The notes beneath the pieces were generated by a model. It was given only the letters and a program-made list of their open reading frames with translations. It was not told the DNA's origin and made no database searches. A program made the translations under genes and the position numbers. 64,000 nt of DNA from Heterorhizobium halophytocola (GTDB lineage: Bacteria; Pseudomonadota; Alphaproteobacteria; Rhizobiales; Rhizobiaceae), in assembly GCF_017873095.1 (NCBI RefSeq), contig NZ_JAGGJU010000003.1, positions 124,001-188,000 on the forward strand, written 5' to 3'. Shown piece after piece: positions 1 to 64,000 of this stretch (its first letter is position 1; every line of letters begins with the position of its first letter).

Positions 1-228
1 TTTCTTTACGTTACCCGCCGGACGGGCCGGGAAGGCGGGGCCATGGCGGCAGGACATCGCGCCGGGATCGCCGCCGTCCACATGGCGCCGGTGCTGGTCT
101 ATGCGGTGGCCGCCGTGATCGCGCCGGTCTCACCGCCGGCAACGCTCGTTCTGTTTGCCGCGGTGCCCGCCTTCTTCATCTTCGGCCATCCCTTGCTGTC
201 GCCGATGATCGAGCGGGCCCGCGGCTGA
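1..228 (+). CDS. C-terminal end of a small membrane protein, possibly TMEM175/DUF1211 type (partial)
   Basis: The frame is open from the left edge of the window to a TGA at 226-228, so this is most likely the 3' end of a gene that begins outside. An internal ATG lies at 43. The visible 75 residues hold two hydrophobic segments separated by a VSPP turn, followed by a short basic tail. This pattern (a helix, a prolyl loop, a last helix, a charged end) resembles the C-terminus of TMEM175/DUF1211 channels, but no signature motif is inside the window. The family call is inference from a short tail; membrane character is directly visible. Confidence 0.45.
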   Translation, partial: FLYVTRRTGREGGAMAAGHRAGIAAVHMAPVLVYAVAAVIAPVSPPATLVLFAAVPAFFIFGHPLLSPMIERARG

Positions 229-231
229 GGC

Positions 232-630
232 TTAGCGACTGCCGAAGCGTTGCCGGGCGAATTCGGTCACCGGCGAAAACAGCGACACGATCGTGCCTTC
301 CGGATCGCGAAACTGCACGGCCCGATTGCCCCAGGGCATGTCTTTGGGTGCGTGCACCAGTTCTGCCCTGTCCTTCAGTCTCTCATAGTCGGCGTCGACG
401 TCCTCGACGATGAATTCGAGGATGGCGCTGCGATTGGCGGCGGGCTCGGCGCTGCCGGGCTGGAACAGCGCCACCGTCTCGGCGCTGCCGATCGCAAGGG
501 TGCCGGCCGGGGTGACGATCTCGGCAAATTGCGGGGCGAGCCAGTCGGCGGTGGCGCCGGTGACCATTTCATAGAAGCCGACAACGGCCTTGATATCGGC
601 GGCGACAAGCCGGGTGGAGGCAAATTTCAT
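232..630 (-). CDS. VOC family (glyoxalase/bleomycin-resistance fold) protein
   Basis: The protein has 132 residues, the usual length for a single-module vicinal oxygen chelate protein. It opens with a beta strand and a 'D-I..VV.FYE' helix typical of the first beta-alpha-beta-beta-beta unit. It ends with 'WGNRAVQFRDPEGTIVSLFSP', the usual second-half signature (R.V.F.DPEG). The start at 630 is preferred over a longer in-frame reading because GAGGA lies 8 bases upstream. Such proteins bind a metal and act as lyases, dioxygenases or antibiotic-binding proteins; the substrate cannot be read from sequence. Its stop lies 3 bases from the convergent upstream gene. Confidence 0.8.
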   Translation of the reverse strand: MKFASTRLVAADIKAVVGFYEMVTGATADWLAPQFAEIVTPAGTLAIGSAETVALFQPGSAEPAANRSAILEFIVEDVDADYERLKDRAELVHAPKDMPWGNRAVQFRDPEGTIVSLFSPVTEFARQRFGSR

Positions 631-3046
<2,416 letters not shown>

Positions 3047-3532
3047 ATGCATGACAGCCTGCAGATTTTCACCGACGGATCGTTCGACGCCGCCTCCGCA
3101 AGCGGGAGCTGGGCCTTCGTCGTCATGGAGGGCGAGCGGCAGGTTTTCAGCGACAGCGGTGTCGACAAGGGCGCGTCGAACAATGCCTTCGAGGTGCTGG
3201 CGGCCGCGAAGGCCATGGGCTGGATCGGGGGCGCGGCAAAGGACCGTCCGGTCACGCTCTGGACCGATTCCCGGCATGTGCTGGAAGGCTGCCATCACTG
3301 GCGGGCGATCTGGCGCAACAATGGCTGGAAGCGGATCACCGCGAACCCGCGTCTGCGGCGTCGCGCCATCCCGGATGCGGCGCTCTGGCAGCAGCTCGAC
3401 AGCCTGCTGGAAAGCAACCGCCACGTCGTGGTCAAACTCTGCAAGGGGCATGCAGGTCTTGCCGGCAATGAGCAGGCCGATGCCCTGGCGCGCGATGCTT
3501 ACCGCGCGGCCGCCCGGTTGCCGCGCTCTTGA
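3047..3532 (+). CDS. rnhA: Ribonuclease HI
   Basis: A 161-residue protein of typical RNase HI length that cuts the RNA strand of RNA-DNA hybrids. The catalytic carboxylates are in the expected order: D10 in 'FTDGS', E49 in 'NNAFEVLAA', D74 in 'WTDSRHV' and D145 in 'GNEQADALA', with the assisting H135 in 'KGHAG'. The ATG at 3047 was chosen because it directly precedes the first beta strand; the open frame continues far upstream without family similarity, and no strong ribosome binding site is visible. A strong terminator follows at 3603-3639. Rhizobial genomes often carry another rnhA copy, so this could be the secondary one next to mobile DNA. Confidence 0.9.
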   Translation: MHDSLQIFTDGSFDAASASGSWAFVVMEGERQVFSDSGVDKGASNNAFEVLAAAKAMGWIGGAAKDRPVTLWTDSRHVLEGCHHWRAIWRNNGWKRITANPRLRRRAIPDAALWQQLDSLLESNRHVVVKLCKGHAGLAGNEQADALARDAYRAAARLPRS

Positions 3533-3602
3533 GGTACAGCAAACGGGCGGGCTGCGGCGGGGTGCGGAAGGCGCCGAGAGGCGGAGCGACAGGGTCCCAA
3601 TG

Positions 3603-3639
3603 AAAAAAATCCAGGCACCGGGATGCCTGGATTTTTTTT
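3603..3639. terminator. Bidirectional rho-independent terminator between rnhA and nrdJ
   Basis: An A-run, the stem ATCCAGGCA/TGCCTGGAT and a run of eight T form a near-perfect hairpin. The A-run makes it work on both strands, which suits the two convergent genes. Confidence 0.9.
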
Positions 3640-3691
3640 GTCGGTGGTCGACCGGATCGCCCCGGTCGACACTCTGTTTCAATGCGCAGGA

Positions 3692-6600
3692 TCAGCTGCA
3701 GCCGCTCGTGGCGCCGCAGGTGTTGCACTTCTCGCAGGTGCCGTTGCGCACCATGGTGAAGTTCTGGCATTCCGAGCACATGTTGCCGGTATAGCCCTGG
3801 GCGATCGACTGCTGGCGGCGGGCGGCTTCGACCTTCTTGGCGTCGGTCTTGGCGCTTTCGGCGTCAGCGGCGGCGGCATCGCTGAACAGGCCGTTGACCT
3901 GTTCTGCCACTTCGTCGGCGATCTCGTGGGCGAATTCGGCGGCGCGTTCCTCATAATCCCGCTTGAACGAGACGATTTCGGACGGGGCGGCGGCGACGGC
4001 CGGCTCCAGCTTGCGCACGGCCGAGCCGGAGCCGATCGGGGTGACGGTCGCCAGACCCTTGGGGCCGGCGGGGGCCGCACCGCGCGGTTCGCCGGAGGCC
4101 GAGCCGCCGGAGACCAGCGTCGGACGATAGCCGCGCGTCAGACCCTTGGAGAAGGCGTCCGCCTTGCCTTCCTTGATCCCCTTGCCGAGCGCCGTCGATC
4201 CGAAATCGGAGGTGTCGACATGGGCCAGGTCGTGGCGCGACAGGTAGGACACGGCCAGTTCGCGGAACACGTAGTCGAGGATCGACGTGGCGTTCTTGAT
4301 CGCGTCATTGCCCTGGACCATGCCGGCCGGCTCGAACTTGGTGAAGGTGAAGGCGTCGACATATTCCTCGAGCGGCACGCCATACTGCAGGCCGAGCGAG
4401 ACGGAGATGGCGAAGTTGTTGATGAAGGCGCGAAGGGCGGACCCCTCCTTGTTCATGTCGAGGAAGATCTCCCCGAGACGGCCGTCATCATATTCACCGG
4501 TGCGCAGGAAGATGGTGTGGCCACCGATCTTCGCCTTCTGGGTATAGCCCTTGCGGCGGTTCGGCAGCTTTTCCTGGCTGCGCACGACGCGCTCGATGAT
4601 CCGCTCGACGATCTTTTCGGTGACGGTGACGGCCTGGGCGGCGGCCGGCTGGGCGACCAGTTCCTCCAGCGCATCCTCGTTGTCGTCATCCTCGACCAGC
4701 GAGGCATTGAGCGGCTGGCTGAGCTTGGAGCCGTCGCGGTAGAGCGCATTGGCCTTCAGTGCGAGCTTCCAGGAGAGCATATAGGCGGCGCCGCAATCCT
4801 CGACGGTCGCGTCGTTGGCCATGTTGATCGTCTTGGAGATCGCGCCGGAGATGAACGGCTGGGCAGCCGCCATCATGCGGATATGGCTTTCGACCGAGAG
4901 ATAGCGCTTGCCGATCTTGCCGCAGGGATTGGCGCAATCGAAGACGGCCAGGTGCTCGTCCTTGAGGAAGGGCGCGCCTTCGAGCGTCATCGCACCGCAG
5001 ACATGGATGTTGGCGGCCTCGATCTCCTTCCTGGAGAAGCCGAGATGGTCGAGCAGGCTGAAGGAGATGTCGGCCAGCTGCTCGTCGGAGACCTTCAGCT
5101 CGTTCTTCAGGAAGTCGGCGCCGAGCGTCCACTGGTTGAAGATGAACTTGATGTCGAAGGCCGCCTTGGTGGCGCCGTTCAGCGCCGCGATCTTCTCGTC
5201 GGTGAAGCCCTTGGCCTTCAGCGAGCCGGGGTTGATGCCGGGCGCCTGGTTCAGGTTGCCGTGGCCGACGGCATAGGCCTCGATCTCGGCGATCTGGCTT
5301 TCCGAATAGCCGAGCGTGCGAAGCGCCTCCGGCACCGCGCCGTTGATGATCTTGAAATAGCCGCCGCCGGCGAGCTTCTTGAACTTGACCAGCGCGAAGT
5401 CGGGCTCGATGCCGGTGGTGTCGCAGTCCATGACGAGACCGATCGTGCCGGTCGGCGCGATGACCGAGACCTGGGCATTGCGGTAGCCGTGCTTCTCGCC
5501 GAGTTCCAGCGCCTTGTCCCAGGCCGCCGTCGCATGGGCGATCAGGTCGGCGTCCGAGCACTCGGAGTGGACCAGCGCCACCGGATCGACCGACAGGCCT
5601 TCATAGCCGGCGCTCTCGCCATGGGCGGCGCGGCGATGGTTGCGGATCACCCGCAGCATGTTGTCGCGGTTCGGCGCATAGCCCGGGAAGGGGCCGAGCT
5701 CACCGGCCATTTCGGCCGAGGTCGCATAGGCCACACCGGTCATGATCGCGGTCAGCGCGCCGCAGATCGCACGGCCCTCGGCCGAATCGTAGGGGATGCC
5801 CGAGGACATCAGCAGGCCGCCGATATTGGCATAGCCGAGGCCGAGCGTGCGGTACTGGTAGGAGAGTTCGGCAATCTGGCGCGACGGGAACTGGGCCATC
5901 GTCACCGACACTTCGAGAACCACGGTCCACAGGCGAACGGCATGCTCGTAATCGGCAATGTCGATCTTCTTGGTGTCGGCATCCTTGAACTGCAGCAGGT
6001 TCAGCGAGGCGAGGTTGCAGGCCGTGTCGTCGAGGAACATGTATTCCGAGCACGGGTTCGAGGCGCGGATCGGGCCAGCGGCCGGGCAGGTGTGCCAGTC
6101 GTTCATCGTCGTGTTGAAGTGGATGCCCGGATCGGCCGATGCCCATGCGGCATAGGAGATCTGTTCCCACAGCTCGCGCGCCTTCAGCGTCTTCATCACC
6201 TTGCCGTCCTTGCGGGCGGTCAGGTCCCAGGTGCCGTCGGATTCGACGGCGCGCAGGAAGTTATCTTTCAGCGAGACGGAGTTGTTGGAGTTCTGGCCCG
6301 ACACGGTGAGATAGGCTTCCGAATCCCAGTCCGTGTCATAGGTCTTGAATTCCATGTCCTTGTAGCCCTGCTGGGCGAACTGGATCACGCGCTTGATGTA
6401 GTTTTCCGGAACCTGGCTGTTCTTGGCGGCCTTGATCTCGCGCTTCAGCGCCGGGTTCTGGTTGGGGTCGAAGCAGGCGTCGTTGTCGGCCTCGCAGTTG
6501 ACGCAGGCCTTCATGATCGCCTTCAGGTGACGGGCAACCAGCTTGGAGCCGGTAACCAGCGCTGCGACCTTCTGCTCTTCCTTGACCTTCCAGTTGATGT

Positions 6601-7477
6601 ATTCCTCGATATCCGGATGGTCGATGTCGACGACGACCATCTTGGCCGCACGGCGGGTGGTGCCGCCCGACTTGATGGCGCCGGCTGCGCGGTCGCCGAT
6701 CTTCAGGAAGGACATCAGGCCCGACGAACGGCCGCCGCCCGACAGGCGTTCGCCTTCGCCGCGCAGGTAGGAGAAGTTGGAGCCGGTGCCGGAGCCGTAT
6801 TTGAACAGGCGCGCTTCCCGCACCCAGAGATCCATGATGCCGCCCTCGTTGACGAGGTCGTCCTCGACCGACTGGATGAAGCAGGCATGCGGCTGCGGAT
6901 GCTCGTAGGACGACTTCGACTTGGTGAGCTTGCCGGTGAAGGGGTCGACGTAGAAATGGCCCTGGCCGGGACCGTCGATGCCATAGGCCCAGTGCAGGCC
7001 GGTGTTGAACCACTGCGGGCTATTGGGCGCGACGCGCTGGGTGGCGAGCATGTAGGCAAGCTCGTCCTTGAAGGCGGCCGCGTCTTCTTCCGTTGTGAAA
7101 TACTTGGCCTTCCAGCCCCAGTAGGCCCAGGTGCCGGCGAGCCGGTCGAAGACCTGGCGGGCATCGGTTTCCGAACCGTAGCGCTCATCCTCGGGGAGAG
7201 CCGCCAGCGCCTTCTCGTCGGCGACCGAGCGCCAGAGGAAGGAAGGAACGTCGTTTTCCTCGACCTTCTTCAGGATCTTCGGCACGCCGGCCTTGCGGAA
7301 ATACTTCTGCGCCAGAACGTCGGTCGCCACCTGGGAGAACTGCGAGGGCACATCGATATCGGCCAGGCGGAACACGATCGAGCCGTCGGGGTTCTTGATC
7401 TCGCTGACCGCCTTGCGGAAATCGATCTCCGCATAGGCCGACTGGGCAGGCTTGGTGAAACGACGTTCTATGCGCAT
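3692..7477 (-). CDS. nrdJ: Vitamin B12-dependent (class II) ribonucleoside-diphosphate reductase
   Basis: A 1261-residue enzyme that reduces ribonucleotides to deoxyribonucleotides with adenosylcobalamin as radical source, independent of oxygen. The start at 7477 gives '[10 protein letters not shown]', the usual N-terminus; a longer frame adds 46 unrelated residues. The active-site motif N-x-C-x-E is present as N474-P-C476-S-E478, just before '[15 protein letters not shown]'. A glycine-rich '[11 protein letters not shown]' loop lies earlier. The last 35 residues carry paired CxxC motifs ('CSECQNF', 'CEKCNTCG'), the zinc/redox tail of the long form. No B12-box riboswitch is visible upstream; instead two NrdR-like boxes lie 137-182 bases before the start. 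Confidence 0.97.
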
Positions 7478-7613
7478 CCGCTCGGTGTCCCTTGAATTCT
7501 GTCGCGCCCCGCAAAATGAGCGCAAGATTGTCCCGCCCGGCTGCCCGGTAAGGTGCAGCCGACTAAATGTCCCATCCGCATGTGGTGCCGGATGACTCGG
7601 TGGAGTTGTCGGC

Positions 7614-7659
7614 ACCTGTATCTTGTGGTGATGGTCGCTGCAAACACTAAATATAGTAT
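7614..7659 (-). promoter_or_regulatory. Tandem NrdR-box pair upstream of nrdJ
   Basis: On the minus strand ATACTATATTTAGTGT (7659-7644) and ACCACAAGATACAGGT (7629-7614) resemble the 16-base NrdR palindrome. Their starts are 30 bases apart, about three helix turns, the usual geometry for cooperative NrdR binding. NrdR is the ATP-cone repressor of ribonucleotide reductase genes. The first box is strong, the second more degenerate. Confidence 0.7.
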
Positions 7660-8565
7660 TAACAGCTTATTACCGCCAGTGTTTTCATTGGCATTGACGG
7701 TCAAAAATCGCACACAGGAAACCGGTCGAAAAATCTGCCGTCATGACAGGGATTTCCGTGGATAAACAAGCGATTTGTCGAGAGCGAACCGGCCTCGTTA
7801 CTGTCCGGTCCAGTCGCCGCCGCAACCTGACCCCCATTAAGTTGGAACCGACTGATTCCGTCAAGGGGTGGTTTATGACCAAATTATTAATACCATATCT
7901 TGTGGCTGTCGCGTTGTGGAAAACGGGGAAAGGCAAGACTGCGGCAAATATGTATCAGGATGGGGCGCCGACGCCCGGGCGCAGTGCGGCAAACCGAGGA
8001 TCGGCACGGCATCCAGGCCGGCGGAGGATCGCGCACGGCTGCCGCGCGCTGTCCGGCCCTGCCGTCCCGGCGTCCGATTTCGGCCCCTTTGCGGACAATT
8101 GAGGCGCCGCCGGCGCGAATGGGCGAAATTATCAGGGGTGAAATCTTGTCCGTGCGCAAGACGGCCGGGCTGGCGGGTGTTGACACGCCGATGATTGCGG
8201 TCCTTGGCCCGGCGACGGCCGCGGCACTTGCCGGCGGGCAGCGGCGCGGGACGGTGACCGTATATAAGCCGTACACGTTCTATGTCGGAACCCCGGGGTG
8301 TTCACCGCCTTTCACCTGATGCAGGCCTTGTGTTGCACTGCGCAACAAAACGGGTCGGACGGGACTGTCCGGTCTCGTTAAAGACCTCAGCTTTTGCCGC
8401 TAAATATTGGTAAACCATGGGTGTGCGACGCAGCATGCGGCTTAATCACTCGTCAATCTATGAGACATAATGTTTGGGTCTATTCGGTGCCGGAATGATA
8501 CCGGTCCGCCTCGTTATTTTCTGGGCAGCGCCATCAGGGCGGCTGTGCCTGCGGAACATTTCCCA
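7660..8565. other. Long intergenic region between nrdJ and the chemotaxis receptor
   Basis: About 0.9 kb with small open frames in several registers but no family signature and no good ribosome binding site. It must hold the divergent promoters of nrdJ and the receptor. A single DnaA-like 9-mer (CGTGGATAA) is at 7757-7765. The stretch 7600-7960 is AT-richer than its surroundings. No RNA gene was recognised. Confidence 0.5.
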
Positions 8566-10470
8566 ATGAGCTTCAGCAATTTTTCCATTCTCAAGAAGGT
8601 GAGTTCGCTTGTCGTGCTGATGGGCATCGCTTCTGCCGTGATCGCGGTGGTGGGCGCCCATGGGCTTTACTCCCTCGGCAGCTCTTTGAAGAACACCGGC
8701 GCCCGCGAGGAAGTCGCGCGGGAAGCCATGGATCTTCGCATCGACATCATCGCCATCAGCCGGATGACCTATCAGCTGGCCTTCGCGCCGGAGAACGCCG
8801 CGGATTTCGCCAAGGAAACCGAGCGCCGTTCGGCCGAAATGCTCGGTCGCCTGCCGAAGATCGCCTCGACCGCCGATGCGACGGAGCAGAAGCAGCTGGA
8901 AAACATCCGCGCCTCGCTGGGTGACTATTTCAACACGATCCGCGCCATGGTGAAGACCGCGGCAACCGATGCCGGCAAGGACCAGGCCGTGATGAAGGCC
9001 GAGCTTGCCAAGGCGCTGGACGGCCAGAAGGCCGTGACCATCGCGGTCAAGGAATACTCGACCTATTCCGGCGACGAACTGGCCGGCGCCCGCGCCGAAG
9101 CCCTGCAACGCTCCAACACCACGCAGATGCTGCTGGTCGTCACGGCGATCTTCTGCATCCTGGCCGGTGTTGTCCTGAGCTATGTCATGGCCCGCCGCGG
9201 CATCGTCAATCCGATCCACAGCCTGACCGACCTGATGCGCAAGATGGCCGGCGGCGACATGCATATCGACATCGCCGGCACCGAACGCAAGGACGAGATC
9301 GGCGAGATGGCCCGCGCGCTGGAAGTCTTCCGCGCCAATGCCGCCCAGATGCAGGAAATGGAAGCCCAGGAAGCGGCCCTCCATGCCCAGAGCCGCGATC
9401 TGCAGAGCTCGATCAGCGGTATCGTCGCGGCGGCTGCCGCCGGCGACTTCTCGCAGCGCATCGGCAAGGCCTATGACGACGAAGACCTGCAGCGCTTTGC
9501 CGCCAGCGTCAACGAACTGGTGTCCGGTGTCGATCACGGTGTGACGGAAATCCGCCGCGTCATCGGCGCGCTGGCCAAGGCCGACCTCAGCCAGGACATG
9601 CGCGGCGAGTTCCAGGGTGCCTTCGCCGAACTCCAGGTCAACGTCAACAATGCCATGGTGACCCTGCGTCGCACGATGCAGAGCATCCGCCAGGCATCGA
9701 CGACGATCACCGACAATTCGGGCGAACTGAGCTCGGCTGCAGGCCAGCTCGCACGCCGCACCGAACAGCAGGCAGCCTCCCTCGAGGAAACCGCCGCAGC
9801 GCTGGAAGAGATCACCACCACGGTGCGCACCTCCACCGACCGGGCCCGCGAAGCCAGCGACATGGTGCGCGAGACCAAGGACAGCGCCGGCAAGTCGGGC
9901 GAGATCGTCCGCAACGCGATCGACGCCATGGGCCGGATCGAGCAGTCATCGCAGAAGATCAGCCAGATCATCTCGGTGATCGACGAGATCGCCTTCCAGA
10001 CCAACCTGCTGGCGCTCAACGCCGGCGTGGAAGCCGCCCGTGCCGGTGAAGCCGGTCGTGGCTTCGCGGTCGTCGCCCAGGAAGTGCGCGAACTGGCCCA
10101 GCGCTCGGCCAATGCGGCCAAGGAGATCAAGTCGCTGATCAACACCTCGGCCGGTGAGGTCAAGGGCGGTGTGTCGCTGGTGCTCTCGACCGGTCAGGCC
10201 CTGACCGAGATCGAGGATCTGGTCAACCGCGTCAACGACCACGTCTCCTCGATCGCCAAGGCCGCGCATGAGCAGTCGGCAGCGCTCGGCGAGATCAATG
10301 CCTCGGTCAACCACATGGACCAGATGACCCAGCAGAACGCCGCCATGGTGGAAGAGACGACGGCCGCAAGCCAGGTGCTCGCCAACGAGAGCCGCCAGCT
10401 GCAGGCGCAGATCGATCACTTCCGGCTGGAGGGCACGGCAACCGCCGCCCCGCATCGCCGGGCCGCCTGA
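8566..10470 (+). CDS. Methyl-accepting chemotaxis protein
   Basis: A 634-residue transmembrane chemoreceptor. TM1 lies at about 11-32, a helical ligand-sensing region follows, TM2 is at about 185-207, then a HAMP domain, a second HAMP-like stretch and the long methyl-accepting coiled coil. The kinase-control tip 'EIAFQTNLLALNAGVEAARA' is near residues 473-495 and is intact. 'EEITTTV' and similar Glu/Gln-rich heptads form likely methylation sites. The ATG at 8566 was preferred over an upstream one at 8470 because it places TM1 at the N-terminus, with GGAAC upstream. The short C-terminus lacks a CheR/CheB docking pentapeptide. The ligand is unknown. Confidence 0.95.
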   Translation: MSFSNFSILKKVSSLVVLMGIASAVIAVVGAHGLYSLGSSLKNTGAREEVAREAMDLRIDIIAISRMTYQLAFAPENAADFAKETERRSAEMLGRLPKIASTADATEQKQLENIRASLGDYFNTIRAMVKTAATDAGKDQAVMKAELAKALDGQKAVTIAVKEYSTYSGDELAGARAEALQRSNTTQMLLVVTAIFCILAGVVLSYVMARRGIVNPIHSLTDLMRKMAGGDMHIDIAGTERKDEIGEMARALEVFRANAAQMQEMEAQEAALHAQSRDLQSSISGIVAAAAAGDFSQRIGKAYDDEDLQRFAASVNELVSGVDHGVTEIRRVIGALAKADLSQDMRGEFQGAFAELQVNVNNAMVTLRRTMQSIRQASTTITDNSGELSSAAGQLARRTEQQAASLEETAAALEEITTTVRTSTDRAREASDMVRETKDSAGKSGEIVRNAIDAMGRIEQSSQKISQIISVIDEIAFQTNLLALNAGVEAARAGEAGRGFAVVAQEVRELAQRSANAAKEIKSLINTSAGEVKGGVSLVLSTGQALTEIEDLVNRVNDHVSSIAKAAHEQSAALGEINASVNHMDQMTQQNAAMVEETTAASQVLANESRQLQAQIDHFRLEGTATAAPHRRAA

Positions 10471-10496
10471 GCCCCCCGGATCGCAGGACAAACAAG

Positions 10497-10526
10497 AAAA
10501 GCGCCGGAGCGATCCGGCGCTTTTTT
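10497..10526. terminator. Terminator between chemoreceptor and gpt
   Basis: AAAAGCGCCGGA, a short loop and TCCGGCGCTTTTTT form a perfect stem with T-runs usable on both strands, between two convergent genes. Confidence 0.9.
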
Positions 10527-10580
10527 CATGGATACGCAGACGGCTGTTGACGGTGTTTTCCGGACCGGCAGGCGCTGGTC

Positions 10581-11078
10581 TCAGCCGCGGGTGCCCTTGG
10601 CGATCGGCTCCTGATAGCTGAAACCCATGTCCCAGGGGAAATAGATCCAGGTATCCTGGCTGACCTCGGTGACGAAGGTATCGATCAGCGGCACGCCCTT
10701 GGGCTTGGCATAGACGCAGGCGAAATGCGCCTTGGGCAGCATGTCGCGGACTTCCTTGGCGGTCTTGCCGGTGTCGGTCAGGTCGTCGATCACAAGCACG
10801 CCTTCGCCGCCGTTTTCCTTCAGGTTTTCAGCCACGCCCTTCAACAGGTTCATGTCGCCCTGGCTGACATAGTCATGATAGGAGGCGATGCAGACCGTCT
10901 CGATCAGGCGGATATTCAGCTCGCGCGAGATGATTGCCGCCGGCACCAGACCGCCGCGGGTGATGCAGACGATCGCCTTGAACTCCTGATTGAGGCCGGC
11001 GAGCCGCCAGGACAGCGCGCGCGCGTCGCGGTGAAACTGATCCCAGGAGACGGGGAAGGCTTTTTCGGGCAGGCTCAT
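10581..11078 (-). CDS. gpt: Xanthine(-guanine) phosphoribosyltransferase
   Basis: A 165-residue purine-salvage enzyme that joins xanthine, guanine or hypoxanthine to PRPP. The PRPP-binding signature '[14 protein letters not shown]' is intact, and the '[17 protein letters not shown]' segment supplies the Arg-Gly loop. The start at 11078 has GGAG upstream; the longer frame adds seven residues without a site. The '[14 protein letters not shown]' C-terminus is typical of bacterial Gpt. The gene stands alone, transcribed toward the chemoreceptor terminator. Confidence 0.93.
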
Positions 11079-11264
11079 GGTCGGGCTCCGCTGCTGCATC
11101 CCTGGGGATGGCCGATAGGGGGTCGAAACGGGCGCGGCGCCCGTTCTTGAAGATCGGCTATTAGCGGCAAATGCCGGGATTTTTCAAGTCCCGGCATGTC
11201 TTGGCGGATTGCGGACCGATCAGGTCCGGCCAGAGGCGATCAGCGCCGGGCCGGCCGGGCGGGT

Positions 11265-12104
11265 TTAGCGCGACAGCAGGGTCAGGGCCGTCATCGAATC
11301 GAGCAGTGTGTGGGTGACGCCGCCAAACAGCGTCTCCCACCAGCGCTTGTGGCCGAAGGCGCCCATCACCAGAAGATCGATGGAACTGTCGGAAAGCCGG
11401 TTCTCGATCACGGTTGCGGCCGGAACGCCGTCGGCCTCCTGGGTGACGACGGTGATGTGGACGCCGTGGCGGGCAAGCGTGGCCGCGATCTCGGCGCCGG
11501 CCGTCTCTGCCGACTGGGTCTGGTTGTCGGGCGGATTGACGCTGAAGATCTCGACCGCGTCGGCCTTCTTGAGCAGCGGCAGGGCGTCGAAGGTGGCGCG
11601 TGCCGCCTCGCGCGAACCGTTCCAGGCGACCATGGCCCGCTTGATCGGCTTCGGCTCGGTCAGGATATAGGGCACCAGCAGGACGGGACGGCCGCTTTCG
11701 AACAGAAAGCCGTCGAGGTCGGCGCGGCTGTCGGCCAGCGACGAATCGGTCTGGGCGGCGATGATCAGGTCGGCGCAGCGCGCACTGTCCTGCAAGGCGC
11801 CGGAACCGTAGCCGGCAGAGGTCAGGAAGCTGCGCCAGTCATGCGAGGTGCCGTTGGCGACGCAGCGATTGCGGAAGATCTGCTCGATCTTGCGCGTCTC
11901 GTCATGCGCCATGTCCTGCATCGCCTGGACGGTGGTGGGGTCGGGCATTTCCATCGGCGCCGACAGCGGGATCATCGCCATGGCTTCCGAATGCACGCCG
12001 ATCAGATGGGCGTCGAAAGTGGCGGCGAAGCTGATCGCGATCTCGGTGATCTGCGCGGCACTCTTCGGGTCGTCGAGAACCGCGAGTATGGTCTTGTAGG
12101 ACAT
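11265..12104 (-). CDS. Universal stress protein, tandem UspA domains
   Basis: A 279-residue protein with two UspA modules, about 1-140 and 150-279. The first begins 'MSYKTILAVLDD' and the second 'IKRAMVAWNGSREAARA'. The C-terminal half carries the ATP-binding style 'LLVMGAFGHKRWWETLFGGVT' loop (G-x-G-x-R variant), while the N-terminal half is more divergent, as is common in tandem Usp proteins. The start is supported by GGGAG upstream. The likely role is stress or starvation tolerance through nucleotide binding; no specific pathway follows from the neighbours. Confidence 0.9.
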   Translation of the reverse strand: MSYKTILAVLDDPKSAAQITEIAISFAATFDAHLIGVHSEAMAMIPLSAPMEMPDPTTVQAMQDMAHDETRKIEQIFRNRCVANGTSHDWRSFLTSAGYGSGALQDSARCADLIIAAQTDSSLADSRADLDGFLFESGRPVLLVPYILTEPKPIKRAMVAWNGSREAARATFDALPLLKKADAVEIFSVNPPDNQTQSAETAGAEIAATLARHGVHITVVTQEADGVPAATVIENRLSDSSIDLLVMGAFGHKRWWETLFGGVTHTLLDSMTALTLLSR

Positions 12105-12209
12105 GGGGCTACTCCCTGGGTAAGTTCGTTGCGTCTGCCTGCCATTGCTAACGCCGGGCCGGACCGCCGCCTTGATATCGATCAAGTTCGGCGCCGGACG
12201 GATGCCGTC

Positions 12210-12980
12210 TCAGACCCGTTCGCCGACGCCTTCGCTGCTGCGCGACAGCGTCTCGATCATCGCCTTGATATCGGCTTCCGCTGCGTCGATGGCCGCGACA
12301 TCGCGGCCGCGCACGACGATCTCGGTGAAGAAGCGATCGCCCTTGAACTGCGGATAGGAGCCGATCGAGGTGTTGTCGTGCGCCTTCTGGATCGCGCCGA
12401 GCGGGGTGCCGATATCGCCTTCGCCGAAGGGGCAGGGGATGGAACGGGCAATCACCTGCGCACCGGCCGGCAGCGTGGCGACGACATTGTCGAGCATGGC
12501 GACGAACACCTGCGGCACGCCGGCCATGACGAAGACGTTTTCGACGACGAAGCCGGGCGCGGTGGAGACCGGGTTGTCGATATGACGCGCGCCTTGCGGC
12601 ATGCGGGCCATGCGCTTGCGCGCCTCGGTGAATTCCATGCCCCGGCGGGCATACATCTCGGAGAGAAGCGTCATCGCGGCCGGGTCGTGGATGCAGTCGA
12701 CACCGAAGGCCTTCGACATCGAATCGGCGGTGATGTCGTCATGTGTCGGGCCGATGCCGCCGGAGGTGAAGACATAGTCATAGCGGTTGCGCAGCGTGTT
12801 CACCGCCTCGATGATGGCGACCTCGTCATCGGCCACGATCCGGACTTCGCGCAGGTCGATGCCGGCGATCTGCAGCACGTCGGCCAGATGGCCGATATTC
12901 TTGTCCTTGGTCCGGCCGGAAAGCAATTCGTCGCCGATGGCCAGCATGGCGGCGGTCCTGATCGTGTCATCGTTCATCAT
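12210..12980 (-). CDS. CinA-type molybdopterin-binding-fold protein (competence/damage-inducible protein A domain)
   Basis: The 256 residues correspond to the MoCF-binding-like N-terminal domain of CinA (COG1058). Visible motifs are 'AAMLAIGDELLSGRTKDKN', 'YVFTSGGIGPTHDDIT' and 'GVPQVFVAML'. The C-terminal nicotinamide-nucleotide deamidase (PncC) domain of full CinA is absent, so this is the stand-alone form common in alphaproteobacteria. Two adjacent ATG codons occur; AAGGA sits 6 bases before the first. The exact biochemical activity of the stand-alone form is unsettled; ADP-ribose pyrophosphatase activity is known for some CinA proteins. Confidence 0.9.
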   Translation of the reverse strand: MMNDDTIRTAAMLAIGDELLSGRTKDKNIGHLADVLQIAGIDLREVRIVADDEVAIIEAVNTLRNRYDYVFTSGGIGPTHDDITADSMSKAFGVDCIHDPAAMTLLSEMYARRGMEFTEARKRMARMPQGARHIDNPVSTAPGFVVENVFVMAGVPQVFVAMLDNVVATLPAGAQVIARSIPCPFGEGDIGTPLGAIQKAHDNTSIGSYPQFKGDRFFTEIVVRGRDVAAIDAAEADIKAMIETLSRSSEGVGERV

Positions 12981-13269
12981 CGATATCCTTGAAAGTCATC
13001 GCCTCAATATAGGGCAAAGCCGCGGACGAAAAAGTGGAGATCGCGGTCGCCGGTGATCGACGGGGATCGGCCGTCCTGGCCGAGGCCGCAACCGGCGCAA
13101 GACGATGTTCGGGACGGGTACGGGCACCCGTCAAGCGCCGACCGGCGAGCTGGCCGGCCACGGTTGCGAACAGTCCGTCTTCGGTCGGGGGGCTTCCCCT
13201 TTCGCCAGCAGCTTCTAATTTCATCGCAACACAACCGTCCCGAAATTCGACAACAGAACGGAGCATTCC

Positions 13270-13869
13270 ATGAGCAAGGTACTGGTTCTCTACTATTCGG
13301 CCTATGGCCATATCGAAGCGATGGCCAATGCCGTGGCCGAAGGCGCCCGCTCGGCCGGCGCCGAGGTGACCGTCAAGCGCGTGCCCGAACTGGTCTCGGA
13401 CGAGGTCGCCAAGGCATCGCATTACAAGATGGACCAGGCAGCCCCGATCGCCAGCCCGGCGGAACTCGACCAGTATGACGCGATCATCGTCGGCGCCGGC
13501 ACCCGCTATGGCACGGTCGCCTCGCAGATGCGCAATTTCTGGGACCAGACCGGTGCCCTCTGGGCGACCGGCAAGCTGGTCGGCAAGGTAGGCTCGATGT
13601 TTACCTCGACCGCGACCCAGCACGGCGGCCAGGAAACCACGATCATGGGCTTCATCCCGACCTTCCTGCATCACGGCATGGCGGTTGTCGGTCTGCCTTA
13701 CGCCTTCCAGGGCCAGATGGGTGTCGAGGAAGTCAAGGGCGGCTCGCCCTATGGTGCCTCGACGATCACCGACGGTGACGGCTCGCGCATGCCCTCCGAG
13801 ATCGAACTCGAAGCGGCGAAATACCAGGGCGCCCATGTGGCCAAGCTCTCCGCCAAGCTGGCCGGCTGA
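13270..13869 (+). CDS. wrbA: NAD(P)H:quinone oxidoreductase WrbA
   Basis: A 199-residue flavodoxin-like protein that reduces quinones by two electrons with FMN and NAD(P)H. The FMN phosphate loop is '[12 protein letters not shown]', '[21 protein letters not shown]' forms the second flavin loop, and '[13 protein letters not shown]' the third. '[16 protein letters not shown]' near the C-terminus is diagnostic of WrbA over other flavodoxins. GGAG precedes the ATG at good spacing. A strong terminator follows at 13893. Confidence 0.96.
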
Positions 13870-13892
13870 CAGTCTCCGACGCCAAAGTTTTG

Positions 13893-13919
13893 ACGGGGTC
13901 CCTTGCGGGGCCCCGTTTT
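13893..13919 (+). terminator. Terminator after wrbA
   Basis: ACGGGGTCCC, loop TTGC and GGGGCCCCGT followed by TTT form a 10-bp stem with one G-T pair, 24 bases after the wrbA stop. Confidence 0.85.
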
Positions 13920-14022
13920 GCGTTGGGCCGCGTTGGCTAAAATGCCCGCTATAATCGCAGGAATGCAGTCATCTCTTTGCATTAGTGTCTTAGCCATTGC
14001 GTTCGGGCGAGGACATGGATCG

Positions 14023-14289
14023 ATGAAGAAGACTGCGGAATCTCGCATTCACCCGCGTGAGCCCGTGATGAAGGGAGTGCGGGTCACACCGCGCGACGGC
14101 GCGCTCAACGTGACCGGCCTGACGCGCAACCTGTCCGTCGGCGGTGCCCGCATCACCATGGAAACCACGCTCGGCGTGCCGGACCACTTCACCATCAGAC
14201 TGGACGACGGCAAGACCATCGAATGCGACGTGCGCTGGCGCAGCCTGACCGAGGTCGGCGTCGAATTTCGCCCGGTCGAGGACGCCTGA
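14023..14289 (+). CDS. PilZ-domain protein (c-di-GMP receptor candidate)
   Basis: An 88-residue single-domain protein. The N-terminal 'RIHPR' matches the RxxxR half of the c-di-GMP motif, and 'NLSVGGARI' matches the (D/N)xSxxG half. The rest alternates beta strands, ending 'VRWRSLTEVGVEF', as in PilZ barrels. The ATG at 14023 has GAGGA about 10 bases upstream; an upstream in-frame start would add 40 residues without PilZ character. Stand-alone PilZ proteins pass c-di-GMP signals to motility or polysaccharide targets. A second PilZ protein lies at 27779-28114. Confidence 0.85.
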   Translation: MKKTAESRIHPREPVMKGVRVTPRDGALNVTGLTRNLSVGGARITMETTLGVPDHFTIRLDDGKTIECDVRWRSLTEVGVEFRPVEDA

Positions 14290-14442
14290 ACGGGCCGAGG
14301 TCGACGGAGGCCTGCCGGCTGGCGGGAAATATGTCTACCCCATGATGATGAGTGCCATGCGGCACCAATCCGCTTTTCGGGAACGATTGATCGGGCTAAG
14401 TGTTAGAAGCCCGTCAATTAACCAATTCGAAAGAGCGATATC

Positions 14443-14877
14443 ATGAGCATATTCAGCAAGATCAAGAATGCCATCTTCGGCCAGGCGGAAGCCGCTCCGG
14501 CTTCGACGCCTGCCGCGGAGCCTGCGGCCGCGCCGGTCGAGACGGCATCGGCGCCGTCGCCCGCCGATGCGCCGGCCAGCACCTCCGCACCGTCCAGCCC
14601 CGCAGCGTCCGGCGGCAAGCCTGTCGACATCGCGCCGATCCTCGACGAGGCCGTGCGCAAGAACGGGCAGAAGCTCGACTGGCGCCATTCGATCGTCGAC
14701 ATGATGAAGGCGCTGGGCATGGATGCCAGCCTTTCGGAGCGCAAGGAACTGGCCGCCGAACTCGGCTATACCGGCGATACCGGCGACAGCGCCACGATGA
14801 ACATGTGGCTGCACAAGGCGCTGATGAAGAAGCTGTCGGAAAACGGCGGCAAGGTGCCGGCCGAACTGCTCGACTGA
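14443..14877 (+). CDS. DUF3597-family protein
   Basis: A 144-residue protein with a short N-terminal helix ('MSIFSKIKNAIFG'), an Ala/Pro/Ser-rich linker at about 15-58, and a C-terminal domain with 'LDWRHSIVDMMKALGMD', 'RKELAAELGYTGD' and 'NMWLHKALM', the features of DUF3597. This fold resembles LysM-associated modules in some database entries, but no function is established. It is followed by a perfect terminator. Soluble; no signal peptide. Confidence 0.85.
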   Translation: MSIFSKIKNAIFGQAEAAPASTPAAEPAAAPVETASAPSPADAPASTSAPSSPAASGGKPVDIAPILDEAVRKNGQKLDWRHSIVDMMKALGMDASLSERKELAAELGYTGDTGDSATMNMWLHKALMKKLSENGGKVPAELLD

Positions 14878-14920
14878 AACCAGCAGTCGGCGCAAGCCAT
14901 CCGTTGCAGACAAGACCATG

Positions 14921-14942
14921 CGGGGCCGATCGGCCCCGTTTT
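14921..14942 (+). terminator. Terminator after the DUF3597 gene
   Basis: CGGGGCCGATCGGCCCCG is a perfect 18-base palindrome followed by TTTT. Confidence 0.8.
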
Positions 14943-15073
14943 CGTCTCGAGACGGGCAGGGCCGGACGGCGGGCCCGCGCGCCGGACGCGACCGCCGCGT
15001 CCCCGTCTTTTGCCACCGGCGCCCCGTTGCGGCCCTTGACGTTGCCGGCCAACTATCGGAAACAGGCAGCGAT

Positions 15074-15159
15074 GCGGACGTGGCGAAACTGGTAGACGCA
15101 AGAGACTTAAAATCTCTCGGCCTATGGCTGTGCGGGTTCGATCCCCGCCGTCCGCACCA
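15074..15159 (+). tRNA. tRNA-Leu (anticodon UAA)
   Basis: GCGGACG pairs with CGTCCGC as acceptor stem, and the CCA end is encoded. The anticodon stem AGAGA/TCTCT encloses loop CTTAAAA with anticodon TAA. A variable arm of class II length (CGGCCTATGGCTG) and the T-loop GGTTCGATCC are present. The gene lies alone between the DUF3597 gene and a convergent secreted-protein gene. Confidence 0.97.
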
Positions 15160-15194
15160 AGGCGGCTTTGCCGCTGTTGCGGAAGACTTTCGCT

Positions 15195-15803
15195 TCAGGG
15201 CGCCTTCAGCGTGAACGGCTGCTGCACGACGGCCGTGCTGCCGGTCGTGGTGTCCTTCAGCGTGTAGCGCAGCGTGTATTCGCCCGGGCTGGCGCCGCTG
15301 AGGTCGAGGGTCAGGTGGGTGTAGAGTTCCTGGTTGCGCACCCGGCCGGTAAAGGTGAAATTGCCGAAACCTTCCTGCAGGGCCAGGCGGTCGCCGCGCG
15401 CGTCGAGCACTTCGAGATCGACGGTGAAATGCGACTGGAAACGGCCGTCGTCGAGCGTCTTCCAGGCAAGGCCGATCAGTTCGACATAGGTAATCAGCGG
15501 CTCGCCGGCGGTGAACACGGAATTTTCCCGCGGCGTATAGGCGCCGTAGGCCGTCGGCTTTTCCGAGACGAAGGACGCTTCGCCGACGGTAAACGGCAGG
15601 GTGGCGGAAAAGTCGCCGAAGGCCTTGCGGATCGTCTCGAAGGCTTCTTTGGCCTTGCCGTCCTGCGCCAGTCTTTCCGCCTCGGTTGCCGCATCGGCCA
15701 GCCGCCCGGCAAGGGCCGGCTGGAGGGCGAATGTGGACAGCAGCAGGGCGGTGGCGAGGACGCGGCCGAGCGCCTTCCCGATGATATGCGTGGATGTGTT
15801 CAA
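15195..15803 (-). CDS. Secreted conserved protein of unknown function
   Basis: A 202-residue protein with an N-terminal signal peptide (basic start, 'VLATALLLSTFALQPALAG', cleavage likely after ALA near residue 32). The start codon is TTG with GGGGAG seven bases upstream; no ATG fits. The mature part begins with a helix rich in Ala and Glu, followed by beta-rich sequence with 'YVELIGLAWKTLDDGRFQSH' and 'GEYTLRYTLKDTTTG', suggesting an Ig-like or immunoglobulin-like sandwich. I recognise no family. Periplasmic location is inferred from the signal peptide. Confidence 0.75.
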   Translation of the reverse strand: MNTSTHIIGKALGRVLATALLLSTFALQPALAGRLADAATEAERLAQDGKAKEAFETIRKAFGDFSATLPFTVGEASFVSEKPTAYGAYTPRENSVFTAGEPLITYVELIGLAWKTLDDGRFQSHFTVDLEVLDARGDRLALQEGFGNFTFTGRVRNQELYTHLTLDLSGASPGEYTLRYTLKDTTTGSTAVVQQPFTLKAP

Positions 15804-16005
15804 GACGGTCTCCCCCGGTCTTTTCTTCTTATTGCGGGTCTGGCTGCGGCCACTCCCATGGCCGCCCCCCGCCTCTTTCGGGGTGCAGCATTCCGCGTGA
15901 GGATTTGCGCATAAAGCGAAGGCCGAATCCAGTCCGGCGGGATGCTTTTTAGCGGGGACCGCGCACGCCCTGGCGGGGCCTGCGAGGCTTGGCCGGGGCG
16001 CGGTC

Positions 16006-17460
16006 TCAGGAGCGCCAGAAGGTCGGCAGCAAGACGACCAGCACGGAGAGCACCTCCAGACGGCCGAGCAGCATCATCAGCGACAGCAGATAGAGTTCCG
16101 GCGCCTGCATGGTGGCGAAATTGCCGGACGGACCGATCAGGTCGCCGACGCCCGGGCCGACATTCGACAATGCGGTGATCACCGAGGAGGTGGCGGTGGC
16201 GAAATCATAGCCGAGGGCTGCCATGATCATCGAGCCCAGCGCCCAGAGCAGCATATAGGTCGAGAAGAACAGGAAGACCGTGCGCTGCATCTCGATATCG
16301 ACCGTCTGGCGGCCATAGCGCACCGAATAGATGGCGTTCGGATAGATCAGCTTCTTCAGCCCGGTATTGATGACGCCGGCCATGATGACCAGGCGGTAGG
16401 CCTTGATGCCGCCGGCGGTCGAGCCGGAACAGCCGCCGATAAAGGTCGCGACGAAGGCGGCGACCACCACGAAGGGCCCCCAGCTGGTATAGTCCTGGCT
16501 GGCATAGCCGGTGGTCGACAGGATCGAGGCGAAATTGAACATGCCGTGGGTCAAGGCCGGGCCGAAGCCGATGTCGAAGGCGAAGTGGTTGTAGATCGCC
16601 GACGTCACGGCAAAGAACAGCAGATAGAGCAGGAAGACGCCGATCTGCGGATCGCGCAACGCATCGAGGCGGCCACGCACGACGAAGACGATGAGGATCG
16701 AGAACGGCAGGCTGCAGACCGTCATGAAGAAGGTCGAGATCCACAGCAGCGGCGTGTTGTGGAAATAGCCGAACGAGGCGTCATGGGTGGAAAACCCGCC
16801 GGTGGCGACCGTCGTCAGCGCATGATTGATCGCGTCGAAATGGCTCATGCCGGCGACGTCGTAGGAGATCGTGCACAGCACGGTAAAGCCGACATAGATG
16901 CCGACAAAGGCGCGGGTGAAGGTGGCGAGCCTTGCGAACGGCTTGTCGTTGGTGTCCGACGATTCCATCTTGAAGAAGGAGACGCCGCCGACCCGCAGGA
17001 AGGGCAGGACGAAGAGGCCGAGGGCGACGATGCCGATACCGCCGAGCCATTGCAGCATCGAGCGCCAGACCAGCAGGCCGGGCGGCATGTGGTCGAGGCC
17101 GGACAGCACCGTCGAGCCGGTGGTGGTGATCGCCGAGATCGATTCGAACAGCGCCTGGGCAAAGGTCATGTCCTGGCCGCTGAAATAGAGCGGCACGCTG
17201 CCGACCAGCGAAAACGTCGCCCACAGCACGTTGACGAGGATGAAGCCCATGCGCTTGTTGAAGGTCGGCGGCGCCGAGCGCGTCGCCATCGCCGTGGTCA
17301 TCGACAGGCCGCCCACCATGAAGGCGCAGACGGCGAAGACCTTCCAGTCCTTGTGCCCGTAATAGACGTCGACCAGCACCGGGACGAGCATGGCGGTCGA
17401 TAGATAGAGTCCGCACAGGGCGGCAATGTAGATCGCGGAGCGAAGCTGGCTGGCGTTCAA
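16006..17460 (-). CDS. trkH: TrkH-type potassium uptake channel subunit
   Basis: A 484-residue membrane protein of the SKT superfamily that forms the K+ pore of the Trk system and works with a cytosolic NAD/ATP-binding TrkA. Four membrane-pore-membrane repeats are visible through their filter loops: 'TTTGSTVL', 'TTVATGGFS', 'STTGYASQ' and 'SNVGPGVGD'. 'GGCSGSTAGGIK' precedes repeat four. The annotated start at 17460 is TTG without a clear ribosome binding site; a later start is possible. No trkA gene is adjacent. The gene is divergent from ilvA with about 105 bases between. Confidence 0.93.
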   Translation of the reverse strand: MNASQLRSAIYIAALCGLYLSTAMLVPVLVDVYYGHKDWKVFAVCAFMVGGLSMTTAMATRSAPPTFNKRMGFILVNVLWATFSLVGSVPLYFSGQDMTFAQALFESISAITTTGSTVLSGLDHMPPGLLVWRSMLQWLGGIGIVALGLFVLPFLRVGGVSFFKMESSDTNDKPFARLATFTRAFVGIYVGFTVLCTISYDVAGMSHFDAINHALTTVATGGFSTHDASFGYFHNTPLLWISTFFMTVCSLPFSILIVFVVRGRLDALRDPQIGVFLLYLLFFAVTSAIYNHFAFDIGFGPALTHGMFNFASILSTTGYASQDYTSWGPFVVVAAFVATFIGGCSGSTAGGIKAYRLVIMAGVINTGLKKLIYPNAIYSVRYGRQTVDIEMQRTVFLFFSTYMLLWALGSMIMAALGYDFATATSSVITALSNVGPGVGDLIGPSGNFATMQAPELYLLSLMMLLGRLEVLSVLVVLLPTFWRS

Positions 17461-17566
17461 AAGAAGGACGTCCCCGATTACAGTCGCGCGGAAAATTCCT
17501 TGGTCTCCGCCTTGCCCCTATGCCATAGCGAGGACCGAACGGAAATTCAATGGATTGGATGAGATC

Positions 17567-18844
17567 ATGCGCCCTGACACGATGCGCCCGCAAATCCGTG
17601 GCGATGCGGTCGATGCCGCCGCCGAGGCGATGCGCAGCATCTTCGCCGAGACGCCGCTGCAGCTGAACGAGCATCTGAGTGCGCGCTACGGCGCCGAGAT
17701 CTGGCTGAAGCGCGAGGATCTGACGCCGGTGCGCTCCTACAAGCTGCGCGGCGCCTTCAACTTCTTCCGCAAGGCCATCGCGGCCGGTGCGTCGGACCGG
17801 ATCTTCGTCTGTGCCTCGGCCGGCAACCATGCCCAGGGCTTTGCCTTTGTCTGCCGCCATTTCGCCGTGCGCGGCGTGATCTTCATGCCGGTCACCACGC
17901 CGCAGCAGAAGATCGAAAAGACCCGGATCTTCGGTGGCGAATTCATCGAGATCCGGCTGACCGGCGACATTTTCGACCAGTGCTACAAGGCTGCCCGCGA
18001 CCATGTGCAGGCAACCGGGGGCATGATGGTGCCGCCGTTCGACGATGCCGACGTGATCGAGGGGCAGGCGACCGTGGCTGCCGAGATCGTCGCCGGCCTG
18101 CCGGACGGCCGCCTGCCGGACCTGATCGTCCTGCCGGTCGGCGGCGGCGGGCTGTCTGCCGGGATCACCGGCTATCTCGACGGCCGGATGCCGAACGAAA
18201 ATTTCCTTTTCGTCGAGCCGGCAGGCGCGCCGAGCCTCAAACGCAGCCTGGAGGCGGGCGCCATCGTCACCTTGCCGAAGGTCGACAATTTCGTCGACGG
18301 TGCCGCCGTTGCCCGGATCGGCGACCGGAATTTCGCGGCGCTGCAGGATTTCTCCGCCGATCAGGTCATGCTGGTGGCGGAAAACGCGATTTGCGTGACG
18401 ATCACCGAGATGCTGAATGTCGAGGGCGTGGTGCTGGAACCGGCCGGCGCCCTGTCGCTTGCCGCGCTCGAGATGCTCGGGCGCGCGCGGCTGGAAGGCA
18501 AGCGCGTGGTCGCGGTCGTCTCGGGCGGCAATTTCGACTTCGAGCGGCTGCCCGACGTCAAGGAAAGGGCGATGCGCTATGCCGGGCTGAAGAAATATTT
18601 CATCCTGCGCCTGCCGCAGCGCCCCGGCGCGCTGCGTGATTTCCTCAATCTGCTCGGGCCCGACGACGATATCGCCCGGTTTGAATATCTGAAGAAGTCG
18701 GCGCGCAATTTCGGCTCGATCCTGATCGGCATCGAAACCCGGGACCGGACCAGTTTCACCGGCCTGATCGAGCGTTTCGAGGCCGCCGGCATGGGCTTCG
18801 AGGACATCACCGAAAACGAGATCCTCGCCAATCTGATCATCTGA
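17567..18844 (+). CDS. ilvA: Threonine dehydratase (threonine ammonia-lyase) with C-terminal ACT-like domain
   Basis: A PLP enzyme converting threonine to 2-oxobutyrate, the first step toward isoleucine. The PLP lysine K59 is in 'RSYKLRGAFN', the substrate loop is 'SAGNHAQG', and the phosphate-binding glycine loop is 'VGGGGLSAG'. The C-terminal region with 'FILRLPQRPGALRDFLNLL' is a single ACT-like regulatory module, so this is the short biosynthetic form, about 425 residues. ATG 17567 was chosen because GGATGAG lies just upstream; an in-frame TTG at 17555 and ATG at 17582 are alternatives. No other ilv gene is adjacent. Confidence 0.95.
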   Translation: MRPDTMRPQIRGDAVDAAAEAMRSIFAETPLQLNEHLSARYGAEIWLKREDLTPVRSYKLRGAFNFFRKAIAAGASDRIFVCASAGNHAQGFAFVCRHFAVRGVIFMPVTTPQQKIEKTRIFGGEFIEIRLTGDIFDQCYKAARDHVQATGGMMVPPFDDADVIEGQATVAAEIVAGLPDGRLPDLIVLPVGGGGLSAGITGYLDGRMPNENFLFVEPAGAPSLKRSLEAGAIVTLPKVDNFVDGAAVARIGDRNFAALQDFSADQVMLVAENAICVTITEMLNVEGVVLEPAGALSLAALEMLGRARLEGKRVVAVVSGGNFDFERLPDVKERAMRYAGLKKYFILRLPQRPGALRDFLNLLGPDDDIARFEYLKKSARNFGSILIGIETRDRTSFTGLIERFEAAGMGFEDITENEILANLII

Positions 18845-18856
18845 CGCCGCTTGCGC

Positions 18857-19894
18857 TCAGCGGCAGATCCTCGTCTTGGCCTCAGGGCCGCAGGCGCCCG
18901 ATTGCTTCGCCAGGCGGCGGGCGTCCTCGATCCGGTTGGTCCAGACATAGCCCGGAAAATGGGCTGGCAATTGCGTCCAGTCCGCGAGCGTGTCGATGCC
19001 CGAGGATCCGAAGTCGCCCTTCTGGTAGGCGCCGATGACGATGACATCCGACCCGGCGGCCTGCATGCGGGCGTAGAAGCGCTGCGGCCAGCCCCAGAGC
19101 AGATGGGCATAGTTGATCGGCACCGGCACCAGGGTGTTGCGGCAATCCTGCGGCACGTAACCGCTCCAGCCGACCTTCAGATAGGTGAGCAGGCAGGCGC
19201 GGACCGAGGCTGCCGTGTAGCCGCGCAGTTTCGGCCGGGCGGCAAGCGTCGCGGTGGTCGGCTCGCCGCCGCCATAGACGCCGAAGACCTGTCTTTCCCG
19301 GTCCGGCTCTGCACTCAGCCGTGCGGCCAACACCGTGCCTTCCTCGATGCGGCGGCTCTTGAAATTGACCAGGAAATGGCCGTCGGGAAAGGTGGCAAAC
19401 ACCTGGTCGAGCGACGGCAGCATGCCGATCCCCTTGCCGCGAAAGGGAAAGGTCTGTCCGCCGTCGGCGGTGTAGCCATAGCCGACATCGGCGGTCTTGA
19501 GCGCGGCAAAGGGCGTGTCTTCCGTCACGCCCGTCAGGTTGGTGCGGCAATCGAGCGTCCAGTCATGCAGCACGGCGAACACCTTGTCGGGCGTCAGATG
19601 GACGTCGAGCTCGACGACATCGGCGCCGGCTTCGAAAGCCGCGCGCATCGAGGGCAACGTGTTTTCGAGAAAGCCGTGGGTGGGCGGCAGGATGCGGGTG
19701 GCGGTGCAGGTGTCATGGGTCAGTCCCGCCCGGTTGAACAGCTGGTGCTCGCCCCGGTGGGCGATGACGCGCGGACCGTCTATGTCGGGAAAGCTCATGA
19801 AGGCCGAGGTGTTGGCGAGCCACAGGGCGGCGGTAATGGCGAGCATACTTGCTAATGCCGCAGTGACAATTCGTCTGAGCACAGCACGCTCCAT
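18857..19894 (-). CDS. Glycerophosphodiester phosphodiesterase family protein, exported or membrane-anchored
   Basis: A 345-residue protein with an N-terminal hydrophobic segment (about 9-27) and a GDPD barrel. Catalytic and metal motifs are 'AHRGE', 'ENTLPS', 'VELDVHLTPD' and 'LHDWTLDCRTNLTG'. These enzymes release sn-glycerol-3-phosphate from deacylated phospholipids. The C-terminal part ('YVWTNRIEDARRLAKQ') follows the usual last strand and helix. The 'IVIGAYQKGDFGSSGIDTL' insertion before it is longer than in cytoplasmic UgpQ. It ends 12 bases from the convergent ilvA. Substrate is inferred. Confidence 0.9.
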   Translation of the reverse strand: MERAVLRRIVTAALASMLAITAALWLANTSAFMSFPDIDGPRVIAHRGEHQLFNRAGLTHDTCTATRILPPTHGFLENTLPSMRAAFEAGADVVELDVHLTPDKVFAVLHDWTLDCRTNLTGVTEDTPFAALKTADVGYGYTADGGQTFPFRGKGIGMLPSLDQVFATFPDGHFLVNFKSRRIEEGTVLAARLSAEPDRERQVFGVYGGGEPTTATLAARPKLRGYTAASVRACLLTYLKVGWSGYVPQDCRNTLVPVPINYAHLLWGWPQRFYARMQAAGSDVIVIGAYQKGDFGSSGIDTLADWTQLPAHFPGYVWTNRIEDARRLAKQSGACGPEAKTRICR

Positions 19895-19998
19895 GAAAAT
19901 TGAATGTCGAATGCAATGGGCTGAACCTTGCGAGGCATTGAGTCCTTTTCGCGACCTTTGGACTTCTTCTGGACGCGGCTCTGTGCTAGTCGAACGTC

Positions 19999-20322
19999 AT
20001 GGCTTCTATCTTTACACGACTGTTCTCCGCCTTCGGCGGTTCGCCCTCTGACAAGCCGGCACCCGGTCCGACGGCCGATGCGCAGGAGTATGAGGGTTTG
20101 AAGATCTATGCGACCCCGATCAAGGAAGGCAGCCAGTTGCGGCTGGCCGGCCGGATCGAAAAAACGGTCGACGGCGAGGTGCTGGAGCGCCAGTTCATCC
20201 GCGCCGACATGTTCACCTCCGCCGACGATGCGATCGATTTCAGCTTTCGCAAGGCACGCCAGATCATCGATCAGAATGGCGCAAGCCTGTTTTCCGACGG
20301 CGTCAAGTCGCGCACCGTCTGA
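19999..20322 (+). CDS. HlyU-family protein
   Basis: A 107-residue protein matching the small alphaproteobacterial HlyU family (PF10115), with 'EYEGLKIYATPIKEGSQLRLAGRIEK' and 'ERQFIRADMFTSADDAIDFSFRKARQIIDQ'. Despite the name it is unrelated to the ArsR-type HlyU of Vibrio, and its role is not established. The first 25 residues are a flexible Pro/Ala-rich leader. It precedes the Amt-GGDEF-EAL gene by about 135 AT-rich bases, so a common transcript is possible but unproven. Confidence 0.85.
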   Translation: MASIFTRLFSAFGGSPSDKPAPGPTADAQEYEGLKIYATPIKEGSQLRLAGRIEKTVDGEVLERQFIRADMFTSADDAIDFSFRKARQIIDQNGASLFSDGVKSRTV

Positions 20323-20457
20323 GCTGTTGTGTGACCGGCGGCCGCGCGGGCGCAGTTTACTGAATTCTACTTAAGGTAAATTAAATATAAACTGTGATCA
20401 CTCAATTTTAAGTGGTCGGCCATAGCATTCCGGGAAAGCATTCGCCGGATTGTTACA

Positions 20458-23400
20458 GTGAAAATCAATTATTACATAGTTTTCAAAATCTTGTGCCGGT
20501 ACATGGTGGCGCCGTGCGTAATCTTGGCCGAGCTGACAAGACCGGTTCTTGCGGGGGCCGGCGCGCCCGCCAGCGGCACAGCCCGTGCTGCCGATCTCGA
20601 CCTCAGCTGGCTGATGGTGGCCGCAGCGCTTGTCATGTTGATGCAGGTCGGCTTCCTGCTGCTTGAGGCGGGCATGGTCCGCTCGAAGAACTCGATCAAT
20701 GTCGCACAGAAAAACCTGCTGGATTTCGTCTTCGGCGTTGTCGCCTTCGCAGCCGTCGGTTTCATGCTGGCCTTCGGCCGCTCCGGCAGGCTGCCGATCG
20801 GCATCGACAGCCATTATTTCTTTCTCGACCATCTGAGCACCTGGGAGGCCGGGTTCTTCATCTTTCAGGTGATGTTCTGCGGCACGGCGGCGACCATCGT
20901 CTCCGGTGCCGTGGCCGAACGGATGAAGCTCTCGTCCTATGTGCTCGGGTCGGTGGTTCTCTCCGGGCTGATCTATCCGGTCTTCGTTCACTGGGCCTGG
21001 GGCACGGCACTCGGCCCGAACGAGGGCGCTTTTCTGGCCAATCTCGGATTTGTCGATTTTGCCGGTTCCACCGTGGTGCATGCGACGGGCGGATGGATCT
21101 CGCTTGCCGCCTGCATGGTGATCGGCCCGCGTCGTGGCCGCTTCGATGCCGAGGGCCGGCCGATTCGCATTGCCGGCCACAGCCCGGTGCTGTCGACCAC
21201 CGGTGGCCTTCTGCTGTTCATCGGCTGGATCGGCTTCAACGGCGGTTCGACGACGGCGGCCGTTCCCGATATCGGGCCGATCATCCTCAACACCATCCTC
21301 GCCGGCGGCATGGGCTGCTGCGTCGGCTATGTCATCGGCTATTACCACGATGGCGTGGTGCTGCCGGAGAAATCGATTTCGGGCATGCTGGGCGGCCTCG
21401 TGGCGATCACCGCCGGCTGTCATCTGCTGACGCCGGGCGGCTCGCTGCTGATCGGGGCGCTCGGCAGTGCCGCTGCCGTCTATGGCATCCTGTTCATCGA
21501 GCGGGTGCTGCGGATCGACGATGCGGTCGGGGCGATCGGCGTGCATGCCTTTGCCGGCGTCGTCGGCACCGTCGGCCTTGCCTTCCTGGCGCCGCCGGAA
21601 CTGCTGCCGGCCGGCGACCGGCTGCATCAGCTCTATATCCAGGTTTTCGGCGCGGCGCTCAATTTCTATTGGGCCTTCGGTGTCGGCTACGGCTTCTTCT
21701 GGCTGTTGAAGCGTTTTGCCGGCGTCCGCGTCTCGGCCGAGGACGAATATAACGGCCTCAATATCGCCGAGCATGGCACCCGTCTGGGCGTCGGGCATGT
21801 GTCGGCGGCCCTGTCCGATCTGGTCGACGGCAAGGCGGATCTTACCCATCGCCTGGCGGTCGACCCGGGCGACGAGGCGGAAGAGCTGACGACGCTGTTC
21901 AACCGGCTGATGGACGACATCGAGGAGAGCGAGCGCACCCGCCAGGCGCTGCAGTCGCAGCAGCGCGACACCGAGGAGGCCGAACGGGTCGCCACGCTTG
22001 CCAATGCCACCTTCGAGGCTATCGTCATGCACGAGGGCGGCACGATCGTCGACGGCAACCAGCAGCTGGCGGAACTCACCGGCCTGCCGCTATCCGACCT
22101 GATCGGCCGCTCCGTCCTCGAATTCGTCGCGCCGGAAGACCGCGAACGGGTCGAGAAGGCCTTCTTTTCCGGTGTCGACGAGAATGCGGAGATATCGCTG
22201 GTGACGGCCCTCGGCGAACGGATCCCGATCGAGGCACGCGGGCGCCATGTCGATTATCGCGGCAAGCGGATCCAGATCGGCTGCCTGGTCGATCTCAGGC
22301 CGCGGCGCGAGGCGGAGCGGCGCATCCGCCATGTGGCCCTGCACGATTCGCTGACGGGGCTTGCCAACCGTACGCTGTTTACCGAGCGGCTGAGTGCCAG
22401 CGTCGAGCATTGCCGGGCAGGCCGCGGCTGCGCCATCGTCCTGCTCGACCTCGACCGGTTCAAGGACGTCAACGACATGCATGGCCACCCGGCCGGCGAC
22501 GAGGTGATCCGCAAGACCGGCGATCGCCTGCGCAAGGCGCTGGGGCGCGACGATCTGGCCGCGCGCATCGGCGGCGACGAATTCGCCGTCATTCTGACAC
22601 GCGCCTCCTTCGGCAATCAGATCGAGGATTTCTGTCGCCGTCTGGTCACCGCCTTTCGCGAGCCGATCGATCTCGGCAACGGCCACCATGTGCGCTGCGG
22701 CGTCAGTCTCGGGGCGGCGCTGTGTCCGGATCATGCCGACAATGTCGAGGATCTGATCGGCCGTGCCGACATGGCGCTCTACCATGCGAAGAATGCGGGG
22801 CGGAACACCTGGCGCTGCTATCGGCCCGGCATGAGCGAGCTGATCGAGAAGCGGCGGGCGCTGGAAGCGGACCTGGAACAGGCGGTGGAGAACGGCGATT
22901 TCGAACTCTATCTGCAGCCGCGCGTGCGCTGCTCGGACACGGAGATAGAGGGCTACGAGGCCTTGCTGCGCTGGACCCATCCGACGCGGGGCCCGGTCAG
23001 TCCGGTCGACTTCATCCCGGTCGCCGAAGCCTCGGGCAAGATCATCCAGCTGGGCGAATGGGTGCTGGCCGAGGCCTGCCGGATTCTCAAGACATTGCCG
23101 GCGGACAAGCGGCTGTCGATCAATGTCAGCCCGATCCAGTTCCGTCAGATCGACTTTCTCGGCAATATCGAGGCGATCGTCGCCGCCGAGGGGGCGGACC
23201 CGAAGCGGATCGAGCTGGAGATCACCGAGAGCGTGCTGATCGACGACGACGAGGGCGCAAGACAGGTTCTGGATGCCCTGAAGCGCTCCGGCTTCAACAT
23301 CGCGCTCGACGATTTCGGCACCGGCTATTCCTCCCTCAGCTATCTCAGCCGCTATCCCTTCGACGCGATCAAGATCGACCGCAGCTTCGTCGCCAATCTC

Positions 23401-23670
23401 GGCGTGGAGGCCAATGCCGAGGCGATCGTCCGCTCGATCATCGATCTGGGCAGCGGTCTGGGCATGAAGGTGGTGGCCGAGGGCGTGGAGACCATCGAGC
23501 AGGCAAGGCTTCTGGTGACCAATGGCTGCGACGAATTGCAGGGCTATCTGCTGGGCCGGCCGGTGCCCGTGGACCGCATCGCCATGGATGTGGCCGGCGA
23601 CGTCAAGCGGCGGCTGAGGGCAGACGGCGACGAGGACCTTTCGGGAAGGCGGGAAGCCGACGTGGCCTGA
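20458..23670 (+). CDS. Ammonium transporter (Amt) - PAS - GGDEF - EAL fusion protein
   Basis: A 1070-residue membrane signalling protein. Residues about 45-430 form an Amt/MEP/Rh domain: D200 ('DFAGSTVVHATG'), H208 and H363 ('GVHAFAG') match the AmtB D160, H168 and H318 positions, so the ammonium pore residues are kept. A coiled linker follows (about 450-510), then PAS (about 515-625), GGDEF (about 628-790, motif 'RIGGDEFAVIL' intact, no canonical RxxD inhibitory site) and EAL (about 810-1050). EAL residues are complete: 'YEALLRW', 'NVSP', 'ELEITES', 'LDDFGTGYSS', 'IKIDRSF', 'EGVET', 'QGY'. The frame begins with GTG; ATG 20503 is an alternative. No glnK is adjacent. An ammonium-responsive c-di-GMP enzyme is inferred. 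Confidence 0.95.
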   Translation: MKINYYIVFKILCRYMVAPCVILAELTRPVLAGAGAPASGTARAADLDLSWLMVAAALVMLMQVGFLLLEAGMVRSKNSINVAQKNLLDFVFGVVAFAAVGFMLAFGRSGRLPIGIDSHYFFLDHLSTWEAGFFIFQVMFCGTAATIVSGAVAERMKLSSYVLGSVVLSGLIYPVFVHWAWGTALGPNEGAFLANLGFVDFAGSTVVHATGGWISLAACMVIGPRRGRFDAEGRPIRIAGHSPVLSTTGGLLLFIGWIGFNGGSTTAAVPDIGPIILNTILAGGMGCCVGYVIGYYHDGVVLPEKSISGMLGGLVAITAGCHLLTPGGSLLIGALGSAAAVYGILFIERVLRIDDAVGAIGVHAFAGVVGTVGLAFLAPPELLPAGDRLHQLYIQVFGAALNFYWAFGVGYGFFWLLKRFAGVRVSAEDEYNGLNIAEHGTRLGVGHVSAALSDLVDGKADLTHRLAVDPGDEAEELTTLFNRLMDDIEESERTRQALQSQQRDTEEAERVATLANATFEAIVMHEGGTIVDGNQQLAELTGLPLSDLIGRSVLEFVAPEDRERVEKAFFSGVDENAEISLVTALGERIPIEARGRHVDYRGKRIQIGCLVDLRPRREAERRIRHVALHDSLTGLANRTLFTERLSASVEHCRAGRGCAIVLLDLDRFKDVNDMHGHPAGDEVIRKTGDRLRKALGRDDLAARIGGDEFAVILTRASFGNQIEDFCRRLVTAFREPIDLGNGHHVRCGVSLGAALCPDHADNVEDLIGRADMALYHAKNAGRNTWRCYRPGMSELIEKRRALEADLEQAVENGDFELYLQPRVRCSDTEIEGYEALLRWTHPTRGPVSPVDFIPVAEASGKIIQLGEWVLAEACRILKTLPADKRLSINVSPIQFRQIDFLGNIEAIVAAEGADPKRIELEITESVLIDDDEGARQVLDALKRSGFNIALDDFGTGYSSLSYLSRYPFDAIKIDRSFVANLGVEANAEAIVRSIIDLGSGLGMKVVAEGVETIEQARLLVTNGCDELQGYLLGRPVPVDRIAMDVAGDVKRRLRADGDEDLSGRREADVA

Positions 23671-23776
23671 GGGCAGGGGGGACAGCGCCCATCGCGCGGC
23701 TGGCCGCAGCGATTGGGCGAAGCGGCGGCCGTGACTGGAGGCGCGGCCGCCGCAAACTTCAGGAACGGTAAAGGCC

Positions 23777-24385
23777 TCAGGCGGCCTTGGCGAGTTCACT
23801 CGCCTGGGCAAGCGCGCCGGCGATCGCCTTTTCGGCAGCTTCCGGGCCCATGGCGATGCCTTCGACGCGGATCACCTGGACGTCCTTGATGCCGATGAAG
23901 CCGAGAACGGAGCGCAGATAGGGTTCGGCAAAATCGAGGGCTGCGGCCGGGCCGGACGAATAGACGCCGCCGGAGGCCAGAACGATATAGGCCTTCTTGC
24001 CCTGCACCAGGCCTTCGGGACCGTTTTCCGTGTAGCGGAAGGTGCGGCCGGCGCGGGCGATGTGGTCGATCCACGACTTCAGGATCGAGGTGATGCCGAA
24101 ATTGACGAAGCCGCTCGAAATGACCAGCGTGTCGGCCGCCAGCAATTCGTCGACTTCCTTGTCGGAAATGGCGATCGCTTCGGCCTGGGCCGGTGTGCGA
24201 TCTTCGGACGCCAGACGGATGGCGGAGGAGAAATCAGTGCCGATATGCGGCAGCGGGGTGGCGACGAGATCGCGTTCGACAATGGTGCCGCCGGCGGCCA
24301 GGCCTTCGGCCAGCGCCTTTGCGACCTTGCCGGAAACCGAATCATTGCCGCGCGTGCTGCCGCGAACGAGAAGAATGGAGGACAT
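23777..24385 (-). CDS. azoR: FMN-dependent NADH:quinone oxidoreductase / azoreductase
   Basis: A 202-residue flavodoxin-fold enzyme of the AzoR/AcpD family that reduces quinones or azo bonds with NADH. 'VRGSTRGNDSVSGKVAKAL' forms the FMN phosphate site, 'FVNFGITSILKSWIDHIARAGRTFRYTENGP' the flavin and quinone site, and 'ASGGVYSSGP' the third loop. 'YLRSVLGFIGIKDVQVIRVEG' is the usual C-terminal signature. The start at 24385 has AGGTG upstream. It is divergent from a LysR gene, the standard arrangement for a regulator and its target, with repeat motifs between them. Confidence 0.93.
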   Translation of the reverse strand: MSSILLVRGSTRGNDSVSGKVAKALAEGLAAGGTIVERDLVATPLPHIGTDFSSAIRLASEDRTPAQAEAIAISDKEVDELLAADTLVISSGFVNFGITSILKSWIDHIARAGRTFRYTENGPEGLVQGKKAYIVLASGGVYSSGPAAALDFAEPYLRSVLGFIGIKDVQVIRVEGIAMGPEAAEKAIAGALAQASELAKAA

Positions 24386-24442
24386 GGGAACACCTGTATT
24401 CTGTTGGCTTGGCCGGTCGGGGGTCGCCGGCGGAGACTGACA

Positions 24443-24505
24443 GATAGAACTGGCATCCAATCGATAAAACTGGGATAATGTCGATCAGTAAAATCGATAA
24501 ACTGG
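24443..24505. promoter_or_regulatory. Three GATARAACTGG direct repeats in the azoR-lysR intergenic region
   Basis: GATAGAACTGG (24443-24453), GATAAAACTGG (24463-24473) and GATAAACTGG (24496-24505) lie in one orientation. The last two share the longer AATCGATAAAACTGG context. Spacing is 20 and 33 bases, near whole helix turns. The location suggests binding sites for the adjacent LysR regulator. Confidence 0.55.
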
Positions 24506-24514
24506 ATAGGTCTC

Positions 24515-25480
24515 ATGCTGCCCAACCCGACGCTGGATCAATTGCAGGTGTTCATCGCAGTGGCCGAGGCCGGCAGCTTTTCCGCAGCCGCCCGGCAGTT
24601 GAACCGGGCGCAATCGGTGGTCAGCTATACGATCGGCAATCTGGAGGCGCAGTTGCAGCTGGTGCTGTTCGACCGGCAGGGACGCCAGCCGGTGCTGACC
24701 GAGGCCGGTCGGGCGATGCTTGACGACGCACGGCGGATCATTGCCGAACTCGACAATCTGCGGGCCCGCAGCAAGGCGCTGAACGAGGGGCTGGAGGGCG
24801 AGGTGCGCCTGGCCGTCAGCGTCATGGTGCCCGACCACGGGCTGACCGAAACGCTGAAGGCCTTCCAGCTGGAGTTTCCAACGGTCATGCTGCGGCTCTA
24901 TTGCGGCACGCCGCGGCTTGTCTCGCGCATGCTGGACCGCTCGGCCGTCGACCTGGCGATCGGCGGCGGACCGGAGGTGGATCACCGCGTCGAAAGCCAG
25001 GATATCGGCCTGTCCTATCTGGCGCCGGTCGCGGCCCCGGAACACCGGCTGTCAAAGCTTTCCCGCAAGCTCAGCCTGCGCGATGTGCGCGAGGACGTGC
25101 AGATCATCGCCTCCGAGGCGCAGCAGCCGGAGGAGGAGGGGCCCGATTTCAACGTGTTTTCGCGCCGAACCTGGCGGGTCAGCGACATGGCGACCAAGCG
25201 GCATCTGTTGCTGGCGGGGCTCGGATGGGGCGGCGTGCCGCTGACGATCGTGCGGGAGGATCTGGCGGAAGGCCGGCTGGTGCGGCTCGATGTCGAGGGG
25301 TATGACGTGCGCGATTACCCGGTGCTGGCCCAGTGGCACAGTGCCTCACCGCCCGGACCTGCCGGTCGCTGGATCATCGACCAGATGGCGATGCGCCTTG
25401 CCGGCTGCCCCCGCGGCGCCGAAGTCGACCGCCTGCTGCGCGGCGAGGCGCGCGACCTGACGCGCGAGGCGGCCGAGTAG
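24515..25480 (+). CDS. LysR-family transcriptional regulator
   Basis: A 321-residue regulator. The winged helix-turn-helix covers about 5-65 ('LDQLQVFIAVAEAGSFSAAARQLNRAQSVVSYTIGNLE'), followed by the linker helix and a type 2 periplasmic-binding-fold effector domain from about 90 to 300. The unusual element is 'EAQQPEEEGPDFNVFSRRTW' in the effector domain. It is divergent from azoR, suggesting that it controls that gene and itself, probably in response to quinones or electrophiles; the inducer is not readable. The C-terminal 'EVDRLLRGEARDLTREAAE' is an extra helical tail. Confidence 0.93.
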   Translation: MLPNPTLDQLQVFIAVAEAGSFSAAARQLNRAQSVVSYTIGNLEAQLQLVLFDRQGRQPVLTEAGRAMLDDARRIIAELDNLRARSKALNEGLEGEVRLAVSVMVPDHGLTETLKAFQLEFPTVMLRLYCGTPRLVSRMLDRSAVDLAIGGGPEVDHRVESQDIGLSYLAPVAAPEHRLSKLSRKLSLRDVREDVQIIASEAQQPEEEGPDFNVFSRRTWRVSDMATKRHLLLAGLGWGGVPLTIVREDLAEGRLVRLDVEGYDVRDYPVLAQWHSASPPGPAGRWIIDQMAMRLAGCPRGAEVDRLLRGEARDLTREAAE

Positions 25481-25493
25481 AGAGAACAAAGAA

Positions 25494-25517
25494 ACGCCGC
25501 ACCTTGCGATGCGGCGT
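25494..25517. terminator. Terminator-like hairpin between lysR and cpdB
   Basis: ACGCCGCA and TGCGGCGT form an 8-bp stem, followed after a few bases by TCTTTT. It lies between convergent genes. Confidence 0.55.
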
Positions 25518-25558
25518 CCCGTCTTTTCAATCCTGGCTCTATGATCCGGCGCTGCGGC

Positions 25559-27541
25559 TCAGAGAACCAGCCGGTACTTGGCAAAGCCGCCTTCGCCGTC
25601 CCCGTCGTCCTCGATCTTGGCGCCCTTGACGGCGCTGGCATAGTCGCGGCCCTTGGGGCCTGTCTCGAACACGGCGGTGGTGCCGGCGAGCGGCATGAAT
25701 TTCCAGTTGGCATCCGCCGAGGGATTGATCGTGCCCTGGTCGACGATATAGCGGACGATGACGTCGCGATTGGTGTCGGGGGCGACGAAGATCACCTTGT
25801 CGGCCGCGATCTCTGGGAAATTGCCGCCGCCGCCGGCGCGGTAATTGTTCGTCGCGACGACGAATTTCTGCGCCGGGTCGATCGGCTTGCCGCCGAACTG
25901 CAGGTTGACGATACGGCTCGAGTCCGGATTGACGGCCTTGCCGTCCTTGTCGTAGCGCGCCGGCTTGGACAGGTCGATCTCGTAGGTCACCCCATCAATC
26001 ACGTCGTAATTATAGGACGGGAAGTCGGGGTTGAGCAGTGGCGCGTCCTTGGCGCCTTCCTCGACCTGCAGGAACATGCCGGCCGACATTTCGAGCCAGT
26101 TCTTCACCTGTTCGCCGGTGATCAGCACGGCCTGCACGGTGTTCGGATAGAGATAGAGGTCGGCGACGTTCTTGATGGCGATGTCGCCGGCCGGCACGTC
26201 GGTATAATAGTCCGGGCCGCCACGGCCGCCGGCCTTGAACGGCGCTGCGGCCGACAGCACGGCGAAGTCCTTGTACTGGCCTTCCTTCAGCATGTCCTTG
26301 ATGTACCAGCTCTGCGCGTTGGAGACGATCTGCACGGAGGGATCGTCGGCCACCAGCGCAAAATAGGAATAGAGCGGCGCCGAGGTCTTGCCGACGGGGG
26401 TGCGGACATATTCGAGCGTCGCATCATGCTCGGACTTCACCGCATCGACGACCTGCTGCTTGCTCTGGACGTCGGCCACGACCTTCTTGTTTTCGTCGCG
26501 GTGATAGATCGGGCGCGCCTCGGTGGTGAAGTCGGCCACCTTCCACTTCGAGCCGTCGCGCTCCAGAAGCAGGTCGATCAGGCCCATATGCGAGCCCCAG
26601 AAACCGGCCATGACGGCCGGCTTGCCGAGCAGCGTGCCGCGCGCGGCATCGGCGCCGGGCACGCCGACGAAATCCTTCGGGCCGGGAAAGACCAGATGCT
26701 GGTGACCGGTGAACACGGCATCGATGCCGTCGACGCCGGCGAGATAGAGCGAGGCGTTTTCCATCCGATCCGTCTGACCGGAGCCGTCGATGCCGGAATG
26801 GGAGAGCGCGATGACGATGTCGGCACCGTCTTCCTTCATCACCGGAACCCAGGCCTTGGCCGTCTCGACGATGTCGCGGGTCTGCGCCTTGCCTTCGAGG
26901 TTCTTGGCATCCCAGACCATGATCTGCGGCGGCACGAAGCCGATGATGCCGACCTTGATCTCGTGCATCTGGTCGGCGCCGTCGCGGATCGTCTTGTTGA
27001 CGATCACATAGGGGCTGAAGAACAGCTCGTCCTTCTTCGGATCCTCGGCCAGCTTGCCCTTGGTCAGGTTGGCGCAGACGATCGGGAAATTCGCTCCCTT
27101 CAGGGTGTTGAACATGAAGTCGAGGCCGTAATTGAACTCGTGATTGCCGAGCGTGCCGCAATCATAGCCGAGCACGTTCATCGCCTTCATCACCGGATGC
27201 AGGTCGCCTTCCTTCATGCCCTTCTTGTAGGCCATGTAGTCGCCCATCGGATTGCCCTGCAAAAGGTCGCCGTTGTCGAGCAGCATGGAGTTCTTCGCCT
27301 CCGCGCGGATGCCGTCGATGATCGAGGCGGTGCGCGCCAGGCCCAGCGTGTCGTTCGGCTTGTCGGCGTAATAGTCGTAGGGCATCACGTTGACGTGGAT
27401 GTCGGTGGTTTCCATCAACCTCAGATGCGCCTGGTTCGGTGCCGCCTTGGCCGAAAACGGATGGACCAGGACGATCGCCGAGGTGGCGGCAATTCCGCCA
27501 AGAAGCGATCGCCGCGTCATGGGGAGAATGAGAGAGGTCAT
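25559..27541 (-). CDS. cpdB: 2',3'-cyclic-nucleotide 2'-phosphodiesterase / 3'-nucleotidase, Tat-exported
   Basis: A 660-residue periplasmic nucleotidase. The N-terminus has a twin-arginine signal ('TRRSLLGGIAATSAIVLV'). The metallophosphatase domain shows 'METTDIHVNVMPYDYY', 'DNGDLLQGNPMGDY', 'GTLGNHEFNYGLDF', 'ALSHSGID' and 'FTGHQHLVFPG', all the usual metal ligands. The 5'-nucleotidase C-terminal substrate domain follows (about 370-620), with 'NNYRAGGGGNFPEI' as the nucleoside-binding loop. AAGGAG precedes the start. The enzyme hydrolyses 2',3'-cyclic nucleotides and 3'-nucleotides for phosphate and nucleoside uptake. No pho box was identified upstream. Confidence 0.96.
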   Translation of the reverse strand: MTSLILPMTRRSLLGGIAATSAIVLVHPFSAKAAPNQAHLRLMETTDIHVNVMPYDYYADKPNDTLGLARTASIIDGIRAEAKNSMLLDNGDLLQGNPMGDYMAYKKGMKEGDLHPVMKAMNVLGYDCGTLGNHEFNYGLDFMFNTLKGANFPIVCANLTKGKLAEDPKKDELFFSPYVIVNKTIRDGADQMHEIKVGIIGFVPPQIMVWDAKNLEGKAQTRDIVETAKAWVPVMKEDGADIVIALSHSGIDGSGQTDRMENASLYLAGVDGIDAVFTGHQHLVFPGPKDFVGVPGADAARGTLLGKPAVMAGFWGSHMGLIDLLLERDGSKWKVADFTTEARPIYHRDENKKVVADVQSKQQVVDAVKSEHDATLEYVRTPVGKTSAPLYSYFALVADDPSVQIVSNAQSWYIKDMLKEGQYKDFAVLSAAAPFKAGGRGGPDYYTDVPAGDIAIKNVADLYLYPNTVQAVLITGEQVKNWLEMSAGMFLQVEEGAKDAPLLNPDFPSYNYDVIDGVTYEIDLSKPARYDKDGKAVNPDSSRIVNLQFGGKPIDPAQKFVVATNNYRAGGGGNFPEIAADKVIFVAPDTNRDVIVRYIVDQGTINPSADANWKFMPLAGTTAVFETGPKGRDYASAVKGAKIEDDGDGEGGFAKYRLVL

Positions 27542-27778
27542 GAAATGCTCCTTCGCAGAACCTAATTAGCCGCGGAGTTTAAAATCGATTTGGCAGCAGT
27601 GCATCCGGAAAATGACATGAAGATGTACAATGGCGCCCCCATGCGCGACAACGCACAAAAAAACCGGCCGCGGGACTTTCATCGTCTCGCTGCACCGGCA
27701 AAAATGTGGGCACCCGTCATGGTCACCCAAGGGTAGTTCGCAGTTTCGGAAGATATCGGCCGTTCAGGGGGGTGGTGC

Positions 27779-28114
27779 TCAGCGCACCAGAACGGGGCGG
27801 ATCTCCGCATGAAAAAATCGAAAATATGAATTGACCTGCGCGCTGCTGTTCGAGCTTGTCTTGAACTTCACGCCGAGCCGGTGGCGGTGGCTCCACTGGA
27901 CGGTGCCTTCCAGCACGCCCAGCTCAGGGTTTGTAATACGGATGCTGCTGCCTTTCGCCGCCGGCAGGGGCGCGGCGAGGTCCAGCGCCAGGCCGTGTTC
28001 GGACAGGTCCACAACACGGGCCGCAGCCTGTTGGTTGAAGTAGTGAACTTCGACATCAAGCCGGCATCTTTCCCGCTTCGCTGCGCGAGTTTTAATATCG
28101 AGTTGGTGTTGCAT
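27779..28114 (-). CDS. PilZ-domain protein
   Basis: A 111-residue single-domain PilZ protein. 'RERCRLDVEV' supplies the arginine half of the c-di-GMP site, less regular than RxxxR but with several Arg, and 'DLSEHGLAL' the DxSxxG half. The barrel continues through 'IRITNPELGVLEGTVQWSHRHRLGVKF'. AAGGGA lies 7 bases upstream of the ATG. It is monocistronic, with an AT-rich upstream region that contains a 15-base dyad at 28167. c-di-GMP binding is likely but not proven. Confidence 0.85.
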   Translation of the reverse strand: MQHQLDIKTRAAKRERCRLDVEVHYFNQQAAARVVDLSEHGLALDLAAPLPAAKGSSIRITNPELGVLEGTVQWSHRHRLGVKFKTSSNSSAQVNSYFRFFHAEIRPVLVR

Positions 28115-28166
28115 GACGATCCCTTGAATGTTGGATGCATGCTTACTATACGTATGTCAGACTATG

Positions 28167-28181
28167 TTCCGGTTACCGGAA
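28167..28181. promoter_or_regulatory. 15-base inverted repeat upstream of the PilZ gene
   Basis: TTCCGGT-T-ACCGGAA is a perfect 7-bp dyad with one central base, 53 bases before the PilZ start codon in an AT-rich stretch. It looks like an operator; the binding protein is unknown. Confidence 0.4.
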
Positions 28182-28295
28182 TGCATAAATTTTTCGATAT
28201 TCTCATTTTTCTGAAAAAAGCCCCGAAATGACACAGTCCATGCCGGGCTTCGGGCGGCGATGCTCCACCCCCGAAGGCCCAGCCTAGGCCCGCCG

Positions 28296-28769
28296 TCAGT
28301 CGCGCTCGATCCGGCACTGGTAGCAATTGTTGCGGGCCGAACGGACATGCACATAGGCGACGTCGCCCTGGTCCAGCAGGTGGGCTGCACGCCCGGCGAT
28401 CCGGGCAATCGGGATCACCCCGCCGGTTCCATAGACGATCCGCTCGTCGGCGCCATAGCCGCGCAGGATGAAATCGGGGCTATCCTGCAGGACCGGCGGC
28501 AACTCGGATCCGGGCACGTGACGTTCGCAGGCTTCGGCATGCAGGAAGATCGGCCCGGTCTCGGCATAGGGCTGCAGCGCGGAAAACGGACGGTGTGCCA
28601 AAACGAGATAGGGATCGCCGCCGGCGACCTGGCGCAGGCAGTGGCGGCAGGGCACGCCCTGGCCGTCGGAAATCTTCCGCTCCGGCGGGTTGCCATAGGC
28701 GTCGGGCGCGCCGTTCTGATAAGCGCGAGCGGTTTCGGTCGGCAGGGCTTCAAAGCGGATATTGGCCAT
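28296..28769 (-). CDS. DUF1203-family protein
   Basis: A 157-residue protein matching DUF1203: 'GQGVPCRHCLRQVAGGDPYLVLAHRPF', 'AETGPIFLHAEACERH' and the C-terminal 'YVHVRSARNNCYQCRIER'. Conserved cysteines at the two ends (CxxC and C..C) suggest metal or redox binding, but no function is known. The start at 28769 has GGAG upstream; a longer frame adds 20 residues without similarity. It is monocistronic between the PilZ gene and the sseA fusion. Confidence 0.88.
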   Translation of the reverse strand: MANIRFEALPTETARAYQNGAPDAYGNPPERKISDGQGVPCRHCLRQVAGGDPYLVLAHRPFSALQPYAETGPIFLHAEACERHVPGSELPPVLQDSPDFILRGYGADERIVYGTGGVIPIARIAGRAAHLLDQGDVAYVHVRSARNNCYQCRIERD

Positions 28770-28898
28770 GGACGGGCTCCAAAGGATGGCAGGAGCCCGA
28801 TTATCGGCGGCAGCGCGGCACGCGGCCACCCGATTCTTGCCGGCTGATTCTGGCCGGCTGGTTCTCGCCGGCTGGTTCTCGCCGGAACCCCGTCTGGT

Positions 28899-30332
28899 CT
28901 AAAGACCCGGCGTGTCGCGGCGGATGATCTGCAGCAGCTCTTCCTCGGCCAGCGGTTCGACCAGCGCGTCATAGGTCTCGACCGGAGAGAAGCCGTAGCG
29001 CTGGTAGAGCTGCAACGCCCGGGGATGGTCGAGCGTATTGGTGCTGACCGTCACCTTTTTCGGATTGGACTGCCAGACGGCATAGAGCGCCTGCAGCAGG
29101 AACCATTTGCCGATGCCAAGGCCGAGCGCGTGTTCCATCAGGCCGAAATAGGACAGCTCGATCGTCTCGCCGTCCAGTTCGCGGAACTCGTAGAAGCCGG
29201 CGGGCGCGCCGTTGACATGCAGGACCGAGATCGTGACCTTCGGATCGTGGATGATCGCCTTCAGCGCCTCGTCGTTCATCCTGAGGCGCTCGAACCAGTG
29301 CCAGCGGGCGCCGACCTGGCGCTGCAGATAGCGATAGAAGGGCAGCGGGATCTCGGTCGCGCGCATGATCGCTGTATGGATATTGACCGGAACCGGCATG
29401 CTCGCCTTCGGTGCGGCGGTCATCTCCAGCAGTGTCACATGGGCGGTGAGATGGTTTTGCTGCGCCGGCGCGACGGCAGCCGCCGGGCCGGTGTCGATCG
29501 CAGTCTCTGCCTTGGAACCCCATTCCGACCAGGAGCCGTCATAGAGCGAATTGTCGGAATGGCCGAGCGAATCGAGGGCCAGGGTGATGACGGCGGCGGT
29601 GACGCCGGAACCGCAGCTGGTGACGACGGGCTTGCGCAGGTCGATGCCGGCCTCGGTCAGGACGGTGCGCAGCGTCGTCAGGTCCTTCAGGTGGCCGTTT
29701 TCCGACAGCGATAGCGCCGGCACGCTTCGGGCGCCCGGCATGTGACCGGAGCGCATGCCGGCACGCGGTTCGGGCTCCTCGCCGGTAAAGCGACCGGCCG
29801 GCCGCGCATCGGCAATCTGCTTTTCGCCGTTGCCGGCAATCGCGCTCATCTCGTGGAAGCTGGTGACGCGCCGGGCGTCGAAGCGGGGGGTGAAGACGGC
29901 CGGTTCGGGCCTTGTCGTGCCGGTCTCGACCGGTCGGCTCTCCGCCTTCCAGCCGTCGAGCCCGCCGTCGAGGATGTAGACGTTTTCGGCGCCCATGACG
30001 CGCAGCATCCACCAGACGCGCGGCGCCGAGAAGAAGCCGGGGCCGTCATAGACGACGATCAGGTCGGTGGCGCTGATGCCGAGCTTGCCGACTTCGGCGG
30101 CGAAGAAATCCGGGGCGGGGAGGGAATGGGGCAGGCCGGTCGTATGGTCGACGATCTCGTCCTGGTCGAAGAACACGGCGCCGGGCACGTGGCCGCCTTC
30201 ATACTCCGCCTTGGCGTCGCGCTGGTGCGCGGGCAGGTACCAGGAGGCATCGATGAGCTTGAAGCCGTCGGCGCCCAATTGCTGCTGGACCCAGTCGGCG
30301 GACACGACGAAGCGGCTCTGTTCTCCAGCCAT
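28899..30332 (-). CDS. sseA: 3-mercaptopyruvate sulfurtransferase (tandem rhodanese) fused to a GNAT acetyltransferase domain
   Basis: A 477-residue protein. Residues 1-285 are a tandem rhodanese of SseA type: N-terminal inactive module ('VSADWVQQQLGADGFKLIDASWY', 'HVPGAVFFD'), C-terminal active module with C240 in 'VTSCGSGVTAAV', where the CGSGVTA loop indicates mercaptopyruvate specificity. A Pro/Ala/Gln linker follows. Residues about 304-477 form a GNAT domain ('ISVLHVNGAPAGFYEFRE', 'LGIGKWFLLQALYAVW', 'VSTNTLDHPRALQLYQRYGF'). No stop or frame change separates them. M304 could be an internal start, but its upstream site is poorly placed. It lies 34 bases after the alanyl-tRNA editing gene, in one operon with cysK. 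Confidence 0.9.
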   Translation of the reverse strand: MAGEQSRFVVSADWVQQQLGADGFKLIDASWYLPAHQRDAKAEYEGGHVPGAVFFDQDEIVDHTTGLPHSLPAPDFFAAEVGKLGISATDLIVVYDGPGFFSAPRVWWMLRVMGAENVYILDGGLDGWKAESRPVETGTTRPEPAVFTPRFDARRVTSFHEMSAIAGNGEKQIADARPAGRFTGEEPEPRAGMRSGHMPGARSVPALSLSENGHLKDLTTLRTVLTEAGIDLRKPVVTSCGSGVTAAVITLALDSLGHSDNSLYDGSWSEWGSKAETAIDTGPAAAVAPAQQNHLTAHVTLLEMTAAPKASMPVPVNIHTAIMRATEIPLPFYRYLQRQVGARWHWFERLRMNDEALKAIIHDPKVTISVLHVNGAPAGFYEFRELDGETIELSYFGLMEHALGLGIGKWFLLQALYAVWQSNPKKVTVSTNTLDHPRALQLYQRYGFSPVETYDALVEPLAEEELLQIIRRDTPGL

Positions 30333-30366
30333 CCACAGAACTCCCTGTCTTTTGTTACGGGCTGCT

Positions 30367-31104
30367 TTAAGTCGGCGCATCTCCGAAACGGATCCGGAAG
30401 CGGCGGTTCTCCTTGCCCTTTTTTTCGATTTTTCCGATGTGAATCGGGCCGACCTCCTGGGTCTCAGACACATGTGTGCCACCGCAGGGCTGACTGTCAA
30501 CGGAAGAGTCCTCGCCGATGCAGACGAGCGAGACTCGACCCATGCCGACCGGCGGACGAACATTTTTCGATTTGATGATGCCCGGATTGGCGGCCAGTTC
30601 CGCGTCGGTGATCCATTGCAGGTAGATCGGATGGTTGGCCGCGACGAGGGCCATCAGGTCGGCGGTGACCTGATCCTTGTCGATGGTCTCCGACATGTCG
30701 AAATCCACCCGGCTTTCGTCCTCGCCGACCGCCGCGCCGGTGATCGGATAGGGCACGACGACGGAGAGCAGATGGCAGGCGGTGTGCATCCGCATCAGCT
30801 TGTAGCGGCGGGGCCAGTCGATATGCAGCGTCAGTTCTTCACCGACCGCGGGGACGGCTTGCCCCTCGATCGGCTTGTGCAGGATGACGGCCTTGGTCTC
30901 GCCATTGCGGGTTTCCCCGAGCATGATCCGGGAGCCATCGGCCCGTTCGAAAAAGCCGGTGTCGCCGGGCTGGCCGCCGGACGCCGCATAGAACGGCGTC
31001 TGGTCGAGTTCCACCGAGCCGTCCTCATGCACGGCTGTGACCACGCCCTCCGCCGTCGCCAGATAGAAGTCGTCGCGGAAAAGGGCAGTGGTCGGTTCGC
31101 TCAT
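30367..31104 (-). CDS. Alanyl-tRNA editing protein (AlaX-like)
   Basis: A 245-residue free-standing editing protein that hydrolyses mischarged Ser- or Gly-tRNA(Ala). The zinc-binding motifs are H107xxxH111 ('HTACHLL') and C207xxxH211 ('PCGGTHV'), both intact. The N-terminal beta-barrel part starts with 'LFRDDFYLATAEGVVTAV' and has 'QTPFYAASGGQPGDTG', as in the AlaRS editing region. The start at 31104 is only 8 bases after the cysK stop, so translation is probably coupled. Its place between cysK and sseA may tie serine/cysteine metabolism to protection against serine mischarging; this is inference. Confidence 0.93.
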   Translation of the reverse strand: MSEPTTALFRDDFYLATAEGVVTAVHEDGSVELDQTPFYAASGGQPGDTGFFERADGSRIMLGETRNGETKAVILHKPIEGQAVPAVGEELTLHIDWPRRYKLMRMHTACHLLSVVVPYPITGAAVGEDESRVDFDMSETIDKDQVTADLMALVAANHPIYLQWITDAELAANPGIIKSKNVRPPVGMGRVSLVCIGEDSSVDSQPCGGTHVSETQEVGPIHIGKIEKKGKENRRFRIRFGDAPT

Positions 31105-31112
31105 CGGGTCTC

Positions 31113-32150
31113 TCAGACGGTTTCGTATGGGATCTTGAAATCCGGGCGCGTGGTCAGCCAGCCGGGCACCGGCAGGTTCTTCGACGTCAGGAAGTCGGGG
31201 TTGAACAGTTTCGACTGGTAGCGGTTGCCGTAGTCGCAAAGGATGGTGACGACGGTGTGGCCCGGCCCGAGATCCTTGGCGAGACGCACGGCGCCGGCAA
31301 TGTTGATGCCGCTGGAGCCGCCAAGGCAGAGCCCCTCGTTCTCGATCAGGTCGAAGATCGCCGGCAGCGCCTCGGCATCCGGGATGTTATAGGCAAAGTC
31401 CGGGGTGAAGCCTTGGAGATTGGCGGTGATACGGCCCTGGCCGATGCCTTCCGTGATTGACGAGCCCGACGACTTCAGTTCGCCATGCGTGTAGAATTCA
31501 TAGAGTGCTGCGCCATCCGGATCGGCAAGCCCGATCTTGACCCCCGGCTTCAGCGCGCGCAGGCCCTCGGCCGTGCCGGCCAGCGTGCCGCCCGATCCGA
31601 CGGCGCAGATGAAGCCGTCGACCTTGCCGTCGGTCTGCGCGAAGATTTCCCTGGCCGTGGTTTCGACATGCGCCTGACGGTTGACGACATTGTCGAACTG
31701 GTTGGCCCAGATCGCACCGTTCGGCTCGCTCTTTGCCAGCTGCTCGGCAAGGCGGCCCGACAGCTTCACGTAATTGTTCGGGTTCTTGTAGGGAACGGCC
31801 GGCACCTCGACCAGTTCGGCGCCGAGCAGGCGAAGGGCATCCTTCTTTTCCTGGCTCTGGGTTTCCGGGATGACGATGACGGTGCGGTAGCCGAGCGCCT
31901 TGGCGACCAGTGTCAGGCCGATGCCGGTATTGCCGGCGGTGCCCTCGACGATGACGCCGCCGGGTTTCAGCAGGCCCTTCTTCTCGGCATCGCGGATGAT
32001 GTAGAGCGCGGCGCGATCCTTGACCGACTGGCCGGGATTGAGAAACTCCGCCTTGCCGAGAATGGTGCAACCGGTCGCCTGCGAGGCGCCCTGAAGCTTG
32101 ATGAGCGGCGTATTGCCGATCGCGTCGAGGACCGAAGAATGAAAAGCCAT
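31113..32150 (-). CDS. cysK: Cysteine synthase A (O-acetylserine sulfhydrylase)
   Basis: A 345-residue PLP enzyme making cysteine from O-acetylserine and sulfide. The PLP lysine is K44 in 'NPGQSVKDRAA', the substrate loop is 'EGTAGNTGIGL', and the phosphate-binding loop is 'AVGSGGTLAGTAEGL'. It is about 20-25 residues longer than E. coli CysK, mostly at the C-terminus ('LFNPDFLTSKNLPVPGWLTT'), as in other alphaproteobacterial members. It is the first gene of a three-gene minus-strand set with the alanyl-tRNA editing protein and SseA-GNAT. No leader or riboswitch was recognised upstream. Confidence 0.95.
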   Translation of the reverse strand: MAFHSSVLDAIGNTPLIKLQGASQATGCTILGKAEFLNPGQSVKDRAALYIIRDAEKKGLLKPGGVIVEGTAGNTGIGLTLVAKALGYRTVIVIPETQSQEKKDALRLLGAELVEVPAVPYKNPNNYVKLSGRLAEQLAKSEPNGAIWANQFDNVVNRQAHVETTAREIFAQTDGKVDGFICAVGSGGTLAGTAEGLRALKPGVKIGLADPDGAALYEFYTHGELKSSGSSITEGIGQGRITANLQGFTPDFAYNIPDAEALPAIFDLIENEGLCLGGSSGINIAGAVRLAKDLGPGHTVVTILCDYGNRYQSKLFNPDFLTSKNLPVPGWLTTRPDFKIPYETV

Positions 32151-32313
32151 GGGGAACGTGCCTTGTCTTGCATCAGGAAATTAAGGAGCGAGTTGTCAGT
32201 TCACAAGCCGTGATTGGCAAGAAATGGTGTTTTGCCAGAATGCCGAGCGGCGGAAAATTAGACCTGCCGCCCCGCAGATAGCTCGACCGACAGCGCCGAT
32301 CCGGCCGCCCCGG

Positions 32314-33747
32314 TCACCCGCTGAGCTTCTTGTAGGCGCCGAGGGCCGTGTCGCGGGCCTGCTTGTGATCGACGATCGGCTTCGGGTAATGCTTGCCGAG
32401 CTCGACACCGGCCTTCTTCAGAACATCGGCGGGTGCCTCGAAGGGCTTGTGAATATAGCGCTTTTCCAGATCCTTGAGCTCCGGCACGAATTCGCGGATA
32501 TAGGCGCCGTCCGGATCGAATTTCTCGCCCTGCAGCACCGGGTTGAAGATGCGGAAGAAGGGGGAGGCGTCGGCGCCGCTGCCGGCCACCCATTGCCAGT
32601 TGGCGGCGTTGGAGGCGGGATCGGCGTCGACGAGCGTATCGCGGAACCATCTCTCGCCGCGGCGCCAGTCGATCATCAGGTCCTTGATCAGGAAGGAGGC
32701 CGCGATCATCCGCACGCGGTTGTGCATGATGCCGTGGCGCCAGAGCTGGCGCATGCCGGCATCGACGATCGGGTAGCCGGTCGCGCCCTTCGTCCAGGCC
32801 TTGAACGCCTTGCTGTTCGTCTCCCAGGGGAAGTCGTCGAACTTGTCGTTCCAGTTGTCCCGGTCGAGCTTGGGAAAATGATAGAGCAGGTGATAGCAGA
32901 AATCGCGCCAGGCCAGTTCCTTGCGGAACTTGACGACGGCGTCACGCAGGTCGTGGTCCAGATTGCGCGTGGCATGCCAGATGCTTGCCGGCGAGATCTC
33001 GCCCAGTGCCAGATGCGGCGACAGGCCGGACGTGACGTCGCGGGCGGGAAAATCCCGGCCGGTCTCGTAGCGGTCGAGCCCCTCATCCAGGAAGCGCTCG
33101 AGACGTTTGTGCGCGCCGCCCTCGCCGGGCGTCCAGAGATCGGAGAACTCCGCCGCCCAGTCGGGTTTGGTCGGCAGCAGCGCCCAGTCGGTGCGCGTCT
33201 CGCTGTCCGGCCATTTGTGCGGGTGCTTGATCTTGTCCGGTGCCGAAACCGGCTCGGGTGGATCATAGTCTGCGTCGAGCGCCCGCCAGAAGGGCGTGTA
33301 GACCTTGTAGGGCGTGCCGGACTTGGTCTTCAGCTTCGACGGCTCGTGCATCAGGTGCCCGGCAAAGCTCTCAACGGTCAGACCGTTCTTCTTCAGGTCG
33401 GTCTTCAACGCGCTGTCGTGCTGCATGCCGGCCGGATCATAGCGCCGGTTCCAGTGGATGGTATCGGCGCCGGTCTCCTCGATCAGGGCAAACAGCGCAT
33501 CGCCCGCCTTGCCGCTTCTGCAGATCAGCCGGCTGCCGGCATGTTTCAGCGCCTTGTCGAGCGCGGCCAGCGAATGGTGCAGGAACCACGCCTGCGCGCC
33601 ACCGAGCGGACCGCTGCCGTCATGTCCGGGTTCGCGGATATAGACCGGGATGACCGGGCGGCCGGTTTCAACGGCAGCGGCCAGCGCATGGTTGTCGGCA
33701 AGGCGCAGGTCCTTGCGGAACCATAAGAGAAGGGGGGCGGTCGACAT
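32314..33747 (-). CDS. phr: Deoxyribodipyrimidine photolyase (CPD class I)
   Basis: A 477-residue flavoprotein that repairs cyclobutane pyrimidine dimers with light. The N-terminal antenna domain begins 'LLLWFRKDLRLADNHALAAA'. The C-terminal FAD domain shows 'SPHLALGEISP', 'ELAWRDFCYHLLYHFP', 'TGYPIVDAGMRQLWRHGIMHNRVRMI' and 'NWQWVAGSGADASPFFRIFNP', matching class I CPD photolyases. The start at 33747 matches the family N-terminus; 25 upstream in-frame residues are not similar. No strong ribosome binding site is seen. About 160 bases separate its stop from the cysK start region, and it is transcribed in the same direction. Confidence 0.95.
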   Translation of the reverse strand: MSTAPLLLWFRKDLRLADNHALAAAVETGRPVIPVYIREPGHDGSGPLGGAQAWFLHHSLAALDKALKHAGSRLICRSGKAGDALFALIEETGADTIHWNRRYDPAGMQHDSALKTDLKKNGLTVESFAGHLMHEPSKLKTKSGTPYKVYTPFWRALDADYDPPEPVSAPDKIKHPHKWPDSETRTDWALLPTKPDWAAEFSDLWTPGEGGAHKRLERFLDEGLDRYETGRDFPARDVTSGLSPHLALGEISPASIWHATRNLDHDLRDAVVKFRKELAWRDFCYHLLYHFPKLDRDNWNDKFDDFPWETNSKAFKAWTKGATGYPIVDAGMRQLWRHGIMHNRVRMIAASFLIKDLMIDWRRGERWFRDTLVDADPASNAANWQWVAGSGADASPFFRIFNPVLQGEKFDPDGAYIREFVPELKDLEKRYIHKPFEAPADVLKKAGVELGKHYPKPIVDHKQARDTALGAYKKLSG

Positions 33748-34160
33748 GAGGGACGGCGGCTCCGTTGGCGTTGCGGTACTTCGTTCCCGACATCTAGGCC
33801 GGCAGGTCTTCGAAACCACCATGTGGCCGTCAATTCAATTCAGAATTGTCGCATAGACGGGTTTGTCGCAAAAGCGGTAGGAATTATTGTGGAGATCGCT
33901 CAAATGCCGCTGAATTTCTTAAGCCGGGAGACAGACTTTCCGGACAATAAGGTTAGTGTACTTCAAGGGCGCGGTCATGACGACCGGTTGACGGCTTGCT
34001 CGTTTGCCCTGGGGATGATCGACCGCGTTGCGGAGTGTGCCGCTCTTCCGTTCGTCCATCATCGCCCATGGCCGGCCTTCCCGAGGGCCGCGCCGACAAG
34101 CCAGGGCCGCCGGCCGACATGACGTCGTCCAGCGGCATTTTTTCATCCCCATGGATTGTC
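33748..34160. other. Intergenic stretch upstream of phr
   Basis: About 0.4 kb. The first 200 bases are AT-rich and probably carry the phr promoter on the minus strand. A 99-codon plus-strand frame (33823-34122) has no recognisable family and weak initiation signals. Confidence 0.4.
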
Positions 34161-34406
34161 TTAACCCTCGACCGCGATGCCGGAGCCTTCCGCGACGGAG
34201 CGGATGATGGCGCGCGCCTCGTCGACCGAGAGGCGTCCCTCGAGTGCTGCGGCGCAGGCGGCAAGCGCGGTGCGCAGTCCGGCGCAGCCGGGATCGGGCC
34301 AGGCGTCGGCGAGAAGCCAGGCGGCCTCGCGCAGCGAGCCGATGATGTGGCGGCTGCCGTTGATGACAAGGGCAAGTGGTGAGGGCAGGGGTCTGTCGAG
34401 GGGCAT
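34161..34406 (-). CDS. DUF982-family small protein
   Basis: An 81-residue protein with 'LVINGSRHIIGSLREAAWLLADAWPD' followed by a short helix and 'DEARAIIRSVAEGSGI', matching DUF982, a small family very common in rhizobia and of unknown function. The start at 34406 is an ATG that gives the family length; an open frame continues upstream to 34643 without similarity. The ribosome binding site is weak. It is divergent from the flippase gene. Confidence 0.75.
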   Translation of the reverse strand: MPLDRPLPSPLALVINGSRHIIGSLREAAWLLADAWPDPGCAGLRTALAACAAALEGRLSVDEARAIIRSVAEGSGIAVEG

Positions 34407-34920
34407 GGTTCTGTGTACTCCGGCCGCAACAACGCCTGTGACGGAGACGGGTTCCCTAAAAAGTACACTATCTTTTTTGCAGCTTTTTGACAGAGTGTGC
34501 ATTGCAGCAAATGAGCTGTGGTGCTCGCCACAGTTGCCGCCGTGGCTCCACAAAACGGACATCATTCGCGGCCAAGTAGTTGGTTCATTCTGGTGATTGC
34601 CGGGCGATATGGCCCATCTCATGCGTAAAGTTGAGGCGATCATTCCATAGGATTGTTGTGTTTTATCAGGGCTTTAGGAGAGCTGGCAGTCAGGTTCGAT
34701 ACCAGCGGTCCAAGCGTGACACGCGCATGCGTATGGTCCTTGTCGAAAAGGCGGACCTTGCGCATCCCACAGACGAAAGCGGTTGCGCGCGGCGGAGTTG
34801 CGCGGGTCCGATCTGGTCAACCACCGGCCCTTGCGACAGGGGCGGGAACTTGCACGGAAAAGGGTAGCTACCGAATGACGCCGTTCAAATCTGCTCGCCA
34901 TTCCATGGATGGGGCTGCTC
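34407..34920. other. Intergenic region between the DUF982 gene and the polysaccharide cluster
   Basis: About 0.5 kb without a convincing gene. An AT-rich tract at 34455-34500 (AAAAAGTACACTATC then TTTTTT) probably contains promoter elements. No repeat or RNA gene was recognised. Confidence 0.4.
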
Positions 34921-36402
34921 ATGAGCATCGCTGACAGGCTGGTCAAGGGCAGCCTCTGGGTCAGCTTTTCCAGAATCATCGTCAACGGCCTCTCGACCGT
35001 CAGCACGATCATCCTGGCCTGGTATCTGATGCCGTCGGATTTCGGCGTGGTGGCGCTTGCGACCACCATGCTGACCATCGTGATGACGGTGACGGAGCTG
35101 TCGCTGAACGAGGCGCTGATCCGGCATGAGGATCCGCAGGAAAGCCATTTCAGCGCCGCCTGGACGCTGGCGGTGACACGCGGCCTGATTCTCAGCCTGC
35201 TGTTTGCCGCCATCGCCTATCCTGCCGCAGCGCTTTACGGCGAGCCGCGGCTGTTCGGCGTGCTTCTGGCCCTCAGCCTGACATTCTTCATCAACGGACT
35301 GGCCAATCCGCGCCGCATCATGCTGCAGCGGGACCTGATCTTCTGGCAGGAATTCGTGCTGAACGTCGCGCAGAAGGTGGCGGGCTTCATCGCCACCGTC
35401 ACCATCGCGATGATCTGGCAAAGCTACTGGGCGCTGGTGATCGGCACGCTGGTGATGCAGCTGACCAATGTTGTCACCTCCTATTTCGTCATGCCGTTCC
35501 GGCCGCGCGTCACCTATGCCCACATGCGCGAGTTCTTCTCGTTTTCGGTGTGGATCACCGCCGGCCAGATCGTCAACCAGCTCAACTGGCGTTTCGACTA
35601 CCTGCTGCTCGGCAAGCTGCTCGACGGTGCGGCGCTCGGCTATTATTCGCTCGGCGGCCAGCTGGCGCAGACGCCGACCCGCGAGGCGACGGCGCCGCTG
35701 ACGGCAACCATCTATCCGGCCTTTTCCAATGTCCGCCATGACCCGCCGCGCCTGGCAGCCGCCTATCAGCGGACCCAGGCGCTGCTGACGGCGGTCGCCC
35801 TGCCGGCCGGTATCGGCATGGCGGTGGTCGCCGATCCGCTGGTCCGGCTGGTGCTGGGGGAAAAATGGCTGCCGGTGATCTTCATCATCCAGGCGCTCGC
35901 CTCGGTCTATGCCCTGCAGACGCTGGGCTCGCTCAACCAGCCGCTCGGCATGGCGCTCGGGCGCACCCGCACGCTGTTCGTGCGCGACACGCAGATGCTG
36001 TTCGTCCGTGTGCCGATCATCACCATAGGGCTGGTGTTCTGGGGATTGCCCGGACTGATCGTCAGCCGCGTGGCGACGGGGCTCTTCGGTGCGCTGGTCA
36101 ACATGTACATGGTCCAGCGGTTCATCAATGTGTCGGTCGCAGCCCAGCTGTTTGCCAATTTCCGGGCGCTTGCCAGCTCCGCCGTGATGGCGGCCGGGGT
36201 GACCGCCGTCCAGCGCTACATGGGCCCGGAGACCGGGCAGATGGCCCTGGTGCTCCAGCTTGGCGTGCTCGTGGCGCTCGGCGGGGTGCTTTATTGCGGC
36301 ACCAGTCTTTTCCTGTGGCTCGTCATGAACCGGCCGAACGGCCCGGAAACCGACGTGCGCAAAATCGCATCCAAAGTTCTGTCGAAAGTCAGTCCCGCCT
36401 GA
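34921..36402 (+). CDS. Polysaccharide flippase/transport protein (MOP superfamily, Wzx/PST type)
   Basis: A multi-pass membrane protein of about 493 residues with roughly 12-14 hydrophobic helices. The N-terminus 'GSLWVSFSRIIVNGLSTVSTIILAWYLMPSDFGVVALA' and 'LNEALIRHEDPQE' are typical of lipopolysaccharide/exopolysaccharide flippases of the PST(2) group, which move lipid-linked glycans across the inner membrane. ATG 34921 was chosen; an in-frame ATG at 34909 is an alternative. It is the first gene of a three-gene plus-strand set with a pyruvyltransferase and a glycosyltransferase, spaced 40 and 31 bases. The glycan is unknown. Confidence 0.9.
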   Translation: MSIADRLVKGSLWVSFSRIIVNGLSTVSTIILAWYLMPSDFGVVALATTMLTIVMTVTELSLNEALIRHEDPQESHFSAAWTLAVTRGLILSLLFAAIAYPAAALYGEPRLFGVLLALSLTFFINGLANPRRIMLQRDLIFWQEFVLNVAQKVAGFIATVTIAMIWQSYWALVIGTLVMQLTNVVTSYFVMPFRPRVTYAHMREFFSFSVWITAGQIVNQLNWRFDYLLLGKLLDGAALGYYSLGGQLAQTPTREATAPLTATIYPAFSNVRHDPPRLAAAYQRTQALLTAVALPAGIGMAVVADPLVRLVLGEKWLPVIFIIQALASVYALQTLGSLNQPLGMALGRTRTLFVRDTQMLFVRVPIITIGLVFWGLPGLIVSRVATGLFGALVNMYMVQRFINVSVAAQLFANFRALASSAVMAAGVTAVQRYMGPETGQMALVLQLGVLVALGGVLYCGTSLFLWLVMNRPNGPETDVRKIASKVLSKVSPA

Positions 36403-36442
36403 ACCCAGGCTTCATTCTTCGAATTGCCGAAAGAGAGGTACA

Positions 36443-37441
36443 ATGTCCGGTGTCCAGCAGGCCCAACTCATCACCAAGCTTCAGGACCAGACCCATGATT
36501 GCCTGAAGGCATTCGTCGATCCCGATGCGCCGATTTCGATTCTCGACTTTCCCGACATCAAGAATTGCGGGGATTCCGCCATCTGGCTGGGCGAGATGGC
36601 CTATCTGCAGACGCGCTTCAACAAGCGGCCCGCCTATGTCTGCACGACCGACGATTTTTCGCCGGACGAACTGGCAAATGCCGCGCCCACGGGTCCGATC
36701 TTCATCCATGGCGGGGGCAATTTCGGCGATATCTGGGTCTTCCACCAGGATTTCCGCGAGCGGATGATGGAGCTCTATCCCGACCGGCAGATCGTCCAGT
36801 TCCCGCAGTCGATCCACTACAAGTCCGAGGCGCGGCTGGAGCAGAGCCGGCGCGCCATCGGCAAGCACAAGAATTTCGTGCTTCTGGTGCGCGACGAGGA
36901 GTCCTTCCAGTTTTCCAAGGACAAGTTCGATTGCGAGGTACGCCTGTGCCCCGACATGGCCTTCTGCATCGGCAAGATCGAGCCGGAAAAGCCGCAAATG
37001 CCGGTTCTGGCCATGCTCCGGCAGGACCAGGAACAGGTGGGCGCGGTCGACTTTTCGGCCTATCCGGACATTCCTAAGGAAGACTGGATCACCGAGAACA
37101 AGATGGATGTGCGCCGGGCCAAGGCGATGGGCCTGTTTTCGGCCCTGCTGCATCTGACACCCTCGGAAATGCGCCTTCGCAAGCTGGACGCGGCCGCGCA
37201 GAACCGTTTTCAGCGCGGCATTCGCCAGATTTCCCGCGGCGAAGCGATCGTCACCGACCGGCTGCATGTGCATATCTGCTCGCTGCTGATCGGCCGCCCG
37301 CATGCGGTGCTCGACAACAATTACGGCAAGATCCGCCGTTTCATGAACGCGTTTTCTGGCGGTACCGACCTTTCCTACAAGGCGACGTCGCTCGACGACG
37401 GCATCCGCTGGGCGCGCGAGCGGGCCGGGGTGCCGGCTTGA
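36443..37441 (+). CDS. Polysaccharide pyruvyl transferase family protein
   Basis: A 332-residue protein of the WcaK/CsaB/ExoV superfamily that adds ketal pyruvate to sugars of surface polysaccharides. 'ILDFPDIKNCGDSAIWLGEMAYL' is the N-terminal GD..I motif, 'IFIHGGGNFGDIW' the glycine loop, and 'IVTDRLHVHICSLLIGRPHAVLDNNYGKI' the C-terminal donor-binding signature. GAGAGG precedes the ATG. Rhizobial relatives (PssM, ExoV) pyruvylate exopolysaccharide. It is probably cotranscribed with the flippase and the following glycosyltransferase. Confidence 0.92.
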   Translation: MSGVQQAQLITKLQDQTHDCLKAFVDPDAPISILDFPDIKNCGDSAIWLGEMAYLQTRFNKRPAYVCTTDDFSPDELANAAPTGPIFIHGGGNFGDIWVFHQDFRERMMELYPDRQIVQFPQSIHYKSEARLEQSRRAIGKHKNFVLLVRDEESFQFSKDKFDCEVRLCPDMAFCIGKIEPEKPQMPVLAMLRQDQEQVGAVDFSAYPDIPKEDWITENKMDVRRAKAMGLFSALLHLTPSEMRLRKLDAAAQNRFQRGIRQISRGEAIVTDRLHVHICSLLIGRPHAVLDNNYGKIRRFMNAFSGGTDLSYKATSLDDGIRWARERAGVPA

Positions 37442-37472
37442 GCCTGTTTGCCATCAACGACCGGAGGCCAGC

Positions 37473-38279
37473 ATGACCCTCGTCACCTTCATCATCCCGG
37501 TGCGCCATCAGGACAATGCCCGCGACTGGTCGGTCCTCAAGCAGAACCTGACGCAGACCATGGCGTCGATCGCCAACCAGACCAATCCCGACTGGCGCGG
37601 CATCGTCGTGGCCAATGAGGGCGCCGACATTCCAGACCTGCCGGACAAGTTCTCCGTGACCCGGGTCACGTTCCCGCCGAACACCATCCACGAGCGGGGG
37701 GATGCGACGCAGGAGGATTTTCTCGACTCGTTCCGCGCCGACAAGGGGCGGCGCGTGCTTGCCGGCATGCTCGACGCCCGCGACAGCCGCTTCTTCATGC
37801 TGGTCGATGACGACGATTTCGTCAGTGCGAAGATCGTCGACTATGTGTCGAAGCACCAGGACGGAAACGGCTGGACCATCGACAAGGGCTATATCTGGGA
37901 CGATGGCGGCACGCTGCTGCTCTGCCACAACCAGTTCAGCCACCATTGCGGGACGTCGCTGATCGTGCGCTCCGATCTCTATGGCCTGCCGGAAACGGCC
38001 GAGGCGGCGTCGATCGACTGGATCAAGGACATGCTGGGCAGCCATGTGCGGATCGGGCCGATCCTGGCCGAACGCGGGGCGCCGCTCGGCTCTCTGCCGT
38101 TCCGGGGCGCGGTCTACCGCGTCGCCCACAAGGGCTCGCACAGCAGGGCACCGAGCCTGATCGAGATGTATTTCCTGAACAAGGGCATGCTGAAACGGCC
38201 GGTGCAGGCGCTGAAGAACCTGGCCAAGCTCAGAATGGTCTCTGCCGAACACAGACGGGAATTTTTCGGCGCAGCCTGA
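37473..38279 (+). CDS. GT-A fold glycosyltransferase
   Basis: A 268-residue protein with the start of a GT-A domain ('VTFIIPVRHQDNARDWSVLKQNL', 'MASIANQTNPDWRGIVVANEG') and a metal-binding acidic cluster 'MLVDDDDFVS'. 'SLIVRSDLYGLPE' and a C-terminal 'HKGSHSRAPS' stretch follow. GGAGG precedes the ATG. It most likely transfers a sugar in assembly of the same glycan handled by the two upstream genes. Donor and acceptor are not readable, and it is more divergent than common family 2 enzymes. Confidence 0.8.
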   Translation: MTLVTFIIPVRHQDNARDWSVLKQNLTQTMASIANQTNPDWRGIVVANEGADIPDLPDKFSVTRVTFPPNTIHERGDATQEDFLDSFRADKGRRVLAGMLDARDSRFFMLVDDDDFVSAKIVDYVSKHQDGNGWTIDKGYIWDDGGTLLLCHNQFSHHCGTSLIVRSDLYGLPETAEAASIDWIKDMLGSHVRIGPILAERGAPLGSLPFRGAVYRVAHKGSHSRAPSLIEMYFLNKGMLKRPVQALKNLAKLRMVSAEHRREFFGAA

Positions 38280-38674
38280 CGCAGGCCGTCTCGTACTCTG
38301 AAGGTCGGTACGCCCCGGGCGTGCCGGCCTTTGCCGTGTTGCGGCGCCAGGGGGGCAGCAGGGGCGAAGGGGGATCCTGCCGCGCCGGACGCGAACGGCG
38401 CATGTGCCATGCATGCCGTGAACGGCGACGTAATCTCGCCGCAGCGGGGGAGACGTCAATCGCCCGCCCGAACCCGTACTAGAATTACGGCGCTCGCGTT
38501 CGCGCGTTCTTTGGCACAGTTTGCCCGGTCCTGCCAGCCGGCAGAGCGCAATCTTCATCTTATCCCGCCATGCGCCGCAGCCGCCTCCAGGCCTGCCAGG
38601 CGATCGAAACGGCGAGAATGGCAAGCAGCATGCCGCTGATTGGAGGGCGATTGGGTCGATCCGGCTGGGCAAAG
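38280..38674. other. Intergenic region after the polysaccharide cluster
   Basis: About 0.4 kb without a firm gene. A short minus-strand frame (38560-38631, stop at its left end) reads 'MLLAILAVSIAWQAWRRLRR' and looks like a membrane-anchor tail, but it lacks a supported start. Nothing else was recognised. Confidence 0.4.
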
Positions 38675-38710
38675 AAAAAGGCCCGCGCGACAATCGCAGC
38701 GGACCTTTTT
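38675..38710 (-). terminator. Terminator after tRNA-Asn
   Basis: On the minus strand AAAGGTCCGC and GCGGGCCTTT pair across a loop, followed by a T-run, 6 bases after the tRNA 3' end. Confidence 0.75.
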
Positions 38711-38716
38711 CAAATC

Positions 38717-38791
38717 TGGCTCCCCGGGTCGGATTCGAACCGACGACCTATCGATTAACAGTCGAGTGCTCTACCGCTGAGCTACCAGGGA
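38717..38791 (-). tRNA. tRNA-Asn (anticodon GUU)
   Basis: On the minus strand TCCCTGG pairs with CCGGGGA (one G-T pair). The D-arm AGCTCAGCGGTAGAGC, the anticodon loop CTGTTAA with GTT, the T-arm GTCGGTTCGAATCCGAC and an encoded CCA are all present. Confidence 0.97.
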
Positions 38792-38931
38792 ACACCGCTC
38801 GTCGCGGCGTGAGCGGGGTAATACAAACGCTGGGTCGATTTGCCAAGCCGTTTTTCAAAAAAAATTCATTGCGCTTGTCCGACCGGGCCCTCCGCCCCAT
38901 GTCCTCAGTCTGTTATCCACAGGGCAGGGTC

Positions 38932-39216
38932 ATGGCCAAGGCTAGTCGTTTCCGCGTTGATACCGAAAATGGTCGCCTGGTTGTGGGCCGCTTTCATCTT
39001 CCCATTCCCCGCTCGCGCACGGGCCGCATCCTTATCGGCCTGCTGCTCGTCCTTGGCGGCTGCCTGGGCTTTCTGCCGATCCTCGGCTTCTGGATGATCC
39101 CGCTCGGCCTGCTGCTGCTCAGCCAGGATCTGGCGCCTGTGCGGCGTCTGCGCCGGCGGATGGCCTTGTGGTGGGGCCGTCGCCGGGGATCCAACCGGCC
39201 GGCTGCCGGAAACTGA
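38932..39216 (+). CDS. Small conserved membrane protein
   Basis: A 94-residue protein with a polar N-terminus, a hydrophobic stretch of two helices ('IGLLLVLGGCLGFLPILGFW', 'MIPLGLLLLSQ') with a short break, and a basic tail ('RRLRRRMALWW'). The pattern suggests an inner-membrane hairpin. I know similar short proteins in rhizobia but no function. ATG 38932 is used; ATG 38899 in the same frame is possible. It follows tRNA-Asn divergently. A consensus DnaA 9-mer (TTATCCACA) lies at 38913-38921, probably by chance. Confidence 0.65.
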   Translation: MAKASRFRVDTENGRLVVGRFHLPIPRSRTGRILIGLLLVLGGCLGFLPILGFWMIPLGLLLLSQDLAPVRRLRRRMALWWGRRRGSNRPAAGN

Positions 39217-39498
39217 TATCCAGATCCTCCAGAAAAAGCGGCACTGGGCGCGCATCGCGACCCAAGTTGATGAGCGATTGCTGAATTAGCTTGGCTTTTG
39301 CCTCGGCTGCAGGCCGCGTTCAGGTGGCTGTCAGGTCGGTGCGCCATGCCGATCGCGTGGCGAACGGGAGAGAACCGATTTGCGGTCTCCCGAGGGCAGG
39401 GGCTCATGCGCGCCTCGCCGGAACCTGCATGTTTCCGCGAGCAGCAGACGCAGGCCCGGCCGTTCCTTCGCCCGACGACGAATGGAAAGGATCTTCCT

Positions 39499-41172
39499 TT
39501 GAGTATTCAGGACTTTTATGCGGCGCGATGGACGGTTGGCCGGCCGCGGATCGGCAGCGTCACCCTCAGCGCGATCACCGCGCTCTATGTGCTGCTCGTC
39601 TTGAACTCCGTGTTCTGGAAGAAGGGATATGACTATCTGGTCGGCGGCCATGCAGCGCTGCCGCTCCTGGCCGTCGGTCTTGCCGCCGCCCTGACCAGCC
39701 TGTTCATCGCCTTCTCGGTCAAGTATGTGACCAAGCCGTTTCTGATCGTGATGGTGATCGGCAGCGCGGTCGCCGCCTATTTCATGAACACCTTCGGCGT
39801 GATCATCGACAAGGAGATGATCCGCAACGCCTTCGATACGACCACGGCCGAGGCCAACAATCTGGTGACGCCCCAATTCCTGGGCTATGTGGCGCTGTTC
39901 GGCCTGCTGCCATCGGCGCTGATCGCCTTTGTGCGGGTGGAACACCGGACCTTCGGCCGCAAGGTGCTCTATAATGCTGCGGTCGCACTGCCGCTGCTCG
40001 GCGTCTTCACCGCCGTCGCCTTCCTCAACTTCAATGCCTATGCGGCCGGCATCCGTGGCCACAAGGACTGGTTTGCGACGCTGAACCCGGTCTTTCCGAT
40101 CGCCGCCATCGTCGGCTATGTGATCGACACCGGCGAGGAGGCCGATATCGTTGCCGCGCCGCTCGGCCGGGACGCGCATGTGACCGACGCGCCGGGCGCC
40201 GGCAACACGGCAGCGGCCGGCGCGCCCGCGCGCAAGCCGCGCCTGACGGTGCTGGTGGTCGGCGAGACCGGCCGTGCCCAGAACTTCTCGCTCGGCGGCT
40301 ACGAGCGCGAGACCAATCCGGAACTGTCGAAGCGCGACATCCTCTATTTCCCCGAGGTGACAAGCTGCGGCACCGCGACCGCCGTCTCCGTGCCCTGCAT
40401 GTTCTCGGTCTATCCGAGGCAGCAATATTCGCACAGCAAGTCGCTTGCGACGGAAAACCTCGTCGATGTGCTGGGCCATGCCGGCGTCGATGTCGTGTGG
40501 TGGGACAATGACAGCGGCAGCAAGCAGCAGGCCGACCGGATCGGCGAGCGCGATTTCTTCAAGATGGACGATCCGCGCTACTGCGTCGAAGGCGAGTGCC
40601 GCGACACCATCATGCTCGACGAGCTCGACGGCTTCCTGAAGGACGTGAAGAAGGACACCGTGCTGGTGATCCACCAGATCGGCAGCCACGGCCCGTCCTA
40701 TTACAAGCGCTACGACGAGAGCCAGCGGCGTTTCACGCCGGACTGCCGCACGCCCGAGCTTGCCAAATGCAGCCAGCAGGAGCTGATCAACGCCTATGAC
40801 AACACGATCATCGCCACCGATCAGTTCGTCGCCGGGGTGATCGACAGGCTGTCCGCCCATCAGGGCACGCTCGATCCGGCGTTGCTCTATCTGTCGGATC
40901 ATGGCGAGTCGCTCGGCGAATACGGGGTCTACCTGCATGGCGCGCCCTACATGATCGCGCCGCCGCAGCAGACCCATGTGCCGTTCCTGTTCTGGTTCGG
41001 ATCGACGGCCAAGGCCAAGCTCGACCCCGATTGCCTGAAGGCCGAGGCGGCAAAGCCGCAGTCCCAGGACAATGTCTTCCACAGCATGCTCGGCCTGATG
41101 CATGTCGAAACCTCGGTAAGGGATCCGAAACTGGATCTGGTGACCGCCTGCCGGACGTCGAAGACGTCGTAA
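39499..41172 (+). CDS. eptA: Phosphoethanolamine--lipid A transferase
   Basis: A 557-residue enzyme when started at TTG 39499, which has AAGGA eight bases upstream and gives the usual EptA length; an in-frame ATG at 39406 would add 31 residues. The N-terminal half has five membrane helices. The periplasmic sulfatase-like domain carries E in 'VVGETGRAQNFSLGGY', the nucleophile T294 in 'SCGTATAVSVPCMF', and the metal ligands in 'HQIGSHGPSYY' and 'LSDHGESLGEYG'. Disulfide cysteines flank the active Thr. It adds phosphoethanolamine to lipid A, lowering surface charge. A two-component system follows in the order of eptA-basR-basS. Confidence 0.95.
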   Translation: MSIQDFYAARWTVGRPRIGSVTLSAITALYVLLVLNSVFWKKGYDYLVGGHAALPLLAVGLAAALTSLFIAFSVKYVTKPFLIVMVIGSAVAAYFMNTFGVIIDKEMIRNAFDTTTAEANNLVTPQFLGYVALFGLLPSALIAFVRVEHRTFGRKVLYNAAVALPLLGVFTAVAFLNFNAYAAGIRGHKDWFATLNPVFPIAAIVGYVIDTGEEADIVAAPLGRDAHVTDAPGAGNTAAAGAPARKPRLTVLVVGETGRAQNFSLGGYERETNPELSKRDILYFPEVTSCGTATAVSVPCMFSVYPRQQYSHSKSLATENLVDVLGHAGVDVVWWDNDSGSKQQADRIGERDFFKMDDPRYCVEGECRDTIMLDELDGFLKDVKKDTVLVIHQIGSHGPSYYKRYDESQRRFTPDCRTPELAKCSQQELINAYDNTIIATDQFVAGVIDRLSAHQGTLDPALLYLSDHGESLGEYGVYLHGAPYMIAPPQQTHVPFLFWFGSTAKAKLDPDCLKAEAAKPQSQDNVFHSMLGLMHVETSVRDPKLDLVTACRTSKTS

Positions 41173-41432
41173 GCGCCGGCGCATGCGGGGCGCGGGATCC
41201 GAAGATCAATAACATAGCCGGATTACCCTTCTCCGGCCGGATCCCGCCCTCAATTGCTTTCGTTATCGACCATGCCAGGGGACATGTCGGACGGGTGGGG
41301 GACGTCATGGCAGACGATTTAACCGGAATAACCACCGTTCGGGGGCTGGCAGCGCCCGACGACCGCGATATGCTTGCCGGAATGTCCGGGATCGGGCTTG
41401 CGCTGGATCCAGAGACAGACGGCGGAGGTAAT

Positions 41433-42092
41433 GTGCGCGTATTATTGGTGGAAGACGACAGCGTTCTGGGCGAGGCGGTGCGCGATCACGTGGCAAGCTC
41501 GGGCCATGCGGTCGATTGGGTCGGGACCCTCGGCGAGGCCGGTGCGGCGGCAGGTGCCGTCGTCTACGGGCTGATCCTGCTCGATCTGCGGCTGCCGGAC
41601 GGGAGCGGTGTCGATTTCCTGCGCACGCTGCGTCGACGCTCCGTCGACACCCCTGTCATCATCCTCACTGCCCATGACCAGATTTCCGACCGCATCGAGG
41701 GGCTGAAAAGCGGCGCCGACGATTATCTGGTCAAGCCTTTCGATCTCGACGAACTCAGCGCCCGCATCCTGGCCGTCAGCCGCCGTTATGGCGGTCGCAT
41801 CTCGCCGGCCCTGCATTGGGGACCGCTGACGGTGCAGCTCAACGATCGCATCGCCAGGCTGGACGGCAAGGACGTGGCACTCTCCAGCCGCGAATGGGCG
41901 GTGCTGGAGGCGCTGATCGACCGGCCGGGCGCGATCGTCTCCAAGCAGCAGATCGACGAGGCGCTCTATGCCTTCGGCTCCGAGGTCGAGAGCAATACGG
42001 TGGAGGTCTATGTCAGCCGGCTGCGCAAGAAGCTCGGCAGGCAGGTGGTCGAGACCGTGCGCGGTCTCGGATACCGGCTTGGGGGGCGCTGA
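41433..42092 (+). CDS. OmpR/PmrA-type response regulator
   Basis: A 219-residue regulator. The receiver domain has D8/D9, the phosphoacceptor D51 in 'LILLDLRLPDG', T79 and K101 in 'DYLVKPFD'. A winged helix DNA-binding domain follows from about 125 ('LSSREWAVLEALIDRPGAIVSKQQI', 'VEVYVSRLRKKLG'). The start is read as GTG 41433 (MRVLLVEDD) preceded by GGAGGT, but only 3 bases away; an ATG at 41382 in frame is an alternative. Its stop overlaps the kinase start (TGATG), so the two are translationally coupled. It probably controls the eptA gene upstream. Confidence 0.92.
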   Translation: MRVLLVEDDSVLGEAVRDHVASSGHAVDWVGTLGEAGAAAGAVVYGLILLDLRLPDGSGVDFLRTLRRRSVDTPVIILTAHDQISDRIEGLKSGADDYLVKPFDLDELSARILAVSRRYGGRISPALHWGPLTVQLNDRIARLDGKDVALSSREWAVLEALIDRPGAIVSKQQIDEALYAFGSEVESNTVEVYVSRLRKKLGRQVVETVRGLGYRLGGR

Positions 42093-43468
42093 TGCGCCAT
42101 CCCAGCATGACGGTCCGCCTGATCATGGCGATCACCGTCGCGGTCTGCCTGTTCTGGGCGATGGCGGTGGCGCTCAGCATCGTCATCATGCACGAGGAAT
42201 ATGGCGAGATCTTCGACAGCGCCCTGCAGGAGACGGCGCTGCGCCTGGCACCGCTGGTGGTCGACGACCTGCAGCGCCAGCCCGACATGCACGAGGCGAT
42301 CAACCTGCATCCGCTGACCGGCTTTACCGGCGACGGCTATCTGACCTACCAGGTGCGCGACGCGACCGGCAAGGTCGTCATGCATTCGCACGACGTGACC
42401 ACGACGCCGTTCGATGCACCGCTGCGCGACGGTTTTGCGACCAGCGAGCGCTACCGGTTCTACACGGTCTCGGCCAATTCCGGCGCGCTGTACGTTCATA
42501 TCGCCGACCTGCTGGCCCACCGCCGCCAGGCGCTGATCGAGGGCGGGCAGGCGCTGTTGCTGCCGGCGGTGCTGCTCGTGCCGGTGTCGATCCTGCTCGT
42601 CTGGCTGGTGGTGCGCCGCAGCCTGCTGCCGATCGACCGGCTGCGCGGCGCCATCGCCGACAAGGACAGCGGCAATCTGGAGGCAATCGAGATCGCCGAA
42701 CTGCCCCGCGAATTGCGCCCGATCGCCCGCTCGGTCAACAATCTGCTCGCCCGGCTACGCTCCGCCTTCGATTCGGAGCGGGAATTTGCCGCCAACAGTG
42801 CGCATGAATTGCGCACGCCGCTGGCAGGCGCCCTGGCACAGACCCAGCTGCTGATCCGCTCGCTGGAGGAGGGGCCACAGCGCAGCCGCGCCGTGCAGGT
42901 GAACCGGGCGCTGACGCGGCTGACGGCGCTGACGGAAAAGCTGCTGCAGCTGTCGCGCGCCGAGGCCGGGATCGGCGCGTCGGCCGACGCTGTCAATCTG
43001 GTCGAAGTGCTCGATTCGGTTGTCGAAGACTTCAAGGCAAGGGATTCAAACGGCAGGCCAATTCGCTATCACAGTCCGGCGAATGCCGCCCTGGTCCGCC
43101 CCGTCGATCCCGACGCCTTCGCCATCGTCATCCGCAACCTTGTCGAAAACGCCATCACCCATGGCGAGCCGGACGTCCCGGTCACGATTTCCTTCGACGG
43201 CGAGACGATTTCCGTGACGAATGGCGCGCGGGCCATGACCATGGGCGAAATCGCCGCGATGCGCAGCCGCTTCACCCGCGGCAAGAGGGCAGGGCCCGGC
43301 TCGGGCCTCGGGCTTTCGATCGTCGAGCGGCTGCTGACCAGCATGGGTGCGCAGCTGACGCTGACCTGCGACCCTTCTGCCACCGACGCGACACCGGTCG
43401 AACAGCGCGATGCGGCGCTGTTTTGCGCTCAGCTGCGGTTTGACGGCGGCGAGGCCGCAGCCGTTTAA
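42092..43468 (+). CDS. Sensor histidine kinase (PmrB/QseC-like)
   Basis: A 458-residue kinase with TM1 at about 8-30, a periplasmic sensor of about 120 residues, TM2 at about 156-174, HAMP, and a DHp domain with H238 in 'NSAHELRTPLAG'. The ATPase domain has the N box 'VIRNLVENAITHGE' and 'GPGSGLGLSIVERLL' as G boxes; the G1 region is compressed ('ISVTNGARAMTMGEI'). It overlaps the response regulator stop by one base. In enterobacteria a kinase in this position senses cationic peptides, metals or low pH; the signal here is inferred only. Confidence 0.92.
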   Translation: MRHPSMTVRLIMAITVAVCLFWAMAVALSIVIMHEEYGEIFDSALQETALRLAPLVVDDLQRQPDMHEAINLHPLTGFTGDGYLTYQVRDATGKVVMHSHDVTTTPFDAPLRDGFATSERYRFYTVSANSGALYVHIADLLAHRRQALIEGGQALLLPAVLLVPVSILLVWLVVRRSLLPIDRLRGAIADKDSGNLEAIEIAELPRELRPIARSVNNLLARLRSAFDSEREFAANSAHELRTPLAGALAQTQLLIRSLEEGPQRSRAVQVNRALTRLTALTEKLLQLSRAEAGIGASADAVNLVEVLDSVVEDFKARDSNGRPIRYHSPANAALVRPVDPDAFAIVIRNLVENAITHGEPDVPVTISFDGETISVTNGARAMTMGEIAAMRSRFTRGKRAGPGSGLGLSIVERLLTSMGAQLTLTCDPSATDATPVEQRDAALFCAQLRFDGGEAAAV

Positions 43469-43526
43469 CGAGCGCCGTGGCGGCAGCCCGCAACGACGGC
43501 GTCCGGCGGTTTTCAGGCACGGATGA

Positions 43527-43646
43527 TCAGGGATTGAGCGGTGCGTAGGCGCTGAGGGCGGCCGCGACCGTCACGGCGGTCTCCTCGTCGAGGCAATTGC
43601 AGATCACGTTGCCTTGCGCATCCTGCACCTCGTAGCGCACCGCCAT
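43527..43646 (-). CDS. 39-residue conserved-looking small protein
   Basis: The frame can be read from 43745 (72 residues), but an internal ATG at 43646 has a consensus AGGAGG six bases upstream, while the longer start has none. The short product 'MAVRYEVQDAQGNVICN...' is one beta-hairpin with Cys pair 'CNC' and a helix 'DEETAVTVAAALSAYAPL'. No family is recognised. It ends 58 bases from the convergent histidine kinase gene. Small soluble proteins of this size often await annotation in rhizobia. Confidence 0.55.
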   Translation of the reverse strand: MAVRYEVQDAQGNVICNCLDEETAVTVAAALSAYAPLNP

Positions 43647-44116
43647 GGCGTCCTCCTGCCGGCACGGGCGCCCTTCGATATCGACGAGCAGGCGAACGAA
43701 GGAAAACGGGCCGGTCGCCCGCAGCTTTTCCGAAATCATCTGCATGGCGTGCCGATCGGGGTCGGAGCCGTCACGGCCGCTGGGCGGGATCGGTGGCGAA
43801 GTGGCATTTCGGGCAGTCTCCCTGGCAGGCCGCTCTGTTGGTTTTCGATCATGTTTCGGCGGCCTTACCCGTATCCGGTCCTGCGAATATACGCGGGATC
43901 TGAAGCCGATGGAATGCCGGGCGGGCGGCTTTCTGAGGCGGCGGAGAGCGGGGGCTGTCCGGCGGTGGCCGTGATCTGCCGGACCTTGCGGGCAACGATG
44001 CGCGGCGAGGATCGACGGTGGCCTTGCAAAATCACCGGATTTTCGGAAAATCCCTCTTGCGGTTTGTCTGGAACCCGTCTAAATCCGCGCCACCACACGC
44101 ACTTTTGATTTGGATC
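43647..44116. other. Intergenic region upstream of tRNA-Cys
   Basis: About 0.47 kb. It contains no gene that I can support. The last 100 bases before the tRNA probably hold its promoter. Confidence 0.4.
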
Positions 44117-44190
44117 GGCCTCGTGGCGGAGTGGTTACGCAGAGGACTGCAAATCCTTGCACCCCGGTTCGATTCCGGGCGAGGCCTCCA
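44117..44190 (+). tRNA. tRNA-Cys (anticodon GCA)
   Basis: GGCCTCG pairs with CGAGGCC, discriminator T, CCA encoded. The anticodon loop ACTGCAAATCC contains GCA, and the T-arm CCGGTTCGATTCCGG is complete. Confidence 0.97.
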
Positions 44191-44920
44191 ATACCTCCCT
44201 TGATAGCCGTGAAGAGCATGGAACCCCGTCGGTGCGGCCGTTCCGGTCATAACCGAACGATCCGCACTTTTTGCAGCGGACGTGCTGGCAAGAATGCTCT
44301 GCGTGGATTGGTCGGAGGTCTTCGTTGCGTCTACCATACTGCATTCCATTCGTATTTTAGGGGTCGCTCATCGCAGCGCTGCTACCGTGAACGAATATGG
44401 AACAAGCGCATGCGGCAAGACAGGCGTCCGCAGGTGGAAACGGTTTACACGAATTCGAGATTGCTCAAGGAGAGACAGGCTGGCACGGTCAACGGATGGC
44501 ACGAGACAGCCTGAAAATTCCGAGGTCGGCCCTGGCCTTCTAAGCCGGTGCTCAACGTGACGTTTTTCACGGGGGATGAATGGTCGAGCGTTTGTTGACC
44601 TTAGTCCATCGGAATGATGTAAATGCCGGCTCGGTTAGGGAGGGAGCAAAATGCAGCGGTAATTTCTGGCAGTCTTGATTGCTCTCTTCAGCAGCAGAGC
44701 GATATCTGCCGATATGCCTCACACGATGGTTTCCTACTTTATTTCAATGCTTAACATGCCGGTTAGCACAGCTGGTTAGCCGTGGGTCTGGAATATATCG
44801 CGAAAGTTGGTGGCGAACCGGTCGGTTAACCGGCTGTTATCGCCGCTTTATATGTGGCCCTTCGGGACCACCAACAGTCGCGAGGGCAGGTGGGCGCCGC
44901 CACCTGCTCTGTAGCTGAAG
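44191..44920. other. Gene-poor stretch after tRNA-Cys
   Basis: About 0.73 kb of lower-GC sequence with short open frames, none recognisable. A perfect repeat of the tRNA 3' end was not found by eye, so no attachment site can be claimed. Sequence character differs from the flanking housekeeping genes. Confidence 0.5.
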
Positions 44921-45262
44921 TCAGCGGCGCTCAGGCACCCAGATCCGACGCCCGTCACGGATGATCCAGCGGCCGTTTTGGACGTTCTCGTGCCGCGAGC
45001 GACGAGCGCGATCACCATTCCAGCCTTCACGACCATCCTTGTCGCGCCATCCCTCGTGGCCGCGTCGGCCGTCGCTTCGGCGGTCATAGCGTTGATCATG
45101 GCGATCGCGATCGGGGCGGCCTCGGTCACGATCCCCTCGATCCACGTGGTAATATCGTGGACCGGAGTCCTGGACGACGTAAGATCCGCCTTCGCTGACG
45201 CAGCCGACCGTCGTAAGACAAACGAGGGCGAGGGTGGACGCAGTAATGATTTTCATTTTCAT
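44921..45262 (-). CDS. Small exported protein, lipoprotein candidate, Arg/Asp/Gly-rich
   Basis: A 113-residue protein with an N-terminal signal ('MKMKIITASTLALVCLTTVGC') that resembles a lipobox, though -3 is Thr. The mature part is unusual: about 60 residues almost entirely Arg, Asp, Gly, His and Ser ('DRGDRDRGRPDRDRHDQRYD'), then 'GRWIIRDGRRIWVPERR'. The charge pattern suggests an unfolded polyampholyte linked to the envelope. AAGGAG lies six bases before the ATG. No family is recognised. Confidence 0.65.
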   Translation of the reverse strand: MKMKIITASTLALVCLTTVGCVSEGGSYVVQDSGPRYYHVDRGDRDRGRPDRDRHDQRYDRRSDGRRGHEGWRDKDGREGWNGDRARRSRHENVQNGRWIIRDGRRIWVPERR

Positions 45263-45594
45263 GGGCTTCTCCTTGATGCTCGAGCAAATGGGGCATCTTC
45301 ACCAGATGGCAACCTAGAAGAGCCGGGTGAGGTAACCGGAGTGAGGAAGTTCGACGGCTTGATGCTTAGCGGATGCCAAATCTGAGGCGCTGGTCATATC
45401 GGAAAGGCGCCGTCTGTACGCAGACGTCATGCGTCCTATCAAGATCTTGACAATCGCAGCCACACCTACAAAGGGCAACCTGGCACGGCTATCTGCGCCC
45501 TTGCGTGTGAGCGGAGCTGGACGGCAACAGGAGATAATATAGTGTCGTCGAGCCGTGCGGTCGCAGCCGGTTGATACGCAAAAATGGCACGTTC
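45263..45594. other. Intergenic region between two divergent small genes
   Basis: About 0.33 kb that must hold the promoters of the lipoprotein candidate and of the membrane protein. I see no specific motif. Confidence 0.4.
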
Positions 45595-46152
45595 ATGAAC
45601 TTTCCGATTCTCGCGACAGTCATCTCGATGGTCCTCGGCCTGTCCGTGACCCGCCTTCTAACCGGGTTTGTGACCATTTTTCGCATACGAAGGAAGTCGC
45701 CCATGGATTGGGTGCCGCTCGCCTGGAGCAGCATCTTGTTCATCATGCAACTGCAGTATTGGTGGGCGATCAATCAGTTGTCTGCGCTTCGGCAGACATT
45801 TGCGTTCAGCGAATTCATTTTTCTGGTTCTGATGACCCTGATGCTGTTTGTCACCGCAGCGCTAATTTTGCCCAGTCGCGGTGAGGACGAAGATCAGGGA
45901 TTGCGTGTGTATTTCGAGCAGGACGGGCGCTTTGCGTTGATTTCGCTGACAGCCTTTCTGTTGTTCGGGCTAGTTGTGAACGTCTTCGGATTCCAAAGCC
46001 CGCTTGAAACAGCCTGGGCTATCACAGACGTTCCGATGATCATCCTTCCCGCTTTAGCGTTCTTCCTGCGCGACAGAAAATACTATGCGGTCATCACAGC
46101 AATCTACCTTCCCCTGTGCGCCATGGACGTCTGGATTTCACTGGCGTCGTAA
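45595..46152 (+). CDS. Multi-pass membrane protein of unknown function
   Basis: A 185-residue protein with about five to six hydrophobic segments, starting 'MNFPILATVISMVLGLSVTRLLTGFV'. This start motif occurs in a widespread group of unnamed proteobacterial membrane proteins. ATG 45595 was chosen over TTG 45571. Codon use is less GC-biased than in the housekeeping genes. No functional residues are recognised. Confidence 0.65.
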   Translation: MNFPILATVISMVLGLSVTRLLTGFVTIFRIRRKSPMDWVPLAWSSILFIMQLQYWWAINQLSALRQTFAFSEFIFLVLMTLMLFVTAALILPSRGEDEDQGLRVYFEQDGRFALISLTAFLLFGLVVNVFGFQSPLETAWAITDVPMIILPALAFFLRDRKYYAVITAIYLPLCAMDVWISLAS

Positions 46153-46410
46153 GCGCGGCTAGCCCAGGCCTGGAACCTGGTCGAGGTGTGGCAGAGTGTG
46201 GCAAGCGACGCTGAAAACATTCGCAGTTTTAAATGTTTGGTCGTATGGCAATCACTTGCTAAGACATTGAATAAACGAATAATCAGCGGGTCCGGGCGTG
46301 GCCTGCATCTCTTTCAGAATGTCTTTGAAGAAGTTTGCGCTGTTTTCACGCCGTCGCTGCTCTCGCCGCAGGGCGGCAAGCGGGGGATGGCTTGCGGGCC
46401 GGCGCCCGGC

Positions 46411-46533
46411 CTAAAGCAGCAGGGAGCCGGTCACCGCCAGGCCGGCGGCGGCCGAATATAGCAGGAACATCAAGCCGAGCGTCTTGGCGAGATTCATCCG
46501 TTTCGTGCGTGTGCCATCCCAATCATAACCCAT
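46411..46533 (-). CDS. 40-residue membrane miniprotein
   Basis: On the minus strand an ATG at 46533 with GAGGA about 8 bases upstream opens a 40-codon frame ending in TAG at 46411. The product begins 'MGYDWDGTRTKRMNLAKTLG', followed by one hydrophobic helix of about 19 residues ending at the C-terminus. A polar, Arg/Lys-bearing N-terminus plus a single helix fits a tail-anchored inner-membrane miniprotein. No family is recognised. Confidence 0.55.
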   Translation of the reverse strand: MGYDWDGTRTKRMNLAKTLGLMFLLYSAAAGLAVTGSLLL

Positions 46534-46925
46534 GTCGTATGTCCTCAAGTCTTTCCATCCTATGCGCAAACTCGACCTCGCCCGGTGGCCGGCAAGGACG
46601 CCTTCCGCTTCGTCCGCGAAGCTTGGCCGAGGCTGGTGCGAGGGCTCAAACGCGCTGTTCGGGCCTGCGATTCAACCTTCGGGATGCGCGCAAGCTTATC
46701 AAGCAACCGCTGGCGCGGCTTTCTCCCAATCCGCAGTCTTCGCCTGATTCCGCCAGCGCTCGGCAAGCGGTGAGACGGCAGGTCGGGATGGGCAGCGCAT
46801 GCCTGCTGCCCGGTGCGCCGGCTGGAAATCGAACGGCTGGCTCGCTTGGCGACTTGAAAGCCGGCCTTGCGGGATTTAAGACACGAGGGGACGAGAGAAT
46901 CCGGCTGGAGATAGGGCTTACCGAG
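46534..46925. other. Intergenic region upstream of pcm
   Basis: About 0.39 kb with no supported gene. It lies between the divergent 40-residue miniprotein and the methyltransferase gene and should contain both promoters. Confidence 0.4.
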
Positions 46926-47579
46926 ATGATGGACTTTACCGCTGCGCGCGAGAAGATGGTCGACAACCAGATCCGCACCACCGACGTGACCGCCCATTCG
47001 GTGCTGAACGCGTTTCTGACCGTGCCGCGCGAAGCCTTTCTGCCGGACAATCTGAAGCCGCTTGCCTATATCGACGAGGACATGCCGGTGGCGCCGGGCC
47101 GCTACGTCATGGAGCCGTCGCCGCTCGCCAAGCTGTTGCAGCTTGCAAAGATCGGCAAGGACGACGTGGTGCTGGAGATCGGCTGTTGCGCCGGCTATGC
47201 GACGGCGCTGCTGTCGCATCTCGCAGGCTCGGTCGTCGCCGTCGAGAGCGACGAGGTGCTGGCCGCCAATGCGACCGCCACGCTGGCCGAACTCGGTTGC
47301 GATAACGCCGCCGTGGTCTCCGGCGACCTGGAGGGCGGCTATCCGTCGGAAGCGCCGTACGACCTGATCTTCGTCAATGGCGCGGTCGAGGAAATTCCCT
47401 CCGCGCTGATCGGCCAGCTGCGTCAGGGTGGCCGGCTGGTGACGGTGCTGGGCCTCGGCAATGCGGCACGCGCCGTGACGCTGGTCAGGACCGGCGACAG
47501 CTATTCGATGTCGGAGAGCTTCAATGCCGCGGTCAAGCCGCTGCCGGGCTTCCGCCGCGCCGCCGAATTCGTCTTTTGA
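46926..47579 (+). CDS. pcm: Protein-L-isoaspartate O-methyltransferase family protein
   Basis: A 217-residue SAM-dependent methyltransferase. 'AREKMVDNQIRTTDVTAHSVLNAFLTVPREAFLP' is the typical PCMT N-terminus, 'VVLEIGCCAGYATALLSHLAGSVVAVESD' the SAM-binding motif I, and 'YDLIFVNGAVEEIPSALIGQLRQGGRLVTVLG' motifs II and III. The catalytic Ser/Thr loop of classical PCMT is altered ('MPVAPGRYVMEPS'), so substrate identity is uncertain. Two adjacent ATG codons occur at the start. In other rhizobia this gene usually stands next to tolC; here the popZ gene follows. Confidence 0.9.
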   Translation: MMDFTAAREKMVDNQIRTTDVTAHSVLNAFLTVPREAFLPDNLKPLAYIDEDMPVAPGRYVMEPSPLAKLLQLAKIGKDDVVLEIGCCAGYATALLSHLAGSVVAVESDEVLAANATATLAELGCDNAAVVSGDLEGGYPSEAPYDLIFVNGAVEEIPSALIGQLRQGGRLVTVLGLGNAARAVTLVRTGDSYSMSESFNAAVKPLPGFRRAAEFVF

Positions 47580-47612
47580 CCATCGCGGCCTGACCGCCGT
47601 CTTCCCTTTGCG

Positions 47613-47646
47613 CGGCCGGTATCTCCAGGGGTTGCCGGCCGTTTTT
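47613..47646 (+). terminator. Terminator after pcm
   Basis: CGGCCGG and CCGGCCG pair across a 15-base loop, followed by five T. Confidence 0.65.
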
Positions 47647-47836
47647 CATCGCCGTTCCGTCAGGGTGCCTGCACGCTCTCCAAAGATGCCACACCGGCCG
47701 GAAAACCTGTGTATCGGGACCTGCTTTTTAGCGGGGCGTGATTTTTTTCGAGAGCCGAGTATCCTAGGGTGAAGTCGATTCGTCTGCCGGCGTGCGGCCA
47801 GCAGCGGGGTATCTTTTCGAAGAAACGGGGACTGAA

Positions 47837-48616
47837 ATGGCACAGCCAAGCGTAGCGCGCGAACCGTCGATGGAGGAAATCCTTGCCTCGATCCGCAAGA
47901 TCATCGAGAGCAATGATGTCGGTCCCGACCGGGCTTCGGCCGACGGCGCGTCGATCTATGTCGAAAACGACATGGTGGAACTCGACGACAGCGCCCGCAG
48001 CCTGGATGACGAGCTTGACGCCGCGACCTTGAGCTTCGACGCCGCAAACGATGCCGGTCCGCTGGCCGTCAGCGTCGAAAGCCCGCTGGCCCCCGAACAG
48101 AAGACCGTATCGCTGGCCGATCTCGCCGCCCGGGTGCGCGCAACGGTACAGCGCGCCGAAGTGTCCCTGGCGCCCGACATGGCGGCCCAGCCCCAGCCCC
48201 AGGCGGCGCCTGTCGAGGACAGCCCGGTGATGACCAGCCGGCTTGCCAGTCTGCGCAGTTCCGGCCCGGTCACGGAAGCCCCCTATGTCCTCAGCCCGGT
48301 CGCGCAGCCGGTTGAGCAGTCGCCCGAAATGGCCGAGGTCGCGGAACAGATGCCGATGCAGGATGAACGGGCCGAGACGATGGAAGCACCTGTGGACGCC
48401 TCGCTGGTGTCGGCGCAGACGGGCGCGCTGGTTGCCCAGTCCTTTTCCGATCTTGCCGCTGCCGTCGATGGCCAGCAGCGCCGCTCGCTCGACGAGATGG
48501 CCGAGGAACTGTTGCGCCCGATGCTGCAGTCCTGGCTCGACGACAATCTGCCGACCATGGTCGAGCGGCTGGTGCGCGAAGAGATCGAGCGGGTCGCCCG
48601 CGGCCCGCGTCGCTGA
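47837..48616 (+). CDS. popZ: PopZ/DUF2497 polar organizing protein
   Basis: A 259-residue acidic protein. The N-terminal helix 'EPSMEEILASIRKIIESND' and C-terminal helices 'MAEELLRPMLQSWLDDNLPTMVERLVREEIERVARG' are the two conserved parts of DUF2497/PopZ, joined by a long Pro/Ala/Glu-rich linker. In Caulobacter and Agrobacterium PopZ self-assembles at a cell pole and anchors the centromere. The start is ATG 47837 at family position. It is followed by a strong terminator and then valS, a gene order conserved in rhizobia. Confidence 0.9.
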   Translation: MAQPSVAREPSMEEILASIRKIIESNDVGPDRASADGASIYVENDMVELDDSARSLDDELDAATLSFDAANDAGPLAVSVESPLAPEQKTVSLADLAARVRATVQRAEVSLAPDMAAQPQPQAAPVEDSPVMTSRLASLRSSGPVTEAPYVLSPVAQPVEQSPEMAEVAEQMPMQDERAETMEAPVDASLVSAQTGALVAQSFSDLAAAVDGQQRRSLDEMAEELLRPMLQSWLDDNLPTMVERLVREEIERVARGPRR

Positions 48617-48643
48617 CCGCCTCACCCACTTCAAGGTCAATGG

Positions 48644-48669
48644 GCCGCTCCTTCCGGGGCGGCTTTTTT
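48644..48669 (+). terminator. Terminator after popZ
   Basis: GCCGCTCC, loop TTCC and GGGGCGGC followed by six T. Confidence 0.85.
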
Positions 48670-48670
48670 A

Positions 48671-48697
48671 TTGACTTGCCCAGACCAGTCCTATTTA
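48671..48697 (+). promoter_or_regulatory. Possible sigma70-type promoter of valS
   Basis: TTGACT (48671-48676) and TATTTA (48692-48697) are separated by 15 bases, directly after the popZ terminator and about 40 bases before the valS ATG. The short spacer lowers certainty. Confidence 0.4.
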
Positions 48698-48735
48698 GAA
48701 CCCACACACTGAAATTTTAAAAAACTGGCCGGACA

Positions 48736-51579
48736 ATGCTCGAAAAGACCTACGATTCTGCCGCCGTCGAACCGAAAATCGCCAAGGGCTGGGACGATGC
48801 GCAAGCCTTCCGCGCCGGGGCCAATGCCAAGGCCGGTGCCGACACCTTCACCATCGTCATCCCGCCGCCGAATGTCACCGGATCGCTGCATATGGGCCAT
48901 GCGCTCAACAATACGCTGCAGGATGTGATGATCCGCTTCGAGCGGATGCGCGGCAAGGACGTGCTGTGGCAGCCGGGCATGGACCATGCGGGCATCGCCA
49001 CCCAGATGGTGGTCGAGCGCAAGCTGATGGAACAGCAGCTTCCCGGCCGCCGCGACATGGGCCGCGAAGCCTTCATCGAAAAGGTCTGGCAGTGGAAGGA
49101 CGAGTCCGGCGGCTTGATCTTCAACCAGCTGAAGCGCCTCGGCGCCTCCTGCGACTGGTCGCGCGAACGCTTCACCATGGACGAAGGCCTGTCCAAGGCC
49201 GTTCTGGAAGTTTTCGTCTCGCTCTACAAGGAAGGCCTGATCTACCGCGACAAGCGTCTGGTCAACTGGGATCCCAAGCTTCTGACGGCGATCTCCGACA
49301 TCGAGGTCGAGCAGCTCGAGGTCGCCGGCAATCTCTGGTATCTGCGCTATCCACTGGAGGAGGGCGTCACCTATCGTCATCCGGTGGGTTTCGACGAGGA
49401 CGGCAAGGCGATAGAATGGGAAACGCGAGACTATCTGGTCGTCGCCACCACCCGGCCCGAGACCATGCTGGGCGATACCGGCGTTGCCGTGAATCCGGAA
49501 GACGAGCGCTATCAGGATCTGGTCGGCAAGCATGTGATCCTGCCGATCGTCGGACGCAAGATCCCGATCGTCGCCGACAGCTATCCCGATCCGACCGCCG
49601 GCACCGGCGCGGTGAAGATGACGCCCGCCCACGATTTCAACGACTTCGATGTCGGCAAGCGCACGGGGCTGCGCGTCATCAATGTCCTCAATCCTGATGG
49701 AACGATCTTCATCAAGGAGAACGAGGACTTTCTCGAAGGCCTCGATCATCCGGCCGCCCTGCACGGTGCCTGGGATCGGCTGGAAGGTCAGGACCGCTTC
49801 TTTGCCCGCAAGGTGATCGTCGAGATCTTCGAAGAGGCGGGGCTCCTGGACAAGATTGAACCGCACAAGCACATGGTCCCGCATGGCGACCGCGGCGGCG
49901 TGCCGATCGAGCCGCGGCTGACCGAGCAGTGGTATGTCGACGCCAAGACCCTGGCGGAACCGGCCATCGCCTCGGTGCGCGAAGGCCGCACCAAGCTGGT
50001 GCCGAAGAACTGGGACAAGACCTATTACGAGTGGATGGAAAACATCCAGCCGTGGTGCGTCTCGCGCCAGCTCTGGTGGGGGCACCAGATCCCGGCCTGG
50101 TATGGCCCCGACGGTCAGGTCTTCGTCGAAAAGACCGAGGAAGATGCGCTCGACGCCGCCATCCAGCACTATATCGCCCATGAGGGCCCGTGGAAGGCCT
50201 GGGTCGAGGAGCGCCTTGAGAACCTCGAGCCCGAAAAGATCCTGACCCGCGACGAGGACGTGCTCGACACCTGGTTCTCCTCGGCGCTCTGGCCCTTCTC
50301 GACGCTCGGCTGGCCGGACGAGACGCCGGAGCTTGCCCGCTATTACCCGACCAATGTTCTGGTCACCGGCTTCGACATCATCTTCTTCTGGGTCGCCCGG
50401 ATGATGATGATGGGCCTGCACTTCATGAAGGACGAGAAGGGCAACCCCGTCGAACCCTTCGAGACCGTCTATGTCCACGCGCTGGTGCGCGACAAGGACG
50501 GGCAGAAGATGTCGAAGTCGAAGGGCAATGTCATCGACCCGCTCGAGCTGATCGACGAATACGGGGCCGACGCGCTGCGCTTCACCCTGGCGATCATGGC
50601 CGCCCAGGGCCGCGACGTGAAGCTCGATCCGGCCCGCATCGCCGGCTACCGCAATTTCGGCACCAAGCTCTGGAACGCCACCCGCTTTGCCGAGATGAAC
50701 GGCGCGAAATCCGATCCGTCCTTTGCGCCGGAGAAGACGACGCTTGCCGTCAGTCGCTGGATCCTGACCGAGCTTGCCCGCACCGAGCGCGCGGTCACCG
50801 AGGCGATCGAGACCTATCGCTTCAACGATGCGGCAGGTGCGCTCTACCGCTTCGTCTGGAACCAGTTCTGCGACTGGTATCTGGAATTGCTGAAGCCCGT
50901 CTTCATGGGCGATGACGAGCACGCCAAGGCCGAAGCACAGGCCTGCGCCGCCTATGTGCTGGAGGAGACCTACAAGCTGCTGCATCCCTTCATGCCCTTC
51001 ATCACCGAAGAGCTGTGGGCGCATACGGCCGGCGAGGGCAAGAGCCGCGACGCGCTGCTTTGCCACGCCGACTGGCCGGAGCCCGATTTCCAGGATGCGG
51101 CGGCGGCCGACGACGTCAACTGGCTGATCGAGCTGGTCACCGGCATCCGCTCCGTGCGTGCCGAGATGAATGTTCCGGCCGGTGCCGTGGCACCGCTGGT
51201 GGTCGTCGGCGCCAGCGAAACCTCCGGCGCCCGGATCGGACGCCATCAGGCGGCGCTGAAGCGGCTTGCCCGCGTCGACGCGATCACCTTTGCCGACGAG
51301 GCGCCGAAGGGTTCGGCCCAGATCGTCCTCGGCGAGGCGACGATCTGCCTGCCGCTCGGCAGCCTGGTCGATGTCGGTGCCGAGACGGCGCGGCTGGAAA
51401 AGGCGATCGGCAAGGTCGACCAGGATCTCGCCCGGATCACCGGCAAGCTGAACAACGAGAAGTTCGTCGCCAATGCCAATCCGGATGTGGTTGCCGCCGA
51501 GCGCGAGCGCTTTGCCGAGCTCGAGCAGCAGAAGGCGAGCCTGCAGGTGGCGCTGAGCCGAATCGCCGAAGCCGGCTGA
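48736..51579 (+). CDS. valS: Valyl-tRNA synthetase
   Basis: A 947-residue class Ia synthetase. The HIGH-type motif is HMGH at 52-55 ('PPPNVTGSLHMGHALN') and the KMSKS motif is at 591-595 ('DGQKMSKSKGNVIDP'). The CP1 editing domain with 'VVATTRPETMLGDTGVAVNP' and 'GTGAVKMTPAHDFNDFDVG' follows the first half of the Rossmann fold, and the C-terminal coiled-coil arm is complete ('LEKAIGKVDQDLARITGKLNNEKFVANANPDVVAAERERFAEL'). Full length, no anomalies. It has its own promoter region and a perfect terminator at 51599. Confidence 0.98.
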   Translation: MLEKTYDSAAVEPKIAKGWDDAQAFRAGANAKAGADTFTIVIPPPNVTGSLHMGHALNNTLQDVMIRFERMRGKDVLWQPGMDHAGIATQMVVERKLMEQQLPGRRDMGREAFIEKVWQWKDESGGLIFNQLKRLGASCDWSRERFTMDEGLSKAVLEVFVSLYKEGLIYRDKRLVNWDPKLLTAISDIEVEQLEVAGNLWYLRYPLEEGVTYRHPVGFDEDGKAIEWETRDYLVVATTRPETMLGDTGVAVNPEDERYQDLVGKHVILPIVGRKIPIVADSYPDPTAGTGAVKMTPAHDFNDFDVGKRTGLRVINVLNPDGTIFIKENEDFLEGLDHPAALHGAWDRLEGQDRFFARKVIVEIFEEAGLLDKIEPHKHMVPHGDRGGVPIEPRLTEQWYVDAKTLAEPAIASVREGRTKLVPKNWDKTYYEWMENIQPWCVSRQLWWGHQIPAWYGPDGQVFVEKTEEDALDAAIQHYIAHEGPWKAWVEERLENLEPEKILTRDEDVLDTWFSSALWPFSTLGWPDETPELARYYPTNVLVTGFDIIFFWVARMMMMGLHFMKDEKGNPVEPFETVYVHALVRDKDGQKMSKSKGNVIDPLELIDEYGADALRFTLAIMAAQGRDVKLDPARIAGYRNFGTKLWNATRFAEMNGAKSDPSFAPEKTTLAVSRWILTELARTERAVTEAIETYRFNDAAGALYRFVWNQFCDWYLELLKPVFMGDDEHAKAEAQACAAYVLEETYKLLHPFMPFITEELWAHTAGEGKSRDALLCHADWPEPDFQDAAAADDVNWLIELVTGIRSVRAEMNVPAGAVAPLVVVGASETSGARIGRHQAALKRLARVDAITFADEAPKGSAQIVLGEATICLPLGSLVDVGAETARLEKAIGKVDQDLARITGKLNNEKFVANANPDVVAAERERFAELEQQKASLQVALSRIAEAG

Positions 51580-51598
51580 CTAAGCCGGTCCGTGTCCC

Positions 51599-51628
51599 AA
51601 GCGGCCGGGGTTTCGCTCCGGCCGCTTT
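51599..51628 (+). terminator. Terminator after valS
   Basis: AAGCGGCCGG and CCGGCCGCTT form a perfect 10-bp stem with a 9-base loop and a short T-run, 20 bases after the valS stop. Confidence 0.85.
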
Positions 51629-51936
51629 CCAGCCGCGCAAGAGCCGGCTCTGCTGCGAGCTATGCTTTTAGTGCAATGCACAATTGCAATTATCGCATTG
51701 TTGCCCCTCAGGCACACATTTCCCGTATCCGGGTAAGATATTCTCGACATCGCGCTTTTTGCCGGCTGGTCGGGAACTATTTTTCAAAATGCCGCTAAAA
51801 TAACGTGATCGTGACGTGCATACGTCAAAAAAATGCCACCTTGGCCGCTGGCGACTATGACGACTAATTGTTGTGAGCGTTTCCCGAATGGATAAGATGG
51901 CGTCCAACAGATGCCTCATGGGGGAGACACCAAGTA
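51629..51936. other. Intergenic region upstream of the FadL-type gene
   Basis: About 0.3 kb, AT-rich, with a nested dyad at 51674-51700. No gene was recognised. It should hold the promoter of the outer-membrane protein. Confidence 0.4.
51674..51700. promoter_or_regulatory. Nested dyad upstream of the FadL-type gene
   Basis: Outer arms CAATGC (51674-51679) and GCATTG (51695-51700) enclose the perfect 10-base palindrome AATTGCAATT (51682-51691), nearly concentric. It lies about 240 bases before the start codon and may be an operator. Confidence 0.4.
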
Positions 51937-53214
51937 ATGAAACTGTTCAAGGCAACATTGATCGGCCTGGCGTGCGGATCGGCACTGGCGGGTGCAGCGC
52001 AAGCAGGCGGCTTTTCGCGCGGCGAAGCGGACACGGATATCCTGTTCGAAGACGGGACCATGGCCGGGAGAGCGGTCGTTACCTATGTGAGCCCGCAGCG
52101 CGGTTACGATACGATCAGCGGAGTGGATGGAACCGACGACGACTTTACCGGGAATTTTGCCATTCCGTCGGTCGCGGCGAAGTTTCGATTTTCCGACAAC
52201 TTCTCCTGCGCGTTGACCTACACGCAACCGTTCGGAGCCAAGTCGGAATACGGCTCGCAGGCGCAGGATGCGGACCGGGCAGGCGATCGAGCTTCCGTTG
52301 CGGCTTACGCGCCGTACTCCGACATCGCCAACCCCGCCAGCCCCTCCTATAATCCCAGCAGTCCTGCGTTCCAAGCCGGCACAGGCTACAATCTTTACAA
52401 CCTTTGGAGCAACGGCAACGCCGTCAAGAAGGCATCGTTCGACTCGAACGAATTTGGCGGTACCTGCGCGGCGAACTTCGAGGCTGGAAAGGGGCAGTTC
52501 TACATCATTGGCGGCCTGTTCCTTCAGTCGTTCGACTACACGGAAGTCAAGGACTTCGGCAAGTTGCATCTGAAGGACGACGGCTCGCTCGGCTATCGTA
52601 TCGGTGCCGCCTATGAAATCAAGGAATACGCGCTGCGCGCGCAGTTGATGTATCGCTCTGAGGTAGAACAGAAGGCTGATGGGGACTACAGCCCCGGCTT
52701 GGCGTCTCTGGCCAATATTGGCTATAATCTGGGGAGCGACTATTCCGCATCAGGAGCCGGTACTCTGCCTCAGTCGCTCGAACTGAGCCTTCAGACTGGC
52801 GTAGCGCCAGGCTGGCTCGTCTTCGGTTCGGCCAAATGGACGGACTGGAGCGTGCTGCAGACCCTCAATTACAACATCGATGGTGCTTTTGGCGATCAGG
52901 AGAAGAATTTCTTCTGGCGCGATGGCTGGACGATCTCGGGCGGCGTGGGCCATAAATTCACCGACACGGTGGGCGGCGCGATCAGCCTCACGTGGGATCG
53001 CGGCGTCAGCACCGGAGCGGACATAAATACGGATACCTGGACGATCGGAGCAGGCCTGCAGGCTGACGTCGGCCCCGGCCAGCTCCGCTTTGGAGGCGCA
53101 GTCTCGTACCTGACCAGCGGCAGCCAGTCTGTGGCGAAGGGTGCAGACTTCGACGCCACCGTCGACGGAGACTGGGCCTACGCGGTCAACGCCTCCTACC
53201 GGATCGCTTTCTAA
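51937..53214 (+). CDS. OmpP1/FadL/TodX-family outer membrane protein
   Basis: A 425-residue outer-membrane beta-barrel with a signal peptide ('MKLFKATLIGLACGSALAGAAQAG', cleavage near residue 23). The mature N-terminus 'GGFSRGEADTDILFE' and the barrel with strands ending in Phe ('ASYRIAF' at the C-terminus) fit the FadL family, which takes up long-chain fatty acids or other hydrophobic compounds. 'NPASPSYNPSSPAF' is an extracellular loop typical of the group. The region between valS and exoR usually lacks such a gene in my memory of related genomes, and codon use is slightly less biased, so it may be an insertion. Confidence 0.88.
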   Translation: MKLFKATLIGLACGSALAGAAQAGGFSRGEADTDILFEDGTMAGRAVVTYVSPQRGYDTISGVDGTDDDFTGNFAIPSVAAKFRFSDNFSCALTYTQPFGAKSEYGSQAQDADRAGDRASVAAYAPYSDIANPASPSYNPSSPAFQAGTGYNLYNLWSNGNAVKKASFDSNEFGGTCAANFEAGKGQFYIIGGLFLQSFDYTEVKDFGKLHLKDDGSLGYRIGAAYEIKEYALRAQLMYRSEVEQKADGDYSPGLASLANIGYNLGSDYSASGAGTLPQSLELSLQTGVAPGWLVFGSAKWTDWSVLQTLNYNIDGAFGDQEKNFFWRDGWTISGGVGHKFTDTVGGAISLTWDRGVSTGADINTDTWTIGAGLQADVGPGQLRFGGAVSYLTSGSQSVAKGADFDATVDGDWAYAVNASYRIAF

Positions 53215-53239
53215 GCTCATCATGTGATCTGACCTTGTG

Positions 53240-53264
53240 AAGGCCCGGCTTCGGCCGGGCCTTT
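53240..53264 (+). terminator. Terminator after the FadL-type gene
   Basis: AAGGCCCGGC, loop TTCG and GCCGGGCCTT form a perfect stem with a UUCG tetraloop, 25 bases after the stop. The T-run is short. Confidence 0.85.
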
Positions 53265-53724
53265 GCGCGTCTTCGTTTGCGGCGACAACGGTTTCGGTCA
53301 GCGTTTTTGTCACAAAAATGCAACAGTTCGGGCAAGTCTGGTCGGCGATCGGTGGCCGGGGCGTTTTGTCCATTTCCCGCCACAAACGAAGCGCAGCAGA
53401 ATGGCCAATCGGCGAAGGCTCGGGCTTCGCGTGCAAAGGCATCCATCGGCAACCTGCGCGGTGGTGGAGGAAAGTAGCGGCTTTCCGGGGACTTTGCGTG
53501 AGGGCTCGGGAATTTCGAGGCAGCCTTCGGCCAGGAGCCGCAGTCTCGCCTGAAATGGCCGGTAGCTTCGGGCACTTGGGATGCCTGGGGCGAGAGGGGT
53601 GGCGAAGCTCGCTGGATGTGAACCGGATGTTGACGGTTTTCAGCCAAGCTGGGCACGGCGAAAAGGGGCCGGCTTCCGCGGAAGCCCGGTAACCGCCGTT
53701 TGGAGATGGAAGACATAGGAAACT
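53265..53724. other. Intergenic region upstream of exoR
   Basis: About 0.46 kb without a supported gene. The part near exoR includes TTAATTTTGGGTTAAG, which overlaps the start of the coding region. No motif is assigned. Confidence 0.4.
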
Positions 53725-54522
53725 ATGGTTAATTTTGGGTTAAGGGTGCCGGCGCAGACCTGTCTGGCTCTGGCGGCATTTCTGTCGATGACGACGGCGA
53801 GTCTCGCCTTCGACATCAATGCCGGCGTGAGCAAGGAATCCGATCCGGTCGCGCTGTTCCGCTTTGCCTTCGGGGCCGAAAAGGCTGGCCAGACGAAGGA
53901 AGCGGTGGAAGCCTACCGCTATGCCGCCGAAAAAGGCCATACCGCCTCCCAATACGCATTGGCCAAGATGTATGCCGATGGCGACGGCGTCGTCAAAGAC
54001 GACTTCGAGGCCTTCAAGATCTATTCCAAGATTGCCAATCAGGGCGTCGAGCCGGGATCGAAGGATACCGGGTTCTTCGTCTATGCGCTGATGTCGCTTG
54101 CCCGTTACTATCACGACGGCATCGAGGGCAGCCCGATCAAGATCGACCTTACCCAGGCCCGCCAGCTCTATTTCCAGGCCGCCTCCACCTTCGGCGTTGC
54201 CGAGGCGCAGTTCCAGCTGGCCCAGATGCTGCTGGCCGGCGAAGGCGGCAAGGCCAATGTGCGCCAGGCGAAGAAGTGGCTGAATCTGGCCCGCAAGACG
54301 GGACATCCCGGCGCCATGGCGGTGTTCGGCAATCTGATGTTCCAGGAAGGCCACGCCGTCAGCGGTCTCGCCTACATGACCGCTGCGCTGGAGAAATGTC
54401 CGCCCAAGGATTGCCTCTGGATGCAGGCGCTGCAGGAGCAGGCCTTCTCGGTCGCCAATGAAAAGGACCGCCGCGTCGCGGTCGCCCTGGCGCCGACCAT
54501 CCATGCCGGCGACAGCGACTGA
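53725..54522 (+). CDS. exoR: Exopolysaccharide production negative regulator ExoR
   Basis: A 265-residue periplasmic protein. The signal peptide is 'VPAQTCLALAAFLSMTTASLAF', cleaved near residue 28. Four to five Sel1-type repeats follow ('AVEAYRYAAEKGHTASQYALAKMYADGDGV', 'DLTQARQLYFQAASTFGVAEAQFQLAQMLLAGEGG', 'ARKTGHPGAMAVFGNLMFQEG'). Sequence and length match Sinorhizobium ExoR closely as I recall it. ExoR binds the sensor kinase ExoS and holds the ExoS-ChvI system off; its proteolysis at low pH releases succinoglycan synthesis and represses motility. The exoS/chvI genes are not in this window. Confidence 0.95.
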   Translation: MVNFGLRVPAQTCLALAAFLSMTTASLAFDINAGVSKESDPVALFRFAFGAEKAGQTKEAVEAYRYAAEKGHTASQYALAKMYADGDGVVKDDFEAFKIYSKIANQGVEPGSKDTGFFVYALMSLARYYHDGIEGSPIKIDLTQARQLYFQAASTFGVAEAQFQLAQMLLAGEGGKANVRQAKKWLNLARKTGHPGAMAVFGNLMFQEGHAVSGLAYMTAALEKCPPKDCLWMQALQEQAFSVANEKDRRVAVALAPTIHAGDSD

Positions 54523-54533
54523 CGATGATCAAA

Positions 54534-54560
54534 GGCCGGAGGCTATCCGGCCCATCTTTT
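54534..54560 (+). terminator. Terminator-like hairpin after exoR
   Basis: GGCCGGA, loop GGCTA and TCCGGCC, followed after three bases by TCTTTT. Confidence 0.55.
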
Positions 54561-54579
54561 AAAGTATCGGTATACGCCG

Positions 54580-55230
54580 TCAGGCGCCCGCGGTGTCTGC
54601 CTGGGGCCAGGTTATGTAGGCGTAGGTGCCGCCGACCATGCCGAAATAGGCGCTCTTTCCCGTCGTCGAATCGACATAGGCACCGGTTTCTCCGCGCAGA
54701 TAGGTCGCATCGCTGTTGCGCGTGAGCGCCGAGCGCAGGAAGGCTGTCCAGTCGGCGGGTGTCGTCCGGGTGGCCGTCTTGTCTGCGCTCGCCGTGTCGC
54801 CCGCGCCATCCCAGGCCGTGACCGTGGTGCCGGCCGCCGCATCGGTGACGGTCAGCGTGCCGTTAGACAGCGCTTCCAGCATCTCCTGCGCCTGCTGCTT
54901 GCCGTCGGCGGTGTTCAGCATCTCTTCCAGTTTGTCCTTGAGGCTCTGCATGAAGTCGTCGGTATCGATGTCCGCGGCGTCGGTCTCGTCGGCCGTGTCG
55001 GTCGTCTGGCTGGCGTCGATGCCGAGGCGGGCGGCAAACTGGTCATAGAGCGAGGTGTCCGAGCCGTCCTCGCTGCTGCCGACGCCGAAGCTCTGCAGCA
55101 GGTAGGAACTGGCGACCGGGCTGAAATCGTCATCGTCCTGCGTGGACGTATCCGTTTCCACCGGGTTCTCGCTGAGTACCTTCATCAGCGTCTGTGCCGA
55201 TGTCATGCGTATCGATGCAATGTCGACCAT
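54580..55230 (-). CDS. Acidic conserved protein of unknown function
   Basis: A 216-residue protein rich in Asp, Thr and Ala. The N-terminus 'MVDIASIRMTSAQTLMKVLSEN' is a helix, the middle is a low-complexity acidic stretch ('TDTADETDAADIDTDD'), and a helical segment 'DDFMQSLKDKLEEMLNTADGKQQAQEMLEALSNGT' follows. The C-terminus 'YLRGETGAYVDSTTGKSAYFGMVGGTYAYITWP' is beta-rich. AGGAG lies six bases before the ATG at 55230; the frame extends further upstream without similarity. No signal peptide. Composition suggests a secreted or calcium-binding type protein, but this is speculation. Confidence 0.7.
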   Translation of the reverse strand: MVDIASIRMTSAQTLMKVLSENPVETDTSTQDDDDFSPVASSYLLQSFGVGSSEDGSDTSLYDQFAARLGIDASQTTDTADETDAADIDTDDFMQSLKDKLEEMLNTADGKQQAQEMLEALSNGTLTVTDAAAGTTVTAWDGAGDTASADKTATRTTPADWTAFLRSALTRNSDATYLRGETGAYVDSTTGKSAYFGMVGGTYAYITWPQADTAGA

Positions 55231-55432
55231 GAGTCTTCTCCTGGATGCCTCGAACGAGGCGCGCCACGGGATCTGCCAGGGGGCGGGGGATGGGAAAGGG
55301 CAGAACCGGCGACTTTTGGGGCCGGGGAGGCGCCGGAAGCCGCAAGGGGACCTTGCAGCAGAAAGGTGGATCGTAGCTTGCGTCCCGGCACGATCCGGCC
55401 GGGTGACGAGCGGCCGATATAGCCCCGGGGCC

Positions 55433-56218
55433 TCAGGCGTTGAACCAGGCAACGACCGGCACGTGGTCGGACGGCTTTTCCCAACCGCGCACATGTTTCT
55501 CGATCGCCGTCGAGGCCAGCCGGTCGGCGGCTTCCGGCGACAGCAGCAGGTGATCGATGCGGATGCCGTTGTTCTTCGGCCAGGCGCCGGCCTGGTAGTC
55601 CCAGAAGGAATAGAGCCCGGTTTCGTCGGTGCTGGCGCGGGTGGCGCAGGTGAGCCCGAGATTTTCGAGCTCGCGATAGGCCTGCCGCGTCGTCGGCAGG
55701 AACAGCGCGTCGCCGGCCCAGACCGCCGGATCGTGGCAGTCAAAGGGCTGGGGGATGACGTTGTAATCGCCGGCCAGCACCAGCGGCTCTTCCAGCGCCA
55801 TGCGCTGCTCGGCAAAGGCCTTCAGCCGCTTCATCCAGGCGAGCTTGTAGGGATATTTGACCGGGTCGTCGACCGGATTGCCGTTCGGCAGATAGAGCGA
55901 GCAGACCCGGAAGACACCGCCCTCGACGCTGAACACGCCTTCGATGAAGCGCGCCTGCTCGTCTGTGTCATCGCCCGGCAGGCCGCGATTGACCTCGTCC
56001 GGCTTGATTTTCGACAGCAGTGCCACGCCGTTGAAGCCCTTCTGCCCGTGCGTCTCGACGTGATAGCCGAGCGTCTCGATCTCCAGGCGCGGAAAACCCT
56101 CGTCGACCGACTTGATTTCCTGCAGGCAGGCGATGTCGGGCGCCGACTGTTCAAGCCATTGCACCAGATTGGCGATGCGCGCCTTGACGCCGTTGATGTT
56201 CCAGGTCGCGATTTTCAT
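55433..56218 (-). CDS. xthA: Exodeoxyribonuclease III (AP endonuclease)
   Basis: A 261-residue DNA repair nuclease of the EEP fold. 'MKIATWNINGVKARI' (N7-like Asn), 'ACLQEIKSVDEGFP' (catalytic Glu), 'GDYNVIPQPFD' (Asp/Asn pair), 'IRIDHLLLSP' and 'SDHVPVVAWF' (catalytic His) are all in place. It cleaves abasic sites and removes blocked 3' ends. The start at 56218 has AAGGCGAG upstream. It is divergent from the NCS2 permease and ends about 200 bases from the acidic protein gene. Confidence 0.96.
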   Translation of the reverse strand: MKIATWNINGVKARIANLVQWLEQSAPDIACLQEIKSVDEGFPRLEIETLGYHVETHGQKGFNGVALLSKIKPDEVNRGLPGDDTDEQARFIEGVFSVEGGVFRVCSLYLPNGNPVDDPVKYPYKLAWMKRLKAFAEQRMALEEPLVLAGDYNVIPQPFDCHDPAVWAGDALFLPTTRQAYRELENLGLTCATRASTDETGLYSFWDYQAGAWPKNNGIRIDHLLLSPEAADRLASTAIEKHVRGWEKPSDHVPVVAWFNA

Positions 56219-56489
56219 GAGGCTCGCCTTTCTTGGATGCGCCGGGCAGGCCGGTCGCGGTCGTTCCTGTTTGTAGTCGAGGCGGCGGCCGGAGGAAAGC
56301 TGGCCTGTGCGGCATCCCCAGCCGCAAGCCCCAAGAATGTCAGCAGCCGGCGCCTGCAACCGTCAGTTTGCCGTTGCATCTGCCGGTCGCTGTGGTTCAA
56401 CTTCGAGATGCCGGTGTTTGGGAGGGCGCAGGCGCCCGGACGAGATGTCCAAAAAAGGATCAAGGATCCGACATAAAGAGGGGACGACC

Positions 56490-57878
56490 ATGACGATTGA
56501 AGACAGAGCGCCGCCATCCGGCCTGATCTACGGCCTGGCGGACACGCCACCACCCGCGCCGGCACTGCTTGCCGCCTTCCAGCACATTCTCGCCAGCATC
56601 GTCGGCATTGTCACGCCGACGCTCGTCATCGGCGGTGTGCTCGGTCTCGGCGAGCACGTGCCCTACCTGATCGCCATGTCGCTGTTCGTGTCCGGCGTGG
56701 CGACCTTCATCCAGTGCCGGCGCATCGGTCCGGTCGGTTCCGGCCTGCTCAGCCTGCAGGGCACCAGCTTTGCCTTTCTCGGCGCCGTGCTCGCCGCCGG
56801 TTTCGGCGTCAAGGCCGGCGGCGGCACGCCGGAGGATATCCTGGCGATGATCTTCGGGCTTTGCCTTGTCGGCTGCCTGGTGGAGGTGATCCTCAGCCAG
56901 TTCATCGACAGGATGGGCCGGATCATCACGCCGACGGTCACCGGCATCGTCATCACCGTCATCGGTCTCAGCCTCGTCAAGGTCGGCTTCACCGACTTTG
57001 CCGGCGGAGTGGGCGCGGGCGACGCCTTCGGCGCGCCCGTCAATATCGGGCTTGGACTGCTGGTGGTCGCGGTGATCGTCTTCTTCACCTTCCAGAAAAG
57101 CCCGCTGCTGCGGATCTCGGCGATCATGCTCGGCCTGATCGCCGGCGTCATCGTCGCGGCGCTGCTCGGCAAGGTCAGCGTCTCAAGCCTCGGCAGCCAG
57201 CCGATCTTTGCCCTGCCGATCCCGTTCCGCTACGGGCTGTCCTTCGACCTGTCGCTGTTCATCCCGATCGCCTTCATCTACCTGATTACGGCAATCGAGA
57301 CGACCGGCGACCTGACGGCCAATTCGGTGATCTCGGGCGAGCCGGTCGAGGGCGACCTCTATCTGTCGCGGATCAAGGGGGGCGTGCTGGCGGACGGGCT
57401 CAATTCCGGCCTCGCGGCGATCTTCAACACCTTCCCCAACACCACGTTCAGCCAGAACAACGGCGTCATCCAGATGACCGGCGTGGCAAGTCGCCATGTC
57501 GGGCTCTATATCGCGGCGATCCTGGTGGTGCTCGGCTTCTTCCCGGTCATCGGCGGTGTCTTCATGCTGATCCCGAAGCCGGTGCTGGGGGGCGCGACGC
57601 TGGTGCTGTTCGGCTCTATCGCGGTGGCCGGCATTCGCATCCTCGCCTCGCAGGAGATCGACCAGCGCAAGGTCTATGTCATGGCGATCTCGTTCGGGCT
57701 CGGCCTCGGGGTGACGCTGGTGCCGGATGCGATCAAGCAGATGCCCGACCTGATCCAGAAGGTGTTTGCCACCCCGATCACGCTATCCGGGCTGACCGCG
57801 ATCATCCTGTCGCTGGCAATCCCGGACCGGGCGCCGGTTGCCGCAAAGGCGCCGGCTAAGCTGGGTGCGCGCGCCTGA
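56490..57878 (+). CDS. NCS2-family purine/uracil permease (xanthine-uracil type)
   Basis: A 462-residue inner-membrane protein with about 14 helices. Diagnostic parts are 'QHILASIVGIVTPTLVIGG' near the N-terminus, 'LITAIETTGDLTANS' in TM8 with the conserved Glu, and 'FSQNNGVIQMTGVASRHVG' in TM10, which is the xanthine/uric-acid-type version of the NCS2 signature. AGAGGGG precedes ATG 56490. It imports a nucleobase with protons; xanthine or urate is favoured over uracil by the QNNGVIQMTGVASR motif. The xanthine phosphoribosyltransferase at 10.6 kb would use such a substrate. Confidence 0.93.
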   Translation: MTIEDRAPPSGLIYGLADTPPPAPALLAAFQHILASIVGIVTPTLVIGGVLGLGEHVPYLIAMSLFVSGVATFIQCRRIGPVGSGLLSLQGTSFAFLGAVLAAGFGVKAGGGTPEDILAMIFGLCLVGCLVEVILSQFIDRMGRIITPTVTGIVITVIGLSLVKVGFTDFAGGVGAGDAFGAPVNIGLGLLVVAVIVFFTFQKSPLLRISAIMLGLIAGVIVAALLGKVSVSSLGSQPIFALPIPFRYGLSFDLSLFIPIAFIYLITAIETTGDLTANSVISGEPVEGDLYLSRIKGGVLADGLNSGLAAIFNTFPNTTFSQNNGVIQMTGVASRHVGLYIAAILVVLGFFPVIGGVFMLIPKPVLGGATLVLFGSIAVAGIRILASQEIDQRKVYVMAISFGLGLGVTLVPDAIKQMPDLIQKVFATPITLSGLTAIILSLAIPDRAPVAAKAPAKLGARA

Positions 57879-57897
57879 GGACCGGACACAACAATAG

Positions 57898-57922
57898 CGG
57901 CGGCAGATCCGGTCTGCCGCCG
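57898..57922. terminator. Hairpin between the permease and erpA, terminator-like
   Basis: CGGCGGCAGA, TCCGG and TCTGCCGCCG form a perfect 10-bp stem between convergent genes. The T-run (CTTTTTG) begins 9 bases later, so termination is likely but not textbook. Confidence 0.5.
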
Positions 57923-58014
57923 TGCTCCAGCTTTTTGTTTTTCGCATTTGCGGACGGAAAGCCGCGGCCCCACTTTTCCCGGAAATATTCCAGGGTCGGT
58001 CGATCTCGAAGGTG

Positions 58015-58347
58015 TCAGACCGCGAAGGACGTGCCGCAGCCGCAGCTTGCGACGGCATTCGGATTGTTGATCTGGAAGGACTGGCCGAGCAGGTTGTCGA
58101 CGAAGTCGATCTGCGAGCCGGCCATGTAGACGATCGAAACCGGGTCGATGACCACGGTCGCGCCGTCGCGCTCGATCACGATGTCGTCGTCCTGGCGGCC
58201 GGCCTCGAGGTCGAACTTGTAGGAAAAGCCGGAACATCCGCCGCCCTCGACGGAGACGCGCAGCGCGTCCTTGCCGGCTTCGGAGGAAATCACGGTGGCG
58301 ATCCGCTTGGCGGCGGACTGCGATAGGGTAACGGTCTGGTCGGTCAT
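58015..58347 (-). CDS. erpA: Iron-sulfur cluster insertion protein ErpA/HesB type
   Basis: A 110-residue A-type carrier protein. The three cluster-binding cysteines are C38 ('GGGCSGFSY'), C102 and C104 ('ASCGCGTSF'). It passes Fe-S clusters to target enzymes. GGAGG precedes the ATG. Alphaproteobacterial ErpA commonly lies divergent to dgt as here. No other Fe-S biogenesis gene is adjacent. Confidence 0.93.
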   Translation of the reverse strand: MTDQTVTLSQSAAKRIATVISSEAGKDALRVSVEGGGCSGFSYKFDLEAGRQDDDIVIERDGATVVIDPVSIVYMAGSQIDFVDNLLGQSFQINNPNAVASCGCGTSFAV

Positions 58348-58553
58348 CTGGCCTCCGACGGGTTCAAGGCCCGCAGAAATCGATTGCTCCGCAACCTGTC
58401 AAGGTCGCGACAAGGGAAGGTGTTATAAGGCGGATGCGATTCTGAAAAGCAAATGCGCCCCGTTGCACACCGGTATAGCCTAAAAGTATGAACGCGGGCA
58501 GGTGGCGTCAATGGGCACCGGTGACGCAGATGGTACGAGTGTAAGGACGGGCA

Positions 58554-59771
58554 ATGACGATCGACACGCAGGTCTTGGGTTTCGGATTTGGCGAAAGGGC
58601 CGCCTTTGCGGCCGATCCGTGGACGTCGCGGGGTCGTCTGTTTGCCGAGGCCTCGTCGCTGACACGCTCGGAATTCCAGCGCGACCGTGACCGGATCGTT
58701 CATACCACGGCCTTTCGCCGGTTGAAACACAAGACCCAGGTGTTCATCGGCCCGGACGGCGACCATTACCGTACCCGGCTGACCCACACGATCGAGGTGG
58801 CGCAGGTGGCCCGCGCCCTGGCGCGGGCGTTGAAGATCGACGAGGACCTGGCCGAAGGCGTGGCGCTCGTCCATGATTTCGGTCATACGCCCTTCGGCCA
58901 TACCGGCGAGGACGCGCTGCACGAGATGCTGGAGCCCTATGGCGGCTTCGACCACAATGCCCAGTCGCTGCGCATCGTCACCAAGCTGGAGCGCCGCTAT
59001 GCCGAGTTCGACGGGCTGAACCTGACCTGGGAGACGCTCGAAGGGCTGGTCAAGCACAACGGCCCGCTGCTGACCAGGACGGGCGAGGGGACGCGCGGTC
59101 CGGTGCCGCAGCCGATCCTCGACTATTGCGAGATCCATGACCTGGAACTTGCAAGCTATGCCAGCCTGGAGGCGCAGGTGGCCGCGATCTCCGACGATAT
59201 CGCCTACAACACCCATGACATCGACGACGGCGTGCGCTCCGGCTACCTCACCTTCGACATGCTGGAGGACGTTCCCTTCCTTGCAGGCCTGATGAAGGAG
59301 GTGCGCGACAAATATCCGAATCTCGACCCCGAGCGTTTCACCAACGAGATCATGCGCCGGCAGATCACCCGCATGGTGGAGGACGTGATTGCCGTCACGC
59401 AAGGGCGGCTCTCGGCGCTGAAGCCGGAGAGCGCGGCCGATATCCGCAATGCCGACCTGACGATCGCAAGCTTTTCCGAAGGCATGATGGAAACCGACCG
59501 CCGGATCAAGAAGCTGTTGTTTTCAAATATCTATCGCCACCCCGACATCATGCGGATAAGGGCCGGGGCAGCGCAGATCGTCACCGACCTGTTCCAGGCC
59601 TATATGGCCGACCCGCAGCTGATGCGCAGCCATTTCTGGGTCAACCACATCTCGGGTCTCGACGAGCCCCAGCGCGCCCGCCATGTGGGCGACTATCTGG
59701 CCGGCATGACGGATACCTTTGCCCAGCGCGCGCACCGCGAGCTGTTTGACCATACCCCCGATTTGCGCTAG
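58554..59771 (+). CDS. dgt: Deoxyguanosinetriphosphate triphosphohydrolase (dGTPase-like)
   Basis: A 405-residue HD-domain enzyme that removes triphosphate from dGTP or other dNTPs. Metal ligands: H78 ('[11 protein letters not shown]'), H107-D108 ('[15 protein letters not shown]') and a later Asp in '[18 protein letters not shown]'. '[10 protein letters not shown]' is the family N-terminal motif. AAGGA lies upstream. It is followed 61 bases later by argS, the fixed order dgt-argS-SPOR protein in rhizobia, suggesting cotranscription. The family's regulatory dNTP effector is not readable. Confidence 0.95.
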
Positions 59772-59832
59772 AGCGCCGCCCATTCTCCCAACAAACAGGC
59801 CCTTTCAGGCACCCTGACGCAGGACAGATGTG

Positions 59833-61593
59833 ATGAACCTATTCGCCGACTTCGAAGCCCGGATCAAATCCGCACTCGAGACGATTGCCATCGTCGCGGA
59901 GAAGCGAAGCGAGCTGGATTTCGGCCGCATCGTCGTCGAACCGCCGCGCGATCCCAGTCACGGCGATGCTGCGACCAATGCCGCCATGGTGCTGGCAAAG
60001 CCGCTCGGCACCAATCCGCGGGCGCTGGCCGAGACGATCTCCGAGGCCCTGAAGGGCGATGCCGATATTTCCGAGATAACCGTTGCCGGTCCGGGCTTCA
60101 TCAATCTGAGGCTCTCGACCGCCTATTGGCAGCGGCTGCTCGGCGACATGGTCGACCGGGGCACCGATTTCGGCCGCTCGTCGCTCGGCCAGGGGCGCAA
60201 GGTCAATGTCGAATATGTCTCGGCCAACCCGACCGGGCCGATGCATGTCGGCCATTGCCGTGGCGCCGTCGTCGGCGACACGCTGGCCAACCTCCTGCAA
60301 TATGCCGGCTACAAGGTGGCCAAGGAATATTACATCAACGACGCCGGCAGCCAGATCGACGTGCTGGCACGCTCGACCTTCCTGCGCTACCGCGAGGCGC
60401 TCGGCGAGACGATCGGCGACATTCCGGCCGGTCTCTATCCGGGCGACTATCTGGTGCCGGTCGGCCAGGCGCTGGCCGACGAATTCGGCACCAGGCTGCG
60501 CGGCATGCCGGAAGCGCAGTGGATGCCGATCATCAAGGACAAGGCGATCGACGCGATGATGGCGATGATCCGCGACGATCTGGCCATGCTCAACGTGCAT
60601 CACGACGTGTTCTTCTCCGAGCGCACGCTGCATGAGGGCAATGGCGGCCCGATCCTGTCGGCGATCAACGACCTGACCTTCAAGGGCCATGTCTACAAGG
60701 GCAAGCTGCCGCCGCCGAAGGGGCAGGTGCCGGAAGACTGGGAAGACCGCGAGCAGACGCTGTTCCGCTCGACCGAAGTGGGGGACGACATCGACCGTGC
60801 GCTGATGAAGTCGGACGGCTCGTTCACCTATTTCGCTGCCGACGTCGCCTATTTCAAGGACAAGTACGACCGCCATTTCGAAGAGATGATCTATGTGCTG
60901 GGTGCCGATCATGGCGGCTATGTCAAGCGCCTGGAAGCCCTGGCGCGGGCCGTCTCCGGCGGCAGCGTCGAGCTGACGGTGCTGCTCTGCCAGCTGGTCA
61001 AGCTCTACCGCAACGGCGAGCCGGTGAAGATGTCGAAGCGTTCCGGCGACTTCGTCACGCTTCGCGAAGTCGTGGAAGAAGTCGGCAGCGACAGCGTCCG
61101 GTTCATGATGCTCTATCGCAAGAGCAGCGAGCCGCTCGACTTCGATTTTGCCAAAGTAACGGAGCAGTCGAAAGACAATCCGGTGTTCTACGTGCAGTAT
61201 GCCCATGCGCGCTGCATGTCGGTGTTTCGCCAGGCAAACGAGGTGCTGAAGGATCTCGACATCGATTCGGCCATGTTGGCGCAGGCCGTGCGCGAACATC
61301 CGCTGGAGGTCGCCGAGATGCAGCTGGTCGCCAAAATCGCCGAATATCCCCGTGTCATCGAGGCTGCAGCCCAGGCGCATGAGCCGCACCGGCTTGCTTT
61401 TTACCTTTATGATCTGGCAAGTTCGTTCCACGCGCATTGGAATAAAGGCAAGGATCAACCCGAATTACGCTTTGTTAACGATAATAATCGACAATCGACT
61501 GTCGCCAGACTTGGGCTGGTGCATGCTGTCGCGTCGGTCCTTAAGTCGGGACTGAGCATTACCGGAACCAATGCTCCGGACGAAATGCGATAG
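59833..61593 (+). CDS. argS: Arginyl-tRNA synthetase
   Basis: A 586-residue class I synthetase. The HIGH-type motif is in '[18 protein letters not shown]' and the KMSKS-type motif is KMSKR at 399-403. '[14 protein letters not shown]' and '[17 protein letters not shown]' are typical. The N-terminal additional domain starts '[16 protein letters not shown]', and the DALR anticodon-binding domain is at the C-terminus ('[33 protein letters not shown]'). ATG 59833 has AGGA upstream; an in-frame GTG immediately before is less likely. Confidence 0.97.
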
Positions 61594-61650
61594 ACTGTCA
61601 CCATTTGCCCATAAAGCGCTGGCAAGCGTATTGTCGCGTAAAGAGTGGGA

Positions 61651-64000
61651 ATGGGTATGGTACAGAAACACGCGGCCCTGCAGGGTGATCACCGCGGCGA
61701 CACGTTCGCCGACGATGACCCCTTGGCCGAACTCGCACGCATCGTAGGTTTCGAACCGCCGGCTGCCGAGCGAGAGGATGTCTCCCGCGAGCCCCATTCC
61801 GACGTCGCGGAACGTGAGCCGGCCGAAGCGCCTGTCGCTGCGGGCCCCGTCCGCTCGCAGGACGAGCTGGATCTCGAAGCCGAGCTGATGCGCGAGTTCG
61901 AGACCCATCGCGTTCCGGTCTTTGCAGCGCCCGCCGCCGCAGCACCTGTTCCGGTCGCGGCCGACGTGGCGGCCGAAGAGCCCATGCTGGCCGAAGAGCC
62001 CGTGCTGGCCGAAGACGATGTCTCCGAGCACGAACAGCTGGCCGCCGATCAACCGGAACCGGCCTTGGCGCCGGCAGAGCCGGTTTTCGAGCCGATGCCC
62101 GATGCGCCTGAACCGGTTGCCGAGCCCTCCCACGCGTTTTTCGAGCCGGAGTATGACGACGATCATACGGCAAGCGGCGGCGATCCCGCAGACGAGCTTG
62201 CCGCGGCGCTTTCGGTCGAGGAGATGCAGCCGGACCTGCCGGAATTCGTCGAGGATGATGCGCACGCCGAGGCGGCCGAGCCGCTGCTCTCCGACGAGGT
62301 TCAATTCGTCGAGGCGCCGGACGGTTACGACGACTACCGTGAGCCTGCCGCCGACACGGCGCCGGCAGAGGCGGAGGGTACCTTTTACGCCGAGCCTGCT
62401 TCTGACGCCGAGCCCGTATCTTACGCCTCGGCAGAGGCCGAGCCGGAGGTGGCCGTTCCCGAATTGCCGATCCTCGATCTCTCCGGTCTCGACATGTCGG
62501 ACTGGCAGCGCGGCGAGACCACCGATATCGCGCCGCATTACGCCGAACACCACGAGGCAGATCGCCGCGAGGACAGCTTTGCGCAGGCCGCCGATGCGGA
62601 CTACGGCGCGCATGCCGACGCCGCCGAGACCATCCCGTTCGAAGAGTATTCCCCCTTCGAGGATACGCTGGCAGAGGACGAACGGGCCGGGGCACCCGAG
62701 GTCGAACCGGCAGGGCCCATCGAGGCGCAGCCGGTCAGCCACGCCGCACCGGAGCCGTATTTCGATGCCCCGCAGCCACAGCCGCTAGCCCATACGCCAT
62801 TCGAGCCCGCCTCCGAGGATCTGACCGACGACCTCGTCGGCGAACTCGAAATGGCGGTTGCCGAATTCGACACGGACGACGTGCCGCCGCCACGCACGCA
62901 CCTGACGCGGCCGGCCCCCGGCGCCAACCGTCCGGGCCTGCCGCTGACCAATTTCGCCTTCAGCCGCACGACGCCGGTCATGGGGCGCTCGGGTATTGCG
63001 CAGCCGGCATCCTCGCCGATCACGCCGGCACCCGCACCAGCGGCAGCTGTTGCATCCGAACCGGTGCGCGTGCCTGCAGCCGAGCCTGCCTGGTCTTCCC
63101 TGGATGGCGGCGAAGACGCAGCCCGGATGGCCGAGGCTCAGCTTGCCGGTCAGCTGGACATGGGCGACCTTTCGGCCCTGGACGGCTTTGCCAGCTCGTC
63201 GCATGTCACGCCGGAGCCCGACCGCGTTGCGCCGGCACCCATTGCGGCGCCCGCACCGTCGGAAGCGCACGCGGATTTCGATTTCAGCTCGGCGTTCGAA
63301 GCCCAGCTGGCGGAAAACGAGGACTTCGTCGAACGCGAGATCTCCTCGGCGGCTTCGCGGCAGGACGAGCCGGTCACCAGCGACGAGGCCTTCGATCCGT
63401 TCACCGATGGCGAATTCGATTTCGACCTCGATGAACTCGAGCTCGATCTCTCCGAGTTCATCGACGATGTTGCCCCTGAGGCCGCGGAACCGACACCCGC
63501 GCCGGCAGCGCAGGCCGTCGCTGCCGAACCCGTGCGCCAGCCACCGGTGGCGGCCGCACCTCCGTCGGTCGCAACGGCAAGCCTGTCTCCGGTGATGCAT
63601 GCCAGCGTGGAGCGCAAGCCGGCAGCGGCGGTGGCGCCAGCGCCTGCCCCGGCAGGACCGCTGCCCTTCGATCCGAGCCAGATCGCCGAGCAGGATGATC
63701 GCCCCTCGGCGATCGGATCGCTGAACGTGCCGGACCTCAACCTTGCCGAGGCCGAGCCGCCGGCGCAGACCCAGGACGACGACTTCGATCTGGAAAGCGA
63801 ACTGGGGTCGATCTTTGCCGGTGCCGCTGCCGCCGAAACGGTGCCGCCGGCGCCGCAGCCGGTCTCGCCGCAGGCTCCGGTGTCATCGGCCCCGGCCGCC
63901 TCGGCCCCGGCTCCGTCCAGCAGTGACGATTTCGAGAATTTCCAGCGCGCGCTGGAGGTCGATCTGCGCGACAACGCGCCGCGCCCGGTCCGCGAGCCGG
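61651..64000 (+). CDS. Large acidic SPOR-type protein, N-terminal part (runs off the window)
   Basis: The frame is open from ATG 61651 (or ATG 61657, better spaced from GTGGGA) to the window end, at least 783 codons. The visible part is extremely rich in Ala, Glu, Pro and Asp, has no signal peptide in the first residues, and contains near-repeats such as 'PMLAEEPVLAEDD'. Position directly after dgt-argS is where rhizobia carry a SPOR-domain peptidoglycan-binding protein whose folded domain is C-terminal, outside this window. The family call rests on synteny and composition. Such proteins usually have a transmembrane helix further on. Confidence 0.65.
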   Translation, partial: MGMVQKHAALQGDHRGDTFADDDPLAELARIVGFEPPAAEREDVSREPHSDVAEREPAEAPVAAGPVRSQDELDLEAELMREFETHRVPVFAAPAAAAPVPVAADVAAEEPMLAEEPVLAEDDVSEHEQLAADQPEPALAPAEPVFEPMPDAPEPVAEPSHAFFEPEYDDDHTASGGDPADELAAALSVEEMQPDLPEFVEDDAHAEAAEPLLSDEVQFVEAPDGYDDYREPAADTAPAEAEGTFYAEPASDAEPVSYASAEAEPEVAVPELPILDLSGLDMSDWQRGETTDIAPHYAEHHEADRREDSFAQAADADYGAHADAAETIPFEEYSPFEDTLAEDERAGAPEVEPAGPIEAQPVSHAAPEPYFDAPQPQPLAHTPFEPASEDLTDDLVGELEMAVAEFDTDDVPPPRTHLTRPAPGANRPGLPLTNFAFSRTTPVMGRSGIAQPASSPITPAPAPAAAVASEPVRVPAAEPAWSSLDGGEDAARMAEAQLAGQLDMGDLSALDGFASSSHVTPEPDRVAPAPIAAPAPSEAHADFDFSSAFEAQLAENEDFVEREISSAASRQDEPVTSDEAFDPFTDGEFDFDLDELELDLSEFIDDVAPEAAEPTPAPAAQAVAAEPVRQPPVAAAPPSVATASLSPVMHASVERKPAAAVAPAPAPAGPLPFDPSQIAEQDDRPSAIGSLNVPDLNLAEAEPPAQTQDDDFDLESELGSIFAGAAAAETVPPAPQPVSPQAPVSSAPAASAPAPSSSDDFENFQRALEVDLRDNAPRPVREP

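Follow-up and report, generated by a model that had tools for sequence, protein, structure and literature searches.

The DNA analysed here (the window) was a stretch of 64,000 nucleotides from Heterorhizobium halophytocola. On one strand it carried, in this order, cysK, an alaX-like gene, an sseA-GNAT fusion gene and a DUF1203 gene. The features of this locus were as follows.

31113..32150, minus strand: cysteine synthase A (cysK), 345 aa; NF007989 at 569.5 bits (cut-off 387) and PDB 5jis at 611 bits
30367..31104, minus strand: alanyl-tRNA editing protein (AlaX-like), 245 aa; PF07973 above its cut-off
28899..30332, minus strand: sseA-GNAT fusion gene, 477 aa; one open frame, with GGAG 5′ of the ATG
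29493..30332, minus strand: 3-mercaptopyruvate sulfurtransferase (SseA) part of the fusion, residues 1-280; NF008557 and PDB 1urh
29457..29492, minus strand: linker, about residues 281-292; low pLDDT and variable sequence
28899..29456, minus strand: GNAT acetyltransferase part of the fusion, residues 293-477 plus stop; PF00583 and structure model
28296..28769, minus strand: DUF1203 protein, 157 aa, next downstream of the fusion; PF06718 at 124 bits (cut-off 27)

The fusion frame ran from an ATG at 30332 to a stop codon ending at 28899 and contained no internal stops. The first-pass annotation had described an sseA frame that continues through a Pro/Ala linker into a complete GNAT domain, and this description held: the frame encoded one polypeptide of 477 aa with a Pro/Ala-rich linker at about residues 281-292. 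When same-genus genomes were searched, a single match spanned residue 1 to at least residue 471 in 60 out of 62. Fifty-five of these 60 matches were stop-free and the other five (G036, G016, G053, G040 and G005) included one TGA, which was the terminal stop. The gene lay in two pieces, on two contigs, in G030, and was not matched in G004, a same-genus genome that is 66% complete. Since both domains shared one frame in 60 of the 62 genomes, a sequencing error or a chance frame was ruled out, and comparison among these genomes indicates that the two-domain fusion is genuine and inherited. The fusion protein as a whole had no second match in its own genome (E <= 0.001), and single Rhodanese domains were present at two other places there.

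The sulfurtransferase half matched the NCBIfam model for 3-mercaptopyruvate sulfurtransferase (NF008557) over residues 7-279, scoring 290.5 bits (cut-off 250), and the Pfam Rhodanese model (PF00581) in two stretches. Residues 8-280 aligned with PDB 1urh (1.1e-69), which we take to be E. coli SseA, and both proteins possess the CGSGVTA catalytic loop. The CGSGVT loop is presumably the catalytic-cysteine loop of two-rhodanese 3-mercaptopyruvate sulfurtransferases, and the cysteine within it, Cys240, was kept in all 55 fused proteins compared. Unlike the 1urh sulfurtransferase, whose chain ends at 280 residues, the window protein continues in frame into the GNAT domain.

Identification of the GNAT half relied on PF00583 (cut-off 20.7), which was matched with 22.9 bits by the whole protein (residues 357-448) and with 25.3 bits by the GNAT part alone. 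Two other Pfam GNAT models stayed below their cut-offs on the fusion protein, and the GNAT part had no NCBIfam match at 0.001. The predicted model of the GNAT fragment had a mean pLDDT of 93 and reached Z scores of up to 16.9 against solved GNATs, which points to a GNAT fold. GNAT motif A for acetyl-CoA has the form [Q/R]xxGx[G/A]. Gly404, Gly406 and Gly408 were invariant in 55 out of 55 fused proteins, with Leu403 at the Q/R position of the motif.

The GNAT domain had been placed from residue 304 onwards, a border that the structure models did not bear out. The fold begins at about residue 293, and its first strand (residues 295-304, xHVTxLEM) was predicted in both the full-length and the fragment model (strand 7-16 of the fragment). 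The same stretch was present in free-standing GNATs of relatives, for example MGKTPASLKAHITRLEM in Rhizobium leguminosarum L063. M304 is thus the methionine of LEM within the first strand. In the full-length model pLDDT was below 50 at residues 267-293, and the pTM of 0.55 was too weak for placing the two halves relative to each other.

Among the 55 fused proteins (50 of them distinct), 33 out of 34 examined positions, from both halves, were invariant and only residue 295 varied. The segment 283-294 was the most variable of those measured, with a mean entropy of 1.87; the others ranged from 0.23 to 1.52, the highest being the C-terminus. Spacing between W271 and V299 was 27 residues in 53 of the 55 proteins, so that the linker was near-constant in length and variable in sequence. 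The first-pass annotation had suggested that persulfide or thiol production could be coupled to acetylation; a linker that is disordered and varies this freely gives no hint of a tight channel between the two halves.

Separate neighbouring sseA and GNAT genes in relatives, with which the first-pass annotation proposed comparison, were readily found. We classified 138 loci as fused (55), split (70, usually with few bases between the genes) or sseA-only (13, with no GNAT found within 3 kb); these loci are best matches that partly overlap, and the ratio of fused to split among them is not a frequency. Named records with the fused form came from Agrobacterium larrymoorei, A. vitis, Allorhizobium, R. 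nepotum and R. skierniewicense, and those with the split form from Rhizobium leguminosarum, Sinorhizobium, Martelella, Brucella, Bartonella and Hoeflea. A fused gene in a record titled Arenimonas, of the Lysobacteraceae (L036, JAIBEK010000047.1), was closely grouped with G013, a genome of the same genus as the window, and this record is probably misnamed or a mixed metagenome bin.

In an evenly drawn sample of 297 family genomes, the fused form was recovered, among the matches listed, from at least 13 genomes in at least 4 of the 106 genus codes. The other full-length family matches listed, L126-L142 (17 loci) and L266-L274 (nine loci), were split. The Shinella locus L264 was full-length by tblastn, yet had a stop between the two genes, as did L266-L274. 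G107, a genome of the same order, also possessed the split form. Both sseA and GNAT matches were present at 87 loci of the class sample, of which the Rhizobiaceae loci L264 and L265 were set aside; none of the remaining 85, all outside Rhizobiaceae, was fused. Within the samples searched, sequence comparison thus places the fusion only in Rhizobiaceae.

In split relatives the sulfurtransferase mostly ended in sequences like ...VVTGKD or ...VTGPPTPVKA followed by the stop codon, and the GNAT gene started a few bases on. All 17 sseA/GNAT pairs in L126-L142 shared one frame with a stop between them, in a set that was chosen by alignments running through the stop and is therefore biased toward same-frame pairs. 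Because all GNAT-bearing outgroups in the tree were split, the split form was taken as the older state. We suggest that the stop codon between the adjacent operon genes sseA and GNAT would have been lost in an Agrobacterium/Allorhizobium-like ancestry. Stop loss is the mutational step that we infer, with an indel also needed where the frames differ.

In free gene trees the fused rows did not form one group and two changes of state were required, and the fused rows fell on one side of a branch in 6% of 200 bootstrap trees. When the fused rows were held together the tree was 3.8 log units better, with an AU p of 0.611 (24 fused and 31 split rows). A single origin of the fusion is thus not rejected by the sequence data and is poorly supported. 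Within the genus code g94, L117 (from G303) was fused, while L128 (G351) and L133 (G391) were split and clustered elsewhere in the gene tree. For this discordance, horizontal transfer or a second fusion is possible.

A search for an internal ribosome-binding site before M304 had also been proposed, and no such site was found. An SD-like 4-mer was located 4-16 bases upstream of M304 in none of the 50 distinct fused genes. At the same spacing it was found upstream of M1 in 42 of the 43 distinct fused genes that could be scored, upstream of 104 out of 1000 random codons and upstream of the first possible start in 23 out of 68 split GNATs. An in-frame ATG was present in the linker of three of the 55 fused genes, and 19 of the 55 had no ATG, GTG or TTG there; the fused genes have thus lost the GNAT's own ATG. 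The gene could nevertheless yield two products, the long protein and a free GNAT whose translation begins within the gene, for example at M304. Methionine occupied position 304 in all 55 fused proteins, and in the window a GGAG abuts the M304 ATG with zero spacing. However, this spacing is not a usable one, initiation at M304 would remove the conserved strand 295-304, and in most split GNATs, too, the equivalent methionine lies inside the protein. M304 was therefore rejected as a start, and we regard a second, free GNAT product as highly implausible.

The gene order of the window was common in other genomes. The genes cysK, alaX, sseA and GNAT occurred in this order and on the same strand in 61 out of 80 loci from genome contigs, and DUF1203 also followed this order in 43 of the 80. 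In 19 of the 80 loci cysK, sseA and GNAT were present with no alaX detected. The AlaX-like protein of the window scored 174.1 bits with the AlaXM model NF040865, below its cut-off of 300. None of the three proteins (fusion, AlaX-like and DUF1203) had a PADLOC match for anti-phage defence at 0.001. A cluster of the form cysK-(alaX)-sseA-(PRK03624 GNAT)-GNAT recurred across Alphaproteobacteria, as would be expected of a lasting tie between sseA and the GNAT, and this distribution indicates that the cluster context is older than the fusion.

On Sinorhizobium meliloti pSymB (CP090106, L265) the same order was annotated, namely cysteine synthase A, alanyl-tRNA editing protein, sseA, GNAT and DUF1203. 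There sseA and GNAT are separate genes, 5 bases apart, whereas in the window they are one. The pSymB split cluster adjoins an alanine dehydrogenase and an Lrp-type regulator. A GNAT of the NF002959/PRK03624 type was found in the same frame as the cluster GNAT in 20 loci, including L144, L151, L152, L155 (173 bits with NF002959), L156 and L160. In this tandem form, which occurs in other Alphaproteobacteria, a GNAT of the same family and in the same cluster is likewise joined to the product of its upstream neighbour. However, the upstream partner there is another GNAT, and in the window it is a sulfurtransferase.

The GNAT profile matched 126 out of 289 class genomes (E <= 1e-15). Gene context was counted in the best 109 loci of these class-sample matches. 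A same-strand sseA was found nearby in 28 of the 29 best loci (the exception, L166, was at a contig start), in 53 of the 54 next-best loci and in two of the 26 weaker matches (L227-L252). Since so few of the weaker matches had a same-strand sseA, the wider GNAT family, as judged from gene context, works elsewhere too. In a phylum draw of 299 genomes, 58 matched the GNAT, including six from outside the class at 114-149 bits. In L228, L229 and L239, from genomes of 1.7-1.9 Mb, a GNAT relative was located directly after cysK, with neither sseA nor alaX in the 8.5 kb fetched. Thus, a neighbouring sulfurtransferase is not a requirement for the GNAT. Apparent amino-acid ABC transporter genes, judged by eye, adjoin these three loci.

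The cluster and the fusion together place the GNAT, by genomic context, with cysteine and sulfur metabolism, and we infer that both halves are active. The SseA half would move sulfur from 3-mercaptopyruvate via a persulfide on Cys240. The GNAT half would transfer an acetyl group from acetyl-CoA to a small amine, for which the likeliest candidate is cysteine or one of its derivatives that the adjacent cysteine synthase handles. Once fused, the two activities would always be present 1:1, linked by a flexible tether, and channelling would not be required. On balance we lean, by a little, towards a bifunctional enzyme in cysteine/thiol homeostasis, formed by stop loss between two operon genes. The putative acetyl acceptor is the weakest step of this proposal: cysteine or a derivative of it is a guess, and one that is more probably wrong than right. 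Acetylation of these compounds is a reasonable first test, given the GNAT relative that lies beside cysK with no sseA.

The two halves might instead be a neutral pair, joined by a harmless accident of stop loss in an operon and working independently on unrelated substrates, with nothing gained. The low model confidence and free variation of the linker, the frequent split form in close relatives and the GNAT relative beside cysK with no sseA nearby all agree with such an accident. It sits less easily with the single frame kept in 60 of the 62 genus genomes sampled and the near-constant linker length, and sseA and the GNAT also lie side by side in genomes well outside the fused clade. We consider a neutral joining unlikely, though it deserves serious attention. 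At the other extreme would be a relay on one polypeptide, in which sulfur from SseA is received as cysteine persulfide (or free cysteine) and the product is then N-acetylated. This relay seems improbable. If it did operate, an N-acetylated thiol or persulfide would be a protected sulfur carrier in Rhizobiaceae and thus a low-molecular-weight thiol route, of which no example was found in the literature searched.

The GNAT could also regulate the cluster by acetylating a macromolecule, such as CysK, SseA or some other protein (at its N-terminus or a lysine), or a target linked to tRNA editing. The presence of RimI, Naa50 and Ard1 among the structures aligned to the GNAT model and of a tRNA editing gene in many of the clusters would suit this role. 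However, 19 of the 80 loci had cysK, sseA and GNAT with no alaX detected, and the best fold matches were of mixed function, which we count against it. Macromolecule acetylation is thus rather improbable, and a role in cysteine/thiol homeostasis is preferred.

The nearest solved folds, being of mixed function, name no substrate for the GNAT. The best structural match was the Legionella GNAT VipF (PDB 6wqb; Z 16.9, rmsd 2.4 over 149 residues, 20% identity). VipF is an effector according to PDB titles, and the fold that it has in common with the window GNAT does not show a common function. Mycothiol synthase MshD aligned with a Z score of 14.4, and this similarity between a predicted model and MshD is a lead only. 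The window protein had no match to the MshD model (TIGR03448, cut-off 163.1 bits), and relatives scored far below the cut-off (24.2 bits in L228 and 41.8 bits in L155, there for the other GNAT half).

No description of the sseA-GNAT architecture was found in the open-licence PMC literature by title or abstract start, and passages of PMC2948915 and PMC9547175 held nothing on such a fusion. Fusion of cluster neighbours is good evidence of a joint role for their products. In this case a GNAT family that has no assigned function in the libraries searched, and that occurs in 126 of 289 sampled alphaproteobacterial genomes, is linked to cysteine synthase and 3-mercaptopyruvate sulfurtransferase, and with this tie to CysK and SseA the function becomes directly testable, as cysteine or thiol acetylation. 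The wider cluster and its GNAT family are a more useful lead than the fusion itself.

Replacement of CysE (serine O-acetyltransferase) by the GNAT was also considered and was rejected, as cysE was matched at 1e-60 or better in 124 of the 126 genomes with the GNAT. The two genome lists were compared by eye, and the genomes without such a cysE match were G440 and G486. The cysE model TIGR01172 was above its cut-off in 212 out of 289 class genomes, and the genome of the window itself matched it at 1.1e-65.
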